54,370 nt of DNA, taken from Alkalihalobacillus bogoriensis ATCC BAA-922 (GTDB lineage: Bacteria > Bacillota > Bacilli > Bacillales > Bacillaceae_F). Every line of letters begins with the position of its first letter. Positions within the stretch are counted from its first letter, which is position 1. Made by a program: the position numbers and the translations under genes. The DNA is taken from positions 421,603 to 475,972 of the forward strand of contig NZ_KK211278.1 in assembly GCF_000621445.1 (NCBI RefSeq), given 5' to 3'. Below are positions 1 to 54,370 of this stretch, piece after piece. The notes beneath the pieces are model-generated. The model saw only the letters and a list, made by a program, of their open reading frames with translations, searched no databases and had not been told where the DNA came from.

Positions 1-105
1 AAAGTGTCCTTCATAAAGGCGATGAAGGACAAAACAAGGAGAAAACGAAGCGAAAGTGTCCTTCATACAAATGAGATGGCTTCCCTGGAGAGAAGTGTCC
101 AATAG
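1..105. repeat. Short repeat region at left edge
   Basis: The 14-mer AAAGTGTCCTTCAT occurs at 1-14 and 53-66, 52 bp apart, with a partial copy at 92-100. An inverted copy (ATGAAGGACA) at 22-31 pairs with the first to form a hairpin of about 10 bp. No gene is visible. The unit may continue outside the window. Confidence 0.6.
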
Positions 106-306
106 AAGGCATCTATCAGCTATGTTTGTTTAGTGTGTCATGAAAAGGAAAAGATACCTTTTGATTTAATGGATGGTGGCGATCCGATGACACCACCAAT
201 GTTTTCCTGTGAAACTTGTGGAGGAGAAATGTATCCCGAGTATTATAAAGGCGTACATGGAGTAGAGTACAGGCTTTCAGATTTGCAGGAAACAAAAAAG
301 GACTGA
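106..306 (+). pseudogene. Zinc-ribbon protein remnant, copy 1 (no start codon)
   Basis: An open frame of 66 codons ends at the TGA at 304-306. It encodes two CxxC pairs, CLVC near the start and CETC in the middle, followed by a conserved-looking GGDPMTPPMFSC stretch, so it reads like a small zinc-ribbon protein. The frame opens after a TAG at 103-105 and has no ATG or TTG start and no ribosome site. The only in-frame GTG (133) would cut off the first cysteine. A second, frameshifted copy lies at 38126-38325. Both are followed by the same terminator and the same 160-bp repeat, so this is probably a decayed passenger of a repeat. The function of the intact protein is unknown to me. Confidence 0.55.
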
Positions 307-335
307 GTGAGGTGGATTTCCTCACTCAGTTTTTC
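302..335 (+). terminator. Rho-independent terminator after zinc-ribbon remnant
   Basis: An 11-bp perfect stem (ACTGAGTGAGG / CCTCACTCAGT, loop 7) is followed by TTTTTCTT. It overlaps the TGA of the remnant, and the second remnant copy carries the same structure. Confidence 0.85.
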
Positions 336-349
336 TTAAAAGAGGGAGT

Positions 350-513
350 ATAAAAATTTTGGTGTAGCAGTGAAGCTTTGAAAGCTATTTCAAGAAGAGC
401 GAAGGCTCCGCACCTGCGCGTTTCACCCCAAGAAGAACACTTGGGGTTCACTGTCAAAAGCGGGCAGGGCTACGCACTTCGCTTGAAAGAAAAGACGCTC
501 CGCGTTTTTCTTA
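350..513 (+). repeat. Family-1 dispersed repeat, full copy A
   Basis: An element of about 160 bp starts with ATAAAAATTTTGG and contains GTGAAGCTTTGAAAGCT, an internal hairpin CCCCAAG...CTTGGGG and a tail hairpin ACGC-TCC-GCGT flanked by A and T runs. Near-identical copies lie at about 23208-23371, 38367-38534 and 47251-47414. Partial copies are at 17225-17320 (inverted) and 48038-48100. The tail edge TTTTTCTTA contains the complement of the proC stop codon, so on the minus strand the tail hairpin directly follows proC and can act as its terminator. Confidence 0.85.
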
Positions 514-1344
514 TTTTACATTGGACATGATCGTTCCTAATTCTTTAGACCGTTCTGTTGCTCTTACAATACATTTCACTAATGTTTCTTGAAATTGGTG
601 ATTTTCTAATATTTCAAGTCCTGCCTCGGTTGTTCCGCCTGGACTCATAACTTCTTTATAAAGCTGCTTTGCTGTTTTTGATGTTTGTTTATACCGCTTT
701 GCTGTACCAAATAACGTCTGTGTAATCAAAAGATGGGCTTCTTCTTTTTCAAGTCCGATCTCGGTTGCTGCTTGTTCCATCGCTTCAATGACATAATATA
801 AATAAGCAGGGCCACTGCCAGCAAGTCCGGTAACCGCATCTAATTTATGTTCAGGTACGACTGTCACCGTTCCAATCGCTTCAAAAAGAAGAATTGCATC
901 TGTCATTTCTTTTTCAGTCGCATAAAAGCCTGGTGACATCGCAGTAGCGGATTCGCCCACTTTCGCCGACGTGTTTGGCATTGTGCGAATGACACCTGCT
1001 TTGTGACCGAGTAGTTCACTAATATAAGTTGTTGAAATCCCTGCAGCAACCGAAATAATTAATTGCTTTTCTGTAGTGAAAGCTTTTATTTCTTCGATTG
1101 CATCTGTTACATGTTTCGGTTTCATCGCTAATAAAAGGATATCGGCTTCTTTCACGGCAGTGGTCTTATTTTCGGTAGGAGTTATACCGTATTGCTCAGA
1201 TAAATAAGCAAGGCGCTCTTTATCTGATTTGTTCATGACAGTGATTTGTTCAGGCTTCATCACGTTGTTAACAAGTAATCCGGCAATGATGGACTCGGCC
1301 ATTGAACCGGCTCCGATAAAAGCAATGTTTTTATGTTTATCCAT
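511..1344 (-). CDS. proC: Pyrroline-5-carboxylate reductase (ProC/ProI)
   Basis: This enzyme catalyses the last step of proline synthesis, reducing pyrroline-5-carboxylate with NAD(P)H in the cytoplasm. The N-terminal Rossmann motif reads IAFIGAGSMAESI, and the C-terminal dimerisation region holds the family signature around GLAGSGPAYLYYVIEAM and SPGGTTEAG. At 277 residues it has the usual length. I place the start at the ATG at 1344, which has AGGTG six bases upstream, rather than at the GTG at 1353, which directly abuts the proA stop. It is the third gene of the proB-proA-proC operon behind a T-box leader. Its stop lies at the edge of a family-1 repeat. Confidence 0.95.
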   Translation of the reverse strand: MDKHKNIAFIGAGSMAESIIAGLLVNNVMKPEQITVMNKSDKERLAYLSEQYGITPTENKTTAVKEADILLLAMKPKHVTDAIEEIKAFTTEKQLIISVAAGISTTYISELLGHKAGVIRTMPNTSAKVGESATAMSPGFYATEKEMTDAILLFEAIGTVTVVPEHKLDAVTGLAGSGPAYLYYVIEAMEQAATEIGLEKEEAHLLITQTLFGTAKRYKQTSKTAKQLYKEVMSPGGTTEAGLEILENHQFQETLVKCIVRATERSKELGTIMSNVK

Positions 1345-1353
1345 CGTTGACAC

Positions 1354-2601
1354 CTACCCTTTTATTTGTCCATTTCCTCGAATGATATATTTTGTTGATG
1401 TTAACGCTTGTAATCCCATTGGTCCTCTTGCATGAAGCTTTTGCGTGCTAATTCCAATTTCCGCTCCGAATCCAAATTCAAACCCGTCTGTAAAACGTGT
1501 TGATGCATTATGATAAACCGCAGCAGCGTCAACAAGAGAAAAGAAGGTGTCTACACTTTGTTGCTCTTCTGAAATAATCGCTTCAGAATGTTTAGTTCCA
1601 TAGAGGTGAATATGATCGATCGCCTCGTGAACGGAGGAAACAATTTTACAAGCCACTTTTAAATCTAAATATTCGGTTTGCCAATCTTCTTCTGTTGCTT
1701 GCATTACTTCATTTGTAATGCAGGAAGCTGCGTCATCACCGAAAATTTGCACATTTTTTTCGAGGAGTGCATGAAACAATTCTTTGCCATACTGTTTGGC
1801 CCACTCTTCGTGAACGATAATCGTTTCGGCCGCATTACAAACAGAAGGGCGTTGCGTTTTTGCATTCACAGCGATGGAAATCGCCATTTCTTTATCCGCT
1901 GTTTTGTCAATATAAATATGGCAATTGCCTTCACCTGTTTCAAGAACAGGGACAGAGGCGTTTTGGACAACGGTTTGAATAAGATTTGCTCCACCGCGCG
2001 GGATAAGAACATCTAAATATTCATTCAACTTTAACATTTTTGAAGCTGTTTCTCGGCTTGTATCTTCTAGAAGCTGAATGGTTTCTTTTGGTAATTCACT
2101 TTTCTCTAATGCACGGTGAAGAACAGCTACAATGGCTTTGTTTGAATGAATCGCTGATGAACTTCCTCGTAACAAGACAGCATTCCCTGTTTTTAAACAA
2201 AGGCTTGAAGCATCTACAGTTACATTCGGACGGGCTTCGTAAATCATCCCGATTACCCCTAAAGGAACTCTTATTTTTTGAATCGCTATTCCATTTGGAC
2301 GGGTGAAAGCCTCAAGTTCTTCTCCAATTGGATCAGGTAATTCGATAACTTGTTTCACACCTGTCGCCATATCTGTTATCCGTTGTTCTGTTAATGTGAG
2401 GCGGTCAAGCAAGGCATTGGTAAAGCCCTTAGCTTTCCCAGCTTCTAAATCTTTTTTATTTTGTTCGATAATAAAGTCTTTTTCAGCTAGAAGTTGTTCA
2501 GCCATGAAATGGAGTGCTGCATTTTTTTGTCCTGTTGTTTTTACAGCAAGTGTAGTGGCAAGACTTTTCGCTTTTTTTCCTTTTTCGATTAATTCACTCA
2601 T
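1354..2601 (-). CDS. proA: Glutamate-5-semialdehyde dehydrogenase (gamma-glutamyl phosphate reductase)
   Basis: This is the second step of proline synthesis: NADPH-dependent reduction of gamma-glutamyl phosphate to glutamate semialdehyde, which cyclises spontaneously to pyrroline-5-carboxylate. The 415-residue length is normal. The catalytic cysteine is in [11 protein letters not shown], and the sugar- and nucleotide-binding parts of the aldehyde dehydrogenase fold are present ([20 protein letters not shown]). Its ATG overlaps the proB stop by four bases (ATGA), with AAGGAGAAG upstream, so translation is probably coupled. ProA and ProB normally work as a pair that channels the labile phosphate intermediate. 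Confidence 0.96.
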
Positions 2602-3722
2602 TTAATCATCTTCTCCTTCGTTAATGTTACCCAATTATCTCTATGAATGACCTCAGATTTGTCTCTATTTATTTGTTTATTGGCTTGCTCACTTGATAAT
2701 CCTTTAATTAAAGAGAGATCTAATGATGAGATGTCAATTTGTCCTTTGCCGATTAGTTCACCTTTTTCATTGGTGACTTCTACAACTTGACCCGCAGCAA
2801 ATGTTCCTTTTACAGATTTCACACCTGCTGGGAGAAGACTTTTTCCATTTTTAATGACGGCTTTTACAGCACCATCATCAATCATGATTTGTCCTGACAC
2901 ATCTGAATGAAAAGCAAGCCATTGTTTTTTATTTGTAATGGATGTATGGGCGGAATAACCAATATACGTTCCATCCCCTTTTCCATTAACAATATCAAGT
3001 AGTTTTTGCGAACCTTCTCCTGTACCGATAAACACTTTAACACCAAGGGAGAGAGCGGTTTTTGCAGCTTCGATTTTCGAGCGCATTCCTCCTGTACCGA
3101 CTTTTGAACCAGATCCACCTGCGACTTTCATTAATTCTTCAGACACAGCAGGCAAAAAGGTGAATTTTTTTGCCTTTGGATTTTTGTGAGGATTTGCGTC
3201 GTACAAACCATTAATATCTGTTAAAATAACGAGGAAGTTTGCGTGAACGAGTCCGCTAACGAGAGCGGATAACATATCATTGTCACCAAAAGTTAGTTCT
3301 TCAATAGAAACGGAATCATTTTCGTTTATAATCGGCAACACGTTCCGTTTTAGTAATTCAGTTAAAGTAGAGTAGGCATTATGATATTGCTCATTGTTCG
3401 CAAAGTTATGGCGCGTTAATAAAAGTTGGGCAGTCACCAGATTATGCTTTTTACATTCTTCAGCATATCCTTGCATTAGTAAGCTTTGACCGACCGCCGC
3501 TGCTGCCTGTTTTCCGGCAATCGTCACAGGACGATTCGGATAACCAAGGTCAGAAAATCCAGCAGCTACAGCGCCAGAAGAAATTAAAATAACGTCATGA
3601 CCTGCTCGTTTTAATGCAGCAATGGCCGCAACATGCTCGGTTACTTTTTCTTTGCTAAGTTTGCCAGTCCCTGTTGTTAAAGAACTACTCCCAATTTTTA
3701 CGACTATTCGTTGCTTCGTCAT
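2598..3722 (-). CDS. proB: Glutamate 5-kinase with C-terminal PUA domain
   Basis: This enzyme phosphorylates glutamate with ATP to open the proline pathway, and in most bacteria it is the feedback-inhibited step. The amino acid kinase domain covers about residues 1-250: [10 protein letters not shown] for nucleotide binding, [16 protein letters not shown] and a [12 protein letters not shown] loop. A PUA domain follows from about residue 275. The 374-residue length is typical. The ribosome site is weak (GGGATAGCG). It is the first gene of the operon and lies directly behind a tRNA-Pro-type T-box leader, so the whole operon should respond to proline supply. Confidence 0.96.
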
Positions 3723-3760
3723 CGCTATCCCTCATTTTTCTTGATAAAATGGAAAATAAA

Positions 3761-3998
3761 AAAACTCCTCTGTCCTTATAAAAGGACGGAAGAGTTTGAT
3801 TCCGCGGTACCACCTTCGTTGGCAAGAGTTTTCTTGCCCGCTCTAATCCTTGTATCGTAAGGAGACGGTTAGGTTTTCCCTAACAGCTCAAGGGCAGGTT
3901 CGACCGTTCAGTGGTGACGAAACCTTTCAGCCGGTGAGTTTCGCTCTCTGGACACATGAATGATGTACTAATCCCTGTCAACGCTCATATATACTTTG
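3761..3998 (-). promoter_or_regulatory. T-box riboswitch leader of proBAC (tRNA-Pro type)
   Basis: On the minus strand the leader contains the T-box core AAGGTGGTACCGCGGA (3801-3816), followed by a terminator hairpin at 3761-3797 (CTCTTCCGTCCT / AGGACAGAGGAG and a T run). Upstream are stem-I features: AGAGAGCGAAACT and a GGCTGAAA motif. A plausible specifier is CCU (3896-3898) in the context CGAACCTG, a proline codon followed by a purine. Uncharged tRNA-Pro should pair with it and prevent termination. The T-box assignment is firm. The specifier position is my inference from the motif. Confidence 0.92.
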
Positions 3999-4004
3999 GT
4001 GTTT

Positions 4005-4033
4005 ATTATATGTTTTGTTTTATTTATCGTCAA
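4005..4033 (-). promoter_or_regulatory. Sigma-A promoter of the proBAC T-box leader
   Basis: TTGACG (4028-4033 complement), a 17-bp spacer and TATAAT (4005-4010 complement) stand just upstream of the first T-box stem. This is a near-consensus vegetative promoter. Confidence 0.8.
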
Positions 4034-4073
4034 GATTGATTTTTAAATTACCTAGAAGAAAGAAGGATAATTC

Positions 4074-4859
4074 ATGTTAAACAATAAGATTATTGTGATT
4101 ACTGGTGCATCAAGTGGATTAGGAAAAGAAATTGCAATTGAAGTCGCAAGAAACAATGGGATTCCCGTCCTTGTTGCAAGACGGATCGATAAATTAATGG
4201 AGTTGCAGCATTTTATTTCAACAGAGTTTCATGTGACAGCTCCTGTGTATGAGCTTGATGTTTGTTCGATTGATAGTGTCCGCTCGACATTTGCGACGAT
4301 TTTCGTTGATATGGAACGAGTCGATGTATTAATAAACAATGCTGGAATGGCGGTGTTTGATGATTTCATTGACGCTACATATGAAGATATGACCAATATG
4401 GTGGAAGTAAATGTGATGGGGGTGCTTGCTTGTACAAAAGCGGTTTTACCTCATATGCTTGAACAAAATCAAGGTCATATCATTATGATTGCTTCCCAAG
4501 CAGGAAAAATCGCGACTCCAAAATCGAGTGTATATGCGGCAACAAAACATGCCGTACTTGGATTTACAAACTCATTACGAATGGAACTTCACGATAGTGG
4601 GATTGAGGTAAGTGCCGTTAATCCGGGACCGATTCAAACGCCTTTTTTTGACCAAGCTGATCGAAGCGGAACATATGTAAAAAACGTAGAAAAGCTTATG
4701 TTATCTCCAACAAAAGTTGCGAATCGGATTGTAAACCTGATTGATAAACCAAAACGAGAGTTAAATTTACCTTGGTGGATGAATGTTGGTTCAGTTCTTT
4801 ATCAAGTGATGCCAAAAGTGGTGGAAAAAATCGGTGGGAAAAAGTTTTATCAAAAATAA
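4074..4859 (+). CDS. Short-chain dehydrogenase/reductase, YqjQ-like
   Basis: This is an NAD(P)-dependent oxidoreductase of the classical SDR family, with unknown substrate. The cofactor motif TGASSGLG is at residues 10-17, followed by NNAG and the catalytic Ser and Tyr-x3-Lys (ASQAGKIATPKSSVYAATK). The 261-residue length is normal for the family. A C-terminal extension (LPWWMNVGSVLYQVMPKVV) may be membrane-associated, as in YqjQ-type proteins. AAGAAGGA lies upstream of the ATG. The gene is divergent from proB and convergent with the YqzH gene, whose stop immediately follows. It resembles B. subtilis YqjQ in sequence and position. Confidence 0.88.
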   Translation: MLNNKIIVITGASSGLGKEIAIEVARNNGIPVLVARRIDKLMELQHFISTEFHVTAPVYELDVCSIDSVRSTFATIFVDMERVDVLINNAGMAVFDDFIDATYEDMTNMVEVNVMGVLACTKAVLPHMLEQNQGHIIMIASQAGKIATPKSSVYAATKHAVLGFTNSLRMELHDSGIEVSAVNPGPIQTPFFDQADRSGTYVKNVEKLMLSPTKVANRIVNLIDKPKRELNLPWWMNVGSVLYQVMPKVVEKIGGKKFYQK

Positions 4860-5051
4860 TTATGTCGTTAACCATTCATAAATGACATCATGAATAATTT
4901 CATATAAATCCTCAGATTCACCTTGTTCTACTTTTTTGTAAATGGTATTTAGTAGTTGTTGTAATTCAATTTCTGATATTGAGATAAACTCATCTTGAAT
5001 ATAACTTTCTGTAATTTGTTTGATTTTTTTATAAAGAAACTCTTTATCCAT
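4860..5051 (-). CDS. YqzH-like small protein
   Basis: This is a 63-residue acidic protein (start MDKEFLYKKIKQITESYIQD, end DVIYEWLTT) that matches my recollection of the YqzH family, whose function is unknown. It appears all-helical, without signal peptide or membrane segment. The ribosome site is AAAGAAGGAAAAA before the ATG. It is convergent with the SDR gene, with the two stops adjacent. Confidence 0.75.
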   Translation of the reverse strand: MDKEFLYKKIKQITESYIQDEFISISEIELQQLLNTIYKKVEQGESEDLYEIIHDVIYEWLTT

Positions 5052-5090
5052 TTTTTCCTTCTTTCTGTGAGGCGATTAATTACGGACATC

Positions 5091-5122
5091 GGTTCTCATC
5101 AATAAGAGAACCGACGTCCGAT
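5091..5122. terminator. Hairpin downstream of yqeG-like gene
   Basis: A long imperfect stem (CGGACATCGGTTCTC / GAGAACCGACGTCCG, loop ATCAATAA) lies five bases past the stop of the minus-strand phosphatase gene. The T run (GTTTTTACC) is better on the plus strand. It lies between two minus-strand genes. Confidence 0.65.
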
Positions 5123-5126
5123 GTTT

Positions 5127-5615
5127 TTACCAGAACTTTCTAATGATATTTTCCACTTTTCTTTTTACTTTTATTTGTATCGGCTCATGCTCTGCTCCAA
5201 TTGGTGCTACGAGACCCGTTTTCATTCCTAAACGCTTTCCACACCATACATCGGTAAACACTTGGTCACCTAAAAATAAGCTTGTTTCTTTTGTTGCTCC
5301 TACTGTACGCATATGCTTTTGAATTTCTGTAACAGTCGGTTTATTGCAATGACCATAACCGTGGATTTGATACGGGTTACAAAATTTATCCACTCGGCTT
5401 TGGTTATTGTTTGAAACAATCACAAGCGTTACTTTTTCTTCACGAAGCATTTCAATCCATTGTTCTACTTCTTTATCCCCAAGTTTATTATGGATTGCAA
5501 GCGTAGAGTCTAAATCTGAAAAAATCGTTTTTATGTTATAGCGTTCCAACCACTTAGGTGTAATATCTGAGAAGTGATGTAGCGCGAAGTCCGGTTTAAA
5601 ATACTTCATAAACAA
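5127..5615 (-). CDS. YqeG-family HAD phosphatase (class IIIA)
   Basis: This 162-residue protein belongs to the HAD superfamily. The nucleophile motif I is SDLDSTLAIH, motif II is LVIVSNNN and motif III is the LGDQVFTDVW loop, so all catalytic elements are present. YqeG-type enzymes are single-domain phosphatases lacking a large cap. A phosphatidylglycerophosphate-like role has been shown for related eukaryotic members, but the bacterial substrate here is unknown. The 162 residues are close to the roughly 172 of B. subtilis YqeG. AGAGGGA precedes the start. Confidence 0.88.
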   Translation of the reverse strand: MFMKYFKPDFALHHFSDITPKWLERYNIKTIFSDLDSTLAIHNKLGDKEVEQWIEMLREEKVTLVIVSNNNQSRVDKFCNPYQIHGYGHCNKPTVTEIQKHMRTVGATKETSLFLGDQVFTDVWCGKRLGMKTGLVAPIGAEHEPIQIKVKRKVENIIRKFW

Positions 5616-5663
5616 TCCCTCTTTTTCTATATGTAGTAACTTGGTCTATTATAAATGACCAAG

Positions 5664-5807
5664 CTAGGAAGTGGAAGGGTGTTTTTCAGTTTGGTTATGA
5701 TGATGATCTTCATCATAAGCAATTAAGACAACATTTAGTTCTTCCTCTAAGCCTTTAATTTTTTCGAGTTCATTAGGCTTTAATTGAGCGACATGGTAGT
5801 GCTCCAT
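5664..5807 (-). CDS. Small hypothetical protein, 47 aa
   Basis: The ATG follows a strong ribosome site (GGAGGTGATAAAG). The peptide begins MEHYHVAQLKPNELEKIKGL, is charged and probably helical, and ends in a His-rich hydrophilic tail (DEDHHHNQ). A hairpin CTTGGTC/GACCAAG (5642-5664) overlaps its stop. I do not recognise the family. The His/Asp tail could bind metal, but that is speculation. It is transcribed toward yqeG and divergent from the Mn-catalase gene. Confidence 0.65.
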   Translation of the reverse strand: MEHYHVAQLKPNELEKIKGLEEELNVVLIAYDEDHHHNQTEKHPSTS

Positions 5808-5880
5808 CTTTATCACCTCCGTTGTTAGCATGTGTTAAACAAGGTCAGTCTATGAACGGAAAATATGTGGAATAGGCCAA

Positions 5881-5898
5881 CCTTATTTTCGAATAAGG
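5881..5898 (+). promoter_or_regulatory. UUCG hairpin in Mn-catalase leader
   Basis: CCTTATT-TTCG-AATAAGG is a perfect 7-bp stem with a UUCG tetraloop, about 30 bases ahead of the ribosome site. It could stabilise the mRNA 5' region. There is no T run, so it is not a terminator. Confidence 0.5.
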
Positions 5899-5939
5899 TA
5901 AAAAGTAATGAGTTTATCTTAAAGAGGAGGCCAACTACT

Positions 5940-6788
5940 TTGTTTTATCATGTGAAGCAACTTCAATATCATGCAAAACCTGAACGTCCAGACCCTGTCT
6001 ATGCAAAAAAACTTCAAGAAATTTTAGGTGGTCAGTTTGGCGAGATTTCAGTTGCGCTCCAATACTTTTTCCAAGGATGGAACACTCGTGGAGATGGAAA
6101 ATATCGCGATTTATTATTTGATACAGGAGCAGAAGAATTTGCACATGTTGAAATGTTAGCCACGATGATCGCGCGATTATTAGATGGTGCGCCTGTTGGA
6201 GATCAAGAACTAGCTGCTCAAGATCCTGTGATCGGGGCTGTGTTAGGTGGAATGAATCCGCAACATGCGATTGTTTCTGGTTTAGGAGCAATGCCTGCAG
6301 ATAGTGTTGGGAATCCATGGACAGCCAAATACATCGATGCTAGTGGAAATTTATTAGCGGATTTCCGTGCGAACTTAACAGCGGAGTCAAAAGGGCGCTT
6401 GCAAGCGGTTCGTCTTTATGAAATGACGACAGACCCTGGTGTGAAAGATATGCTTTCTTTTTTAATTGCCCGTGATACAATGCATCAAAACCAATGGTAT
6501 GCGGCGATTTGTGAGCTTGAGGAAAAAGAAAATATTGTAGTTCCGAGCACATTCCCTCGTGAGTTAGAAAAGTCAGAGGTTGCTTATGATTTTTATAATT
6601 TATCAAAAGGGGATGAAAGTAGTAAAGGCCGTTGGGCTCATGGACCGAGTATGGATGGGTTAGGACAGTTTAATTATGTTGCCACACCACAACCATATGG
6701 AAAAATTCCGCGACTTCGTCCAGCACCACCGTATATGCACAATACATTACTTCCAGCACCACCGCATCACCCGCCGAATTTAGTTTAA
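5940..6788 (+). CDS. Manganese catalase (YdbD/CotJC type)
   Basis: This enzyme disproportionates hydrogen peroxide using a di-manganese centre. The ferritin-like helices keep the likely ligands: Glu in GQFGEISVALQ, Glu and His in TGAEEFAHVEM, Glu in NLTAESKGRLQ, and His in ARDTMHQNQW. I start it at TTG 5940 (reading FYHVKQLQYHAKPERP), because AGAGGAGG lies about eight bases upstream; the upstream frame from 5865 has no such site. The product is 282 residues, close to YdbD. The C-terminus is Pro/His-rich (RPAPPYMHNT...APPHHPPNLV). A terminator follows at 6805-6834. It may belong to oxidative-stress or spore-coat functions. Confidence 0.92.
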   Translation: MFYHVKQLQYHAKPERPDPVYAKKLQEILGGQFGEISVALQYFFQGWNTRGDGKYRDLLFDTGAEEFAHVEMLATMIARLLDGAPVGDQELAAQDPVIGAVLGGMNPQHAIVSGLGAMPADSVGNPWTAKYIDASGNLLADFRANLTAESKGRLQAVRLYEMTTDPGVKDMLSFLIARDTMHQNQWYAAICELEEKENIVVPSTFPRELEKSEVAYDFYNLSKGDESSKGRWAHGPSMDGLGQFNYVATPQPYGKIPRLRPAPPYMHNTLLPAPPHHPPNLV

Positions 6789-6804
6789 CAATGACTATTA
6801 GTAC

Positions 6805-6834
6805 GCTGTCGAGAATGTATCGGCAGCTTTTTTA
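6805..6834 (+). terminator. Terminator of Mn-catalase gene
   Basis: The stem GCTGTCGA / TCGGCAGC has one G-T pair and a 7-base loop, followed by six T. Confidence 0.85.
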
Positions 6835-6897
6835 TTGTTAGGTAACTATAAAATAGTCGACCTGTGGGTAACATTGCTCTAGTGTTTATGGTAATGA

Positions 6898-7042
6898 AGC
6901 GGCCATGAAAGCCGTTATCTGTGAACATGGCTAGCGTTTTGGAACGTTGGTGGCCACATGAGCAGTTAATCATAATATATCGCAAGGAATAGAGTGGCTT
7001 TTGCGTGAATAAGTGCTCACAAATAACGGCTGCTCTGACCGC
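6898..7042. repeat. Family-2 repeat pair (cluster A) in a 400-bp gene-free stretch
   Basis: The stretch 6789-7190 has no credible gene. Besides the catalase terminator it holds an inverted family-2 motif at 6898-6918 (complement ATAACGGCTTTCATGGCCGCT without its last base) and a direct one at 7022-7042 (AATAACGGCTGCTCTGACCG). The two copies are more diverged and farther apart (124 bp) than in the other clusters. The rest is AT-rich and leads into the promoter at 7118-7146. Confidence 0.55.
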
Positions 7043-7117
7043 AAAAATGAGAGATGTTGAATTAATAGTACTACGGGAAAAAAAGTATACTACACGTTTT
7101 TTGGTATTTTTTATAAA

Positions 7118-7146
7118 TTGAAACCGAACGTATATTCCCTTATAAT
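7118..7146 (+). promoter_or_regulatory. Sigma-A promoter with LexA (DinR)-like box
   Basis: TTGAAA (7118-7123), a 17-bp spacer and TATAAT (7141-7146) form a strong promoter. Inside the spacer, CGAACGTATATTCC (7125-7138) matches the Gram-positive LexA consensus CGAACRNRYGTTYG at 12 of 14 positions by my count. This fits SOS control of the translesion polymerase that follows. Confidence 0.75.
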
Positions 7147-7190
7147 GAAAACTATAATAAGAACATAAGTTCTCTTTAGGGGGCATTATT

Positions 7191-8456
7191 TTGGATCCAA
7201 TGATGATGTATCAGACGATGAAACAGCGAACGATTCTTTGTGTGGATATGAAAAGTTTTTATGCAAGCTGTTCGGCTTTAGCGTTAGGGCTTGACCCGAT
7301 GGAATGCTATTTAGCTGTTGTTGCAGATACAACTCGCTCAGGGAGTGTTGTGTTAGCAGCCACCCCTAAATTAAAAAAAGATTTTAATATTAAAACAGGA
7401 AATCGCTTATTTGAAATTCCAAAAGACCCAAGAATTCATCTTGTGAATGCGCAAATGGGATTATATTTAGATATTTCAACACAGTTAACCCGTTTTTTTA
7501 CAACCTATGTCCCATTTGAGTCTATTCATGTGTATAGCGTAGATGAAAGTTTTCTTCAAGCTGATGGAACAGAGCGACTGTGGGGGAATGGAGTAGAATT
7601 AGCGGAAAAAATAAGAGAAGATATGTTACGTGAATTTGGTTTAACTTGTTCAATTGGAGTCGGACCAAATATGCTCATGTCGAAGCTATGCCTTGATTTA
7701 GATGCGAAAAAAGCAGGTGTGGCTAAGTGGGATTTTGATGATTTGCAAGCTAAATTATGGCCATTGCCATTACAAGCGATGTGGGGCATAGGATCGAGGA
7801 TGGAAAAAAGGTTGAACCGTTTAGGAATTCGGACAGTCGGACATTTAGCTCATTTTAGTTTGAAAAAGCTTGAGAAAGAATTTGGTGTGATGGGAAATCA
7901 ATTGTATTATCATGCCTGGGGAATTGATTTGTCTGAATTAGGAGCACCAATTATGCAAGGCCAAGTTAGTTTTGCAAAAGGTCAAATTTTATTACGTGAT
8001 TATGAAAAAGAAGAAGATATAAAGTGCGTGTTGTTAGAAATGTGTGAAGAAGTTGGGAGACGCGCAAGAAAAGCGAGAAAAGCAGGGCGGACGATTAGTT
8101 TAGGAATGGGATATAGCAAGCAACAGGATGACGGCGGGTTTCATCGTTCCATGTCCATTGATGAACCAACAAATTTAACGATGGATCTTTATCGAACTTG
8201 TTTACAGTTGATGAAAAAGCATTATCGTGGTGAAGTGGTTCGTCAGATTACAATTACATTATCGAATGTCTTTGATGATACCGCTCAGCAGCTTAGTTTG
8301 TTTGATCAAAACAAACCACGTCAAAAGGATTTAAGTTATGTAATGGATGCGATTCGGGACAAGCATGGATCGACAGCACTTCTTCGCGCTGTTTCTTATA
8401 CAAAAGCAGGTACAGCTCGCTATCGTTCCACACTTCTAGGTGGTCATAAAGCTTAA
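7191..8456 (+). CDS. Y-family DNA polymerase (YqjW/UvrX, UV-damage repair)
   Basis: This is a translesion polymerase related to B. subtilis PolY2 (YqjW) and phage UvrX. The catalytic carboxylates are visible in CVDMKSFYASC and YSVDESFL. The palm/finger region (VAATP-like VLAATPKLKK), a helix-hairpin-helix region (WGIGSRMEKRLNRLGIRTVGHL) and the little-finger domain follow. A short beta-clamp-like motif QLSLF lies near residue 370. The TTG start at 7191 is preferred because TAGGGGG sits seven bases upstream, while the ATGs at 7200 and beyond are too far. The 421-residue length is normal. It forms an operon with the YolD-like gene, a conserved pairing. Confidence 0.93.
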   Translation: MDPMMMYQTMKQRTILCVDMKSFYASCSALALGLDPMECYLAVVADTTRSGSVVLAATPKLKKDFNIKTGNRLFEIPKDPRIHLVNAQMGLYLDISTQLTRFFTTYVPFESIHVYSVDESFLQADGTERLWGNGVELAEKIREDMLREFGLTCSIGVGPNMLMSKLCLDLDAKKAGVAKWDFDDLQAKLWPLPLQAMWGIGSRMEKRLNRLGIRTVGHLAHFSLKKLEKEFGVMGNQLYYHAWGIDLSELGAPIMQGQVSFAKGQILLRDYEKEEDIKCVLLEMCEEVGRRARKARKAGRTISLGMGYSKQQDDGGFHRSMSIDEPTNLTMDLYRTCLQLMKKHYRGEVVRQITITLSNVFDDTAQQLSLFDQNKPRQKDLSYVMDAIRDKHGSTALLRAVSYTKAGTARYRSTLLGGHKA

Positions 8457-8472
8457 GTGTGAGGGGAGAAAA

Positions 8473-8802
8473 ATGAACAAAGATAGAGGAAATATAAAAT
8501 GGTCGGCGATGATGCTTCCAGAGCATGTTCATTTGCTTAGACAATTACAGGAAGAGCAAGAACATGAAGTGAAGCCAGAGTTAGATGAACAAAGCTTTGG
8601 AGAAATGAACATATTGATAAGTGAGGCACTTCAAAACAATAGCATGCTGGAAATCTGTTATTTTAACGAATGTGGTTCACAAACAATCTTCGGTACGATT
8701 GTTCGCATTAACATGGAAGAGCGCATGCTAACATTATTAGATGAATCCGAACAGAAAAAGAGGGTACAACTAAAGCAAATCGTAAATGTTAAGGTAGTGT
8801 GA
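8473..8802 (+). CDS. YolD-like protein (YqjX type)
   Basis: This 109-residue protein starts MNKDRGNIKWSAMMLPEHVHL, the typical RGxIKWxxMMLPEH opening of the YolD family. YolD proteins are encoded beside UvrX/YqjW polymerases and are thought to serve as their small partner, comparable to UmuD, although the biochemistry is not settled. GGGGAGAAA lies just before the ATG. It follows the polymerase by 16 bases and must share its LexA-like promoter. Confidence 0.9.
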   Translation: MNKDRGNIKWSAMMLPEHVHLLRQLQEEQEHEVKPELDEQSFGEMNILISEALQNNSMLEICYFNECGSQTIFGTIVRINMEERMLTLLDESEQKKRVQLKQIVNVKVV

Positions 8803-8942
8803 ACAAGAAAATAAAAAAGTATGAAGGAAATGTGACATCGTAAAGAAGTAATATTAGAATTGTAACGGAAATTACACATTAAATTAGACAATCACCTTGT
8901 ATAATAGGAGAGAAGAAAAACGATAAAATGAATAGGAAGTGA

Positions 8943-9230
8943 ATGAGCGTGATCGTTCATGATTTGGTCGAAACAAAACAATATTTTGTGGAAGAAACAA
9001 AGCCAAATTTTTATGTAATTTATGACAAGTATGAAAATCGTTTTGCGATGTTTCAAGGAAAAGATTGCAAAACCGAAGACATCGGTACAGAAGAGATTGT
9101 GAAAATTTTACATGGAGATGATGAATTTTCTCTTCGTCAAGTAGATAGTTATACGGTTGGAAAAGAATATGCTTCCATCCAAGATATTTTATTTGCAGTA
9201 AAACAAACACACAAAGAAATATTTATATAA
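8943..9230 (+). CDS. Hypothetical protein, 95 aa
   Basis: This acidic soluble protein starts MSVIVHDLVETKQYFVEETK and has no signal peptide, membrane segment or recognised motif. It looks like a mixed alpha/beta fold with alternating hydrophobics (FYVIYDKYENRFAMFQGK). A TATAAT at 8898-8903 lies upstream, with only a poor -35, and a good terminator follows at 9240-9270, so it is probably monocistronic. I do not recognise the family. Confidence 0.75.
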   Translation: MSVIVHDLVETKQYFVEETKPNFYVIYDKYENRFAMFQGKDCKTEDIGTEEIVKILHGDDEFSLRQVDSYTVGKEYASIQDILFAVKQTHKEIFI

Positions 9231-9239
9231 GAAGAGTTA

Positions 9240-9270
9240 AAGGTAACGGAGTCATCCCGTTACCTTTTTT
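9240..9270 (+). terminator. Terminator after 95-aa protein gene
   Basis: AGGTAACGG-AGTCAT-CCGTTACCT with a T run. Confidence 0.9.
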
Positions 9271-9383
9271 ATATCGTTTTTTTTGAACCAATATTTTTAA
9301 TCTATAAATCTGCTATAATTTTGTGTAAGATGTAAGTAGTGTAAAAATAATCCAATGAATACATAATGAGAAGGCGGAAGAGA

Positions 9384-10694
9384 ATGTTGAAAAAGATGCA
9401 GCACTACTATATTCTATTGACGGTGTTTCTATTAGCTGCTTGTTCGATTGTGACAGAAGGAAGTACAGTAACTGAAAGTATAGATGAGGGAAATGAACTA
9501 TATCCTGGAGTGAAAATTAAAAGTGAAATTAAGAGGGATAAAGACTATCATTATGCAGTCCATTATCCGCTAACAGATAGTCAAGACATCAATGATGAAA
9601 TCAAAGCATATATTGATACCCGAGTAACGAAGTTTATGGTCGACATTGTAGAGGACAAGCTAGGAAAACCTGTAGTTGGTTTACATATTGATTTTGAAAT
9701 TACGTATTTTACTACTGATTATTTCTCAGTTGAATTCTCTGAAACTCTTTTTATTGATGAAGCAATGACAAACGTGATGCCACTTAATTTTAATCGAGTG
9801 GAAAATAGAAAAATAGAGTTACAAGAATTGTTTGTAGGGGAAGAAGAAATAAATATAGTGGAAACAAATAATGAACATGAAATCGTTGACTTTTTAGTAA
9901 AAGAGCCTGTGATAAGGTTTTATGAAAAAAACGGAGAAATTATCGATCTGCCTAAAGCAGAATTAGTTGGACAACTTCAGCCAGAGTTTCTTTTTGGCTT
10001 CGAAAAAAAAGAGAAAAAGACTAAAGAAAACAAAGGAAAAAAGGAAGAAAAGATGGAAACAGGAAAAGAAGAAAAACAAAAAGCTAAGCAAAAACGAATC
10101 GCGTTAACATATGATGATGGCCCACATCATTTGTATACGATGCAAATTCTAGAGGAATTGGAAAAATACGGAGCTCATGCTACTTTTTTTGTATTAGGAA
10201 ATCGGGCCGAGTTTCATCCCGATATTGTGTTAAACACAATGGAAGCTGGTCATGAAATTGGGAACCATTCTTGGAGCCACCCGAAATTTTCGGGGTTATC
10301 AAAAAAACAAATTGTAAATCAAATTGAAAAAACACAAGATGTGGTTCATTCTATTACAGGAGAGTATCCAACATTTGTTAGAACACCATATGGATCAATG
10401 AGTGATTCAATTTTAAATGCGATTAATATGCCGGTTGTATTATGGTCAGTTGATCCAAAGGATTGGAAAGTATCATCAAGTCAGGCTGTAATAGACAATG
10501 TGTTGAATCATGTAGAAGATGGCTCAATCATATTACTTCATGATACATACGAACATACTGTCAGTGCGACAGCCACGATTGTTCAAACTTTATCTGAAGA
10601 TGGTTATGAATTTGTAACGGTATCGGAATTGTTAGGCTTAGATGAAGAAGAAAGTAAACGAGCGATGGTCATTCACTCAGGTACACCAAAATAG
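9384..10694 (+). CDS. Polysaccharide deacetylase lipoprotein (PdaC-like)
   Basis: This is a cell-surface deacetylase probably acting on peptidoglycan N-acetyl groups. The signal peptide ends in a lipobox (LLAAC), so it should be lipid-anchored outside the membrane. A DUF3298/DUF4163-like region comes first, then a strongly charged Lys/Glu linker of about 35 residues, then the NodB domain. The NodB motifs are intact: TYDDGP (with the metal and base aspartates), NHSWSHP (metal histidines), RTPYGS and IILLHD. I place the start at ATG 9384, behind AAGGCGGAAG; an in-frame ATG at 9366 has no ribosome site. A perfect terminator hairpin follows. Confidence 0.9.
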   Translation: MLKKMQHYYILLTVFLLAACSIVTEGSTVTESIDEGNELYPGVKIKSEIKRDKDYHYAVHYPLTDSQDINDEIKAYIDTRVTKFMVDIVEDKLGKPVVGLHIDFEITYFTTDYFSVEFSETLFIDEAMTNVMPLNFNRVENRKIELQELFVGEEEINIVETNNEHEIVDFLVKEPVIRFYEKNGEIIDLPKAELVGQLQPEFLFGFEKKEKKTKENKGKKEEKMETGKEEKQKAKQKRIALTYDDGPHHLYTMQILEELEKYGAHATFFVLGNRAEFHPDIVLNTMEAGHEIGNHSWSHPKFSGLSKKQIVNQIEKTQDVVHSITGEYPTFVRTPYGSMSDSILNAINMPVVLWSVDPKDWKVSSSQAVIDNVLNHVEDGSIILLHDTYEHTVSATATIVQTLSEDGYEFVTVSELLGLDEEESKRAMVIHSGTPK

Positions 10695-10730
10695 GAAAAG
10701 ACGGGAATCTAATGGTTCCCGTCTTTTCCT
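10693..10730. terminator. Bidirectional terminator after deacetylase gene
   Basis: A 15-bp perfect stem, AGGAAAAGACGGGAA / TTCCCGTCTTTTCCT, with an 8-base loop. Confidence 0.9.
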
Positions 10731-10846
10731 ATCATAGTGACGTACAACTTCTATTCAGTTATTGGGATATATTGTCAGTTGTTTTGCCATAATAGAAGAG
10801 AAACGAAAGATCGACAATAACGTCTTATGTAGTAGAGGTGAGGAGA

Positions 10847-11407
10847 ATGATGCGATTTGGTTTTTTGTTCGTGATGTTGATGTTAGTAGTAACCACTTGG
10901 CTAGCTCCAACGAAAAGTTTTGCATGTAATTGTCTGATGTCAAAAACAGTGCAAGAAGAAGTAGCCAATAGTGATGTAATCTTTTCGGGAAAAGTTAAAA
11001 CCATTCAAATAGAGGACAGCGCCACATTACCAGTATCTGTTGTTTTTCAGGTTGACGAAGTGTGGAAAGGGATAGCAGAATCAAAGAAAGATATTTATAC
11101 AGCAAAGGATTCTGCGGATTGCGGAGTTTCTTTTACTAAGGGAAATGAATACCTCGTGTATGGAAATGAAAATCAAGATCAAGTGACAACAACACTATGT
11201 CGTCGTACCGCTTTATTATCTAAGGCACAAGAGGATATAATGGAACTTGGAGAAGGGGAAAAAGTAGAAGAACGACTTTTATCTTCTACTGTCTTTTCTG
11301 TTCCAATGGCGTGGTTTACAGAAGATCTTTTATTTAGCGCAACGGTCTTAAGTGTAGTTGCTGCTGCGTTATTTAGTTTATGGAGTTGTGCTCGCGTGAA
11401 AAAGTAG
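10847..11407 (+). CDS. Secreted, membrane-anchored TIMP-like protein
   Basis: The signal peptide ends at ...SFA-CNC, so the mature protein would begin with a cysteine, as in tissue-inhibitor-of-metalloproteinase (TIMP/NTR) folds. Further cysteines (DCGVSF, TTLCRRT) fit disulfides, and a beta-rich domain (VIFSGKVKTI, VVFQVDEVWKG) fits the OB-like fold. A C-terminal hydrophobic helix (LLFSATVLSVVAAALFSLW) and a positive tail would anchor it in the membrane, facing outside. The function in Bacillus is unknown. GAGGTGAGGA precedes the ATG at 10847; the in-frame GTG at 10838 lies inside that site. It is followed closely by the phosphatase gene. Confidence 0.75.
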   Translation: MMRFGFLFVMLMLVVTTWLAPTKSFACNCLMSKTVQEEVANSDVIFSGKVKTIQIEDSATLPVSVVFQVDEVWKGIAESKKDIYTAKDSADCGVSFTKGNEYLVYGNENQDQVTTTLCRRTALLSKAQEDIMELGEGEKVEERLLSSTVFSVPMAWFTEDLLFSATVLSVVAAALFSLWSCARVKK

Positions 11408-11460
11408 AAAGATTGAAATGTAAGAAGAAATCAACTAAGCAAAAAGAAGAGGTGGAATAA

Positions 11461-11931
11461 ATGATTCAAGTTTTATTTGTTTGTCTTGGAAATATATGTC
11501 GGTCACCGATGGCAGAAGCGGTGTTTCGAAAAAAAGTGAAAGAAGCTGGATTACAAAATAAAATTCAAGTAGACTCAGCAGGAACGGGAAATTGGCATAC
11601 AGGTAAACGACCACATGAAGGAACGATAACAATTTTAGAGAAAAATAAAATTAATCATTCAGGGATAACGGCAAGACAAGTAGAAGAAAGTGATTTGCAA
11701 GCCTTTGACTATATTGTTGCCATGGATGCTGAGAATATCGGAGTGTTGCGTTCGGTAGCGGGTCATGAGCGCACTGGCGACATGTCAAGATTATTAGATT
11801 ATTTACCTGATAGTGATGTGGCTGATGTACCTGATCCTTATTTTACTGGCAATTTTTCAGAAGTGTACGACCTTGTTGAGAAGAGTTGTACCCATTTATT
11901 AGCTTATATTAAAGAAAAGCATCAATTATAG
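11461..11931 (+). CDS. Low-molecular-weight protein tyrosine phosphatase
   Basis: This cytoplasmic phosphatase of about 17.5 kDa has the P-loop CLGNICRS (C-x5-R-S) at residues 8-15 and the general-acid loop DPYF near residue 120. All catalytic residues are present and the 156-residue length is standard. The class removes phosphate from tyrosine, and in some Firmicutes paralogs from arginine. A Thr at the position after the P-loop glycine would favour arginine, but here it is the usual Ile, so tyrosine is more likely. AAGAGGTGG precedes the ATG. It ends at a strong terminator. Confidence 0.93.
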   Translation: MIQVLFVCLGNICRSPMAEAVFRKKVKEAGLQNKIQVDSAGTGNWHTGKRPHEGTITILEKNKINHSGITARQVEESDLQAFDYIVAMDAENIGVLRSVAGHERTGDMSRLLDYLPDSDVADVPDPYFTGNFSEVYDLVEKSCTHLLAYIKEKHQL

Positions 11932-11974
11932 AAAAGTGGCTCATCAACATTTGTTGAAAAGCCACTTTTCTTTT
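11931..11974 (+). terminator. Terminator after phosphatase gene
   Basis: AAAAGTGGCT / AGCCACTTTT stem with an inner TCAACA/TGTTGA extension, then TCTTTTG. Confidence 0.88.
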
Positions 11975-11988
11975 GAGCCAGGATAAAA

Positions 11989-12168
11989 TTATTGTTCGTT
12001 AAGTTGATCAACGGGTACGGTCATTTCATCTTCTGGATTATCTGATTTAAAAACACGTGCAGTGCCTGCTTCTTTATCGACGTGCTGAATCCAGACCGGT
12101 GTGCCGTTATAATTCACATCAATTTCTTGAGCCGATTCAAGAATTTCTTGAGCGCGTTGTGTATTCAT
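11989..12168 (-). CDS. sspH: H-type small acid-soluble spore protein
   Basis: This 59-residue protein starts MNTQRAQEILESAQEIDVNY and contains the GTPVWIQHVD core typical of SspH. It belongs to the minor spore-core proteins made only in the forespore. The start at 12168 is set by AAAAAGGAGA nine bases upstream; the longer open frame to 12234 runs through the promoter. A sigma-G-like promoter lies at 12208-12237. The gene is divergent from asnO. Confidence 0.93.
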   Translation of the reverse strand: MNTQRAQEILESAQEIDVNYNGTPVWIQHVDKEAGTARVFKSDNPEDEMTVPVDQLNEQ

Positions 12169-12207
12169 TTGTCTGATCTCCTTTTTCGTTTTGACTTTTA
12201 CACCTTC

Positions 12208-12237
12208 ATTATGAGCATGTTTCCATGGAAACATGCA
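12208..12237 (-). promoter_or_regulatory. Sigma-G-like promoter of sspH with palindrome in spacer
   Basis: On the minus strand TGCATG (-35, 12232-12237), an 18-bp spacer and CATAAT (-10, 12208-12213) resemble a forespore sigma-G promoter. A perfect 22-bp palindrome (half-site GCATGTTTCCA, 12215-12236) covers the spacer and most of the -35. Confidence 0.6.
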
Positions 12238-12297
12238 CCTAAGTCCTTTGATTTTTATGACGAAAAGGAGGGGGAGAAAGGTTTATAAAAAAAATAG

Positions 12298-12326
12298 TCA
12301 CATGCCCGCTTTTGAATGAATACAAT
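12298..12326 (+). promoter_or_regulatory. Sigma-E-like promoter of asnO
   Basis: TCACAT (12298-12303), 14 bases, then GAATACAAT (12318-12326) resembles the mother-cell sigma-E pattern (TCATATT / CATACAAT). The match is partial. The B. subtilis ortholog is sporulation-expressed. Confidence 0.4.
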
Positions 12327-12377
12327 GGGTTATGGTTAGGGCCATAACTGATTTAAATTCCAGAGGGGTTGATATGC

Positions 12378-14225
12378 ATGTGTGGATTTACCGGCTGGAT
12401 CGATTGGAAAAAAGATTTACGCCAACATAAAACAACAGTACAGAATATGGCAAAGACGTTATCACTACGTGGCCCAGATGATAGTAATGTATGGACCTCG
12501 CGTCATGCGGCTTTCGGTCATACACGATTAGTCGTTGTAGACCCTAAAGGCGGAGTACAGCCAATGACAAAAGAAGTGAATCAGCGGCAGTATACCATCG
12601 CCTATAATGGTGAGTTGTACAATACAGAAGATTTACGAAAAGAATTAGCTGTGAGAGGATATACATTTAAAGGGCATTCGGATACGGAAGTGTTACTTAC
12701 GGCGTATATTGAGTGGGGATTTCATTGTCTAGAAAAGCTAAATGGGATTTTTGCCTTTGCAATTTGGAATGAAGAAGACGAAAGCTTATTATTAGCAAGA
12801 GATCGTCTAGGAGTAAAGCCGTTGTTTTATACTGTACAACACGGGCAACTTTTATTTGCTTCTGAAATGAAAGCTTTACTCGCTCATGAATCCGTCCGTC
12901 CGGTAGTGGATGAAACAGGTTTAGCAGAAGTGTTAGGATTAGGTCCATCACGCTCACCAGGAAATGGTGTGTTTTCAGATATTGAAGAACTAAGACCGGC
13001 ACATATGATGCTATATGATAGAAACGGAGCAAAAATTAGCCGATATTGGTCATTAAAAAGTGAAAAACATACAGAGAATGTTGAGGAAACAGCAGAACAC
13101 GTCCGTTACTTACTAACGGATACAGTGGAAAGACAATTAGTAGCGGATGTCCCCGTCGGAACGTTTTTATCAGGTGGGGTCGATTCAAGTGCCTTAACCG
13201 CATTAGCAGCAGATGTGTTTAAGAAAAAAGGCCGTGGCACATTACGAACCTATTCCGTTGATTATGCAGACAACGATAAATATTTTAAAGCGAATGACTT
13301 CCAACCTAATTCGGACGGTCCATGGATTAAAAAAATGGTCGATGAATTTGGCACCATTCATAACAACCATGTCATTACGATGGATGACCTAGCTGGATAT
13401 TTGAAAAAAGCGGTGGAAGCTCGTGATTTGCCAGGCATGGCAGACATTGATTCCAGCTTACTATGGTTTTGTGAAAAAATAAAAGACGATGTGACTGTAG
13501 GTTTATCTGGAGAATGTGCGGATGAAATTTTTGGTGGCTATCCATGGTTTCATAAGCCGGAAGTCATGTATACCGATGGATTTCCATGGATGCGATCAAC
13601 AAAAGAACGAGAATCTTTACTGCAAGATAAATGGAAATCAAAGCTAAAGCTCTCTTCATATGTGTATGAGCGTTATCGTGAAACAATTGCAGAGACACCA
13701 CGATTTGAAGGAGATAACAATGAAGAAGCACGCCGTCGTGAAATCTCATATTTAAATATCATATGGTTTATGACGACATTACTCGATAGAAAAGATCGAA
13801 TGAGTATGGCTGCAAGTCTAGAAGTGAGAGTACCTTTTGCGGACCATCGTTTAGTTGAATATGTATGGAACATCCCATGGGAAATGAAACAACTTGAAGG
13901 ACGTGAAAAAGGAATATTACGAAAGGCGTTAGAAGGAATCTTGCCAGACGAGATTTTGTATCGGAAGAAAAGCCCGTATCCAAAAACACACAATCCTCAT
14001 TATACGGCACTTGTAAAAGAAGAGATGAATCGCATCCTCCAACAAAAGGATTCGCCGTTATTTGAGATTATTGATAAGAAAAAGATGAAGGAAATTGCCG
14101 ATACTGGCGGAGATTCATTTAAAACGCCGTGGTTTGGGCAATTAATGACAGGACCACAACTTATCGCACACTTTATCCAAATGGACCATTGGTTGAAAAA
14201 ATACAATGTAGAAATTAAAGCGTAA
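12378..14225 (+). CDS. asnO: Glutamine-hydrolysing asparagine synthetase (AsnO/YisO type)
   Basis: This enzyme makes asparagine from aspartate, ATP and glutamine, or uses that chemistry in sporulation. The start must be ATG 12378, because the class II amidotransferase needs Cys2 (MCGFTGW); AGAGGGG lies nine bases upstream. The glutaminase domain covers about residues 1-200 (RGPDD, YNGELYN, SDTEVLL). The synthetase domain carries the pyrophosphate loop SGGVDSS near residue 260. The 615 residues match B. subtilis AsnO rather than AsnB or AsnH. It is monocistronic, with a terminator at 14233-14258, and divergent from sspH. Confidence 0.93.
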   Translation: MCGFTGWIDWKKDLRQHKTTVQNMAKTLSLRGPDDSNVWTSRHAAFGHTRLVVVDPKGGVQPMTKEVNQRQYTIAYNGELYNTEDLRKELAVRGYTFKGHSDTEVLLTAYIEWGFHCLEKLNGIFAFAIWNEEDESLLLARDRLGVKPLFYTVQHGQLLFASEMKALLAHESVRPVVDETGLAEVLGLGPSRSPGNGVFSDIEELRPAHMMLYDRNGAKISRYWSLKSEKHTENVEETAEHVRYLLTDTVERQLVADVPVGTFLSGGVDSSALTALAADVFKKKGRGTLRTYSVDYADNDKYFKANDFQPNSDGPWIKKMVDEFGTIHNNHVITMDDLAGYLKKAVEARDLPGMADIDSSLLWFCEKIKDDVTVGLSGECADEIFGGYPWFHKPEVMYTDGFPWMRSTKERESLLQDKWKSKLKLSSYVYERYRETIAETPRFEGDNNEEARRREISYLNIIWFMTTLLDRKDRMSMAASLEVRVPFADHRLVEYVWNIPWEMKQLEGREKGILRKALEGILPDEILYRKKSPYPKTHNPHYTALVKEEMNRILQQKDSPLFEIIDKKKMKEIADTGGDSFKTPWFGQLMTGPQLIAHFIQMDHWLKKYNVEIKA

Positions 14226-14232
14226 CGTATGG

Positions 14233-14258
14233 AAAAGACCCTTGAAAAGGGTCTTTTT
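14233..14258 (+). terminator. Terminator of asnO
   Basis: AAAAGACCC-TTGAAAA-GGGTCTTTTT. Confidence 0.92.
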
Positions 14259-14284
14259 ATCGTGTAAGGGCAAGAGTGTCGTCG

Positions 14285-14368
14285 TACGAATATAAGAACT
14301 GCTATTTTTTATTTTTTAGGTTTTAATGGAGTCGTTCGAAAAGAAATAGCGGAATGGATGTGCGATAA
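14285..14368. repeat. Family-2 repeat cassette (cluster B, two copies)
   Basis: An inverted motif lies at 14285-14306 (complement AATAGCAGTTCTTATATTCG) and a direct motif at 14345-14368 (AATAGCGGAATGGATGTGCG). The copies start 60 bp apart, like the central pair of clusters C, D and E. No gene is present in 14226-14552. Confidence 0.7.
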
Positions 14369-14429
14369 CCATTTTTTCTGAACAGTAAAGCCAGTCATTG
14401 GATAATGAAATTTTTAAGTATAAAAATCA

Positions 14430-14480
14430 AAATTACTTATTTGTTACACAATTGTAAAATTTGTAACAAATAAGTAATTT
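14430..14480. promoter_or_regulatory. Perfect 19-bp inverted repeat upstream of lipoprotein gene
   Basis: AAATTACTTATTTGTTACA (14430-14448) is repeated exactly as its reverse complement at 14462-14480, with a 13-base loop. There is no T run. It ends 72 bases before the ATG of the lipoprotein gene, so it is either an operator or an mRNA hairpin. The role is unknown. Confidence 0.6.
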
Positions 14481-14552
14481 ATCCTATGTTTTTCTTGGGA
14501 ATAAACGATATAATTTTCTCATAATTCAAAATAGAAAGTGGCTGAGTAAATT

Positions 14553-14972
14553 ATGAAACTACGAAACATATATCCGCTGTTATTTTTACTTGTTTTAACA
14601 ACGGGTTGTACTTTTGATAAAGAAAAAGCGATAAAAGACGGAGCCGTTGTCGCCGATATAAGTCAAGTTCATAATCTCGAACAGTTCAATGATTTTGTAG
14701 AAGCTATTTCTAATTCAGAAGAGGCAAATGTACGTGTATATTCTATGAATGAAGAAGGTGGAGCGGTGAAGATTGACATCAAGTATACAAATGAAAGATT
14801 TCACACGACATTTGATTATGCTAATGATAAATATGGTCCCAATGGAAAAGAGCGTGTTGAATGCCAATCCTTTATAGTGGAAGACAATATTTTTTCTCTT
14901 ACTGAATGTGACGGCGAAACCGAAACTGTATTTATTTTAGATGCAACGAACTCTGCCGAAGAGAATAAGTAA
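14553..14972 (+). CDS. Lipoprotein, DUF4362-like
   Basis: This 139-residue protein has a type II signal peptide (LLFLLVLTTGC) and should be a lipoprotein on the outer face of the membrane. The mature part (NLEQFNDFVEAISNSEEANV, then a beta-rich region with two cysteines, VECQSF and SLTECDG) resembles DUF4362 proteins as I remember them; their function is not known. GAAAGTGG precedes the ATG. A 19-bp inverted repeat lies upstream and a terminator follows at 15046-15073. Confidence 0.75.
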   Translation: MKLRNIYPLLFLLVLTTGCTFDKEKAIKDGAVVADISQVHNLEQFNDFVEAISNSEEANVRVYSMNEEGGAVKIDIKYTNERFHTTFDYANDKYGPNGKERVECQSFIVEDNIFSLTECDGETETVFILDATNSAEENK

Positions 14973-15045
14973 AGATATTCAGCCTTAACTAAAGTGAGCC
15001 TATGGATTCCCTCATTAGAACAAAAAAGATAGGATGAAAAAATGC

Positions 15046-15073
15046 TAAGACCCTTAAAAAAGGGTCTTTTTTA
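15046..15073 (+). terminator. Terminator of DUF4362-like gene
   Basis: TAAGACCCTT / AAGGGTCTTTTTTA, similar in sequence to the asnO terminator. Confidence 0.88.
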
Positions 15074-15098
15074 GTTTGTAATGGCAAGAGTGTAGATG

Positions 15099-15285
15099 TT
15101 CGGACATAGGAGCCGCTATTTTAAAATTTTGTTGGTTTAAATGGATTGGTTCGGACACACGTTCCGTTATATGCTGAAAAAATCGATAAAAACGTTGTAA
15201 AACGTGACAATAACGGATTCTATGTCCGAAACGAACCGAAAATAAGGCTAAAAAAAAGCAGAAATAGCAGAACAGATGTCCGTAA
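15099..15285. repeat. Family-2 repeat cassette (cluster C, four copies)
   Basis: Two inverted copies (15099-15120, 15150-15170) are followed by two direct copies (15209-15230, 15263-15285) of the motif AATARCGGAACnnATGTCCGWW. Start-to-start spacing is 51, 59 and 54 bp. The whole 187-bp block is therefore a palindromic array. The open frame 15146-15448 on the plus strand runs through it and is not a gene. Confidence 0.85.
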
Positions 15286-15304
15286 CGTCAGAGCTTACGG
15301 GGAA

Positions 15305-15439
15305 CTACAAAATAATTGGAAATGGTGGTGGCCAAAACGGCGGGGCAGGTGGCAATCCCCAATAAGGTGGGTAAAACCAAAATGGCGGTGGATACACACG
15401 TGGTCGAAACGGTGGTGGGTAGCGGTAATATGGGAACAT
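15305..15439 (-). CDS. Pro/aromatic-rich small protein, candidate spore-coat peptide (44 aa)
   Basis: A 44-codon frame starts at ATG 15437-15439, preceded by a perfect AAGGAGG (15449-15455) nine bases away. The peptide starts MFPYYRYPPPFRPRVYPPPF and continues with WFYPPYWG and FWPPPFP. By my count it has 18 Pro and 14 aromatic residues of 44, no Lys, no acidic residue, and three Arg. A sigma-K-like promoter lies at 15471-15498. This composition and promoter suggest a late mother-cell protein of the coat or crust. I know no exact family. It is too short for most gene callers. Confidence 0.7.
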   Translation of the reverse strand: MFPYYRYPPPFRPRVYPPPFWFYPPYWGLPPAPPFWPPPFPIIL

Positions 15440-15470
15440 TTAGACTAACCTCCTTACTTATTTTCTACTG

Positions 15471-15498
15471 TAAAATATGTGGAAGAAAACAAGTTGGT
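15471..15498 (-). promoter_or_regulatory. Sigma-K-like promoter of the Pro-rich peptide gene
   Basis: On the minus strand CATATTTTA (15471-15479) matches CATANNNTA exactly, with AC 17 bases upstream (15497-15498), as in sigma-K promoters. Transcription would start about 10 bases before the ribosome site. Confidence 0.55.
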
Positions 15499-15527
15499 GA
15501 TAACCAAAATTGGAATAAAGGAGAATG

Positions 15528-15562
15528 GAAAGCCCAAAAGGATAGATTCCTTTTGGGCTTTC
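15528..15562. terminator. Bidirectional terminator
   Basis: GAAAGCCCAAAAGGA / TCCTTTTGGGCTTTC is a perfect 15-bp stem with a 5-base loop. It lies two bases past the stop of the minus-strand membrane protein gene. Confidence 0.9.
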
Positions 15563-15563
15563 A

Positions 15564-15785
15564 TCACGATAAAGGGTGGCTTATTAATAACCGACGGATG
15601 AATGGATGTAACATAAATAATAAAACGAAAAATGAAATCACAACGAAAAGGCTATAAAAACCTGTTACTAATTCATACGTATCATGGCCAAAAAAAGATT
15701 GTAAAACATACCAGACAAGTCCTCCGATAAGGACTGGAGTGATGAAGAGTGCTATCGAAGTCATTGCTAGAAGAAATGAACTCAT
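15564..15785 (-). CDS. Small membrane protein, 73 aa
   Basis: Two hydrophobic helices (SSFLLAMTSIALFITPVLIGGLVW is the first, in part; FYSLFVVISFFVLLFMLHP the second) are joined by a short polar loop (QSFFGHDTYELVTG), and the protein ends in a basic tail. The start at 15785 follows GAGGTG with seven bases spacing; the ATG at 15800 has no site. I do not recognise the family. Confidence 0.7.
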   Translation of the reverse strand: MSSFLLAMTSIALFITPVLIGGLVWYVLQSFFGHDTYELVTGFYSLFVVISFFVLLFMLHPFIRRLLISHPLS

Positions 15786-15886
15786 AAACTCACACCTCAT
15801 TCTTTTGTCTTAGAACATTTAGCATGTCAGAGAGGTGGTGTTGTTATACATGGTGAAAAGAAGGCGGAAAATTTTGAAATGAAAAC

Positions 15887-16369
15887 TCAAGTTGTTTCTT
15901 CGTGTTTAAGACGCTGTGCAGCACTGTGGTGCCGTTTCGTTACCGAGTTAGAACCAATTGCATTCCCTAAGCCGAAAATAGGCATATTAACATAGACGCT
16001 TTCGTATTTACGAGGAGACACTATATAAGTTTCGTGAAATACTCCAACAGCTGAATTATTTCTGCATCTTTTGTTAAAATTCTTCCAGGCTTTAGCGTGC
16101 AACGGCTCTTTCGCATATGCTTGAAGTTGTTCTACTGAGGACCAATATTGGACTGATACTATCGTACGTAAGTTCATTGTAGATTCTAAGGATAAAAAGC
16201 CATATTTTTTATTCGCGTATAACTCACGAATCATTCCTGGCATAGCTTTGGCAACCGGCAACCATTTATGGATGGCCCACCATTTGTTAATTCTCATTCC
16301 GATAATGAATACAACAACCTCTTCGTTTGGATTAGCCATGAAACGGCCAACTCGAATGTCTTTTCCCAT
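15887..16369 (-). CDS. DUF4188 protein (monooxygenase-like fold)
   Basis: This 160-residue protein starts MGKDIRVGRFMANPNEEVVV and contains the IGMRINKWWAIHKWLP stretch typical of DUF4188. The family looks like a ferredoxin-like dimeric alpha/beta barrel related to small monooxygenases; the substrate is unknown. The ribosome site AAGGAGG lies within the last codons of the upstream padR-type gene, so the two form an operon. The pairing with a PadR regulator suggests a response to a phenolic or other small toxic compound, which is an inference. Confidence 0.82.
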   Translation of the reverse strand: MGKDIRVGRFMANPNEEVVVFIIGMRINKWWAIHKWLPVAKAMPGMIRELYANKKYGFLSLESTMNLRTIVSVQYWSSVEQLQAYAKEPLHAKAWKNFNKRCRNNSAVGVFHETYIVSPRKYESVYVNMPIFGLGNAIGSNSVTKRHHSAAQRLKHEETT

Positions 16370-16372
16370 TTA

Positions 16373-16924
16373 CTACTCCTCCTTTTTTTCATGTAATTGA
16401 GCAAGGGTTCGTTCACACCATTCAATACAAGCAGACGTTACGTGTTTCCCGTAGTCAATCGTCATCAACCAATAATTTAAATCAGGTGAGTTGCAGCCAA
16501 GAATCGATTCTTCAATGGCAAGCAGGGCTTCCCATTTCTCTTTTTGCAGTACCTTATATTGTTCAACTTGAAAAATGACTGTGTCTGTTTTTTGATGACG
16601 GCTAAAAAAAAGTTTGAGTAATAGTTCATTTTTTTCGATTGGAAGCTGAGCGGACGATTCATGTAACCATTGTTGCAAAAATTGCTTGCCTTTTTCTGTG
16701 ATTTCATATTCTTTTTTATCGGGTTTACCTTCTTGTGCTGTAGTTGTGACAGTGGCGAGTTCTTCTTCAACTAATTTCTTTAATGTAGGATAGATTTGTC
16801 CATAGCTTATTTTCCAAAAATATGTAAGACTTCGGTCGATCATCTGTTTAATGTCATAACCAGTCTTACATTCTGTTGTTAATAATCCTAATATTGCATA
16901 TTTTGTGTAATTTTCTTGAGCCAT
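16373..16924 (-). CDS. PadR-family transcriptional regulator
   Basis: This 183-residue protein has an N-terminal winged helix (YAILGLLTTECKTGYDIKQMI, then YGQIYPTLKKLVEEELAT) and a C-terminal helical dimerisation domain, the PadR-s2 arrangement. The start at 16924 is chosen from AAAGGAGA four bases upstream; the open frame to 17014 runs through the operator. It is co-transcribed with the DUF4188 gene and probably represses the pair through palindromes at 16938-16980. Confidence 0.9.
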   Translation of the reverse strand: MAQENYTKYAILGLLTTECKTGYDIKQMIDRSLTYFWKISYGQIYPTLKKLVEEELATVTTTAQEGKPDKKEYEITEKGKQFLQQWLHESSAQLPIEKNELLLKLFFSRHQKTDTVIFQVEQYKVLQKEKWEALLAIEESILGCNSPDLNYWLMTIDYGKHVTSACIEWCERTLAQLHEKKEE

Positions 16925-16937
16925 TCTGATCTCCTTT

Positions 16938-16980
16938 ATATATCTAAATGATATATATCTATTTGATATGATTATCATAT
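16938..16980. promoter_or_regulatory. Overlapping palindromic operator of the PadR operon
   Basis: Three AT-rich dyads lie immediately upstream of the ribosome site: ATATATC-TAAAT-GATATAT (16938-16956), ATATC-TATTT-GATAT (16955-16969) and the perfect ATATGAT-T-ATCATAT (16966-16980). Such ATAT...ATAT dyads are typical of PadR operators. Confidence 0.65.
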
Positions 16981-17070
16981 ATTTAAATGAAAAATTTGTA
17001 AAGAGAAAATTCATAAAAGTGGAAAGTTAGTGAATGCTAATGAAGAATCGGAAAGAAAGGAGACGGCAAA

Positions 17071-17208
17071 ATGGACAATACAGCAAATAAATCAGGAAAA
17101 ACGGGTTCCACTGAAAATTCCAAATACACGAATTCAGATTCAGCTCCAAATGAAGGACATGTTAGTGTAAAAAGAGAACGTGCCAAAACATTCAAGAATA
17201 AAAAATAA
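17071..17208 (+). CDS. Small hydrophilic protein, 45 aa
   Basis: ATG 17071 is preceded by AAAGGAGACGGC. The peptide starts MDNTANKSGKTGSTENSKYT, is rich in Asn, Ser, Thr and Lys, and ends in a basic stretch (VKRERAKTFKNKK). It looks disordered. The composition recalls minor spore-core proteins, but I cannot assign a family. The tail of an inverted family-1 repeat begins shortly after its stop. Confidence 0.6.
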   Translation: MDNTANKSGKTGSTENSKYTNSDSAPNEGHVSVKRERAKTFKNKK

Positions 17209-17224
17209 AAAAAAAGCGGGAGCA

Positions 17225-17320
17225 TCTTTCCATTTTAAGTGAAGTGCGTAGCCTTCGCTCTTCTAGAATAAGCGTTCAAAGCTTCACTACTATACCAAAA
17301 TTTTTATACTTATCTTTTTA
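17225..17320 (-). repeat. Family-1 repeat, internally deleted copy (inverted)
   Basis: Read on the minus strand it begins ATAAAAATTTTGGTATAGTAG and follows the family up to GAAGAGCGAAGGCT, then jumps to GCACTTCAC, so the central hairpin part and tail are missing. The end facing the 45-aa gene corresponds to the tail side, as in the other copies. Confidence 0.75.
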
Positions 17321-17322
17321 AA

Positions 17323-17353
17323 AAAGCGCAATGGACTTGTACTCGTTGCGCTA
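17323..17353. terminator. Hairpin AGCGCAATG / CGTTGCGCT
   Basis: A 9-bp stem with one G-T pair and a 10-base loop, flanked by A run and ATTT. It may terminate the small gene upstream. Confidence 0.6.
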
Positions 17354-17428
17354 TTTACATCATTCTATTATGAAACAATTTCAGCTTAGAAACGTAAATA
17401 GAGAAATAAACTGAGAGGTGGAGCGTAA

Positions 17429-17638
17429 ATGGTGAAGTTGCTTCTTATAGTTGGTGTAGTTGGGATTATTAATTCTGATATTTTTATTGGAGCTTGGACG
17501 GATGGGCAACAACAAAGAGCTAATTTTTATTCGAAAACAGAGGACAATAGTAATTTCGAAATGAAAATAGCACTGATTTCTGGTTTGGTTGGATTAGTAT
17601 GTTTAGGGATTGCTGCTGGATTAATATATTATTTCTAA
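17429..17638 (+). CDS. DUF5316-like small membrane protein
   Basis: This 69-residue protein has two membrane helices (KLLLIVGVVGIINSDIFIG and IALISGLVGLVCLGIAAGLIYYF). The loop between them holds the QQQRANFYSKTED stretch, which resembles the RANYYSET motif of DUF5316 proteins. GAGAGGTGGAG precedes the ATG. The function is unknown. It is convergent with the next gene. Confidence 0.72.
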   Translation: MVKLLLIVGVVGIINSDIFIGAWTDGQQQRANFYSKTEDNSNFEMKIALISGLVGLVCLGIAAGLIYYF

Positions 17639-17644
17639 ACAGAA

Positions 17645-17667
17645 AAAGGACCTTAGAAAGGTCCTGA
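17645..17667 (-). terminator. Terminator of 104-aa gene
   Basis: AGGACCTT-AGA-AAGGTCCT is a perfect 8-bp stem. The T run (TTTTTCTG) follows on the minus strand. Confidence 0.75.
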
Positions 17668-17680
17668 ATTAGTACTTGTA

Positions 17681-17995
17681 TTATGAGTTCTCATTAATAA
17701 TATGGGCTAGTTTTCTTTCAGCATCTTGGTACTTGGCTTCAATATTCGTTAAATAATATAATACATCGCTATACGAAGCTTCTTTTCGTAACAGTGAGAA
17801 TACTGTTGGCTTTTTATGTTTAATAACAGTCATTACTTCTACAGAAGGTAACGGAATTGAGCTTGTTTTCGTTCGTAAAAAGTTTTTCAAAAAAGTTTTG
17901 TATAACAAGACCGCTTCTTTTTTGTCAGGTGTTTCTTTTAGCATTTTTTCTAACTTTTTTAACACTTGGACGAGTTCGGTTTCTTTTTTTCTCAT
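17681..17995 (-). CDS. Hypothetical basic protein, 104 aa
   Basis: This soluble, Lys-rich helical protein starts MRKKETELVQVLKKLEKMLK, with a likely coiled coil in the first 30 residues and another near the C-terminus (IEAKYQDAERKLAHIINE). There is no signal peptide. AAGGAGGGC lies six bases before the ATG. A TATAAT at about 18134-18139 (minus strand) could be its promoter, but the -35 is poor. I do not recognise the family. Confidence 0.72.
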   Translation of the reverse strand: MRKKETELVQVLKKLEKMLKETPDKKEAVLLYKTFLKNFLRTKTSSIPLPSVEVMTVIKHKKPTVFSLLRKEASYSDVLYYLTNIEAKYQDAERKLAHIINENS

Positions 17996-18260
17996 CTTTA
18001 GCCCTCCTTCTTCAAATGGCCGTATGAAAATAAAAGGAGTTTTTCATAGGCAGCTGGCTGGCATAGGTTTCCCTTTAGCCCCTTTAGTTTTGCGTCCTTT
18101 CTTTTCAGAAAGTTTGCCGTTTCTACTATCATTATACTACAAATTGAATTAAATAGGAATATAGTTTTAGGATTAAAGTTGTTGTTCGAATGAAAGCAGC
18201 GGCGATTTCTTAAGGACACATAATTCAATAAGTAAAAAAAGGAGCTTCCCCCCCATACTA

Positions 18261-18341
18261 ACTGACATCTGTTCCGCTAAAATCAAGATGACAGTGTTTT
18301 CCTGTCCAGTTTTTACGAAATAGCGAGACAGATGTCTGCAA
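18261..18341. repeat. Family-2 repeat cassette (cluster D, two copies)
   Basis: An inverted motif at 18261-18281 (complement TTTAGCGGAACAGATGTCAG) and a direct motif at 18319-18341 (AATAGCGAGACAGATGTCTG) start 58 bp apart and can pair with each other into a long hairpin. Confidence 0.75.
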
Positions 18342-18345
18342 CGAA

Positions 18346-18374
18346 AAAAAGAGCATGAATATCCATACTCTTTC
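18346..18374 (-). terminator. Terminator of DUF2512 gene
   Basis: The stem AAAGAG / CTCTTT with an inner ATG/CAT step; on the minus strand it ends in a TTTTTTT run. Confidence 0.6.
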
Positions 18375-18381
18375 ATACCTG

Positions 18382-18747
18382 TTATTTTATCGGACGAGGT
18401 TTTATTGCTCGACCTGATTGAATTAACCATAAATGTTGTAACACCTCAGTAATGGATAACACTAACGCTGTTAACATCGCACCACTTAACATGACGTATG
18501 AGGTAGGGAAAAGAATAAGGGATAAGAAAAAAGTAAGAATCGTGATGGCGACAAAGTCCGCCACTGTACTTATCCAAAGCGTTCCTTTTTTCAAAATAAA
18601 AAGTTCAATAATATGGGCACTAACGGCAAGAAGAAGCCCAACAACTATCGGCTGAAATAAGTTAGCATAATACACTTGTGGAAAGATGAAAGAGCTCAAA
18701 ATAACAAATGTAGGAAACACAAACAATTTTACAACGAGTCCAAGCAT
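18382..18747 (-). CDS. DUF2512 (YndM-like) membrane protein
   Basis: This 121-residue protein has four hydrophobic helices, about residues 2-22, 28-50, 55-77 and 82-105. The ending (HLWLIQSGRAIKPRPIK) and spacing fit DUF2512, as in B. subtilis YndM. The function is unknown; several members are sporulation-associated. The start is the ATG at 18747, seven bases after AGGAGG; the ATG at 18753 abuts that site. A perfect 16-bp palindrome (AATACATATATGTATT, 18768-18783) lies just upstream and may be a binding site. Confidence 0.8.
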   Translation of the reverse strand: MLGLVVKLFVFPTFVILSSFIFPQVYYANLFQPIVVGLLLAVSAHIIELFILKKGTLWISTVADFVAITILTFFLSLILFPTSYVMLSGAMLTALVLSITEVLQHLWLIQSGRAIKPRPIK

Positions 18748-18767
18748 AGTCATTCCTCCTATATCTC

Positions 18768-18783
18768 AATACATATATGTATT
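18768..18783. promoter_or_regulatory. 16-bp perfect palindrome upstream of DUF2512 gene
   Basis: AATACATATATGTATT, 20 bases from the start codon at 18747, is a candidate operator in the promoter region. No regulator can be named. Confidence 0.35.
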
Positions 18784-18922
18784 GTTTACAAATGAAGGGG
18801 AATTTATGCAAGAATTACGTGTGCGTTCATCCTGTAATGTAAGAAAGTGTTTTAACATTCATTAAATTCTGATAAAATAAGATGGAATAGATGTTATTAA
18901 TTCAAGAAAGTGAGAGATCCGT

Positions 18923-19099
18923 ATGGGGCAACAGGAAGATATAATGAAAGCTATTACTTCGCATATGGTGAATCAACATCAGAAGAATGAAAGTCCAGAA
19001 CAAGGAGAAGAGCACCGACACAATCAGATACTTAAACTTAATCTTGAAATCCACTATAATGGAGATGCGAAACCGTTACTACGTTTGAAAAATGAATAG
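18923..19099 (+). CDS. Small hypothetical protein, 58 aa
   Basis: This hydrophilic peptide starts MGQQEDIMKAITSHMVNQHQ and ends LEIHYNGDAKPLLRLKNE. The first half is Gln/Glu/His-rich and the second half could form a beta hairpin. The ribosome site (AAGTGAGAG) is moderate. Two terminators follow, so it is probably a monocistronic gene. Family unknown. Confidence 0.6.
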   Translation: MGQQEDIMKAITSHMVNQHQKNESPEQGEEHRHNQILKLNLEIHYNGDAKPLLRLKNE

Positions 19100-19117
19100 G
19101 ATAAAATAAAAACACTG

Positions 19118-19149
19118 AAAAAGCACTCAAACTTTATCGGTGCTTTTTT
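19118..19149 (+). terminator. Terminator after 58-aa gene
   Basis: AAAAAGCAC / GTGCTTTTTT. Confidence 0.82.
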
Positions 19150-19180
19150 ATGTTCGCGACTACGGTGTTGATTCTGGTGT

Positions 19181-19228
19181 AAAGGCGATCAAAAACAGGG
19201 AAAAGCCCTTTTTTGATCGCCTTTTTCG
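19181..19228. terminator. Second strong terminator before carotenoid operon
   Basis: AAAGGCGATCAAAAA / TTTTTTGATCGCCTTTTTC, with an inner GGG...CCC, insulates the carotenoid operon from upstream transcription. Confidence 0.85.
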
Positions 19229-19311
19229 CTTATTAAAGCTCCAGTACAAGCTTTAAAAATGTTTTGTAAATCTTTATCGTTGCATTTTTGTTAAACATGA
19301 TGTTAAATAAT

Positions 19312-19344
19312 TTGTATAACTATTGTATAACTAAAGTATAACGA
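19312..19344 (+). promoter_or_regulatory. Three tandem 11-bp repeats upstream of carotenoid operon 1
   Basis: TTGTATAACTA (19312-19322), TTGTATAACTA (19323-19333) and AAGTATAACGA (19334-19344) are directly repeated at one helical turn, ending 17 bases before the crtN ATG. Related repeats stand before the second carotenoid operon (27427-27448). 11-bp direct repeats are the known operator form of CarH/LitR-type MerR regulators. A TTGTAT/TATAAC pair with 19-bp spacing lies within them, which would suit a MerR-type promoter. Confidence 0.6.
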
Positions 19345-19361
19345 ATTTAGGGGAGTTCAAC

Positions 19362-20858
19362 ATGGAAAAAAAGTCAGTCATTATTATTGGTTCTGGGCCA
19401 GGAGGTTTATCTACAGCAATGTTGCTTGCGAGTCAAGGTTTTGATGTAAATGTTTATGAAAAACGGTCACAAGTTGGGGGAAGAACGAGTTTAATACAAT
19501 TGGGAGAGTTTCAATTTGACCGAGGTCCAACGTTTCTAAGCATGCCTCATATTTTAGAAGAATTATTTACAGCGGCTAACCGAAACATGAATGACTATCT
19601 TGACTTAATTCAAGTTGATCCGATGTATGATCTCCTATTTGATGATGTTCGTTTTACACCATCAAGCGATCGAGAACAAACCAAAAGACAAATAGATGAA
19701 TTATTTCCTGAAAGTAGTGAAGGGTATGTCAGGTTTATGGAAGATACTGAAAGGAAAATGGAAAAACTTTTACCACTTTTACAAAATCGCTTTGATTCCA
19801 TTTTTGATTATGCCCGTTTACGAACATTTCGAGCGTTGCCGTATTTATCATTAGGAAAAACATTATATGACGTCCTCGGTGAGTATTTTGATGACGAACG
19901 ATTAAAGCTCTCGTTTACGTTTCAATCCAAATATTTAGGAATGTCACCATGGGAATGTCCAGGTGCGTTTAGTATTTTATCCTATATGGAACATAAGTAC
20001 GGGATTTTTCATCCAAGAGGGGGATTAAATCAAATTCCAAAAGCGCTTGAGAAGGTAACAAAAGAGTATGGTGGTCATGTTCATTTAAATTGTGGTGTTG
20101 ATAAATTACTAGTTAAAAATAAAAAAGTGGTCGGTGTACTGTTAGAAAATGGGGAACAAGCTTTTGCAGATGAAGTCATCATTAATGCTGATTTTGCCTA
20201 TGCAATGGAACAGTTACTTTCTAATGATGATGTTAAACGGTTTAAAAAAGAAAAACTAGAAAGAAAAGAGTATTCTTGTTCCACATTTATGATTTACCTT
20301 GGAATGAATTCAACCTTTGAGCTACCTCATCATACAGTTTTATTTGCAAATGATTATAAAAGAAATGTAGAAGAGATTATTGATAAAAAAGTGTTGTCCT
20401 TAGATCCTTCGATATATGTTCAATATGCACAAGCATCAGATAATACATTGGCTCCAGCGGGAAAGTCTACTTTATATATATTAGCCCCAGTTCCAAATAA
20501 TTATAGCTTGCTAGATTGGGAGACGAAAAAAGAAGAGTTTCGTAACTTAGTCTTATCCATTGTAGAATCTAAATTAAATCTTTCATTACGAACTTATATC
20601 GAAGAAGAGTTGGTCTTCACTCCAATAGACTGGGAATCGTCATTACATGTGTACAAAGGAGCCACGTTTAATTTATCGCATCATCTTCGACAAATGATGT
20701 ATTTCCGGCCACATAATAAATTTCAAGAACTTGACCATTGTTGGTTAGTTGGTGGTGGAACTCACCCAGGAAGCGGATTGCCGACGATATTTGAATCGGC
20801 GAAAATTACGTCCTCTATGATTATAAATAAATATAAAGCAAGGAGAGGGATCCGATGA
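19362..20858 (+). CDS. crtN: CrtN-type carotenoid desaturase (diapophytoene desaturase)
   Basis: This FAD-dependent enzyme introduces double bases into the C30 chain, 4,4'-diapophytoene to 4,4'-diaponeurosporene or diapolycopene. The N-terminal dinucleotide motif is IIIGSGPGGLSTAMLL, followed by YEKRSQVGGRTS and a FDRGPTFLSMP segment. The C-terminal signature VGGGTHPGSGLPTIFESAKIT matches CrtN. At 498 residues it has the normal length. GGGGAG lies eight bases before the ATG. It is the first gene of the plus-strand operon and overlaps the next by four bases. Among three paralogs in the island this one looks closest to S. aureus CrtN, but the assignment to this exact step is an inference. Confidence 0.85.
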   Translation: MEKKSVIIIGSGPGGLSTAMLLASQGFDVNVYEKRSQVGGRTSLIQLGEFQFDRGPTFLSMPHILEELFTAANRNMNDYLDLIQVDPMYDLLFDDVRFTPSSDREQTKRQIDELFPESSEGYVRFMEDTERKMEKLLPLLQNRFDSIFDYARLRTFRALPYLSLGKTLYDVLGEYFDDERLKLSFTFQSKYLGMSPWECPGAFSILSYMEHKYGIFHPRGGLNQIPKALEKVTKEYGGHVHLNCGVDKLLVKNKKVVGVLLENGEQAFADEVIINADFAYAMEQLLSNDDVKRFKKEKLERKEYSCSTFMIYLGMNSTFELPHHTVLFANDYKRNVEEIIDKKVLSLDPSIYVQYAQASDNTLAPAGKSTLYILAPVPNNYSLLDWETKKEEFRNLVLSIVESKLNLSLRTYIEEELVFTPIDWESSLHVYKGATFNLSHHLRQMMYFRPHNKFQELDHCWLVGGGTHPGSGLPTIFESAKITSSMIINKYKARRGIR

Positions 20859-22321
20859 AAACAGCGATAATTGGTGGGGGGATCGGAGGATTACTTAGCG
20901 CTTTATATTCGAGTTTACGAGGAGAAGAAGTGACGATTTTTGAAAAAGAGTCAAAAGTGGGTGGTCGATTATCGTTTATAGAAAAGGATGGTTACCGAGT
21001 GGATAAAGGTCCAACGATTGTCCTGTTACCACAAATGATAAAAGATATTCTTGAAGAAGTTGGTATAACCGAGAATCAAGTGGAGTTTATTCAAATTGAC
21101 CCATTGTATAAAATCAATTATTCTGACGGGTCCTATTTCTTTAAATGGAGTAACATCAATGAACAAATGAAAGAAATTCAACGAATGTTTCCTGGAGAAG
21201 AAGAAGGTTTTCCGCGTTATTTAAACGAGATGAAAGAACGATTTTCAAAAGGAAAGCAAGCATTTCTTGATAAGTCATTTGAACGTAAGTCACAATTTTG
21301 GACAGTGAAAAACATTCAGACATTGTGGCAGTTACGGGCATATGAAACCGTACAACAACAAATGAAACGTTACTTCCTATCTCCTAAGCTTCAAGAAGCC
21401 TTTTCATTTCAGACATTATATATTGGAGGGGCACCTTTCCGCTCTCCTGCGATGTACTCTTTAGTGCCTTATAGTGAGCATGTTCATGGGGTTTGGTATG
21501 TGAAAGGTGGTTATGCAAGTTTAATTGAAGTTCTGATCGAAAAGATAAAGGAGCATCCAACGATTTCGATCCGAACGAACACGGAAATCAAAAAAATCAT
21601 CGTGGAAAAAAATCGTTGCACAGCAATTCAAACAAAGGAAAATGAGGATATTTCCGTTGATCATGTTATCGTAAATGGTGATTTTCCCCTTATGGAACAA
21701 CTTGTAGAACAGAAAAGCAAGAAGTCTTATATCCCCTCGTCAGGTTGTTTATTAATTTATTTAGGCCTTAACAAAGTTTTTCAAGATACAAATGTACACC
21801 AATATTTTATGAGTGATTCATTTAGTGAAAGTATGGAAGATATTTTTGTTTATAAACGATTACCAAAGCACCCTTGCATTTATACTTTTCATCCGTCTGT
21901 TTTAGATTCAAGCCTAGCTCCAAAAGGAAAAGGAGTAATGTATATGCTTGTTCCTGTTCCTTCATCAAGTGCAGTGGATTGGAGCAATATTGACTCCTAT
22001 GTTGACCTTTTGTTAGAAGATGTGGAAAGTCGAGGCTTTCCGCAGTTACGTGAGGCCATTGAATGGAAAGTCATTCGTACACCAGAACAGGCAAAGAAGG
22101 AAGGGTTGTATGAAGGTGGAAGTTTCGGCATTGCTCCGACTCTTTTGCAGTCAGGTGTGTTCCGTCCACAATTAAAGCCTTTTCGCTATGAGAATGTATA
22201 TGCTGTTGGAGCTAGTGTTCATCCAGGTGGTGGAATTCCGATTGTCATGCAAGGAGCCAAATTGCTAAACGAATACAGGAAAGGAAGTGATTCATTTGAT
22301 GAGCATCGAGCAAGCGTATGA
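20855..22321 (+). CDS. Second CrtN/CrtI-family carotenoid oxidoreductase (CrtNc-like)
   Basis: This FAD-binding enzyme of 488 residues has IIGGGIGGLLSALYSSL, FEKESKVGGRLSFIEKDGYR and DKGPTIVLLP at the N-terminus and VGASVHPGGGIPIVMQGAK at the C-terminus. It overlaps the stop of the first desaturase (ATGA) and is followed, again with overlap, by the synthase. Bacilli with C30 pigments often hold three such paralogs, here one for desaturation (19362), one oxidase-like (23369) and this third. Its step may be further desaturation or terminal oxidation, and I cannot decide from sequence. Ribosome site: AAGGAGAGGG. Confidence 0.82.
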   Translation: MKTAIIGGGIGGLLSALYSSLRGEEVTIFEKESKVGGRLSFIEKDGYRVDKGPTIVLLPQMIKDILEEVGITENQVEFIQIDPLYKINYSDGSYFFKWSNINEQMKEIQRMFPGEEEGFPRYLNEMKERFSKGKQAFLDKSFERKSQFWTVKNIQTLWQLRAYETVQQQMKRYFLSPKLQEAFSFQTLYIGGAPFRSPAMYSLVPYSEHVHGVWYVKGGYASLIEVLIEKIKEHPTISIRTNTEIKKIIVEKNRCTAIQTKENEDISVDHVIVNGDFPLMEQLVEQKSKKSYIPSSGCLLIYLGLNKVFQDTNVHQYFMSDSFSESMEDIFVYKRLPKHPCIYTFHPSVLDSSLAPKGKGVMYMLVPVPSSSAVDWSNIDSYVDLLLEDVESRGFPQLREAIEWKVIRTPEQAKKEGLYEGGSFGIAPTLLQSGVFRPQLKPFRYENVYAVGASVHPGGGIPIVMQGAKLLNEYRKGSDSFDEHRASV

Positions 22322-23150
22322 ATACTGTAAGCAAATAATAGAAACTCATTCGAAAACTTTTGCAACCGCTTTTTCCATTTTGCCAACACATAAAAGAAAA
22401 GCAGTATGGGCGGTTTATGCCTTTTGTAGAACCGTCGATGATATTGTCGATGAAGAAAATGGAACAAGGCAAGAGTTAGAGCAATTCGAAAACGAGTGTC
22501 AGCGTTTTTTCAAAGGGGAGTTACTAGAACACCCAATATGGATTGCTTTGGATGATGTGCGAAGACACTTTCTTTTAGATAAACAACCTTTTTTAGATAT
22601 GATTAAAGGTCAAAAAATGGACTATATGAAGCATCGGTATGAAACACTAGCTGAGCTTGAACATTATTCCTATCATGTCGCTAGTACAGTAGGGTTAATG
22701 CTATTACCAATATTAGCCCCACATGAAGAAGAAAAGTTGAAAGAAGGAGCCATTGCATTAGGTTTAGCAATGCAGTTGACGAATATATTACGAGATGTTG
22801 GTGAAGACCTTCAAAAAGGAAGGGTGTATCTTCCAAAAGAAATACTTGATGAACATCATTATTCGTATACGGATTTAATGAAGCAGAACATTAATCCTCA
22901 TTTTATTGCAGTTTGGGAGTCAGTAGCATTGCGTGCGGAAAAATGGTATGAAAAAGCATCTTCAACAATATCCTATTATCCTCCTGATGCAAGAATACCT
23001 GTATATGCCTCGTTAACATTCTACCGTGAAATTTTGATGGCGGTAAGAAGAAATGGTTATAACGTATTTGAAACACGAGCGGTATTAACTAAAACAGAGC
23101 GGGAGCGTTTGTTACTTCAATTGCATGAGTCATTACATGTAGTAGTATAA
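22299..23150 (+). CDS. crtM: 4,4'-diapophytoene synthase (squalene/phytoene synthase family)
   Basis: This enzyme condenses two farnesyl diphosphates head to head into the C30 precursor. The two aspartate-rich motifs are visible: DDIVDEENG and, later, NILRDVGEDLQKGRVYLP. Also present are HSKTFATAFSILP at the N-terminus and KAVWAVYAFCRTVDD. The length is 283 residues. I start at ATG 22299 (MSIEQAYEYC), preceded by AGGAAGTG and overlapping the previous gene by 23 bases. It is the last gene of operon 1, with a terminator at 23151-23192. The C30 rather than C40 assignment is from the CrtM-like context. Confidence 0.9.
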   Translation: MSIEQAYEYCKQIIETHSKTFATAFSILPTHKRKAVWAVYAFCRTVDDIVDEENGTRQELEQFENECQRFFKGELLEHPIWIALDDVRRHFLLDKQPFLDMIKGQKMDYMKHRYETLAELEHYSYHVASTVGLMLLPILAPHEEEKLKEGAIALGLAMQLTNILRDVGEDLQKGRVYLPKEILDEHHYSYTDLMKQNINPHFIAVWESVALRAEKWYEKASSTISYYPPDARIPVYASLTFYREILMAVRRNGYNVFETRAVLTKTERERLLLQLHESLHVVV

Positions 23151-23192
23151 AAAAAAGAAGAAGGAGATTTTATCTCTCTTCTTCTTTTTTTT
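23151..23192 (+). terminator. Terminator of carotenoid operon 1
   Basis: AAGAAGAAGGAGA / TCTCTCTTCTTCTT stem followed by a run of T. Confidence 0.82.
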
Positions 23193-23207
23193 TTAAGATA
23201 AGAAACT

Positions 23208-23371
23208 ATAAAAATTTTGGTCTAGCAGCGAAGCCTTGAAAGCTTATTCTAGAAGAGCGAAGGCTGCGCACCTGCGCGTTTCACCCCAAGAAGAGCACTG
23301 GGGTTCACTGTCAAAAACGGGAAGGGCTCCGCACTTCGCTTGAAACGAAAAGACGCTCCGCGTTTTTCTTA
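23208..23371 (+). repeat. Family-1 dispersed repeat, full copy B
   Basis: This copy sits between the two converging carotenoid operons. The tail hairpin (ACGC-TCC-GCGT) ends at TTTTTCTTA, which contains the complement of the stop codon of the minus-strand oxidase gene (23369-23371). The element thus supplies terminator-like structure to operon 2. Confidence 0.85.
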
Positions 23372-24826
23372 AATAAGTGCTGCCACATTTTGTCCACTTA
23401 ACACAACCAGTGGTGAGCCCCCACCAGGATGTGTTGTGCCTCCTGTAAAATATAAATTTGCAATTTCCGTTGATTTATTTTGCGGACGAAAAAATGCTCC
23501 TTTAAATGAGTTGGAAGATGGACCATAAAGAGCCCCTTTATATGATAGAAAATCATTTGCAATTTGAGTTTGTGTTATTGTTTTCTCGTATACAATATGA
23601 GGTTTTAAGTCAAATCCAAATCTAGCAAGCTTTTTATAAATCGTTTCTTTATACTCATCTTCTGAAAAAGATGCTTCTTCACTAGATAAAGCGGGAGCAT
23701 TGACTAAAATAAATAAATTATCTCCATTTGGTGATTGAGCTTTTTCCGTATAAGAAGAATTACTAATATAAATAGTAGGATCCTTTGGCAATTGTGCTTG
23801 GTTAAATAATTGGTCGAATTCTTTTTTGTAATTCGAACTAAAAAAAACTTGGTGATGAATAAGGCCCTTAAGTCGTTTCCGTAATCCAACTAATAGAACG
23901 AATGCTGAAATGGAAGGGGAAATCGACGCAATTTTTTTATTCGAAAAGAAACGGCGATTTTCTTCTTTTACTAATGCAGGGTATGATTTCAAGATATCAC
24001 CATTTAAAATCATGATATCACCTGGAATAAATTCATCAAATTTTGTCATGACGCCAACAGCTTTTTTATTTTTGATTACAATTTCTTTTATACTGCAATT
24101 TGATTTTAATGTTACTCCTAGTTCTTGAGCACGCTTCACAAAACCATTAGCAATTTGTACGTTCCCCCCTTTGGTGAAATAAACGCCTTCGTTTAATTCA
24201 AGATGAGCAATCATCGCAAACGTTGCCGGAGCCAAATAGGGTGATGAGCCAATATAGGTGGCATACCGATTAAAAGATTGTTGTAAAAAAGGATGATGAA
24301 AATAAGTTTGGTGAAACTTGTCTAGCGATTGAAATGGTTTCACTTTTAAAAAAGCTTTCAGTAAAGACGGACGTGAAAAGCTTTTCCAGGATGTCGATGC
24401 TTGCCTAAGAAAATGGGTATTAGATGTTTGGTAAAATTGGCGCACCTTCTGTAAATATTTCGGGTATTGTTCTGCGCTATCATGACAATAATGTTCCATT
24501 TGCTCGATCATGTTTTTTTGACTAGTGGACATTGTAAAGGTTGACCTATCAAAAAAATGATTTTTCGTATGGGAAGAGAGTTTATGGAATTGAAAATAAT
24601 CGTCCGGATTTGCATGTGTTTGCAAAAGGACATCTTGGAAAACATGAGGCATCGTAATCGTATTCGGTCCAAAATCAAACCGATAAGTCTCAAAAGAAAA
24701 AGGTTTTAACTTTCCACCGAAATGGTTATTCTTTTCAAATAATGTAACATCATACCCTTTAAAAGCTAATGATATGGCAGCAGAAAGACCTCCTAAGCCA
24801 CCGCCAATGATGAGGACTGTTTTCAT
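23369..24826 (-). CDS. crtP: CrtP-like carotenoid oxidase (diaponeurosporene oxidase, CrtNb)
   Basis: This FAD-dependent enzyme probably oxidises a terminal methyl group of the C30 chain to the aldehyde or acid, giving a handle for glycosylation. Motifs are IIGGGLGGLSAAISLA, FEKNNHFGGKLKPF, FDFGPNTITMP, YIGSSPYLAPATFAM, GALYGPSSN and GGTTHPGGGSPLVVLSGQ. These last ones resemble S. aureus CrtP more than CrtN. The ATG at 24826 overlaps the upstream glycosyltransferase stop (ATGA). The length is 485 residues. It is the last gene of operon 2. No aldehyde dehydrogenase gene is in the cluster, so the second oxidation must come from elsewhere or from this enzyme. Confidence 0.82.
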   Translation of the reverse strand: MKTVLIIGGGLGGLSAAISLAFKGYDVTLFEKNNHFGGKLKPFSFETYRFDFGPNTITMPHVFQDVLLQTHANPDDYFQFHKLSSHTKNHFFDRSTFTMSTSQKNMIEQMEHYCHDSAEQYPKYLQKVRQFYQTSNTHFLRQASTSWKSFSRPSLLKAFLKVKPFQSLDKFHQTYFHHPFLQQSFNRYATYIGSSPYLAPATFAMIAHLELNEGVYFTKGGNVQIANGFVKRAQELGVTLKSNCSIKEIVIKNKKAVGVMTKFDEFIPGDIMILNGDILKSYPALVKEENRRFFSNKKIASISPSISAFVLLVGLRKRLKGLIHHQVFFSSNYKKEFDQLFNQAQLPKDPTIYISNSSYTEKAQSPNGDNLFILVNAPALSSEEASFSEDEYKETIYKKLARFGFDLKPHIVYEKTITQTQIANDFLSYKGALYGPSSNSFKGAFFRPQNKSTEIANLYFTGGTTHPGGGSPLVVLSGQNVAALI

Positions 24827-25926
24827 GAGTAATGTCTTCCTTTCCAAGTAAATCCTTTATGAGTAACATAAGCTATCATTGCATGTAAAAGTAAGATAAT
24901 GAGAAAAAGCGATGAAAATGGCATGAGAAAACTGAGCCAAAACGTTTGTTTTGTTTTCAAATCAACATAAGCACGAATCAACACGACGATACATAACGGA
25001 ACTAAGAATATATAAGAAGAAGTTAACACGCCGAAACTAGCTAAAAAGAGAGGACTAACAAAAAATAGAAAATACACAACAATGATGAAAGCTCCAAGGA
25101 GAAACGATCGACCGATCCCGTTGAAGATATTTTTCAAAAATCCTTCCCATACTTCTCTATTTGTTTCATACATATAACAAGATGCTGTTGTTGTCACATT
25201 TGCGAGTAAAACTGAAAACTGATTTTCTTTCATGTTTCTTGTTAATTGGACATCTTCCACAATCTGTTGTTTTACTTGTACATGCCCTCCAATATCTTCA
25301 TATGACTTACTATGAAAAAACATAAATGCACCATGTGCAGCAGAGAAAAGTGGAACTTTTGTTTGATTGGCTATCATTAATGGCAAATGAAAAAACACAA
25401 TAAAATGCTGCATAGGGACGAGAAGTTGGCTGAGAAATGATGATGTCGGAAAATGAGGAAATCCTGTAATTAACCGACATTTTCGTTGTTCCATTGTTGA
25501 AACACATCTTTCGATTGCTCGTTGATGAAGCCGAACATCAGCATCAATAAAAAAATAGTACTCCCCAGTCGCCTTTTTGCTTAGTTGATGGCAAGCATAA
25601 GATTTCCCGATCCAACCTGGAGGTAATGGCTCCCCTTTTATTAGTTGTATCTGTTTTATGGTTTTTCGCTTTTCTTCAATAAGCGCAACGGTTTTGTCTG
25701 TTGAATGGTCATCAAGTAAAATGATTTCTACATTTGAATATGTAAGCTTATCAATTGAGTCGAGTAGCCCTTTGATATTTCTTTCCTCATTCCGCAATGG
25801 AATAAGGAGAGAAACTCGAGGGTGAGGTTGTGCGATGTTTTCTTCTTTAAGGGTAGGGAGAAAAAGCGAGTTGAAAATAACCCAGACGAAAAAGAAACAT
25901 AAAACGATAATAAAAACATCAATCAT
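24823..25926 (-). CDS. crtQ: Family 2 glycosyltransferase, CrtQ-like
   Basis: This membrane-bound transferase of 367 residues probably attaches a sugar to the carboxylated C30 carotenoid, as CrtQ does in staphyloxanthin synthesis. One N-terminal helix precedes the GT-A domain: SLLIPLRNEERNI, ILLDDHSTDKT, FFIDADVRL (the DxD metal site) and QIVEDVQLTR. Three or four C-terminal membrane helices follow and the chain ends in FTWKGRHYS. It overlaps neighbours on both sides by four bases, so it is tightly coupled. The sugar and acceptor are inferred from context. Confidence 0.85.
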   Translation of the reverse strand: MIDVFIIVLCFFFVWVIFNSLFLPTLKEENIAQPHPRVSLLIPLRNEERNIKGLLDSIDKLTYSNVEIILLDDHSTDKTVALIEEKRKTIKQIQLIKGEPLPPGWIGKSYACHQLSKKATGEYYFFIDADVRLHQRAIERCVSTMEQRKCRLITGFPHFPTSSFLSQLLVPMQHFIVFFHLPLMIANQTKVPLFSAAHGAFMFFHSKSYEDIGGHVQVKQQIVEDVQLTRNMKENQFSVLLANVTTTASCYMYETNREVWEGFLKNIFNGIGRSFLLGAFIIVVYFLFFVSPLFLASFGVLTSSYIFLVPLCIVVLIRAYVDLKTKQTFWLSFLMPFSSLFLIILLLHAMIAYVTHKGFTWKGRHYS

Positions 25927-26633
25927 ACTTTTTTCTCCTTAAATAAACATTCTTTTAGAGAAGGATAGCCTCCAAGCAACATATCATAATGAGAAGTTGC
26001 TTCATGAATAATGGATAGCCTTTGATTATTTAATTGACATGTGATAACTTTTTCAAACCATGAGGTCATCTCTTTTACTGACATGTTTTTTAAATGACGA
26101 GAATGAAGAGGGGACCCGATATAAATATAAACATTTGGTTTACGGTTACGGCCAAAAGAATAATAAAATGTAATCGGAATCATTTGCACGTCTTGTTTAA
26201 AAGCAAGATGGGCTGCTCCTTTTTTAAACAACAGTGGTCTTTTCTCTAAGTGTTGTTCTTCCCCTTGTGGGAACATCCATAACGTTTTTCTGTTTTGTAG
26301 CAATGTTGTAGCATAAGTTAATGATTCTTTTAAATGGTGTAATGACTCGAGTGAAATAGAAAAGGCCCCTAGCTTTCTAAAAAAAGAATATCGCTGTAAG
26401 CCAGCTTCACTCATCATGACATAATGGTCACCATTCAACACGGTTTTTGTTAAATGAAAGGAGAGTAAACCATCCCACCAACTACTGTGGTTAACAAGGA
26501 TTAACGAAGCGTTTGTAAGTGAAATTGGTTCATGTTGATAAAGATAAATTTTATGAAAAGATTTTCTTAATAAATGCAAATTATAAACATGAAACAATGT
26601 GGAAAACATCCGAGACTTTTTCGCTTTTAACAT
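25923..26633 (-). CDS. PlsC-type acyltransferase of the carotenoid operon
   Basis: This 236-residue protein of the lysophosphatidate acyltransferase superfamily has the catalytic motif NHSSWWD (H-x4-D) near residue 48 and an FPQGEE motif (normally FPEGT) near residue 118. In this operon it probably adds a fatty acid to the glycosylated carotenoid, the role of CrtO in S. aureus, although CrtO belongs to a different-looking family. The FPQG instead of FPEG variant is common in this subgroup as I recall it, but I am not certain. It overlaps both neighbouring genes. Confidence 0.8.
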   Translation of the reverse strand: MLKAKKSRMFSTLFHVYNLHLLRKSFHKIYLYQHEPISLTNASLILVNHSSWWDGLLSFHLTKTVLNGDHYVMMSEAGLQRYSFFRKLGAFSISLESLHHLKESLTYATTLLQNRKTLWMFPQGEEQHLEKRPLLFKKGAAHLAFKQDVQMIPITFYYSFGRNRKPNVYIYIGSPLHSRHLKNMSVKEMTSWFEKVITCQLNNQRLSIIHEATSHYDMLLGGYPSLKECLFKEKKV

Positions 26634-27403
26634 ACGCTTTTCTTCCTTACACTATAGAAATATAAAACTAGTAATAATGAAGTACAAACAAAAGACAAGC
26701 CGACGGCGAACCAAAGCGTTGCAACTGCAGCAATCGTCATAAACATGATGACCATAAGAGCATATAAAAGAACCATCCTAGAAGCCCATGCATGAGAACA
26801 AATCGGACGATGAAAAACGAGAAATACAAGGATGATATGTAAGAATAGAGAGATGATAAACCAGTCAACGAAATTCGTTATAGGGATGCCGTAGTATAGA
26901 CCTGTCCCATCCCATTCCCAATATTGTTTTACCTTGTAAGCAACGGGGTCTAAGATTAAATCCATTACGACAGCAGCAACAGGTGATATGATGAGATATA
27001 GTGCTATTTGTTTCCATTTTTGAGTAAACAGGTGTTGGCTAATGGTTTTACCAATCACATGCGTTGTTGCAATTACCATCAACCACGCAAAGCCAATAGT
27101 TATAGGAACATCGATGATTTTCGGACCGAAATCAGCATTGTAAAAATAATGTCCAAACAAAATGCCATATGTAACTCCAACCCATTCGGCAAATATCGTT
27201 CCTGTTACTACAACAAAGCTTATAAGCAATCCAATGAAATAGCCGTATGATGTAACAAAGAAAATGGCACCTAACAATCCTGTTAACAATAAAAAGACAG
27301 TGTTGGCCCATTCTAACCATGGCGGCAGAAGGTCAAACGTTAGTAAAATAAGTCCACAACTATACCAAAAGATAAAAAAGCGAAAAATCAATTGACTAAA
27401 CAT
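26627..27403 (-). CDS. Carotenoid biosynthesis membrane protein (PF04240, CruF-related)
   Basis: This 258-residue integral membrane protein has about seven or eight helices. It carries the family pattern FAEWVGVTYGILFGHYFYN and LDPVAYKVKQYWEWDGTGLYYGIPITNFVDWF, with conserved charged residues (E, H, D, W) inside membrane segments. The family includes the carotenoid 1,2-hydratases CruF of Deinococcus and haloarchaea. Its presence as first gene of a C30 operon suggests a hydration or other end-group change, yet the same operon oxidises and glycosylates ends. The exact reaction is unknown here. The promoter region holds two TTGTAYAAT-type 11-bp repeats. Confidence 0.85.
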   Translation of the reverse strand: MFSQLIFRFFIFWYSCGLILLTFDLLPPWLEWANTVFLLLTGLLGAIFFVTSYGYFIGLLISFVVVTGTIFAEWVGVTYGILFGHYFYNADFGPKIIDVPITIGFAWLMVIATTHVIGKTISQHLFTQKWKQIALYLIISPVAAVVMDLILDPVAYKVKQYWEWDGTGLYYGIPITNFVDWFIISLFLHIILVFLVFHRPICSHAWASRMVLLYALMVIMFMTIAAVATLWFAVGLSFVCTSLLLVLYFYSVRKKSVC

Positions 27404-27426
27404 AGCTCACCACCGTTAAATAACTT

Positions 27427-27448
27427 TTGTATAATGATTGTACAATAA
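27427..27448. promoter_or_regulatory. Tandem 11-bp repeats between carotenoid operon 2 and the SDR gene
   Basis: TTGTATAATGA (27427-27437) and TTGTACAATAA (27438-27448) are direct repeats closely related to those at 19312-19344; a weaker unit may precede (27416-27426). They lie in the 67-bp space between the divergent operon 2 and SDR gene and could control both. Confidence 0.6.
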
Positions 27449-27470
27449 AAATAGAAAGGATGAAACGGAT

Positions 27471-28214
27471 ATGTTTGAAAAAATGGTTGTAATGGTCACA
27501 GGGGGAGCACAAGGAATCGGAAAAAGTATTGCAGAGCATTATTGTCAACAAGGAGCTCGTGTTGTGATTACAGATATGAATAAAGAAAAAGGGGAGAGTA
27601 CTGCGACTGAGCTTTTAGTAAATAAAGGGACGTGCACATTTTATCCGCTCGATGTTCGAGAGCCTTCTGAGATTGTTACGGTCATGAAAACAATTGAAGA
27701 TGACTTTGGTCAATTGGATATTCTTATTAATAATGCTGCTATAAATAAGTGGAAATCTCCGTATGAATTAGATATAGATGAGTGGGATAATGTGTTAAAA
27801 ACAAATATAACCGGCCCATTTCTTTGTTCTAGAGAAGCGGCAAAACTAATGAAGAAAAGAAAGAAAGGTTCAATTGTTAATATTGCCTCAACACGAGCAC
27901 TTATGTCAGAACCTCATTCTGAAGCATATGCAGCTTCAAAAGGGGGATTGCTAGCTTTAACGCATGCATTAAGTGCGTCTTTTCAAGAGGATGGGATCCA
28001 AGTGAATGCGATAAGCCCAGGATGGATCGAAACAGGAGCATATGAACAAGTACGGGAAGTTGACCACATGCAGCACTTTTCAAATCGAGTCGGACTGCCA
28101 AAAGATATAGCTAATGCATGTTTATTTTTAACACATCCAGAAAATCGGTTTGTTAATGGAGAAAATATCGTTATTGATGGAGGGATGACAAGAAAGATGA
28201 TATATGAGGAATAA
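27471..28214 (+). CDS. Short-chain dehydrogenase/reductase
   Basis: This 247-residue classical SDR has TGGAQGIG for the cofactor, NNAA, a catalytic Ser in NIASTRAL and YAASK. The C-terminus (NPENRFVNGENIVIDGGMT) is the family ending. GAAAGGATG precedes the ATG at 27471; the longer frame from 27438 starts inside the operator repeats. The substrate is unknown. The shared control region with the carotenoid operon makes a link to pigment or redox metabolism possible but not shown. Confidence 0.88.
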   Translation: MFEKMVVMVTGGAQGIGKSIAEHYCQQGARVVITDMNKEKGESTATELLVNKGTCTFYPLDVREPSEIVTVMKTIEDDFGQLDILINNAAINKWKSPYELDIDEWDNVLKTNITGPFLCSREAAKLMKKRKKGSIVNIASTRALMSEPHSEAYAASKGGLLALTHALSASFQEDGIQVNAISPGWIETGAYEQVREVDHMQHFSNRVGLPKDIANACLFLTHPENRFVNGENIVIDGGMTRKMIYEE

Positions 28215-28250
28215 AGAGGAAGGACATTAATTGTCCTCCTTCTCCTCTTT
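28208..28250. terminator. Bidirectional terminator between convergent genes
   Basis: The imperfect stem AAAGAGGAAGGACA / TGTCCTCCTTCTCCTCTTT overlaps the last codons of both genes. Confidence 0.6.
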
Positions 28251-28793
28251 ATTAAAGTTTTTATCTATAAATTCTTGTTCTTCTTCGGCTGTTAAAAGAC
28301 CGACTGCTTTTCCAATCGTACCACCTTGAAGTTCCCACACACTATTATGGTCTTTATCTGCTTTGGAAAAATCACCATTTTTCCATCTTACTAAAATATC
28401 GTTATATAATTCATAATGGGTGTATTTATCTTTATTATGTTCAACAACTTCTAGCAATCTTTCAATTCTTTCTTGTGTTATTTGTAGGTTATTCCATTTG
28501 TGTTCTGCTCTTACTTTTTGATGTGACATATAGTGGATTTTCTTTTGAACGTCATCTTCAGTCATGGAAAACGGGAAAAGCTCCTCTACATCATCGGATG
28601 GAACAACATGGACTACAACTGGAATGTCAGCGTCTAGTTCAGATTCATCAACTTCCTCTTCTCCTATTTCCAAATCGTCATTCACAGGTGAGCTTTTGAG
28701 GGAATGAAGAAATTGATAGGAAAAATAACCAATAACAACGATAGAAATAACAGCAACAATGGCGGCGAACTTAATCAGTTTATTGTTTTTCAC
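28227..28793 (-). CDS. Membrane-anchored protein, DUF6241-like
   Basis: This 188-residue protein has one N-terminal membrane helix (IKFAAIVAVISIVVIGYFSYQF) and an acidic extracytoplasmic linker (EIGEEEVDESELDADI). The helical domain contains MTEDDVQKKIHYMSHQKV and DKDHNSVWELQGGTIGKAVG. That last stretch is what I remember from proteins filed under DUF6241, but the number is from memory. The function is unknown. AGGAGGTCTATG-like spacing precedes the start. Confidence 0.7.
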   Translation of the reverse strand: MKNNKLIKFAAIVAVISIVVIGYFSYQFLHSLKSSPVNDDLEIGEEEVDESELDADIPVVVHVVPSDDVEELFPFSMTEDDVQKKIHYMSHQKVRAEHKWNNLQITQERIERLLEVVEHNKDKYTHYELYNDILVRWKNGDFSKADKDHNSVWELQGGTIGKAVGLLTAEEEQEFIDKNFNKEEKEDN

Positions 28794-28964
28794 ATAGACC
28801 TCCTACAATTTTTACAATATGGCAGCTAACATTCTACTAATATATTGTAATTTAGGAAAATATGGGTGTAAAGAGGGAATCACTTTATGGTATAGTTTAA
28901 TAAACTTTCACTTCGTTCCATCATAAGGTAAACGGAAGTAGATATAATAAAAAGGAGAAATTAC

Positions 28965-30539
28965 ATGTTACATATTGTAAAAACACACAAATACGTAGTT
29001 ATCATTGCAATAATCGCCCTTTTCGTAAACATTGGATTGTTCTTCATTCCAGGGGACGGAAAACATTACTCTTATCCAGAAATGGACAGGGCTGAGGTAA
29101 AAGATATGGTAGATCATTTCTTAGATGAAATGAATGTAACCGGTAGTACTACTTTTATGGTGGAATCATCGAATGCAGACATTCGCTTAAGTAAATATTT
29201 AGAAAACGAAGTATCGAAAGAAGAGTTTGAAACAATTAAGGATAACATTCCTTTATATACGATGGCTGTTCATATCGGGGAAGGACGTTCTGTCCACATT
29301 GATCCCGTTGCAAAACAGATAGTAGGAACAAACAGTTTCGCTTTTCCAATTTTGGATGGAGATGTGGAGGCTTTTGTTCAAGATTTTTTTAATGCTGAAT
29401 ATACGTTACTTGAATCTGAACGTTTTGTACCTGACCAATTAAAACTTGACGCAGGATTTTTAAGTCTCTTTACTGATCATACGCGCTATACTTTTGAAGG
29501 TCTATTTCAACTTGGAGAATTACAAGATATTGTGACGGTTGAAGTCGGTACCGATGTAAACGGAACGATGAACATATTAGGTGTGATGCAATCGGCAGAA
29601 GTATCGCCACAGTATATGGCTATTGATAAACCTGGAGACTCTTTGATTGACATTTTATTGCAATTAGCGATTGTTGTTTTAATTATTGGAGGGATTGGCA
29701 TTGCCGTGTTCGTTCATTTTATCGTTCGAGCATGCCAGAAAAAGGTTGCTTTTTGGTTGCCATTAGGGATTACTTTCTATTTAATGGCATTTAGTATGGT
29801 GTTCTCGTATGTGTACATGGGGAATTTAGGATGGCTGTCTTTAATCGATTCCCTTATTACTTCTGTTCTTGTCTTGTTTATATTAATGATTACTATTCCA
29901 AAAGACACGGCAGATTTACAGAAACGTCCACTGAAACAAAAAGCTTCTTTAATTTTAGATAAAATGAAAATGCCAATTGTCATTGGGTTATGTTTTGCGG
30001 TCATCATGAAGCCAATTGCTGATTTGTTTTTCTGGGTTGGTTCGATGTTTGCAGATACTTGGTTTTCACCGGTTACATTTTATGAAATTTACTTAGTAGA
30101 AAATATATGGCTTTTGCCTTTCTTTGCTTTATCGATTGGGATTACGGCTGCGATTATGGAAGAAACGGTATTTCGCCGCTATTTAGCATCAGTCATGGAC
30201 AAAATCCATCCGATTTTTGCCGTTCTTGTTTCTTCCTTTTTATGGGCCGTATTGCATCTTGGCTATGATGTATTTCCTTGGTACTTACGGATTATCGAAT
30301 TAACGCTAATCATTGGTCCAGTTTTATATTGGATTTACAAACGGTATGGTTTCTTAACTGCAATTTATTGTCATTATTTTTATAATAGCTTACTTACATC
30401 TGTAGGTTTACTGTATTTTAAAGTTGATGTAGCAATTGTTGCCATTTTGCTTACCCTTTCTCCATTGTTACTTGTGTTGATAAGAACAAACAAATCTAAT
30501 ATTGGAATGACCCGCGAAGAAAAACAAGAGGCGATATAA
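28965..30539 (+). CDS. CPBP-family intramembrane metalloprotease with extracellular domain
   Basis: This 524-residue protein has an N-terminal helix, about 190 residues of extracytoplasmic domain, then seven or eight membrane helices. The C-terminal CPBP/ABI domain has all three motifs: EETVFRR (EExxxR), FLWAVLH (FxxxH) and HYFYNSL (HxxxN), so it should be an active glutamic-type intramembrane peptidase related to Rce1. The large N-terminal sensor-like domain is unusual against the typical 200-300 residue members. AAAAGGAG precedes the ATG. Substrate unknown. Confidence 0.87.
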   Translation: MLHIVKTHKYVVIIAIIALFVNIGLFFIPGDGKHYSYPEMDRAEVKDMVDHFLDEMNVTGSTTFMVESSNADIRLSKYLENEVSKEEFETIKDNIPLYTMAVHIGEGRSVHIDPVAKQIVGTNSFAFPILDGDVEAFVQDFFNAEYTLLESERFVPDQLKLDAGFLSLFTDHTRYTFEGLFQLGELQDIVTVEVGTDVNGTMNILGVMQSAEVSPQYMAIDKPGDSLIDILLQLAIVVLIIGGIGIAVFVHFIVRACQKKVAFWLPLGITFYLMAFSMVFSYVYMGNLGWLSLIDSLITSVLVLFILMITIPKDTADLQKRPLKQKASLILDKMKMPIVIGLCFAVIMKPIADLFFWVGSMFADTWFSPVTFYEIYLVENIWLLPFFALSIGITAAIMEETVFRRYLASVMDKIHPIFAVLVSSFLWAVLHLGYDVFPWYLRIIELTLIIGPVLYWIYKRYGFLTAIYCHYFYNSLLTSVGLLYFKVDVAIVAILLTLSPLLLVLIRTNKSNIGMTREEKQEAI

Positions 30540-30633
30540 ATCCATTGGAAATAATTTAACAATAGAGTTTGAGAATCATACTGGAAATTCCCGTCTTTAT
30601 GCCGATGAAATAAGTAGAATAAAAATATTGGGG

Positions 30634-31623
30634 ATGACTGAATTGAAACAAGTTCGTTGGGGGATAATCGGTTGTGGTGCTGTCACGGAAAAGAAAAGTG
30701 GACCAGGCTTTCAAAAAGCAAACCATTCATCACTTGTTGCCGTCATGAGGAGAAATGGAAAATTAGCAGAAGATTATGCGAAGCGTCATCATGTACCAAA
30801 ATGGTATGATGACGCCAAACAACTTATAGCTGATGAGGAAGTGGATGCGATTTATATTGCGACTCCACCAGCTCATCACTTAGAGTATGTGGAGGAAGCA
30901 GCGAAAGTAGGCAAACCAGTTTATGTGGAAAAACCAATGGCTCGTTCGTTTAAAGAATGTGAAATGATGATTGAAGTTTGTGAAGAGGCGAATATCCCGT
31001 TATTTGTCGCATATTATCGGCGAAGTTTACCTCGATTCCGAAAAATAAAGGACATCATTGATAGTGGGGTTATTGGTGATATCAATTTTGTTTCTTCTAT
31101 TCAGTACCGCCCAGCAACTGAAGAGGAAAAAAACAAGGATAACCCACCATGGCGTGTCATCCCAGATATAGCTGGGGGAGGACTTTTTTTTGATTTAGCT
31201 AGTCATACATTAGATGTTCTTGATTTTCTACTCGGACCAATTGAACAAGCAACAGGCTTTGCCTCAAACCAAAAAAGGCTTTATGAAGCTGAAGATATTG
31301 TATCTGGAACGTATAATTTCACTTCTGGAGCCCATGGCATTGGCACATGGTGTTTTTCTACTTTCGGGCATATGGATAATAATGAGATTGTCGGGACGAA
31401 AGGGAAACTTGTTTTCTCCACGTTTGGACATGAACCGATTAAACTAGTGACAGACCGCTATGAGGAAGAATGGACTTTTGAGCGCCCTGAGCATATTCAA
31501 CAACCACATATTCAATCTATTGTTGATGAATTGCTAGGTCATGGAAAGTGCCCAAGTCATGGAAAATCGGCAGCTAGAACAAACTGGGTAATGGATCAAC
31601 TAGTAAAAACGTACTATAAATAA
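30634..31623 (+). CDS. Gfo/Idh/MocA-family oxidoreductase
   Basis: This NAD(P)-dependent sugar or polyol dehydrogenase-like protein has the Rossmann motif WGIIGCGAVTEKKSGP at the N-terminus, the signature EKPMARSFKEC with its catalytic Lys near residue 100, and the alpha/beta domain with GGGLFFDLASHTLD carrying the usual His/Asp. The length is 329 residues. The start is uncertain: ATG 30634 lies directly on a GGGG, while TTG 30643 has GGGGATG at a better distance. A terminator follows at 31626-31655. Confidence 0.88.
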   Translation: MTELKQVRWGIIGCGAVTEKKSGPGFQKANHSSLVAVMRRNGKLAEDYAKRHHVPKWYDDAKQLIADEEVDAIYIATPPAHHLEYVEEAAKVGKPVYVEKPMARSFKECEMMIEVCEEANIPLFVAYYRRSLPRFRKIKDIIDSGVIGDINFVSSIQYRPATEEEKNKDNPPWRVIPDIAGGGLFFDLASHTLDVLDFLLGPIEQATGFASNQKRLYEAEDIVSGTYNFTSGAHGIGTWCFSTFGHMDNNEIVGTKGKLVFSTFGHEPIKLVTDRYEEEWTFERPEHIQQPHIQSIVDELLGHGKCPSHGKSAARTNWVMDQLVKTYYK

Positions 31624-31625
31624 TG

Positions 31626-31655
31626 AAAAGGCAGTGGTGGATGCTGTCTTTTTTT
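31626..31655 (+). terminator. Terminator after Gfo/Idh/MocA gene
   Basis: AAAAGGCAG / CTGTCTTTTTTT with one G-T pair. Confidence 0.7.
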
Positions 31656-31748
31656 GTAGAATTATAGTAGAAAATTAAGAAAATGTCTTTAAAAATAAAT
31701 AAAAAAATATATAATGAAAGAAATGACAGTAAACGGAGACGTGAATTT

Positions 31749-33863
31749 ATGGACGGGAACAACGATATGGGACACGAATTAGAAATGAAAAAATTACGTC
31801 ATCGTATAAATCAATTGGAGAAACAACTTAAAATTGAAAAAAATGTAATGACAAAAATACTTGATGAATTGCCAATTAGTATTTTTTTTGAAGATAAAGA
31901 AGGACGGGCTCTTTTTACAAATAAGCAAGCTTGTATTGATAATGGTTTATCAAGGGAAGAAATCATCGGAAAAACAGTGTTTGAATATTTTCCTGAACAT
32001 GTCGCTCAAAAGATCCGGGAAGAAGATTTGAAAATATGGGAAACGAAAGAGCTTGTCACAAAGCAAGAAATAGCGGGTTATAAAGGAGTTCCTACACCTG
32101 TATTTACAGGAAAGACCATCATAGAGTTTGATGAAGAAGGCCAACAAGAGCTGTTATTAGGATTTGCTTTAAATATCTCGAAACGAGTCGAAGCAGAGCG
32201 CTTGCTTCAACAAAAGGAGAAAAAATTTCGCCATATTGTTAACCACGGTTTAGATTGTTTTCTTTTATTTGATGAGCGTGGTCAAATCAAAGAAGTAAAT
32301 AAAGCGAGTTTTACAAAACTTGGCTATTCAGAAGATGAATTATTACAGTTAACGATTTATGATATTTTTCCTAATTTACCTGAACGTCTTACTCACTTTA
32401 TTGAGCAAGAAACGAGTTATCGGCTTGAACATACAATGAAAAGAAAAAACAAAAAAATATTTCCGGTCGATACAAACTTTGGAATTGTGCAATTAGATGA
32501 AACAAAGCATTTCTTTGCTCTTTGTCGGGATATTACAGAGCGAAAAGCGGCGGAGCAACAAATTGAACATATGGCTTACCATGATGCTTTAACAAGTCTG
32601 CCCAATCGTTGGTTCATTCATGATAAAATTGAAGAAATTGTGACCGGTCGGCAAGATGTGGAATCGGTTGCGCTTCTTTTATTAGACTTGGATCATTTTA
32701 AAGTCATTAATGATAGTTTAGGTCACCATAAAGGTGATATATTATTGCAACAAGTATCAGAACGGTTAATGAAGTTTATTCAAAAAGATTATACATTGGC
32801 CCGGTTTGGTGGAGATGAGTTTTTATTGTTGATTCCTTCAGGTGAGGAAGAAGCCATTGCATTAAGTGAAAAAATTATCGAAGAAATGGAAAAACCATTT
32901 TTTATCGGTGGAAAATCTTTCACGATTACACCGAGTATAGGGATTAGCATTTCACCTGAACATGGAGAAGACTTTACATCTTTAATCCGAAATGCAGACA
33001 TCGCTATGTATGAATCAAAGGCGCAAGGTCGAAACGGCTACCAAATTTTTAATCCACAATTAAAAAAGTATGCAACTGAACGAATGAACTTAGAAGTTGA
33101 GTTACGGCAAGCCTTATTGAATGATGAATTTATTCTTTATTATCAACCGAAAGTAAATTTAAAAACAGGTGAATTTTATGGAATGGAAGCTCTTATTCGC
33201 TGGCAACATAAAGAAAAGGGATTAGTGTATCCTGGAGCCTTTATTGAAGTCGCTGAAGAAACGGGCATTATTGTAGATATCGGAGAATGGGTTCTTCGAG
33301 AAGCTTGTCGTCAATGTAAAAGTTGGCATGATGAAGGGTTAACCCATTTATCTGTATCCATCAATATATCGGCCGTTCAGTTTCAAAAGCAAGATTTAGA
33401 ATCGTTAATTTCTGAAGTGTTAGAAGAAACTGGACTCTCACCTGAAGCGATTCAGCTGGAGTTAACAGAAAGTACGGTAATGAAACAGCCAATTGAAGCA
33501 GCCAATACATTACGTAATTTAAAAAAATTAGGGATCTCTATTTCGATTGATGATTTCGGAACTGGATTCTCTTCTTTAAGTTATCTGAAACACTTTCCAA
33601 TTGATACGTTGAAAATAGACAGGACATTTATTACATATTCTGACTCGGATGAAGCAAATGCTGCGATTGCCATTGCCGTCATTACGCTTGCACACAGTTT
33701 AAACTTGAATGTTGTGGCAGAAGGAGTAGAAAATAAAGCACAGCTTGAATTTTTAAAATCAGGAGAGTGTGATTGCGTACAAGGATTTTATATCAGTTAT
33801 CCTCTTGAAAAAGATGCTGCAACAGCTTTACTCAAAACGACGAAGCGTCTTGAAACAATATAA
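31749..33863 (+). CDS. PAS-PAS-GGDEF-EAL cyclic-di-GMP protein
   Basis: This cytoplasmic sensor enzyme of 704 residues has a short coiled coil, PAS domains at about 35-150 and 160-280, a diguanylate cyclase domain at about 285-440 with intact RFGGDEF, and a phosphodiesterase domain at about 455-700. The latter has intact EAL (GMEALIRW) and catalytic residues in ELTESTVM, IDDFGTGFSSLSYL and KIDRTFI. Both activities appear possible; such hybrids often act mainly as phosphodiesterases. No membrane helix is present. The start at 31749 follows GGAGACGTG; the frame from 31683 has no site. Confidence 0.93.
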   Translation: MDGNNDMGHELEMKKLRHRINQLEKQLKIEKNVMTKILDELPISIFFEDKEGRALFTNKQACIDNGLSREEIIGKTVFEYFPEHVAQKIREEDLKIWETKELVTKQEIAGYKGVPTPVFTGKTIIEFDEEGQQELLLGFALNISKRVEAERLLQQKEKKFRHIVNHGLDCFLLFDERGQIKEVNKASFTKLGYSEDELLQLTIYDIFPNLPERLTHFIEQETSYRLEHTMKRKNKKIFPVDTNFGIVQLDETKHFFALCRDITERKAAEQQIEHMAYHDALTSLPNRWFIHDKIEEIVTGRQDVESVALLLLDLDHFKVINDSLGHHKGDILLQQVSERLMKFIQKDYTLARFGGDEFLLLIPSGEEEAIALSEKIIEEMEKPFFIGGKSFTITPSIGISISPEHGEDFTSLIRNADIAMYESKAQGRNGYQIFNPQLKKYATERMNLEVELRQALLNDEFILYYQPKVNLKTGEFYGMEALIRWQHKEKGLVYPGAFIEVAEETGIIVDIGEWVLREACRQCKSWHDEGLTHLSVSINISAVQFQKQDLESLISEVLEETGLSPEAIQLELTESTVMKQPIEAANTLRNLKKLGISISIDDFGTGFSSLSYLKHFPIDTLKIDRTFITYSDSDEANAAIAIAVITLAHSLNLNVVAEGVENKAQLEFLKSGECDCVQGFYISYPLEKDAATALLKTTKRLETI

Positions 33864-33888
33864 AAACTGGACGAATGATGGCTTTTTC

Positions 33889-34074
33889 TAACGGACATAC
33901 GTTCCGCTATTTTAATGAAAAGTAACGTTTTACTAAGGCGAATGGACACTGGTTCCGTTATCGTTACAAATGGAATGGCTTTTAATACTTGAATAGGTAA
34001 ATAACGGAACATCAGTCCGATAGAATTTTAAAATAGCACATTTTTCATGAAATAGCGGACTGTATGTCCGTTAT
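33889..34074. repeat. Family-2 repeat cassette (cluster E, four copies)
   Basis: Inverted copies at 33889-33911 and 33941-33961 are followed by direct copies at 33999-34021 and 34051-34074. Spacing is 52, 58 and 52 bp, nearly the same as cluster C. The last copy has a perfect CGGAC-TGTAT-GTCCG hairpin. Confidence 0.88.
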
Positions 34075-34080
34075 ACCGGT

Positions 34081-34129
34081 ACAAACAAAAGAACCGCCCT
34101 CATATAATGAGGGCGGTTCTTTTGTTTGT
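34081..34129. terminator. Bidirectional terminator
   Basis: ACAAACAAAAGAACCGCCCT and its exact complement at 34110-34129 flank a 9-base centre; with CATATAATG inside, the stem is about 22 bp. It serves the convergent genes on both sides. Confidence 0.92.
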
Positions 34130-34138
34130 CAACTAAGT

Positions 34139-34633
34139 CTATTCTACAATAATTGTTTCTTTTGCACTAGCTTCGTGATTTGAATCCGTTAAAAATAAAT
34201 GGATGGTATAGGAACCACTATCTAAACCAGCAATCGTATATTGATATTCCAATTCTTCTCCTACAGACAATGTTACCGTTTCAATTGCCATCGTCGCCAT
34301 AATATCATCGGAGTATTGAACGACTTTTTCTCCTTTTTCATTATAAATAATGTAATCAGCTGTTAATCCACTCGGAAATGTAAGTTCAAGCTCATTTCCA
34401 CTTTCATTTTTCACTTTATAGTCGACGATAAAATGATTATTTTCCTCATGAATTGTAACGTTTGTAGAAAGGTCCTCATTTCCTTCAAGTTCAACATCAG
34501 GAACAGGTTCTAACGTTTTATTTGTATGTTCTTTTTCTTGTATGTCGCCAGTGCTTTGACCTGCAGTCCCACAACCTGTAATGGATACCGAGACAATAAT
34601 AAGAGTTAGAATAAATATGTTTAATTTTTTCAA
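34139..34633 (-). CDS. Lipoprotein with BsuPI-like domain
   Basis: This 164-residue protein has a lipobox SITGC. After a short acidic linker comes an immunoglobulin-like beta domain (DYKVKNESGNELELTFPSG, DYIIYNEKGEKVVQYSDD, LSVGEELEYQYTIAGLDSGSYT) typical of the intracellular proteinase inhibitor BsuPI fold. As a surface lipoprotein it may bind a protease or simply be a structural module. AAGGAGGG precedes the ATG. Confidence 0.85.
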   Translation of the reverse strand: MKKLNIFILTLIIVSVSITGCGTAGQSTGDIQEKEHTNKTLEPVPDVELEGNEDLSTNVTIHEENNHFIVDYKVKNESGNELELTFPSGLTADYIIYNEKGEKVVQYSDDIMATMAIETVTLSVGEELEYQYTIAGLDSGSYTIHLFLTDSNHEASAKETIIVE

Positions 34634-34824
34634 GTGAAACCCTCCTTTTATTCTTTTAGTCGTTCATCGGACAAAAAGGTTTCAATTAATTTAAAAATAA
34701 GTACAAGAGAGATTATAACATGAGAAGAATAAAGATAGCAGCGGTAAAATTTAGATGTGTTAGAAGATGATATGAAAAAATACTATACAGTTAAAGACAA
34801 GGTTGTGTATACTTATACTAGCAA

Positions 34825-34842
34825 GGAATGAATAGTCATTCA
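34825..34842. promoter_or_regulatory. FadR-like operator upstream of thiolase gene
   Basis: GGAATGAATAGTCATTCA matches the Bacillus FadR consensus TGAATGAMTANTCATTCA at 17 of 18 positions by my count. It lies 22 bases before the start codon, where binding would block expression until long-chain acyl-CoA is present. Confidence 0.75.
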
Positions 34843-34863
34843 GTTTAGGTTGAGGGGGAGAGA

Positions 34864-36054
34864 ATGTTGAGTCATAATGATGTAGTAGTTGTAAGCGCTG
34901 TCAGAACAGCGATAGGAAATTTTGCTGGAAGTTTAAAAAATATTAAAGCGACAGAGCTTGGGGCTATAGTAATTAAAGAAGTTATAGAAAGAGCAAAAAT
35001 AAAAAAAGAAGAAGTAGATGAAGTTATTTTTGGTAATGTATTGCAAGCAGGATTAGGACAAAATCCAGCACGTCAAGCAGCGATTCTAGCTGAATTACCG
35101 AATGAGATACCAGCGATGACGATAAACAAAGTATGTGGGTCAGGGTTGAAGTCTATTCATTTAGCGGCACAATCGATTCAATTAGGTGAAGCGGATGTCG
35201 TAATTGCAGGTGGAATGGAAAACATGAGTCAAGCCCCATATTTGCAAATGAATGCAAGAGAAGGCTTTCGCATGGGAAATCAAACGATTATTGACAGTAT
35301 GATAACCGATGGGCTATGGTGTGCGTTTAATGATTACCATATGGGAATAACGGCTGAAAATATTAGTGAGAAATTTGCAATTTCGCGGCAAAAGCAAGAT
35401 GCATTTGCGAGTTGGAGTCAAGAAAAAGCCGCAAAGGCAATAGAAGAAAATCGGTTTGCTTCAGAAATTGTTCCTGTTTCGATTCCACAACGAAAAGGGG
35501 AACCAATCATCTTTGATCAAGATGAATATGTAAAATCAGGAACGAGTGAAGATAAATTAGCGAAACTACGACCAGCCTTTAAAAAAGAAGGTACCGTGAC
35601 AGCTGGAAATGCATCTGGCTTAAACGATGGCGCTGCCGCTGTGTTACTCATGAGCAGAAAAAAAGCAGAACAATTGAACATGACTCCACTTGCCGTTATT
35701 AAAGCGAATGCAAGTGCAGGAGTAGACCCAAGTATAATGGGAACAGGTCCAGTCCCAGCAACAAAAAAAGCATTAGAAAAAGCTAATTTAACAATCGATG
35801 ATATTGATTTAGTGGAAGCCAATGAAGCATTTGCAGCTCAAGCTTTAGCAGTAGGTGCTGAACTAAAGATTGAAAATGATAAATTAAATGTAAATGGTGG
35901 TGCGATTGCATTAGGTCATCCAATCGGTGCGAGTGGTACGAGAATTTTTGTTACACTTGTTCATGAAATGAATCGAAGGAATGTAAAATATGGGCTTGCT
36001 ACGCTTTGTATTGGTGGGGGCCAAGGAATTGCTACCATCGTGGAAAAAGAATAA
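34864..36054 (+). CDS. Acetyl-CoA C-acetyltransferase (thiolase)
   Basis: This 396-residue thiolase has the nucleophile Cys91 in [10 protein letters not shown], the NEAFA motif, GHPIGASG (catalytic His) and the second Cys in CIGGGQG. It cleaves or forms acetoacetyl-CoA or longer 3-ketoacyl-CoA. The FadR-like box upstream argues for fatty-acid degradation. It stands alone, without other beta-oxidation genes in the window. GAGGGGGAGAG precedes the ATG, and a terminator follows at 36069-36105. Confidence 0.93.
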
Positions 36055-36068
36055 TGGTATAAACAAGT

Positions 36069-36105
36069 ATCCGATAAGGTTTGAAACATCCTTATCGGAT
36101 TTTTT
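36069..36105 (+). terminator. Terminator of thiolase gene
   Basis: ATCCGATAAGG / CCTTATCGGAT with TTTTT. Confidence 0.92.
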
Positions 36106-36170
36106 GTTCTACTTGCAAACGTGGATGAATAGGGTAAGATAGGTTGTCCATTTCGCAAGGAGGGTTACAA

Positions 36171-36257
36171 ATGAAGAAATTAGACGGTCAAGAAATTGTC
36201 ATTGTTACTTTATTTGTTTGTGTTTTAATAACAAATGTCCTTGTTGTTCTTCTTTAA
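36171..36257 (+). CDS. Tiny single-pass membrane peptide, 28 aa
   Basis: ATG 36171 follows AAGGAGGG at seven bases. The peptide starts MKKLDGQEIV and the rest (IVTLFVCVLITNVLVVLL) is one hydrophobic helix. It stands alone between the thiolase terminator and cimA. Similar tiny membrane peptides occur in Bacillus, but I cannot name a family. Confidence 0.5.
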   Translation: MKKLDGQEIVIVTLFVCVLITNVLVVLL

Positions 36258-36298
36258 ACCGTTACTGCGGTAAAAAATATCTGAATATTTCCTCAAGT

Positions 36299-36331
36299 GC
36301 ATAGCCAATATGGCAAAGCTATGCTATACTT
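36299..36331 (+). promoter_or_regulatory. Inverted repeat and -10 region upstream of cimA
   Basis: GCATAGC (36299-36305) and its exact complement GCTATGC (36318-36324) flank 12 bases; TATACT (36326-36331) directly follows. This is a candidate operator/promoter, with no regulator identified. Confidence 0.35.
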
Positions 36332-36408
36332 TTATGCAATATTAAAGAAAAGTTTAAAGGTTCACACAATTCAAATAGGAGTTGTCGAAAGTGGGAGGAA
36401 CGAGAGAA

Positions 36409-38034
36409 ATGGGGCAAGTTTTTTTATATGATACAACGTTGAGAGATGGAACACAGGGGGAAGGTGTTAGTCTCTCAGTCGAAGATAAACTAAAGCTTGC
36501 TAAAAAGCTTGATGAGCTTGGAGTTCATTATATTGAGGGTGGCTGGCCAGGTAGTAATCCGAAAGACATGAATTTCTTTACGCTCGCAAAAGAATTACAA
36601 TTAAAACATGCAAAAGTAACGGCGTTTGGAAGTACTAGACGAATTGGGGTTAAAGCAAGTGAGGATCAGAATTTACAACGAATCATTGAAAGTGGAGTCG
36701 AAGCCGTTGCGATATTCGGAAAAACATGGGAATTTCAAGTCACACATGCATTACAAACGACATTAGAAGAAAATTTACGCATGATTTATGATTCTGTTCG
36801 CTTTTTAAAAAATGAAGGATTAGAAGTTATCTTTGACGCAGAGCATTTTTTTGATGGCTATAAAAGTAATCCTGACTATGCGTTAAGCGCGATAAAAATA
36901 GCAGAAGAAGCTGGGGCTGATTGTGTTACCCTTTGTGATACAAATGGGGGATCTCTTCCTCATGAAGTGTATGAAATTGTAAAACGAGTTGTCAAAGAAG
37001 TCACGATTCAAGTTGGGATTCATTGTCATAATGATGGTGAAGTGGCTGTTGCCAATTCAATTGCTGCTGTTCAAGCAGGAGCCTGTCATGTACAAGGGAC
37101 AATGAATGGTTATGGTGAACGATGTGGAAATGCTAATTTAATCTCAGTTATCCCAAATTTACAATTAAAACTAGGGTATGACTGTATTCAGCTAGACCAA
37201 ATGAAACAACTGACATCCGTCTCGAAATATTTTCATGAGATTGCTAATCAAACTCCGCAAAGCAATCAACCATTTGTCGGTAAAAGTGCATTTGCTCACA
37301 AAGGGGGCATGCATGTTAGTGCGGTTTTAAAACATCCAGAAACATATGAACACTTAAACCCAGTAGAATTAGGGAATCAACGACGAGTGCTTGTTTCGGA
37401 ATTATCTGGACAAAGTAATGTACTTTTCAAGGCGAAAGAGTGGAACATTGATTTAAATAAAAACAATCCAGCCACAAAACATATCATTGAAGAAATAAAA
37501 GAAAAAGAGCATCAAGGATATCAATATGAAGCAGCAGAAGCATCGTTTGAATTATTGGTAAAAAAAGGGTTAGGACAGTGGGATGAATTTTTTAAAGTGA
37601 ATCATTTTAAGTTATTTATTGAAAATAACGGAGGAGAACATTTTAAAACAGAAGCTGTCGTAAAGGTTTGTATTAATGGAGAAGAAGTATTAACGGTTGC
37701 AGAAGGTAATGGTCCTGTGAATGCTCTTGATCATGCTTTGCGGAAAGGGATTATGCAATTTTTTCCTAACATTCAAAAGATGTATTTATCGGATTATAAA
37801 GTGCGTGTTCTTGATGAGACGAATGCTACAGCTTCGAAAGTTAGGGTGTTGATAGAATCTTCTGATGGCCAAGAGAAATGGAGTACGATTGGTGTGTCAG
37901 GAAATGTGATTGAAGCAAGTTGGTTTGCATTAATTGATAGTGTTCGTTATTATTTACAAAAGCTACAAAACGATAACGACATCGTTATTCAAGAGAAAGA
38001 ATTGTCGAGGACAATTGGAGTGCAAAATCATTAA
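36409..38034 (+). CDS. cimA: Citramalate synthase (CimA)
   Basis: This enzyme condenses pyruvate and acetyl-CoA to (R)-citramalate, giving 2-oxobutyrate and isoleucine without threonine. The TIM-barrel HMGL-like domain holds DTTLRDGTQGEG at the N-terminus, the metal-binding HCHNDGEVAVANS, and GTMNGYGERCGNAN. A linker and a LeuA-type allosteric domain follow (from about residue 410). The length is 541 residues. The start at 36409 is set by GGGAGGA; the frame to 36382 lacks a site. It could be confused with 2-isopropylmalate synthase, but the GERCGNAN motif and length favour CimA. Confidence 0.93.
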   Translation: MGQVFLYDTTLRDGTQGEGVSLSVEDKLKLAKKLDELGVHYIEGGWPGSNPKDMNFFTLAKELQLKHAKVTAFGSTRRIGVKASEDQNLQRIIESGVEAVAIFGKTWEFQVTHALQTTLEENLRMIYDSVRFLKNEGLEVIFDAEHFFDGYKSNPDYALSAIKIAEEAGADCVTLCDTNGGSLPHEVYEIVKRVVKEVTIQVGIHCHNDGEVAVANSIAAVQAGACHVQGTMNGYGERCGNANLISVIPNLQLKLGYDCIQLDQMKQLTSVSKYFHEIANQTPQSNQPFVGKSAFAHKGGMHVSAVLKHPETYEHLNPVELGNQRRVLVSELSGQSNVLFKAKEWNIDLNKNNPATKHIIEEIKEKEHQGYQYEAAEASFELLVKKGLGQWDEFFKVNHFKLFIENNGGEHFKTEAVVKVCINGEEVLTVAEGNGPVNALDHALRKGIMQFFPNIQKMYLSDYKVRVLDETNATASKVRVLIESSDGQEKWSTIGVSGNVIEASWFALIDSVRYYLQKLQNDNDIVIQEKELSRTIGVQNH

Positions 38035-38054
38035 AATTGTCTAAATATTTCGTT

Positions 38055-38090
38055 AAAAAACCAACGCTAGTTCTATAGCGTTGGTTTTTC
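38055..38090 (+). terminator. Terminator of cimA
   Basis: AAAAACCAACGCTA / TAGCGTTGGTTTTT. Confidence 0.92.
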
Positions 38091-38125
38091 TTAACGGAGG
38101 GTGTTTGAATTGAGTGTTATAGGGT

Positions 38126-38325
38126 TCTATCAGCTGTGTTTGTTTAGTGTGTCATGAAAAGGTGATGTAGTAAGAGATTTTGATTTAATGGACGGTGGCG
38201 ATCCGATGACACCACCAATGTTTTCCTGTGAAGCCTGTGGAGGAGAAATGTATCCTGAGTATGATAAACGGGTACATGGAGTAGAGTACAGACTTTCAGA
38301 TTTGCAGGAAACAAAAAAGGACTGA
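38126..38325 (+). pseudogene. Zinc-ribbon protein remnant, copy 2 (frameshifted)
   Basis: This is the same sequence as 106-306, with the codons for CVCLVCHEK followed by a changed segment five bases longer that shifts the frame and adds stops (38166 region). The second half is intact from FDLMDGGDPMTPPMFSC with the CEAC pair to the TGA at 38323-38325. The terminator (38321-38354) and the family-1 repeat follow in the same order as in copy 1. Confidence 0.6.
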
Positions 38326-38354
38326 GTGAGGTGGTTTTTCTCACTCAGTTTTTC
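38321..38354 (+). terminator. Terminator after zinc-ribbon remnant copy 2
   Basis: ACTGAGTGAG / CTCACTCAGT with TTTTTCTT, equivalent to 302-335. Confidence 0.85.
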
Positions 38355-38366
38355 TTATAAGATAAG

Positions 38367-38534
38367 AAGTATAAAAATTTTGGTGTAGCAGTGAAGCTTT
38401 GAAAGCTTATTCTAGAAGAGCGAAGGCTCCGCACCTGCGCGTTCACCCCAAAAAGAGCACTTGGGGTTCACTTTCAAAAGCGGGCAGGGCTGCGCACTTC
38501 GCTTGAAAGAAAAGACGCTCAGCGTTTTTCTTTA
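38367..38534 (+). repeat. Family-1 dispersed repeat, full copy C
   Basis: This full-length copy has an internal CCCCAAAAAGAGCACTTGGGG hairpin (arms CCCC.AA/TTGGGG). The tail ends in GTTTTTCTTTA, which contains the complement of the stop codon (38532-38534) of the minus-strand YcgQ-like gene. Confidence 0.85.
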
Positions 38535-39497
38535 TCTAAACGATGGGAACACATAAGGATTGTCTGGTTCGTCTACGACTTCAATTCCTTGTAGATGAAT
38601 GAGAGGGATGCGAAACTCGCCATATGTCGATTCACCTAATGTTCCATTCACCCGGACCCATGTGTCATTTTCATATTCATTCGCATAGTCCGCTTCAACC
38701 ATTGTCCCAAACACAGCTGCATCTGCGACACAACATGTCATCGCAAAACGGGCAACTACAAGTTGATTATCTTCAAATTCTTCTTCACGGTAGACAAAAC
38801 CAAGTATTTCCACTTGCTTCCCTAAAAAGTCTGGTAAATACAAATCAAGTACAGTCATAATATCGAGATAGTTTTCGTCTGTAATGATTATCTTTTCTTC
38901 CTGTAATAAGTCAGAGCGTAATTCTTCATAAAACTGGTTGTATTCTTCTTCAGTAAAATAATCTTCTGCTTCATAATATTCAGGTTCGTGGTCTTCACCT
39001 AAAATCTTTTCTTCTAAATCTCGCATATATTGGTCACTATCTTCTAAAAATGCCTCCGCTCTCGATAATGAGTTTTGTTCTGTTTGAGCAGGGTCATAAT
39101 CAGTTGGTTTTGTTAAAATTCCACTTCCATATTGGATGCCACGATTGGCTGCAACTGAGCTATCTAATGCCCGGTCTGGTACGACAAAGCCAGCAACGAT
39201 AGGGATAACAAAGATAGAGTATATTAAAATTTTTGTTATTGGTCTTCCAGTGATGGAATGGTCTTCACCACAATCACAATACTCTTCTTCTTCTTTTTTA
39301 GAGCTACGTATAATTTGCAACGCGCCTAAAAATAAAAACACGACTGTTGCAAAATAAATAAATGGCATCATTTTAGGAGCAATATAAAAACGAATATTAC
39401 CCGTAATGATCATGGCTAACATAAGCAGTGCAAATCCTATGAGAATGATGCCACGAATGTACGTGTGAAAACTTCGGTCCTGGTTTTCCTCGTTCAT
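38532..39497 (-). CDS. YcgQ-like permease subunit (TIGR03943 family)
   Basis: This 321-residue protein has membrane helices at about 15-35, 40-60 and 90-108, then a large acidic extracytoplasmic region (PEYYEAEDYFTEEEYNQFYE). Next come two cysteines in MTCCVADAAVFG and a C-terminal domain (DTWVRVNGTLGESTYGEF). The first loop holds YCDCGEDHS, which may bind metal. It works with the neighbouring YcgR-like permease, whose stop precedes its start by 12 bases. This pair is often found next to CobW-family metallochaperones, suggesting zinc-related transport. Confidence 0.86.
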   Translation of the reverse strand: MNEENQDRSFHTYIRGIILIGFALLMLAMIITGNIRFYIAPKMMPFIYFATVVFLFLGALQIIRSSKKEEEEYCDCGEDHSITGRPITKILIYSIFVIPIVAGFVVPDRALDSSVAANRGIQYGSGILTKPTDYDPAQTEQNSLSRAEAFLEDSDQYMRDLEEKILGEDHEPEYYEAEDYFTEEEYNQFYEELRSDLLQEEKIIITDENYLDIMTVLDLYLPDFLGKQVEILGFVYREEEFEDNQLVVARFAMTCCVADAAVFGTMVEADYANEYENDTWVRVNGTLGESTYGEFRIPLIHLQGIEVVDEPDNPYVFPSFR

Positions 39498-39509
39498 CCT
39501 ATTCCCTCC

Positions 39510-40541
39510 TTATAAAATAAACAGTTGTAAAATCATAACGGCAGCAAAAACAGTACCAGTGACAACGGCGATGAAGCCTAATACGAATTTTGCTTTAAAA
39601 AAGGCAAACAGCATAATCGTATTTTTTAAATCAATCATCGGTCCATATACTAAAAACGCAATTAAAGAACCAGTCGAAAACATAGAACCAAATGAAGATG
39701 CAACAAAGGCATCGGCTTCTGAACAAAGCGAAAGAAGATAGGCAAAAGCCATCATAACAGCTGTCGAAGACCATTCATTACTTCCAATAGCCACTAAGAT
39801 GTTACGGTCTAAAAAAGTTTGAATAAAAGCAGCTAGAAACGCTCCAATGATTAAATACTTTCCCATAAGGAAAAATTCATCAGCAGCATGATATAACGTT
39901 TGTTTCACCCGGTTTGGTTTTTTATCTAATGGTTTTACTTGTTGAATTAATTCTCTACCCGTTAATTCATTTGTTGTCCATTTTAATTGCTCACTGTTTT
40001 TAAATAATAAATACATAAACAAGCCAATAATAATCGCAAGGACAAAAGCTAGTCCCATTCTTGAATATAAAACAACGAGTTGGTTTTGAAAGGCGAAATA
40101 CGTAGATGCAGCTACAACTGGATTTAATATTGGTGCGGCAACTAAAAATACAACACCAACATGTAGTGGCATTCCTTTTTTAATTAATCGTCTTACAATC
40201 GGAACAATCGCACATTCGCAAATGGGGAAAATAGCCCCAAGAATAGCTGCTGGCAAAAGTGCTAAGTACGCATTTTTTGGTAAATAGCGTTGCAGTGATT
40301 CTTCGGAAACATAAACTTGAATCAATGCAGAAAAAAAGACCCCTAACAGGATAAAAGGGATGGCTTCAATAACAATCCCTAGAAAAATCGTATTAACATT
40401 AACTAAGCTAGCAGGTAAAGTAAACCAGCCATTTTCTTGTTTCAATCCTTCAATATTAAAGAAGAGAAATAGAAAAAAGAAGAGTAAGGCAATTCCAACG
40501 ATATCTTTACCGATCGAACTGATAGTTTTCTTTATTTTCAT
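39510..40541 (-). CDS. YcgR-like permease (DUF318/UPF0718)
   Basis: This 343-residue membrane protein has about eight helices and a cytoplasmic charged loop (LKWTTNELTGRELIQQVKPLDKKPNRVKQ). Conserved pieces are FPICECAIVPIVRRLIKKGMP and LSLCSEADAFVASSFG, the two family signatures with cysteines. It is the partner of the YcgQ-like protein in the same operon. The transported species is not established. It is divergent from the CobW-type gene, with 204 bp between them. Confidence 0.87.
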   Translation of the reverse strand: MKIKKTISSIGKDIVGIALLFFFLFLFFNIEGLKQENGWFTLPASLVNVNTIFLGIVIEAIPFILLGVFFSALIQVYVSEESLQRYLPKNAYLALLPAAILGAIFPICECAIVPIVRRLIKKGMPLHVGVVFLVAAPILNPVVAASTYFAFQNQLVVLYSRMGLAFVLAIIIGLFMYLLFKNSEQLKWTTNELTGRELIQQVKPLDKKPNRVKQTLYHAADEFFLMGKYLIIGAFLAAFIQTFLDRNILVAIGSNEWSSTAVMMAFAYLLSLCSEADAFVASSFGSMFSTGSLIAFLVYGPMIDLKNTIMLFAFFKAKFVLGFIAVVTGTVFAAVMILQLFIL

Positions 40542-40670
40542 GTATATGTGATCTCCCTATCTTTAATGTAAGCTATCTAGTATTCTATCACAAAATAATA
40601 GTGGATGTGAAAGACAAATGTTACTATTCCAAAACTAAATCGTCTATTCTTTTAACTGAGAACATATAAA

Positions 40671-40685
40671 TAAGAATAATTCTGA
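40671..40685. promoter_or_regulatory. Fur-family-like 7-1-7 operator
   Basis: TAAGAAT-A-ATTCTGA lies just ahead of the CobW promoter; the arms match at 6 of 7. The shape is that of a Fur/Zur/PerR site, but the bases fit none of the three well. Zur would suit the gene content. Confidence 0.35.
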
Positions 40686-40689
40686 TTTG

Positions 40690-40718
40690 TTGTGAAGACA
40701 GATAAATTTAGGTATGAT
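40690..40718 (+). promoter_or_regulatory. Sigma-A promoter of the CobW-type gene
   Basis: TTGTGA (40690-40695), 17 bp, TATGAT (40713-40718). Confidence 0.6.
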
Positions 40719-40745
40719 AGAAAAAAAGAATGTAGGAGGCGCAGA

Positions 40746-41705
40746 ATGTCTAGTAAACGAATTCCTGTCTATTTATTAACTGGTTTCTTAGGAAGTGGAA
40801 AAACAACAGTATTGCTCCGTATGTTAGAGGAAATGAAACAAAACGGAAAAAAACCAGCTGTCATTTTAAATGAGCTTGGAGAAGTGAATGTTGAAAAAAG
40901 TTTGTTTGGTCAACAATCTGTTATGGAACTATTAAATGGATGTATTTGTTGTACGATTCAAGATGATTTAAAAAATGAGCTTTCCGCATTTCTTGAGACC
41001 CAGCCTGATATAGATATGATTATTATCGAAGGAACAGGAATTGCAAATCCGAAAGAAGTAGTCGAGGCTTTAACGCATCCTGTTTTATTTGAAAAAGTGG
41101 AGCTATACTCGATTATAAGTCTTGTAGATGCGAGTAAATATTTAGAATACCAAAGCTTATTTTCAAGTTCTAAAGAAATACGAACAATATTAAAACAACA
41201 AGTATCATCTTGTTCGTTACTTGTCTTAAATAAGCTGGATCTCATAAATGAAAAACTAAAAACAAAGGTTCGTAAAAAACTTTCAGAAACAGTAGAAGAG
41301 AACAAAATAATTGAAACATCACATGGGGAAGTTCCGCTGGAGGAATTACTAAAAAAAAGAATGGAAAGTGTAACGGTGTCTGCGCGACACGACCATCACC
41401 ACCATCACCATCATCATGATACACCGTTGTTTCAAGCTTTAAAAATAGAAGATATTCCAGTGGTGAACAAGACTCTTTTTGAAAAGTGGTTAAAATCATT
41501 ACCTAACGAAGTTATTAGGGCAAAAGGTGTCATCGATATTGAAAAACAAGGTCGGTTCTCGTTTCAATATTCCTCTGGACAATTTCAACTCCATGGAAAT
41601 GAAGTACATGATGAAGAAACTTGTATCATTATTATTGGACCATCTTTACATGTAACGAATATTCAACAGTCATTTCAACATCAATTTTCAAAATTACAGT
41701 ATTAA
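40746..41705 (+). CDS. CobW/COG0523 GTPase, probable zinc metallochaperone
   Basis: This 319-residue protein has the Walker A GFLGSGKTT, the metal motif CICC in NGCICCTIQDDL, a Walker B region (IIIEGTGIANP) and NKLD for guanine specificity. Near residue 230 lies HDHHHHHHHHD, a strong metal-binding run. The C-terminal CobW domain follows. The CxCC plus His run fits a zinc chaperone (ZigA/YciC/ZNG1 type). The start at 40746 follows TAGGAGGCG. It is divergent from the YcgR/YcgQ operon. Confidence 0.9.
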   Translation: MSSKRIPVYLLTGFLGSGKTTVLLRMLEEMKQNGKKPAVILNELGEVNVEKSLFGQQSVMELLNGCICCTIQDDLKNELSAFLETQPDIDMIIIEGTGIANPKEVVEALTHPVLFEKVELYSIISLVDASKYLEYQSLFSSSKEIRTILKQQVSSCSLLVLNKLDLINEKLKTKVRKKLSETVEENKIIETSHGEVPLEELLKKRMESVTVSARHDHHHHHHHHDTPLFQALKIEDIPVVNKTLFEKWLKSLPNEVIRAKGVIDIEKQGRFSFQYSSGQFQLHGNEVHDEETCIIIIGPSLHVTNIQQSFQHQFSKLQY

Positions 41706-41706
41706 A

Positions 41707-41753
41707 ATAAACGCCTTTGAGAGTTATATTATATCTCAAAGGCGTTTTGTTTT
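41707..41753. terminator. Bidirectional terminator between CobW gene and uppP
   Basis: AAACGCCTTTGAGA / TCTCAAAGGCGTTTT. Confidence 0.92.
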
Positions 41754-41762
41754 ATTTTGATT

Positions 41763-42593
41763 TTAAATATCCATGATAGTGTCTGGATTAATAAACAAAG
41801 CAACTAAAATCGCGACAACGAAACAATAAATCGCAAAGTATATGAGTTTGCTCTTCTTTAAAAATCCAATTAACCATACAATTCCGATCCAAGAAAAAAT
41901 AAATGTGGTAATAAAGGATACGATAAGAGCAGGGGCACCAATCGTTGAGAACATTCCCGAACCTAATTCATCGATCGCTAATACAACTGAACCGAGGATA
42001 ACGGGGATGGATAATAAAAATGAATACCGAACTGCTGTATCACGGTTAAGCCCAGCTAAAAGGGCTGCTACTAATGTTGCCCCTGAACGTGAAATACCTG
42101 GGAAGACCGCGAGTGTTTGACCGATACCAACGATAATCGAGTCTAGAAACGTCATTTCCTTTTCAGTTCTCGAACCGTATTTATAAAATCTTTCTATAAA
42201 GATTAAAGATACACCTGTAATCGCTAAAGCTCCTGCGATGAAATAAGGAGTTTTCATTGTTTCATCAAAAACATCTTTTAAGATTATACCGAGTCCTCCT
42301 GTAAGAATCGTAGCTACGAGAATATAAAGCCCAAAGAAAAAGTGAACTTTGTTTTCTGGTGTCTTTTTTGAGAAAAAGGAGAAAAATCCTTTGATGACAT
42401 CAAGTAAATCTTTACGAAAATATAAGATAACCGCCAACACCGACGCCATATGTAAATAAATTTCAAATGCTAAGCCGGGAAATGCATAACCAAACACTAA
42501 TTGTGTGATAACAATATGGGCAGTACTCGATATAGGTAAAAATTCAGTAATTCCTTGAACGAGACCAAATATAAAAGCTTCAAAAATAGACAT
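41763..42593 (-). CDS. uppP: Undecaprenyl-diphosphatase (UppP/BacA)
   Basis: This enzyme removes a phosphate from undecaprenyl diphosphate to recycle the lipid carrier of cell-wall synthesis, and it can give bacitracin tolerance. The 276-residue polytopic membrane protein has the family motifs QGITEFLPISSTAH and FPGISRSGAT with the catalytic Glu, Ser and Arg. AAAGGAGT precedes the ATG. It is divergent from the thioredoxin-like gene. Confidence 0.95.
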   Translation of the reverse strand: MSIFEAFIFGLVQGITEFLPISSTAHIVITQLVFGYAFPGLAFEIYLHMASVLAVILYFRKDLLDVIKGFFSFFSKKTPENKVHFFFGLYILVATILTGGLGIILKDVFDETMKTPYFIAGALAITGVSLIFIERFYKYGSRTEKEMTFLDSIIVGIGQTLAVFPGISRSGATLVAALLAGLNRDTAVRYSFLLSIPVILGSVVLAIDELGSGMFSTIGAPALIVSFITTFIFSWIGIVWLIGFLKKSKLIYFAIYCFVVAILVALFINPDTIMDI

Positions 42594-42726
42594 AATAGAC
42601 TCCTTTCGCGTTTCAACACTTGCGTTTTCATTCTAGCAAAGAATGGTAATGGAATAAAGAAGTTTTTTAAGTTGAACCTCTTTTTTATTCCATTTATAAT
42701 GAGATTACAAATAGGAGGGAGTCCTT

Positions 42727-43263
42727 TTGAATACTCGTAAATTAGTAAGTGGTATTGTTTTAATCATAGCGTTTCTTTTCATTGGTTATTCTGTGTATAC
42801 AAATGTGATTTCGGATAAAGTTGGTACGGATAAAGGAAATGTCGCCCCTGACTTTACGGCAGAGCGTTGGCCAGCTGAATTAGGTCCCGGTGCCTTGTCT
42901 GACTATAAAGGGAATATCGTCGTGTTAAATTTTTGGGCATCATGGTGTGAGCCTTGTCGAGATGAGATGCCAGAGTTAATGGCGTTTCAAGATGATTTTC
43001 AAGATGCAGGAGTAGAAGTCGTTGGAGTCAATATGACGAGAACAGAAAGAAGAAAAGTAGATGGGGAAGAGTTTTTGGAGGAAATGAACATTACGTTCCC
43101 TTCTTTTTTTGATTATGAAGGTGAGATTTTTAAAGCATATCAACCACAATTTTTTCCAACTACTTATATTCTTAATGAAGATTTATTAATCGAATCGGTT
43201 ATTCGAGGGGAACTTGACTACGAAATGCTTGAGCATGTTGTTACACCGCTTTTAAACGAATAG
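42727..43263 (+). CDS. TlpA/ResA-like membrane-anchored thiol-disulfide oxidoreductase
   Basis: This 178-residue protein has one N-terminal helix (GIVLIIAFLFIGYSVY) that acts as anchor, and a thioredoxin fold outside the membrane with active site WCEPC near residue 77 and the cis-proline in FFPTTYIL. ResA-type proteins reduce apocytochrome c or other extracytoplasmic disulfides. The start is TTG 42727, seven bases after AGGAGGG. It stands alone. Confidence 0.88.
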   Translation: MNTRKLVSGIVLIIAFLFIGYSVYTNVISDKVGTDKGNVAPDFTAERWPAELGPGALSDYKGNIVVLNFWASWCEPCRDEMPELMAFQDDFQDAGVEVVGVNMTRTERRKVDGEEFLEEMNITFPSFFDYEGEIFKAYQPQFFPTTYILNEDLLIESVIRGELDYEMLEHVVTPLLNE

Positions 43264-43298
43264 TTTTGATTTCTTTTTCTTTATTAGCCTATTGGTTA

Positions 43299-43330
43299 GA
43301 AACCTCTTATCAGTAGGTTTTTTTTGTGGT
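43299..43330 (+). terminator. Possible terminator of the ResA-like gene
   Basis: A short stem AAACCT / AGGTTT followed by a long T run; weak. Confidence 0.5.
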
Positions 43331-43449
43331 TTTCTACCTCATCAATCTAGTTTACTTCGGTTAGGAATTAAAATGGTTTTACTTCCGGAATTTAGGGAAT
43401 AACAGTGTAATGTAATATAATGGATAAAAATAACGGAGAGGAAGCGAAC

Positions 43450-44529
43450 ATGTATAAAGAGGTGCCAACAAAAGTAACAGAAATTATATTTGAAGATGAG
43501 AAAATTCAACTCGTAAAAACAAGGGATGGCGCGGGGAAGGCGATTTTGTATTTAGACTTTTTACAGAGAGTGTTCGTCGATGATACGATTACAATTAACA
43601 TTACCGCTACTGCACTAGGTCTTGGTACTGGTGGTTGGGATATTGTCACAAATGTAGAAGGACAAAAAAATATCGAGATTCAGGGTGAAGGACATATTAT
43701 GAAAGCAAGGTATATGCCCTCTCAACATACGGTATTATCAGTAGAAGCACAAGAAAGTCCTTACCATTCATTATTTGAACAATCTTTTCAGCTTAAGGGC
43801 GATTATATTTTATTAGCAGAGTTACATAGTATGCTTCCAATTATTTATAGTATGGTAAAGGTGTTGGATAAGTCCGTTTCAATGGCTATTATTATTAGTG
43901 ATGAGGCCGCTATCCCACTTCGGATAAGTGAACATATTCGTATATTGCAACAAGATTCAAAAGTGTATACGATTACTTGTGGGCAAGCTTTTGGTGGTGA
44001 TTATGAAGCCGTTAATATTCAAACTGCCTTACAATTTGCAAAACAACAGCTCCAAACCGATTTCGTTGTTATCTCGTTAGGACCAGGTGTAGTTGGAACT
44101 GGTACAAAGTATGGTTTTAGTGGAATGGCATTAGCCGAGTGGGCCAATATTATTGGAGCTTTAAAAGGTACCCCTGTTTGGATTCCAAGAATTTCGTTTG
44201 CAGATAAACGGAATCGACATAAAGGAATTAGTCATCATACGCTAACACCGTTATTTGAGTTTACGTATGCAAAAAGTCTTGTACCTATCCCTAACTTTCA
44301 AAATGAATGGGACGCTATACTGGATGAACAAATTCAAACGAATTGTGCTGACCATGTGACTTTCGAAAAACATCCAATAACAAAAGTAGAATCACTACTT
44401 AAACAAGGGGTAACATCATACCCACTTGAATTGAGTACGATGGGAAGGACAATTGAAACAGATTTTGCGTTTTTTCTCAGTGTTGCCACTGCGGCGTATT
44501 GGCTGTTAGAGAAAAAAAGAATAATTTAA
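43450..44529 (+). CDS. DUF3866 protein
   Basis: This 359-residue soluble protein resembles the DUF3866 family, of unknown function and widespread in Firmicutes and Actinobacteria. Visible parts are an N-terminal beta region (VTEIIFEDEKIQLVKTRDG), NITATALGLGTGGWDIV, and a Rossmann-like centre with SLGPGVVGTGTKYGFSGM. The GPGVVGTGT loop could bind a nucleotide. The start at 43450 follows GGAGAGGAAG. Its stop overlaps that of the convergent mciZ gene. Confidence 0.85.
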   Translation: MYKEVPTKVTEIIFEDEKIQLVKTRDGAGKAILYLDFLQRVFVDDTITINITATALGLGTGGWDIVTNVEGQKNIEIQGEGHIMKARYMPSQHTVLSVEAQESPYHSLFEQSFQLKGDYILLAELHSMLPIIYSMVKVLDKSVSMAIIISDEAAIPLRISEHIRILQQDSKVYTITCGQAFGGDYEAVNIQTALQFAKQQLQTDFVVISLGPGVVGTGTKYGFSGMALAEWANIIGALKGTPVWIPRISFADKRNRHKGISHHTLTPLFEFTYAKSLVPIPNFQNEWDAILDEQIQTNCADHVTFEKHPITKVESLLKQGVTSYPLELSTMGRTIETDFAFFLSVATAAYWLLEKKRII

Positions 44530-44663
44530 TGTTGCTTTGGTGAAATCGCAGTTTTCCATTGTTCAATCGTTTTATATTGTTTGGCATATTGTTTTAATAT
44601 CGCTTGTACTTGCCAAGCTTTACCAACAATTGTAACTCCGTTTGCCGTGACATAAACTTTCAC
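44526..44663 (-). CDS. mciZ: MciZ, mother-cell inhibitor of FtsZ
   Basis: This 45-residue peptide starts MKVYVTANGVTIVGKAWQVQ and contains the core VGKAW...ILKQY...EQWK, which matches the 40-residue B. subtilis MciZ (VLVGKAWEIRAKLKEY). MciZ caps FtsZ filaments and prevents Z-ring formation in the mother cell during sporulation. The start is GTG at 44661-44663 with AAGGAGGCG seven bases upstream. It lies beside nudF, as in B. subtilis, and overlaps the DUF3866 stop by four bases. Confidence 0.88.
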   Translation of the reverse strand: MKVYVTANGVTIVGKAWQVQAILKQYAKQYKTIEQWKTAISPKQH

Positions 44664-44755
44664 CTTATCGCCTCCTTATTCATGTAATGACAAGCTTGTC
44701 GTATGATAGACTTTATGAAGGAGAGAATCTTTTTAGAACTTGGAGGAATGTGAAG

Positions 44756-45301
44756 ATGGATGAACACTTATACGAAAAAACAATAAGCACAACACCGATT
44801 TATAAAGGAAGAGTGATTGATTTAGAAATTGATGAAGTTGAGCTTCCGGATGGTAAGACAAGTAAAAGAGAATTAGTCCGCCATCCTGGTGCGGTTGCGA
44901 TTATTGCTGTGACAACAGAAGGGAAATTAGTCGTCGTTCGGCAATATCGAAAAGCATTAGATCGTGTGATTGTTGAAATTCCAGCAGGGAAATTAGAAAT
45001 TAATGAAGACCCGTTAGAATGTGCGATGCGTGAACTTGAAGAGGAGACAGGTTATAAGGCTGTGTCATTACAATATGTAACTTCTTTTTATACGTCACCT
45101 GGTTTTGCTGATGAAATTGTCCACCTATATTTTACAGATAGCTTACGCCATGGAACATGTCAAACGGATGATGATGAATTTGTCGAGCGGATAGAAATCA
45201 CGATAGATGAAGCGCTTGAGCTTATCCAAACAAAAGAGATTTATGATGCGAAAACAGCATACGCTGTCCAATATTTACAACTTTTACATATAAACAGGTG
45301 A
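44756..45301 (+). CDS. nudF: ADP-ribose pyrophosphatase (NudF)
   Basis: This 181-residue Nudix hydrolase cleaves ADP-ribose and similar sugar nucleotides. The Nudix box G-x5-E-x7-REuxEExGu is complete (residues 76-98: GKLEINEDPLECAMREL then EEETGY). The start at 44756 follows TTGGAGGA; the longer frame has no site. It precedes the EndoQ-like gene by six bases. Confidence 0.93.
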   Translation: MDEHLYEKTISTTPIYKGRVIDLEIDEVELPDGKTSKRELVRHPGAVAIIAVTTEGKLVVVRQYRKALDRVIVEIPAGKLEINEDPLECAMRELEEETGYKAVSLQYVTSFYTSPGFADEIVHLYFTDSLRHGTCQTDDDEFVERIEITIDEALELIQTKEIYDAKTAYAVQYLQLLHINR

Positions 45302-45307
45302 GGGAAG

Positions 45308-46471
45308 TTGCAAAAAGCATTTGTAGATTTACATATTCATATCGGGCGAACGAAAACAGGAAAAGCTGTAAAAATTACAGGTTCGAAAACATTAACATTA
45401 CAAAATATTGTTGACTTTGCTTCTTCAGTAAAAGGTTTGCATATGATTGGCGTGATTGACTGTCATGTACCTGAGGTCATTTCTGAAATAGAAGAGGCGA
45501 TTCAAAACGGGTTTGCTAGAGAGCATGAAGATGGAGGCATTGTTTTTTCCAATAATCTTGTCGTACTTCTCGGGTCAGAAATTGAAGTATATGATGAGCA
45601 TTCAAGTGGACCTATCCATGTTCTTGTTTATTTGCCTACCATTCATAAAATGAAACAATTTAGTGAGTGGCTTGCATCAAAAATGAAAAATCGAAATTTA
45701 AGCTCCCAACGGATTTATGAGAACGGAATTGTTTTACAAGAAAAAGTTAAATCGCTAAAAGGATTATTTATTCCAGCGCATGTTTTTACTCCTTTTAAAA
45801 GTGTGTACGGTAAAGGAGTAAAACAGAAAATGTCAGAAGTGTTCCGCCTAGATTTAATAGATGCAGTAGAATTAGGTTTAAGTTCAGATACATCAATGGC
45901 AGAACAAATTAATGAGTTATCCGAATTTCCATTTTTAACAAATTCTGATGCGCATTCTCTTGAAAAAATTGCAAGGGAATATCAAGTGATGGCCATGAAT
46001 GATTTTTCGTTTGCTGAACTTCAAAATGTCTTGCAAGAAAAAAAAGGCTGTCATATTATCGCAAATTACGGGTTAAACCCAAAACTAGGGAAATATTATA
46101 CGACGAGCTGTGCCAAATGCTATAAACAAAAGTGTGCTGATGTTTGTCATTGTGGACATCGTCAATTTATAAAAGGAGTTTCTGAGAGGATAAAGGAATT
46201 AAGAGGGGAGGGAAATAGAAAAGAGCGCCCTCCTTATATCCATCAAATTCCGTTAGAATTTATCCCGAAGTTAGGGCCAAAAACATTACAAGCGCTTCGT
46301 GACCATTTTAGAACAGATATGGATATTATACACCACGTATCGAAGAGCCAATTACAAGCTGTTGTCAAAGATAATATTGCCACTTTAATAGATCAAGCTA
46401 GACTTGGAAAATTAGTAGTTGAAGAAGGTGGCGCAGGCCGTTACGGAAAGGTGAAACGAGAGGAAGCATAA
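45308..46471 (+). CDS. Endonuclease Q-like protein (PHP, zinc finger, HhH)
   Basis: This 387-residue protein has a PHP metal-dependent hydrolase domain (DLHIHIGR, GVIDCH, SEIEVYD, IPAHVFTP, NSDAHS), a cysteine cluster (CAKCYKQKCADVCHCGH) and a helix-hairpin-helix-like end (LEFIPKLGPKTLQALRDHF). This is the EndoQ layout, an enzyme that nicks DNA 5' to deaminated bases such as hypoxanthine and uracil. The TTG start at 45308 has AGGTGAGGG upstream. It is co-transcribed with nudF. Confidence 0.87.
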   Translation: MQKAFVDLHIHIGRTKTGKAVKITGSKTLTLQNIVDFASSVKGLHMIGVIDCHVPEVISEIEEAIQNGFAREHEDGGIVFSNNLVVLLGSEIEVYDEHSSGPIHVLVYLPTIHKMKQFSEWLASKMKNRNLSSQRIYENGIVLQEKVKSLKGLFIPAHVFTPFKSVYGKGVKQKMSEVFRLDLIDAVELGLSSDTSMAEQINELSEFPFLTNSDAHSLEKIAREYQVMAMNDFSFAELQNVLQEKKGCHIIANYGLNPKLGKYYTTSCAKCYKQKCADVCHCGHRQFIKGVSERIKELRGEGNRKERPPYIHQIPLEFIPKLGPKTLQALRDHFRTDMDIIHHVSKSQLQAVVKDNIATLIDQARLGKLVVEEGGAGRYGKVKREEA

Positions 46472-46495
46472 CCATTAGCTTCCTCTATTATTTTC
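46460..46495 (+). terminator. Terminator of nudF-EndoQ operon
   Basis: GAGGAAGC / GCTTCCTC overlapping the stop codon, then TATTATTTTCTT. Confidence 0.7.
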
Positions 46496-46519
46496 TTCTC
46501 TAGTTGCTAATAATTGCTG

Positions 46520-46548
46520 TCATAGATTTTGGTTTCAGAACATAGATT
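46520..46548 (+). promoter_or_regulatory. Sigma-E-like promoter of spoIIM
   Basis: TCATAGA (46520-46526), 14 bases, CATAGATT (46541-46548). This resembles TCATATT/CATACAAT and fits the known mother-cell expression of spoIIM. Confidence 0.45.
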
Positions 46549-46581
46549 GGAATATAAGCGTGTTAGGGAGGTAATCCAATC

Positions 46582-47223
46582 ATGAATAGAAATAGGATCG
46601 GACAGGCCATAAGTTATCATATCGAAGAAAATCGCTCGATTTATCTTTTTACCATTGTACTTTTTCTTGTTGGAATTGTGTTTGGTGCCATTATTGTTAA
46701 TAGTTTAAGCTTAACGCAAAAAAATGATTTATATATGTACTTAAATCAATTTTTTGGACAAGTCGAAGAAGGACAAATTGCTCAAGCTTCTACGATGTTT
46801 ACTCATACATTTTCACACTATGCAAAATATTTTGGGTTAATGTGGATTTTAGGTTTATCTATTATTGGGCTACCGGTTATTTTAATTTTATTATTTTTAA
46901 AAGGTGTTGTTGTTGGCTTTACAGTAGGGTTTCTCGTTAATCAAATGGGCATGTCTGGATTTTTACTAGCTTTTGTTTCTGTCATGCCACAAAACTTTAT
47001 TCTTGTGCCAGCTTTTATTATTGTATCCGTTGCATCAGTCTCCTTTTGTTTAAAGATGATTCGTAATCAATTTGTGAAACGCAGCAATATGCCGATTTTT
47101 CCACAATTTTTAAGATATTCGATGCTTATTTTATGTGTAGGGGGCCTATTAGCTGTAGCATCTGCGATTGAGGCCTATGTTTCTCCGGTAGTCATGAGAG
47201 TTGTAATATCAAGTTTCATTTAA
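46582..47223 (+). CDS. spoIIM: Stage II sporulation protein M
   Basis: This 213-residue membrane protein with five helices, SpoIIM, forms with SpoIID and SpoIIP the complex that removes septal peptidoglycan and drives engulfment. The family features are LFLVGIVFGAIIVNSLSL in the first helix and FTHTFSHYAKYFGLMWILGLS. AGGGAGGTAA precedes the ATG. It lies between the nudF operon and fur, as in B. subtilis. Confidence 0.94.
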   Translation: MNRNRIGQAISYHIEENRSIYLFTIVLFLVGIVFGAIIVNSLSLTQKNDLYMYLNQFFGQVEEGQIAQASTMFTHTFSHYAKYFGLMWILGLSIIGLPVILILLFLKGVVVGFTVGFLVNQMGMSGFLLAFVSVMPQNFILVPAFIIVSVASVSFCLKMIRNQFVKRSNMPIFPQFLRYSMLILCVGGLLAVASAIEAYVSPVVMRVVISSFI

Positions 47224-47250
47224 TAAATTTATTTAAAAAATAAGAAAGCA

Positions 47251-47414
47251 TAAAATTTTTGGTCTAGCAGCGAAGCTTTGAAAGCTTATTCAAGAAGAGC
47301 GAAGGCTGCGCACCTGCGCGTTTCACCCCAAGAAGAGCACTTGTGGTTCACTGTCAAAAGCGGGCAGGGCTCCGCACTTCGCTGGAAAGAAAAGACGCTC
47401 CGCGTTTTTCTTAT
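47251..47414 (+). repeat. Family-1 dispersed repeat, full copy D
   Basis: This copy lies between spoIIM and fur, both plus-strand. Unlike the other full copies it has no minus-strand gene at its tail. The internal arms (CCCCAAG / CTTGTGG) have one mismatch. Confidence 0.85.
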
Positions 47415-47432
47415 TTAATAATTATTTTGTTT

Positions 47433-47447
47433 TGATAATCATTATCA
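47433..47447. promoter_or_regulatory. Fur box upstream of fur
   Basis: TGATAATCATTATCA is the perfect 7-1-7 Bacillus Fur site. It lies 13 bases before the -35, so Fur autoregulation is likely. Confidence 0.85.
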
Positions 47448-47460
47448 TAAGATAATCCCT

Positions 47461-47489
47461 TTGACACCTTTTTTTAAAATGATTATAAT
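47461..47489 (+). promoter_or_regulatory. Consensus sigma-A promoter of fur
   Basis: TTGACA (47461-47466), 17 bp, TATAAT (47484-47489). Confidence 0.9.
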
Positions 47490-47522
47490 AATGAGAGGAA
47501 GTCGAGGGAGGGGCAATATAAA

Positions 47523-47987
47523 ATGGAAAACCGCATTGAGCGCATCAAAAAACAGTTGCACTCACAAAGCTATAAGCTTACCCCGCAACGAGAAGCGACG
47601 GTTCAAGTTCTATTAGAGCATGAAGAAGATCATTTAAGTGCCGAGGACGTATACCTCCTTGTCAAAGAAAAAGCACCAGAAATTGGGTTAGCGACTGTCT
47701 ATCGAACATTGGAATTATTAACAGAATTAAAAGTTGTTGATAAAATAAATTTTGGTGATGGTGTTGCACGGTATGATTTACGACAAGAAGGAGCGGAACA
47801 TTTCCACCATCATCTTGTTTGTGTTGAATGTGGAGCTGTTGACGAAATCCAAGAAGATTTACTTGGTGATGTCGAAGTTATTGTTGAGCGGGATTGGAAC
47901 TTTAAAATAAAAGACCACCGATTAACGTTTCATGGGATTTGTTATCGTTGCCACGATAATCAAAAAGAAGAAGAGAAGGAAGAATAA
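47523..47987 (+). CDS. fur: Ferric uptake regulator
   Basis: This 154-residue DNA-binding iron sensor has a winged helix (YKLTPQREATVQVLLE, ATVYRTLELLTELKVV), the metal-binding segment HFHHHLVCVECG and a second CYRC pair near the end. It represses iron-uptake genes when bound to Fe2+. The sequence order (after spoIIM, before yqzK and xerD) matches the B. subtilis fur locus, which separates it from PerR and Zur. AGGGAGGGG precedes the ATG, and a terminator follows. Confidence 0.93.
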   Translation: MENRIERIKKQLHSQSYKLTPQREATVQVLLEHEEDHLSAEDVYLLVKEKAPEIGLATVYRTLELLTELKVVDKINFGDGVARYDLRQEGAEHFHHHLVCVECGAVDEIQEDLLGDVEVIVERDWNFKIKDHRLTFHGICYRCHDNQKEEEKEE

Positions 47988-48017
47988 GAACTTTTTCATA
48001 AGGAAAAGGTTCTTTTT
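47986..48017 (+). terminator. Terminator of fur
   Basis: AAGAACTTTTTC / GAAAAGGTTCTTTTT. Confidence 0.88.
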
Positions 48018-48037
48018 GCATTTACATATTAAGAAAA

Positions 48038-48100
48038 CATAAGAAATTCTAGTATAGCAGTGAAGTATTGAAAGCTTATTCTAGAGAATCGATAGTTCTA
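48038..48100 (+). repeat. Family-1 repeat, left-end fragment
   Basis: TAGTATAGCAGTGAAG...TTGAAAGCTTATTCTAGAG matches the first third of the family; the rest is absent. Confidence 0.6.
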
Positions 48101-48179
48101 GGTATATTTCAGACCATTTTTGGCATATCTTGTACTAAAGAAATAATAGTACGGGAAATGTTGATTAGGAGGTCTCTTC

Positions 48180-48410
48180 ATGAAGTCGTGGCTTCAATTA
48201 GTTGGTAATACAGTGAAAGTGTTTATCGTATTTATGGGATGCACACTTATATTTTATTATGGTATTCTATGGGTAAGTAAAGAATATGAGAGTTATCACC
48301 GATATGATGAACCAAAAGGCCGAGCGGTCAAAGTGGTTCAAATGGACGAGCACCAACCTTTACCTGAATGGGTTGAGCGTTTAATGTTTTTCTATCATTT
48401 TGGTGAATAG
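48180..48410 (+). CDS. yqzK: YqzK (DUF4227) small membrane protein
   Basis: This 76-residue protein has one membrane helix ([19 protein letters not shown]) and a C-terminal extracytoplasmic or cytoplasmic tail rich in charged residues ([20 protein letters not shown]). Family and position between fur and xerD identify it with YqzK; the function is unknown. TTAGGAGG precedes the ATG. Confidence 0.87.
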
Positions 48411-48433
48411 CTCAAATACTAGGAGCGATGGTT

Positions 48434-49324
48434 ATGAACGATCTGATTTCGGATTTTATCCATTACGTCATTGTAGAACGAGGATTGTCAGACAATACGG
48501 TTCAGTCGTATAAACGTGATTTAACACAATATCATTTGTACGTAAACGAGGTTGAGCAAATTTCACACGTCAATGATATTGATCGTTCCATTATTTTAAA
48601 CTACTTATATTTTTTAAAAGATAAAGGACGTGCTGATACCACGATTGCTAGAACGATAGCTTCGATTCGTGCTTTTCATCAATTTTTATTAAGAGAAAAA
48701 GCAGCTGACCAAGATCCGTCAGTTCATATTGAAATTCCAAAAACAACAAAGCGTCTACCAAAGGTTCTCTCGCATAGCGAAGTTGAAGCGCTCTTAGAAG
48801 CTCCAAATGGTAATGATGACTTTTCTATTCGAAATAAAGCAATGTTAGAGTTGTTATACGCTACCGGAATGCGCGTTTCTGAGCTGTGTCAACTAGAATT
48901 AAAGGACGTTCATATATCGATGGGGTTTATTCGTTGTATTGGAAAAGGGAATAAAGAACGCATTATCCCACTTGGTTCACATGCGACTAAAAGTATGAAT
49001 GACTATTTGGAGCATTCCCGTCCAACGATGCTAAAGAAAAATTCTCACCATAAAGTATTTGTGAATCATACAGGGAAACCTTTATCCCGACAAGGGTTTT
49101 GGAAAATTTTAAAAATACTTGCGAAAAAAGCAAAAATTGAAAAAGAATTAACGCCTCATACACTTCGCCATTCTTTTGCGACGCATCTCCTTGAAAATGG
49201 AGCTGACTTAAGAGCAGTGCAAGAAATGTTAGGTCATGCTGACATCTCTACAACTCAAATTTATACTCATGTCACAAAAACTCGTTTAAAAGATGTGTAC
49301 GCCCAGTTTCATCCGCGGGCGTAA
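48434..49324 (+). CDS. xerD: Tyrosine recombinase XerD
   Basis: This 296-residue recombinase resolves chromosome dimers at dif together with XerC/CodV. It has an N-terminal SAM-like core-binding domain ([19 protein letters not shown]) and a catalytic domain with Arg in [10 protein letters not shown], Lys in [10 protein letters not shown], the H-x-x-R in [10 protein letters not shown], His in [10 protein letters not shown] and Tyr in IYTHV. The start at 48434 follows AGGAGCG at eight bases; the ATG at 48428 is too close. A terminator overlaps its stop. Confidence 0.95.
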
Positions 49325-49330
49325 TTTTTT
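49298..49330 (+). terminator. Terminator of yqzK-xerD
   Basis: TACGCCC / GGGCGTA spanning the stop codon, then ATTTTTT. Confidence 0.8.
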
Positions 49331-49408
49331 TGTGAGCTACTTGCTTATTATTTCTTTTCATATTCGGGTATAGTAAAGGCAAGGAGATTGGATAAAGGAG
49401 AAGATTGG

Positions 49409-50587
49409 ATGGCAACTCAATTTAAGCGAATATTTGTAATCGTCATGGATTCTGTAGGAATTGGAGAAGCACCAGATGCTGATAAGTTTGGCGATAAAGG
49501 GGCAAATACGTTAGGTCATATTGCTGAGGAACGAAATGGATTATATATGCCAACAATGGCGAAACTTGGATTAAGTCACATACGAGAAATACAAGGAGTA
49601 GAAAAGGTTGCGACACCTCTTGCTCATTTTGGAAAAATGGCTGAAGCTTCCCACGGAAAAGATACAATGACTGGTCATTGGGAAATTATGGGCTTGTACA
49701 TAAAAGAACCTTTTCAAACATTTCCGAATGGATTTCCGCCAGATTTAATCAAACAGCTGGAAGAGTATTCTGGACGGAGTATTATCGGAAATAAAGTGGC
49801 GAGTGGTACGGAAATACTCGATGAGTTAGGACATCAACATGTGGATTCGGGTAGTTTGATTGTTTATACATCAGCGGATTCAGTGTTGCAAATTGCCGCG
49901 CATGAAAAAGTGATTCCACTCGATGAGTTATATGACATATGCAAAAAGGCTCGTGAACTAACAAGAGAAGCGCCTTGTATGGTTGGCAGGATTATTGCCC
50001 GTCCATTTGTAGGTGAACAAGGAAAATGGGTAAGAACACCAAACCGTCATGATTATGCGCTAAAACCATTTGAAAGAACAGTAATGAATGATTTGGTGGA
50101 TGCAGGGTATGACTCACTAGCGATCGGAAAAATTAGCGATATTTTTGATGGGGAAGGAATTTCTGAGTCCATTCGAACGACATCAAATGATGATGGGATG
50201 GAGAAATTGATTCAAACGATGAAACGAGATTTTACCGGTATCAGCTTTTTAAATTTAGTTGACTTCGATGCGAAATTTGGTCATCGACGTGATCCGAAAG
50301 GGTATGGTGATGCGTTAGAGACATTTGACACTCAACTTCCTGATGTACTAAATAATATGAAGGAATCCGATTTGCTTATCATAACAGCCGATCACGGCAA
50401 TGATCCTGTCCATCATGGAACAGACCATACAAGAGAATATGTACCGTTACTGGTGTATCACTCCGAGAGTAAACCGGGGAAAAGTTTAGGTGTTCGTTCT
50501 ACGTTTGCAGACATAGGAGCTACGATATCAGCTAACTTTAATGTAAAAATGCCAAGATACGGTATAAGTTTTTTACAAGAATTATAA
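49409..50587 (+). CDS. deoB: Phosphopentomutase
   Basis: This enzyme interconverts (deoxy)ribose 1- and 5-phosphates, linking nucleoside breakdown to central metabolism. The alkaline-phosphatase-like metal sites are visible: [18 protein letters not shown] at the N-terminus, DTMTGHWE (phospho-Thr), and ITADHGNDP with [11 protein letters not shown] near the end. The length is 392 residues. The start at 49409 follows AAGGAGAAG. It is the first gene of the operon with two nucleoside phosphorylases and pdp. Confidence 0.95.
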
Positions 50588-50602
50588 TAAGGAGTGAGTG
50601 TA

Positions 50603-51418
50603 ATGAACGAAAAAGCAATCTCAGAGGCAGTATCTTTTTTACAAAAAAAGATTGAAGTTACACCTCATATTGGCTTTATTTTAGGGTCTGGGTTAGGTGT
50701 ATTAGCGGACAAAATTGAAAATCCGATTACAGTGCCATATGAAACAATTCCACAATTCCCTGTTTCGACTGTTGAAGGCCATGCTGGACAATTAGTGTTT
50801 GGTCAATTAGAAGGCAAACATGTAGTCGCGATGCAAGGAAGATTTCATTTTTATGAAGGATATAGCTTAGATAAGGTAACGTTCCCAGTCAGAGTGATGA
50901 AATCTTTAGGGGTTGAAACGATCGTTGTAACGAATGCTGCTGGAGGAGTGAACGAAAAGTATTCTGCTGGAGATTTAATGCTAATTAAGGACCATATTAA
51001 TAATATGAGCACAAATCCATTGATTGGACGAAATGATGAATCATTTGGTGTTCGTTTCCCTGATATGTCGAATGCGTACTCCCCACGATTGCGGACTCTT
51101 GCAAAACAAGTAGCGGACAAATTACATATTTCATTACAAGAAGGTGTGTATGTCGGAAATACTGGTCCCTCATATGAAACACCTGCTGAAATTCGAATGC
51201 TCCGTAAACTAGGTGCGGATGCGGTTGGGATGTCGACAGTACCAGAAGTGATTGTTGCTAGGCATGCTGGAATAGAAGTGTTAGGTATATCTTGTATTTC
51301 CAATATGGCTGCGGGTATTTTAGATCAACCATTAAGTCATGATGAAGTAATGGAAACTACAGAGCAAGTGAAAGAAGATTTCCTTGCGCTAATTCAAGCG
51401 ATTGTCAAAGAGATGTAA
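50603..51418 (+). CDS. punA: Purine-nucleoside phosphorylase (PNP-I, PunA/PupG type)
   Basis: This enzyme cleaves inosine and guanosine (and deoxy forms) with phosphate. Its 271 residues keep the trimeric-PNP motifs: LGSGLG (phosphate loop), EGHAGQ, MQGRFHFYEGY, TNAAGG, and the base-binding Glu192 (in YETPAE) and Asn234 (in CISNMAAG). Those residues match the 6-oxopurine-specific class. AAGGAGTGAG precedes the ATG at 50603. The next gene is a diverged tandem copy. Confidence 0.94.
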   Translation: MNEKAISEAVSFLQKKIEVTPHIGFILGSGLGVLADKIENPITVPYETIPQFPVSTVEGHAGQLVFGQLEGKHVVAMQGRFHFYEGYSLDKVTFPVRVMKSLGVETIVVTNAAGGVNEKYSAGDLMLIKDHINNMSTNPLIGRNDESFGVRFPDMSNAYSPRLRTLAKQVADKLHISLQEGVYVGNTGPSYETPAEIRMLRKLGADAVGMSTVPEVIVARHAGIEVLGISCISNMAAGILDQPLSHDEVMETTEQVKEDFLALIQAIVKEM

Positions 51419-51432
51419 GGGGGACATAACAT

Positions 51433-52260
51433 ATGAAAGAATTAATGACGAAAATTAATGAATCTGCAGGGTTTATAAAAAATAAGATTACAGGTATACC
51501 AAAAATCGGCTTAATCTTAGGATCGGGTCTTGGAGAATTAGCTGATGAAATTGAAAATGCGGTAAAAATACCGTATGAAGAAATTCCAAATTTTCCGGTC
51601 TCAACAGTTGAAGGTCATGCTGGTCAACTTGTCTTAGGCCAACTCCATGGGAAACAAGTTGTCGCAATGCAAGGTCGCTTTCATTATTATGAAGGCTACA
51701 CGATGCAAGAAGTGACATTTCCTGTTCGAGTGATGAAACAGTTAGGGGTCGAATTACTTGTTGTTACAAATGCTTGTGGTGGAATGAATAAATCGTTCGC
51801 ACCAGGAGACCTTATGTTAATTGAAGATCATATTAATATGACAGGTGCAAATCCTTTAATTGGACCGAATAATGAAAATTTAGGACCGCGGTTTCCTGAT
51901 ATGAGTCAAGCGTATACAGTATCAATGAGGGCGTTTGTAGAAGAAACAGCTAAGAAATTAAGTATTAAACTGCAAAAAGGTGTTTATGCAGGTATCACGG
52001 GACCTACTTATATGACAGCAGCCGAGTTAATTATGCTCCGGAATATTGGCGGAGATGTTGTTGGGATGTCAACCGTTCCTGAAGTAATTGTTGCTAGTCA
52101 TAGTAATATGAAAGTTATTGGATTGTCTTGTATAACGGATATGGCAATAGGAGAAGAGTTAGAAGGGATTACTCATGAAGAGGTTGTAGCGGTAGCGAAT
52201 AAAACAAAACCAACGTTTATTAAACTCGTAAAAGAAATTGTAGCAACAGTGGAATTGTAG
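51433..52260 (+). CDS. Diverged tandem purine-nucleoside phosphorylase paralog
   Basis: This 275-residue PNP-I paralog retains LGSGLG, EGHAGQ and [11 protein letters not shown]. The base-site residues are changed: Glu becomes Met194 (YMTAAE) and Asn becomes Asp236 (CITDMAIG), Ala becomes Cys114 (TNACGG), and Arg in VIVARH becomes Ser222. The Asn-to-Asp change is the one that distinguishes 6-amino (adenine, methylthioadenosine phosphorylase) from 6-oxopurine enzymes, so specificity is probably altered. GTAAGGGGG precedes the ATG, 14 bases after the previous stop. It is in-frame and clean, hence not a pseudogene. Confidence 0.88.
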
Positions 52261-52274
52261 AGGGTGTGTGTCAG

Positions 52275-53576
52275 ATGCGAATGGTAGATCTTATCGAGAA
52301 GAAGCGGGATGGTTTTCCGTTAGATAAAAGTGAAATTGAATTTGTCATTCAAAAGTATTCGAACGGTGAAATTCCAGATTATCAAATGGCTGCTTTTGCC
52401 ATGGCTGTTTTTTTCAAAAACATGACAAATGAAGAAAGATCTTATCTTACTTTGGCCATGGCTGAATCGGGAGATAAGATAAACCTTAGTGAAATTGAAG
52501 GAATAAAAGTTGATAAACATTCCACTGGTGGCGTTGGTGATAAAACAACAATTGCATTAGCTCCTTTAGTCGCTGCAGTAGGGGTACCAGTTGCTAAAAT
52601 GTCAGGAAGAGGATTAGGGCATACAGGTGGAACAATTGATAAATTAGAATCGATCCCTGGTTTTCATGTTGAAATTACAAATGAACAGTTTATCCAATTA
52701 GTAAATAAAAATAAAATAGCGGTTGTTGGTCAAACTGGAAACCTCGCACCAGCGGATAAAAAGCTTTATAGTCTTCGTGATGTTACGGCAACTGTGAATT
52801 CAATCCCATTAATTGCAAGTTCAATTATGAGTAAAAAAATTGCTTCAGGTGCTGATGCAATTGTTCTTGATGTTAAAACTGGAACAGGAGCATTTATGAA
52901 GGAGTTAGATCAATCTATAGAGCTAGCTCAAGCCATGGTCGAGATAGGAAATCAACTCGGAAGGCAAACAACAGCGATTATTTCCGATATGAACCAGCCT
53001 CTAGGTTATACAATCGGAAATGCCCTTGAAGTAAAAGAAGCAATTGAAATCCTTCGTGGACAAGGCCCTGAAGATCTGAAAGAATTGTGTTTAACATTAG
53101 GGAGTCAAATGGTCGTTCTAGCAAAAAAAGCAGAAACCGTTGAAAAAGCAAGGCAGTTATTACAGGAAGCGATTATATCTGGAGAAGCAATAAAGAAATT
53201 AAAACAATTCATTGTCGCTCAAGGTGGAGATGGAACTGTAGTAGATGATCCTGAAAAGCTTCCAATTGCACCATTTGAAATCGAAGTTGATGCAGATGAA
53301 TCAGGATATGTTTCTGAAATTGTGGCAGATAAAATTGGGAAAGCTGCTATGGTTTTAGGGGCTGGTCGAGCAACAAAAGAGTCAACGATTGATTTGGCCG
53401 TTGGGATTACACTTAAAAAGAAAATTGGAGATGCAGTAACTGTTGGTGAAACGGTGGCGGTGTTGCATGCGAATTCTGAGAATGTCGACCGAGTTATCGA
53501 AATGGTGCAAGGTTCATTTACAATTATAAAAGACACAGTCCAAAAAAATAAATTAATCTATAATATCTTTTCTTAA
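52275..53576 (+). CDS. pdp: Pyrimidine-nucleoside phosphorylase
   Basis: This enzyme cleaves uridine, thymidine and deoxyuridine with phosphate. The 433-residue protein has the thymidine/pyrimidine phosphorylase signature [31 protein letters not shown] at the phosphate site, and [33 protein letters not shown] precedes the ATG at 52275. It is the last gene of the nucleoside operon, with a terminator at 53589-53620. Confidence 0.95.
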
Positions 53577-53588
53577 GTAATAAAGTGG

Positions 53589-53620
53589 AATGCTCCAAGT
53601 TTGATTTGGAGCATTTTTTT
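53589..53620 (+). terminator. Terminator of the nucleoside operon
   Basis: AATGCTCCAA / TTTGGAGCATT with a run of T. Confidence 0.9.
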
Positions 53621-53737
53621 ATTTTTCTAAAATAAGTTTAGGACAAAAAGGTGTGAGGGAATCATTACAACGTAAGAGAAAAAATATCATACCATTGATA
53701 ACTGTAAAAATACCAAAAAGTGGACTTGTAAAAGAGG

Positions 53738-53779
53738 TTGTAATCGTAATTTTAACATGTTATATTATTTCTTGTCGCT
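53738..53779 (+). promoter_or_regulatory. rRNA promoter P1
   Basis: TTGTAA (53738-53743), 17 bp, TATATT (53761-53766), then TTGTCGCT (53772-53779) at the start site. The gene-free stretch 53577-54106 holds this and two more such promoters. Confidence 0.8.
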
Positions 53780-53847
53780 AAAAACGGCACACGATAATGA
53801 AGGAAAACATTTTACAAACGTTCTCGTTTATTTCCAGTAATTTGATA

Positions 53848-53890
53848 TTGAAATAAGAACAGAAATGATGGTAAGATAGTTTTTGTCGCT
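53848..53890 (+). promoter_or_regulatory. rRNA promoter P2
   Basis: TTGAAA (53848-53853), 18 bp, TAAGAT (53872-53877), TTGTCGCT (53883-53890). Confidence 0.8.
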
Positions 53891-53956
53891 ACAAGCGAAC
53901 CTCACTTTTAACACAATTCAAACGATGAGTTGATGGTATTTACCAAAAATTAGTTG

Positions 53957-54000
53957 TTGTCATGAGTGTTAAAAAGATGGTATGATATTATTCTGTCGCT
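53957..54000 (+). promoter_or_regulatory. rRNA promoter P3
   Basis: TTGTCA (53957-53962), 18 bp, TATGAT (53981-53986), CTGTCGCT (53993-54000). A G lies about eight bases after the -10, fitting GTP-initiated rRNA transcription. Confidence 0.8.
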
Positions 54001-54010
54001 TTTTGACAGC

Positions 54011-54050
54011 CGGTGTCTGACACCGCAAATAGCTCTTTGAAAACTGAACA
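54011..54050 (+). promoter_or_regulatory. rRNA leader hairpin and boxA-like antitermination region
   Basis: CGGTGTC-T-GACACCG (54011-54025) is a perfect 7-1-7 dyad. AGCTCTTTGAAAACTGAAC (54031-54049) resembles the conserved Bacillus rRNA leader with boxA-like function. Confidence 0.55.
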
Positions 54051-54106
54051 GAAAAAAGCCAAGCGAATGAAATGAAATGAATTATTTTTGAGCTATATCA
54101 AACACT

Positions 54107-54370
54107 TTTATGGAGAGTTTGATCCTGGCTCAGGACGAACGCTGGCGGCGTGCCTAATACATGCAAGTCGAGCGGACTTCATGAGAGAACTTGTTCTCTT
54201 TTGATGTTAGCGGCGGACGGGTGAGTAACACGTGGGCAACCTGCCCTGTAGACTGGGATAACATCGAGAAATCGGTGCTAATACCGGATAATAGATGGAA
54301 TTGCATAATTCCATTTTAAAAGATGGCTCCGGCTATCACTACAGGATGGGCCCGCGGCGCATTAGCTAGT
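54107..54370 (+). rRNA. rrs: 16S ribosomal RNA, 5' part
   Basis: The standard 5' end (TTTATGGAGAGTTTGATCCT, then GGCTCAGGACGAACGCTGGCGGCG-type sequence in the first 60 bases) and GTGAGTAACACGTGGGCAAC are present. The gene continues past the right edge. Sequence is clearly Bacillales, with the exact 5' end uncertain by a few bases. Confidence 0.98.

Follow-up and report, generated by a model that had tools for sequence, protein, structure and literature searches.

The seven carotenoid genes of the window (the whole 54,370-nucleotide stretch of Alkalihalobacillus bogoriensis DNA analysed here) lie between two arrays of tandem 11-bp repeats. We consider it very likely that both arrays are operators of a single repressor, a B12-dependent photoreceptor of the LitR/CarH type, which would switch the whole island. 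Loaded with adenosylcobalamin, LitR would in the dark lie as an oligomer along the tandem 11-bp units just before the genes and keep RNA polymerase off crtN, the CruF operon and a neighbouring short-chain dehydrogenase (SDR) gene, and it would also repress litR itself and a SpoIIAA-like gene. Light would then break the cobalt-carbon bond, the oligomer would fall apart, and the entire pigment island would come on together. For binding, promoter overlap, repression and the response to light and B12 we argue by analogy with Thermus, Myxococcus and B. megaterium. What began as a guess from the letters of one locus thereby gains a specific pairing of regulator and operator, with a test across the order behind it, and the operator model predicts LitR targets.

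Two repeat arrays around the pigment island

The first array, predicted operator 1 (19312-19344, minus strand), is defined by its repeats and their conservation and consists of three tandem 11-bp units before crtN. On the plus strand these read TTGTATAACTA (19312-19322), TTGTATAACTA (19323-19333) and AAGTATAACGA (19334-19344), and on the minus strand TAGTTATACAA, TAGTTATACAA and a degenerate TCGTTATACTT; the array ends 17 bp ahead of the crtN ATG at 19362. Predicted operator 2 (27416-27448, minus strand) also has three tandem units, two good and one degenerate, and occupies the 67-bp gap (27404-27470) between the CruF and SDR genes: a degenerate unit, TTAAATAACTT (27416-27426), stands ahead of the good units TTGTATAATGA (27427-27437) and TTGTACAATAA (27438-27448). 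Since 23 bp separate the good units from the start of CruF and 22 bp from that of the SDR gene, both genes are candidate targets of operator 2. The positions given in the initial annotation, three repeats with 17 bp between their end and crtN and two within the 67-bp gap, are confirmed.

Domain matches likewise confirm its description of seven pigment genes flanked by both arrays and arranged as two converging operons. The plus-strand operon comprises a crtN-type desaturase as its first gene (19362-20858; TIGR02734, 462 bits, above cut-off), a second CrtN-family enzyme (20855-22321; TIGR02734, 348 bits, above cut-off) and a CrtM-type squalene/phytoene synthase (22287-23150; PF00494, 258 bits). 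The minus-strand operon opens with a CruF-like carotenoid hydratase (26627-27403; PF04240, 118 bits), followed by an acyltransferase (25923-26633; PF01553), a family 2 glycosyltransferase (24823-25926; PF00535) and, as its last gene, a third CrtN-family enzyme (23369-24826; TIGR02734, 340 bits, above cut-off). Beyond operator 2 lies the plus-strand SDR gene (27471-28214). Between the converging operons (23150-23365), inspection by eye showed an unusual GC-rich stretch and what may be a hairpin with a run of T.

The suggestion that the repeats are of the CarH/LitR type agrees with the published operator unit of the family, which is nnnnTnnACAn or nAnnTnnACAn in the accessible portions of PMC9304148 and PMC8156234. 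TAGTTATACAA, the reverse complement of TTGTATAACTA, fits nAnnTnnACAn completely; against nnnnTnnACAn, two units of operator 1 are perfect and the remaining one has 3 of the 4 letters, and operator 2 has two that are perfect by eye. CarH arrays, according to the same partial sources (PMC9304148, PMC8156234), hold three units in Thermus and four (or three plus a pseudorepeat) in B. megaterium, and overlap the -35 or the -10 element. Here, a scan of the crtN gap and the CruF-SDR gap for a consensus sigma-70 promoter found none, and a terminator scan gave no match either; the short distance from the arrays to the genes hints at promoter overlap and is suggestive only.

A pattern built from both arrays matches six times in the window when up to 3 mismatches are allowed, where 1.30 matches are expected, and at up to 1 mismatch it occurs at three places in the 5.0-Mb genome while the reversed pattern has none. 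The test of random genome-wide occurrence, which had been envisaged as an objection, did not refute the interpretation. Two of the three places defined the pattern, which leaves one independent match, located before a SpoIIAA-like gene. When the published CarH unit alone is used, over three units and with 11 or more of 12 letters required, the window gives one match, at crtN, compared with 0.475 in shuffles, which is not significant; under the same three-unit test the CruF-SDR gap falls below 11 of 12 letters. The significance of the arrays rests on their conservation and on their co-occurrence with the regulator.

For the conservation of both flanks we inspected ten hand-picked islands: that of the window's own genome (G000) and those of G001, G002, G003, G004, G008, G025, G030, G033 and G041 (L146 and L152 are repeats of G003 and G004). 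A CruF-end site scoring at least 16 is present in six of them (own, G001, G002, G003, G004 and G008), and in these six the crtN score is also at least 15 (exactly 15 in G002); the test of missing conservation, named beforehand as a ground for refutation, did not refute the reading. The second site at this score is absent in the other four, a distribution that would suit two independent regulons, with LitR acting at crtN and operator 2 serving the SDR only, as would the TTG-reading strand of operator 2, which points to the SDR with a gap of 22 bp (17 bp at crtN). We regard such a division as very unlikely, given the Alkalihalobacterium islands (G003, G004), in which there is no SDR match at that place and the second site still precedes CruF. 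In Alkalihalobacterium chitinilyticum the next upstream gene lies on the same strand as CruF and ends before the site, which leaves CruF as the only evident target, and in G053 a site stands 24 bp before CruF. A six-sequence alignment of the CruF end, moreover, has the repeat block kept amid diverged flanks. Together, this conserved block and the CruF-only setting of A. chitinilyticum make the minus-strand pigment operon a predicted target of LitR.

The SDR gene, which had been raised as a possible further member, borders the site-bearing gap in G000, G001, G002 and G008 and probably belongs to the LitR regulon too. In G010 (L106, 812-2676) a repeat site separates folE from an adjoining 56% relative of the window's SDR. 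In the Pseudomonas clusters described in the accessible part of PMC9758184, folE stands with folM (dihydromonapterin reductase) and is linked to LitR; from these two neighbourhoods one might speculate that the window's SDR is a pterin reductase. In G053 (L036) one site is located between a CruF operon and, divergent from it, the gene for a type 2 isopentenyl-diphosphate isomerase; if operative there, it would place precursor supply under control shared with the CruF operon.

A LitR/CarH-family protein in the same genome

The genome-wide search for a MerR gene with a B12-binding domain that the initial annotation had recommended was successful. Three places in the window's own genome match the B12-binding_2 domain, and one of them is also a MerR match: litR, at 1613-2521 of contig C13 (C numbers denote contigs of G000), which encodes 302 amino acids and lies on a contig other than the window's. 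The genome has 14 MerR_1 matches, none of them inside the window, in keeping with the earlier statement that no CarH-type regulator is encoded there. The N-terminal helix-turn-helix of LitR matches MerR_1 (PF13411) with 52.4 bits against a cut-off of 21.6, the C-terminal B12 domains match PF02607 (48 bits) and PF02310 (49.5 bits), both above cut-off, and residues 3-236 of 302 align with Thermus CarH (PDB 5C8D) at E = 1.7e-25. Both B12 motifs are present, WENNEITIAHEH conforming to Wx9EH and EKHELG to ExHxxG, the second of which we take to be a motif of the LitR/CarH family. Wx9EH is named as a family motif in the available text of PMC8156234. With NCBIfam NF052513, the CarH equivalog model, LitR scores 130 bits, under the curated cut-off of 400, and we therefore file it by its domains and motifs as a member of the LitR/CarH family, not as an equivalog.

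The promoter of litR itself carries a site with 3 mismatches to the window pattern, a level at which the own genome has 36 matches against 14 for the reversed control; its two units are both perfect to the published consensus, and TTTACA-17-TATACT, readable by eye under the site, is a possible promoter. In B. megaterium, litR is reportedly autorepressed, according to a 2015 study. Among the best 30 litR promoter regions, 18 reach p<=0.05; 24 reach 10 of 12 letters at a spacing of 11 bp, but 18 do so at a spacing of 9.

The LitR/CarH system of Bacillus (Priestia) megaterium QM B1551 is similar in its Gram-positive host, its MerR and B12 protein and its tandem 11-bp repeats, and LitR with B12 there controls crt genes that are repressed in the dark (PMC6739363 and PMC9758184, accessible parts). 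Secondary and partial descriptions of that strain give arrays of four units, whereas those here have three; the arrays here, set beside that system, flank converging two-operon pigment genes, and litR is on another contig. With CarH of Thermus thermophilus (5C8D) the present system shares, as far as the partial sources extend, the domain order, both B12 motifs, the three-unit operator and the unit consensus, but the target genes are unlike. The class II LitR proteins PplR and PmlR of Pseudomonas also have TGTAYA-based sites before light genes, and their regulons count short-chain dehydrogenases and folE among the genes linked to light; they differ in half-sites that are N12 apart and in a light signal that comes from a LOV protein (PMC9758184, in the sections available).

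Co-occurrence of repeats and LitR

The first comparison covered 61 genomes, the window's own and 60 relatives, of which 39 were counted as LitR-positive at E <= 1e-50. Weaker matches in G028, G031 and G053 were counted as negative (in G053 the protein carries both B12 motifs and the repeats are present at crtN), while G054 and G059 were counted as positive despite missing both motifs. At up to 1 mismatch the pattern has 53 matches in 27 genomes against 9 for the reversed control, and sites occur in 25 of 39 LitR-positive and 2 of 22 LitR-negative genomes (p 3e-5), a table weakened by the reversed control, which also leaned to LitR-positive genomes (8 vs 0, p 0.04). The 46 loci inspected, whose gene names were checked for examples and otherwise assigned by resemblance, divide into 12 before crtN, 4 at CruF and/or SDR, 11 beside Spx/MgsR-family genes (8 of them MgsR-like, the other 3 Spx proper), 4 each before a SpoIIAA-like gene and before dnaA, 2 before a CrtD-like enzyme, 1 before folE and 8 elsewhere.

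In the region ahead of crtN, the top-scoring tandem pair reaches at least 15 of 18, a cut set after the crtN scores of relatives had been seen, in 21 of 24 LitR-positive and 1 of 4 LitR-negative genomes, and the published unit by itself, at p<=0.05, gives 21 of 24 and 1 of 4 as well. The LitR-positive relatives that fail are G054, G023 and G042 by the published unit and G033, G054 and G042 by a score below 15; the sole LitR-negative exception is G053, with its distant B12-MerR protein holding both motifs. The spacing is specific: 22 of 28 crtN regions (a count that leaves out two paralogue rows, L140 and L141) reach 10 of 12 letters at 11 bp, against 3, 1, 5 and 5 at 9, 10, 12 and 13 bp.

In the named-species test, the crtN regions of 80 loci were scored before LitR was sought; 79 genomes were counted, that of L153 being left out, and the 26% partial match of L208 was taken as no LitR. 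Repeats at crtN are present in 47 of the 63 genomes whose LitR has both B12 motifs, in none of the 6 whose LitR is without both motifs (three Alkalicoccobacillus and three Shouchella) and in none of the 10 without LitR (Marinococcus, Geomicrobium and a relative, Salimicrobium and one MAG), with a Fisher p of 2.8e-8 that ignores kinship. The 16 both-motif genomes lacking repeats are all 12 of Exiguobacterium and four others that score 12-14.

The Exiguobacterium loci (L189-L191, L193, L195, L197, L206, L209, L213, L216, L217 and L221) have no TTGTAYAA repeats at crtN, and the helix region of their LitR differs (TTIRAWE vs GTLRAWE) with both B12 motifs kept; one possible reading is a changed operator or changed targets. 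LitR proteins that have the MerR helix and lack both B12 motifs were seen at L262, L263, L264, L265, L311 and L312 (Alkalicoccobacillus and Shouchella) and at L272 (G059). These are possibly B12-blind regulators or remnants of a decaying light switch, and the lineages among them that lack crtN repeats offer a natural experiment on the decay or change of such a switch.

The order-wide set comprised 299 genomes, with LitR called at E <= 1e-30. Sites occur in 156 of 192 LitR-positive and 22 of 107 LitR-negative genomes (p 3.5e-25), or 455 vs 32 sites, equivalent to 2.37 vs 0.30 per genome over a reversed-pattern background of 0.36 and 0.26, respectively; the reversed control leans less in this table (64 of 192 vs 26 of 107, p 0.12). 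Kinship was handled by a within-family shuffle alone: with LitR status shuffled within families in 5000 trials, the mean was 406 and the highest value 434 sites, vs the 455 observed. Of 18 families with both LitR-positive and LitR-negative members, 16 have more sites with LitR and two have fewer.

Tracking of this kind is not expected of a universal regulator or of stacked promoters. The arrays do contain TATAAC, TATAAT and TACAAT within their units, and together with the non-significant published-unit match in the window this would agree with the idea, very unlikely in our judgement, that they are merely stacked AT-rich -10-like (TATAAT) promoter sequences without a regulator; such a reading could well be right for spx, whose best score of 16 is also reached in the LitR-negative G006 and G040. 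At the pigment genes it is opposed by the specific 11-bp spacing at crtN, by the block conserved before CruF within diverged flanks, and by the way in which array presence follows LitR in the named-species and 299-genome tests. Sites for OmpR-family response regulators, which bind hexamers spaced 11 bp, would share the period of the arrays, but we find this hardly credible, as regulators of the PhoP, WalR and ResD type, to our knowledge universal in Bacillales, fail to explain 0.30 vs 2.37 sites per genome without and with LitR, or the missing crtN sites where LitR is without B12 motifs (0 of 6).

Control of the island by one LitR protein is supported by the joint presence or absence, with exceptions, of repeats and a B12-motif LitR across species, and the island is probably, as first proposed, a single regulon dependent on light and B12. 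As the pairing of array and LitR is common to many relatives, it is probably a light switch of a type already known, here with a new host.

Candidate targets beyond the pigment genes

The independent third site in the own genome (C31:4011-4043) precedes the SpoIIAA-like gene, and across the genomes compared this gene has a site in 4 of 4 LitR-positive and 0 of 1 LitR-negative cases. More widespread are three-unit arrays at mgsR-like genes, which are found in 16 of 18 LitR-positive genomes; in 15 of these the match extends to all 12 letters of the consensus. Of 30 mgsR/spx regions with loci, the 19 best were classed as mgsR-like in the analyst's judgement, and 17 of these 19 reach 10 of 12 letters at a spacing of 11 bp, vs 6, 3, 4 and 5 at 9, 10, 12 and 13 bp. 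The single LitR-negative genome with mgsR, G048, reaches 12 of 12 by the published unit, but fails the TTGTAYAA score (13), and the spx regions elsewhere, none of which (0 of 11) passes the published-unit test, come mostly from LitR-negative genomes (8 of 11), which leaves the mgsR link without a fair control of this kind. No gene of the window's genome is mgsR-like at that level; its single match, at 46%, is Spx-like.

The accessible part of PMC7235348 places MgsR in the SigB regulon and describes it as a paralogue of Spx that is sensitive to redox state. No paper connecting CarH with Spx in Bacillus turned up in the literature searched, which was mostly outside subscription journals, and among the listed papers on mgsR and light no such link was seen. 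We suggest tentatively, and with somewhat more doubt than conviction, that in many Bacillales LitR may directly repress mgsR, and in some lineages also the SpoIIAA-like gene and folE, with light acting via B12 to gate part of the stress response. If the mgsR link is true, many bacilli would have a redox stress regulator wired straight to light and B12.

Pattern matches also lie beside spx proper in three LitR-positive genomes (L050, L052 and L097), one of which, G002, belongs to the window's genus. As a target in the window's family spx is not supported: the best upstream score is 15-16 in eight genomes, and the 16 is shared by the two LitR-negative genomes named above. Weak sites were inspected in the own genome at 11 loci, at three places in L034/L035 and at matches on C11 and C13; eight of the 11 loci with 3-mismatch sites fall inside open reading frames, and none was accepted as a target. 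In four LitR-positive genomes (L051, L060, L061 and L099), tandem pairs of the TTGTACAAC type stand just upstream of dnaA and are possibly the site of another protein. At about position 4584 of L034 (G000 C3:230583-230615), weak tandem units with 3 mismatches lie just upstream of a LacI-type regulator gene.
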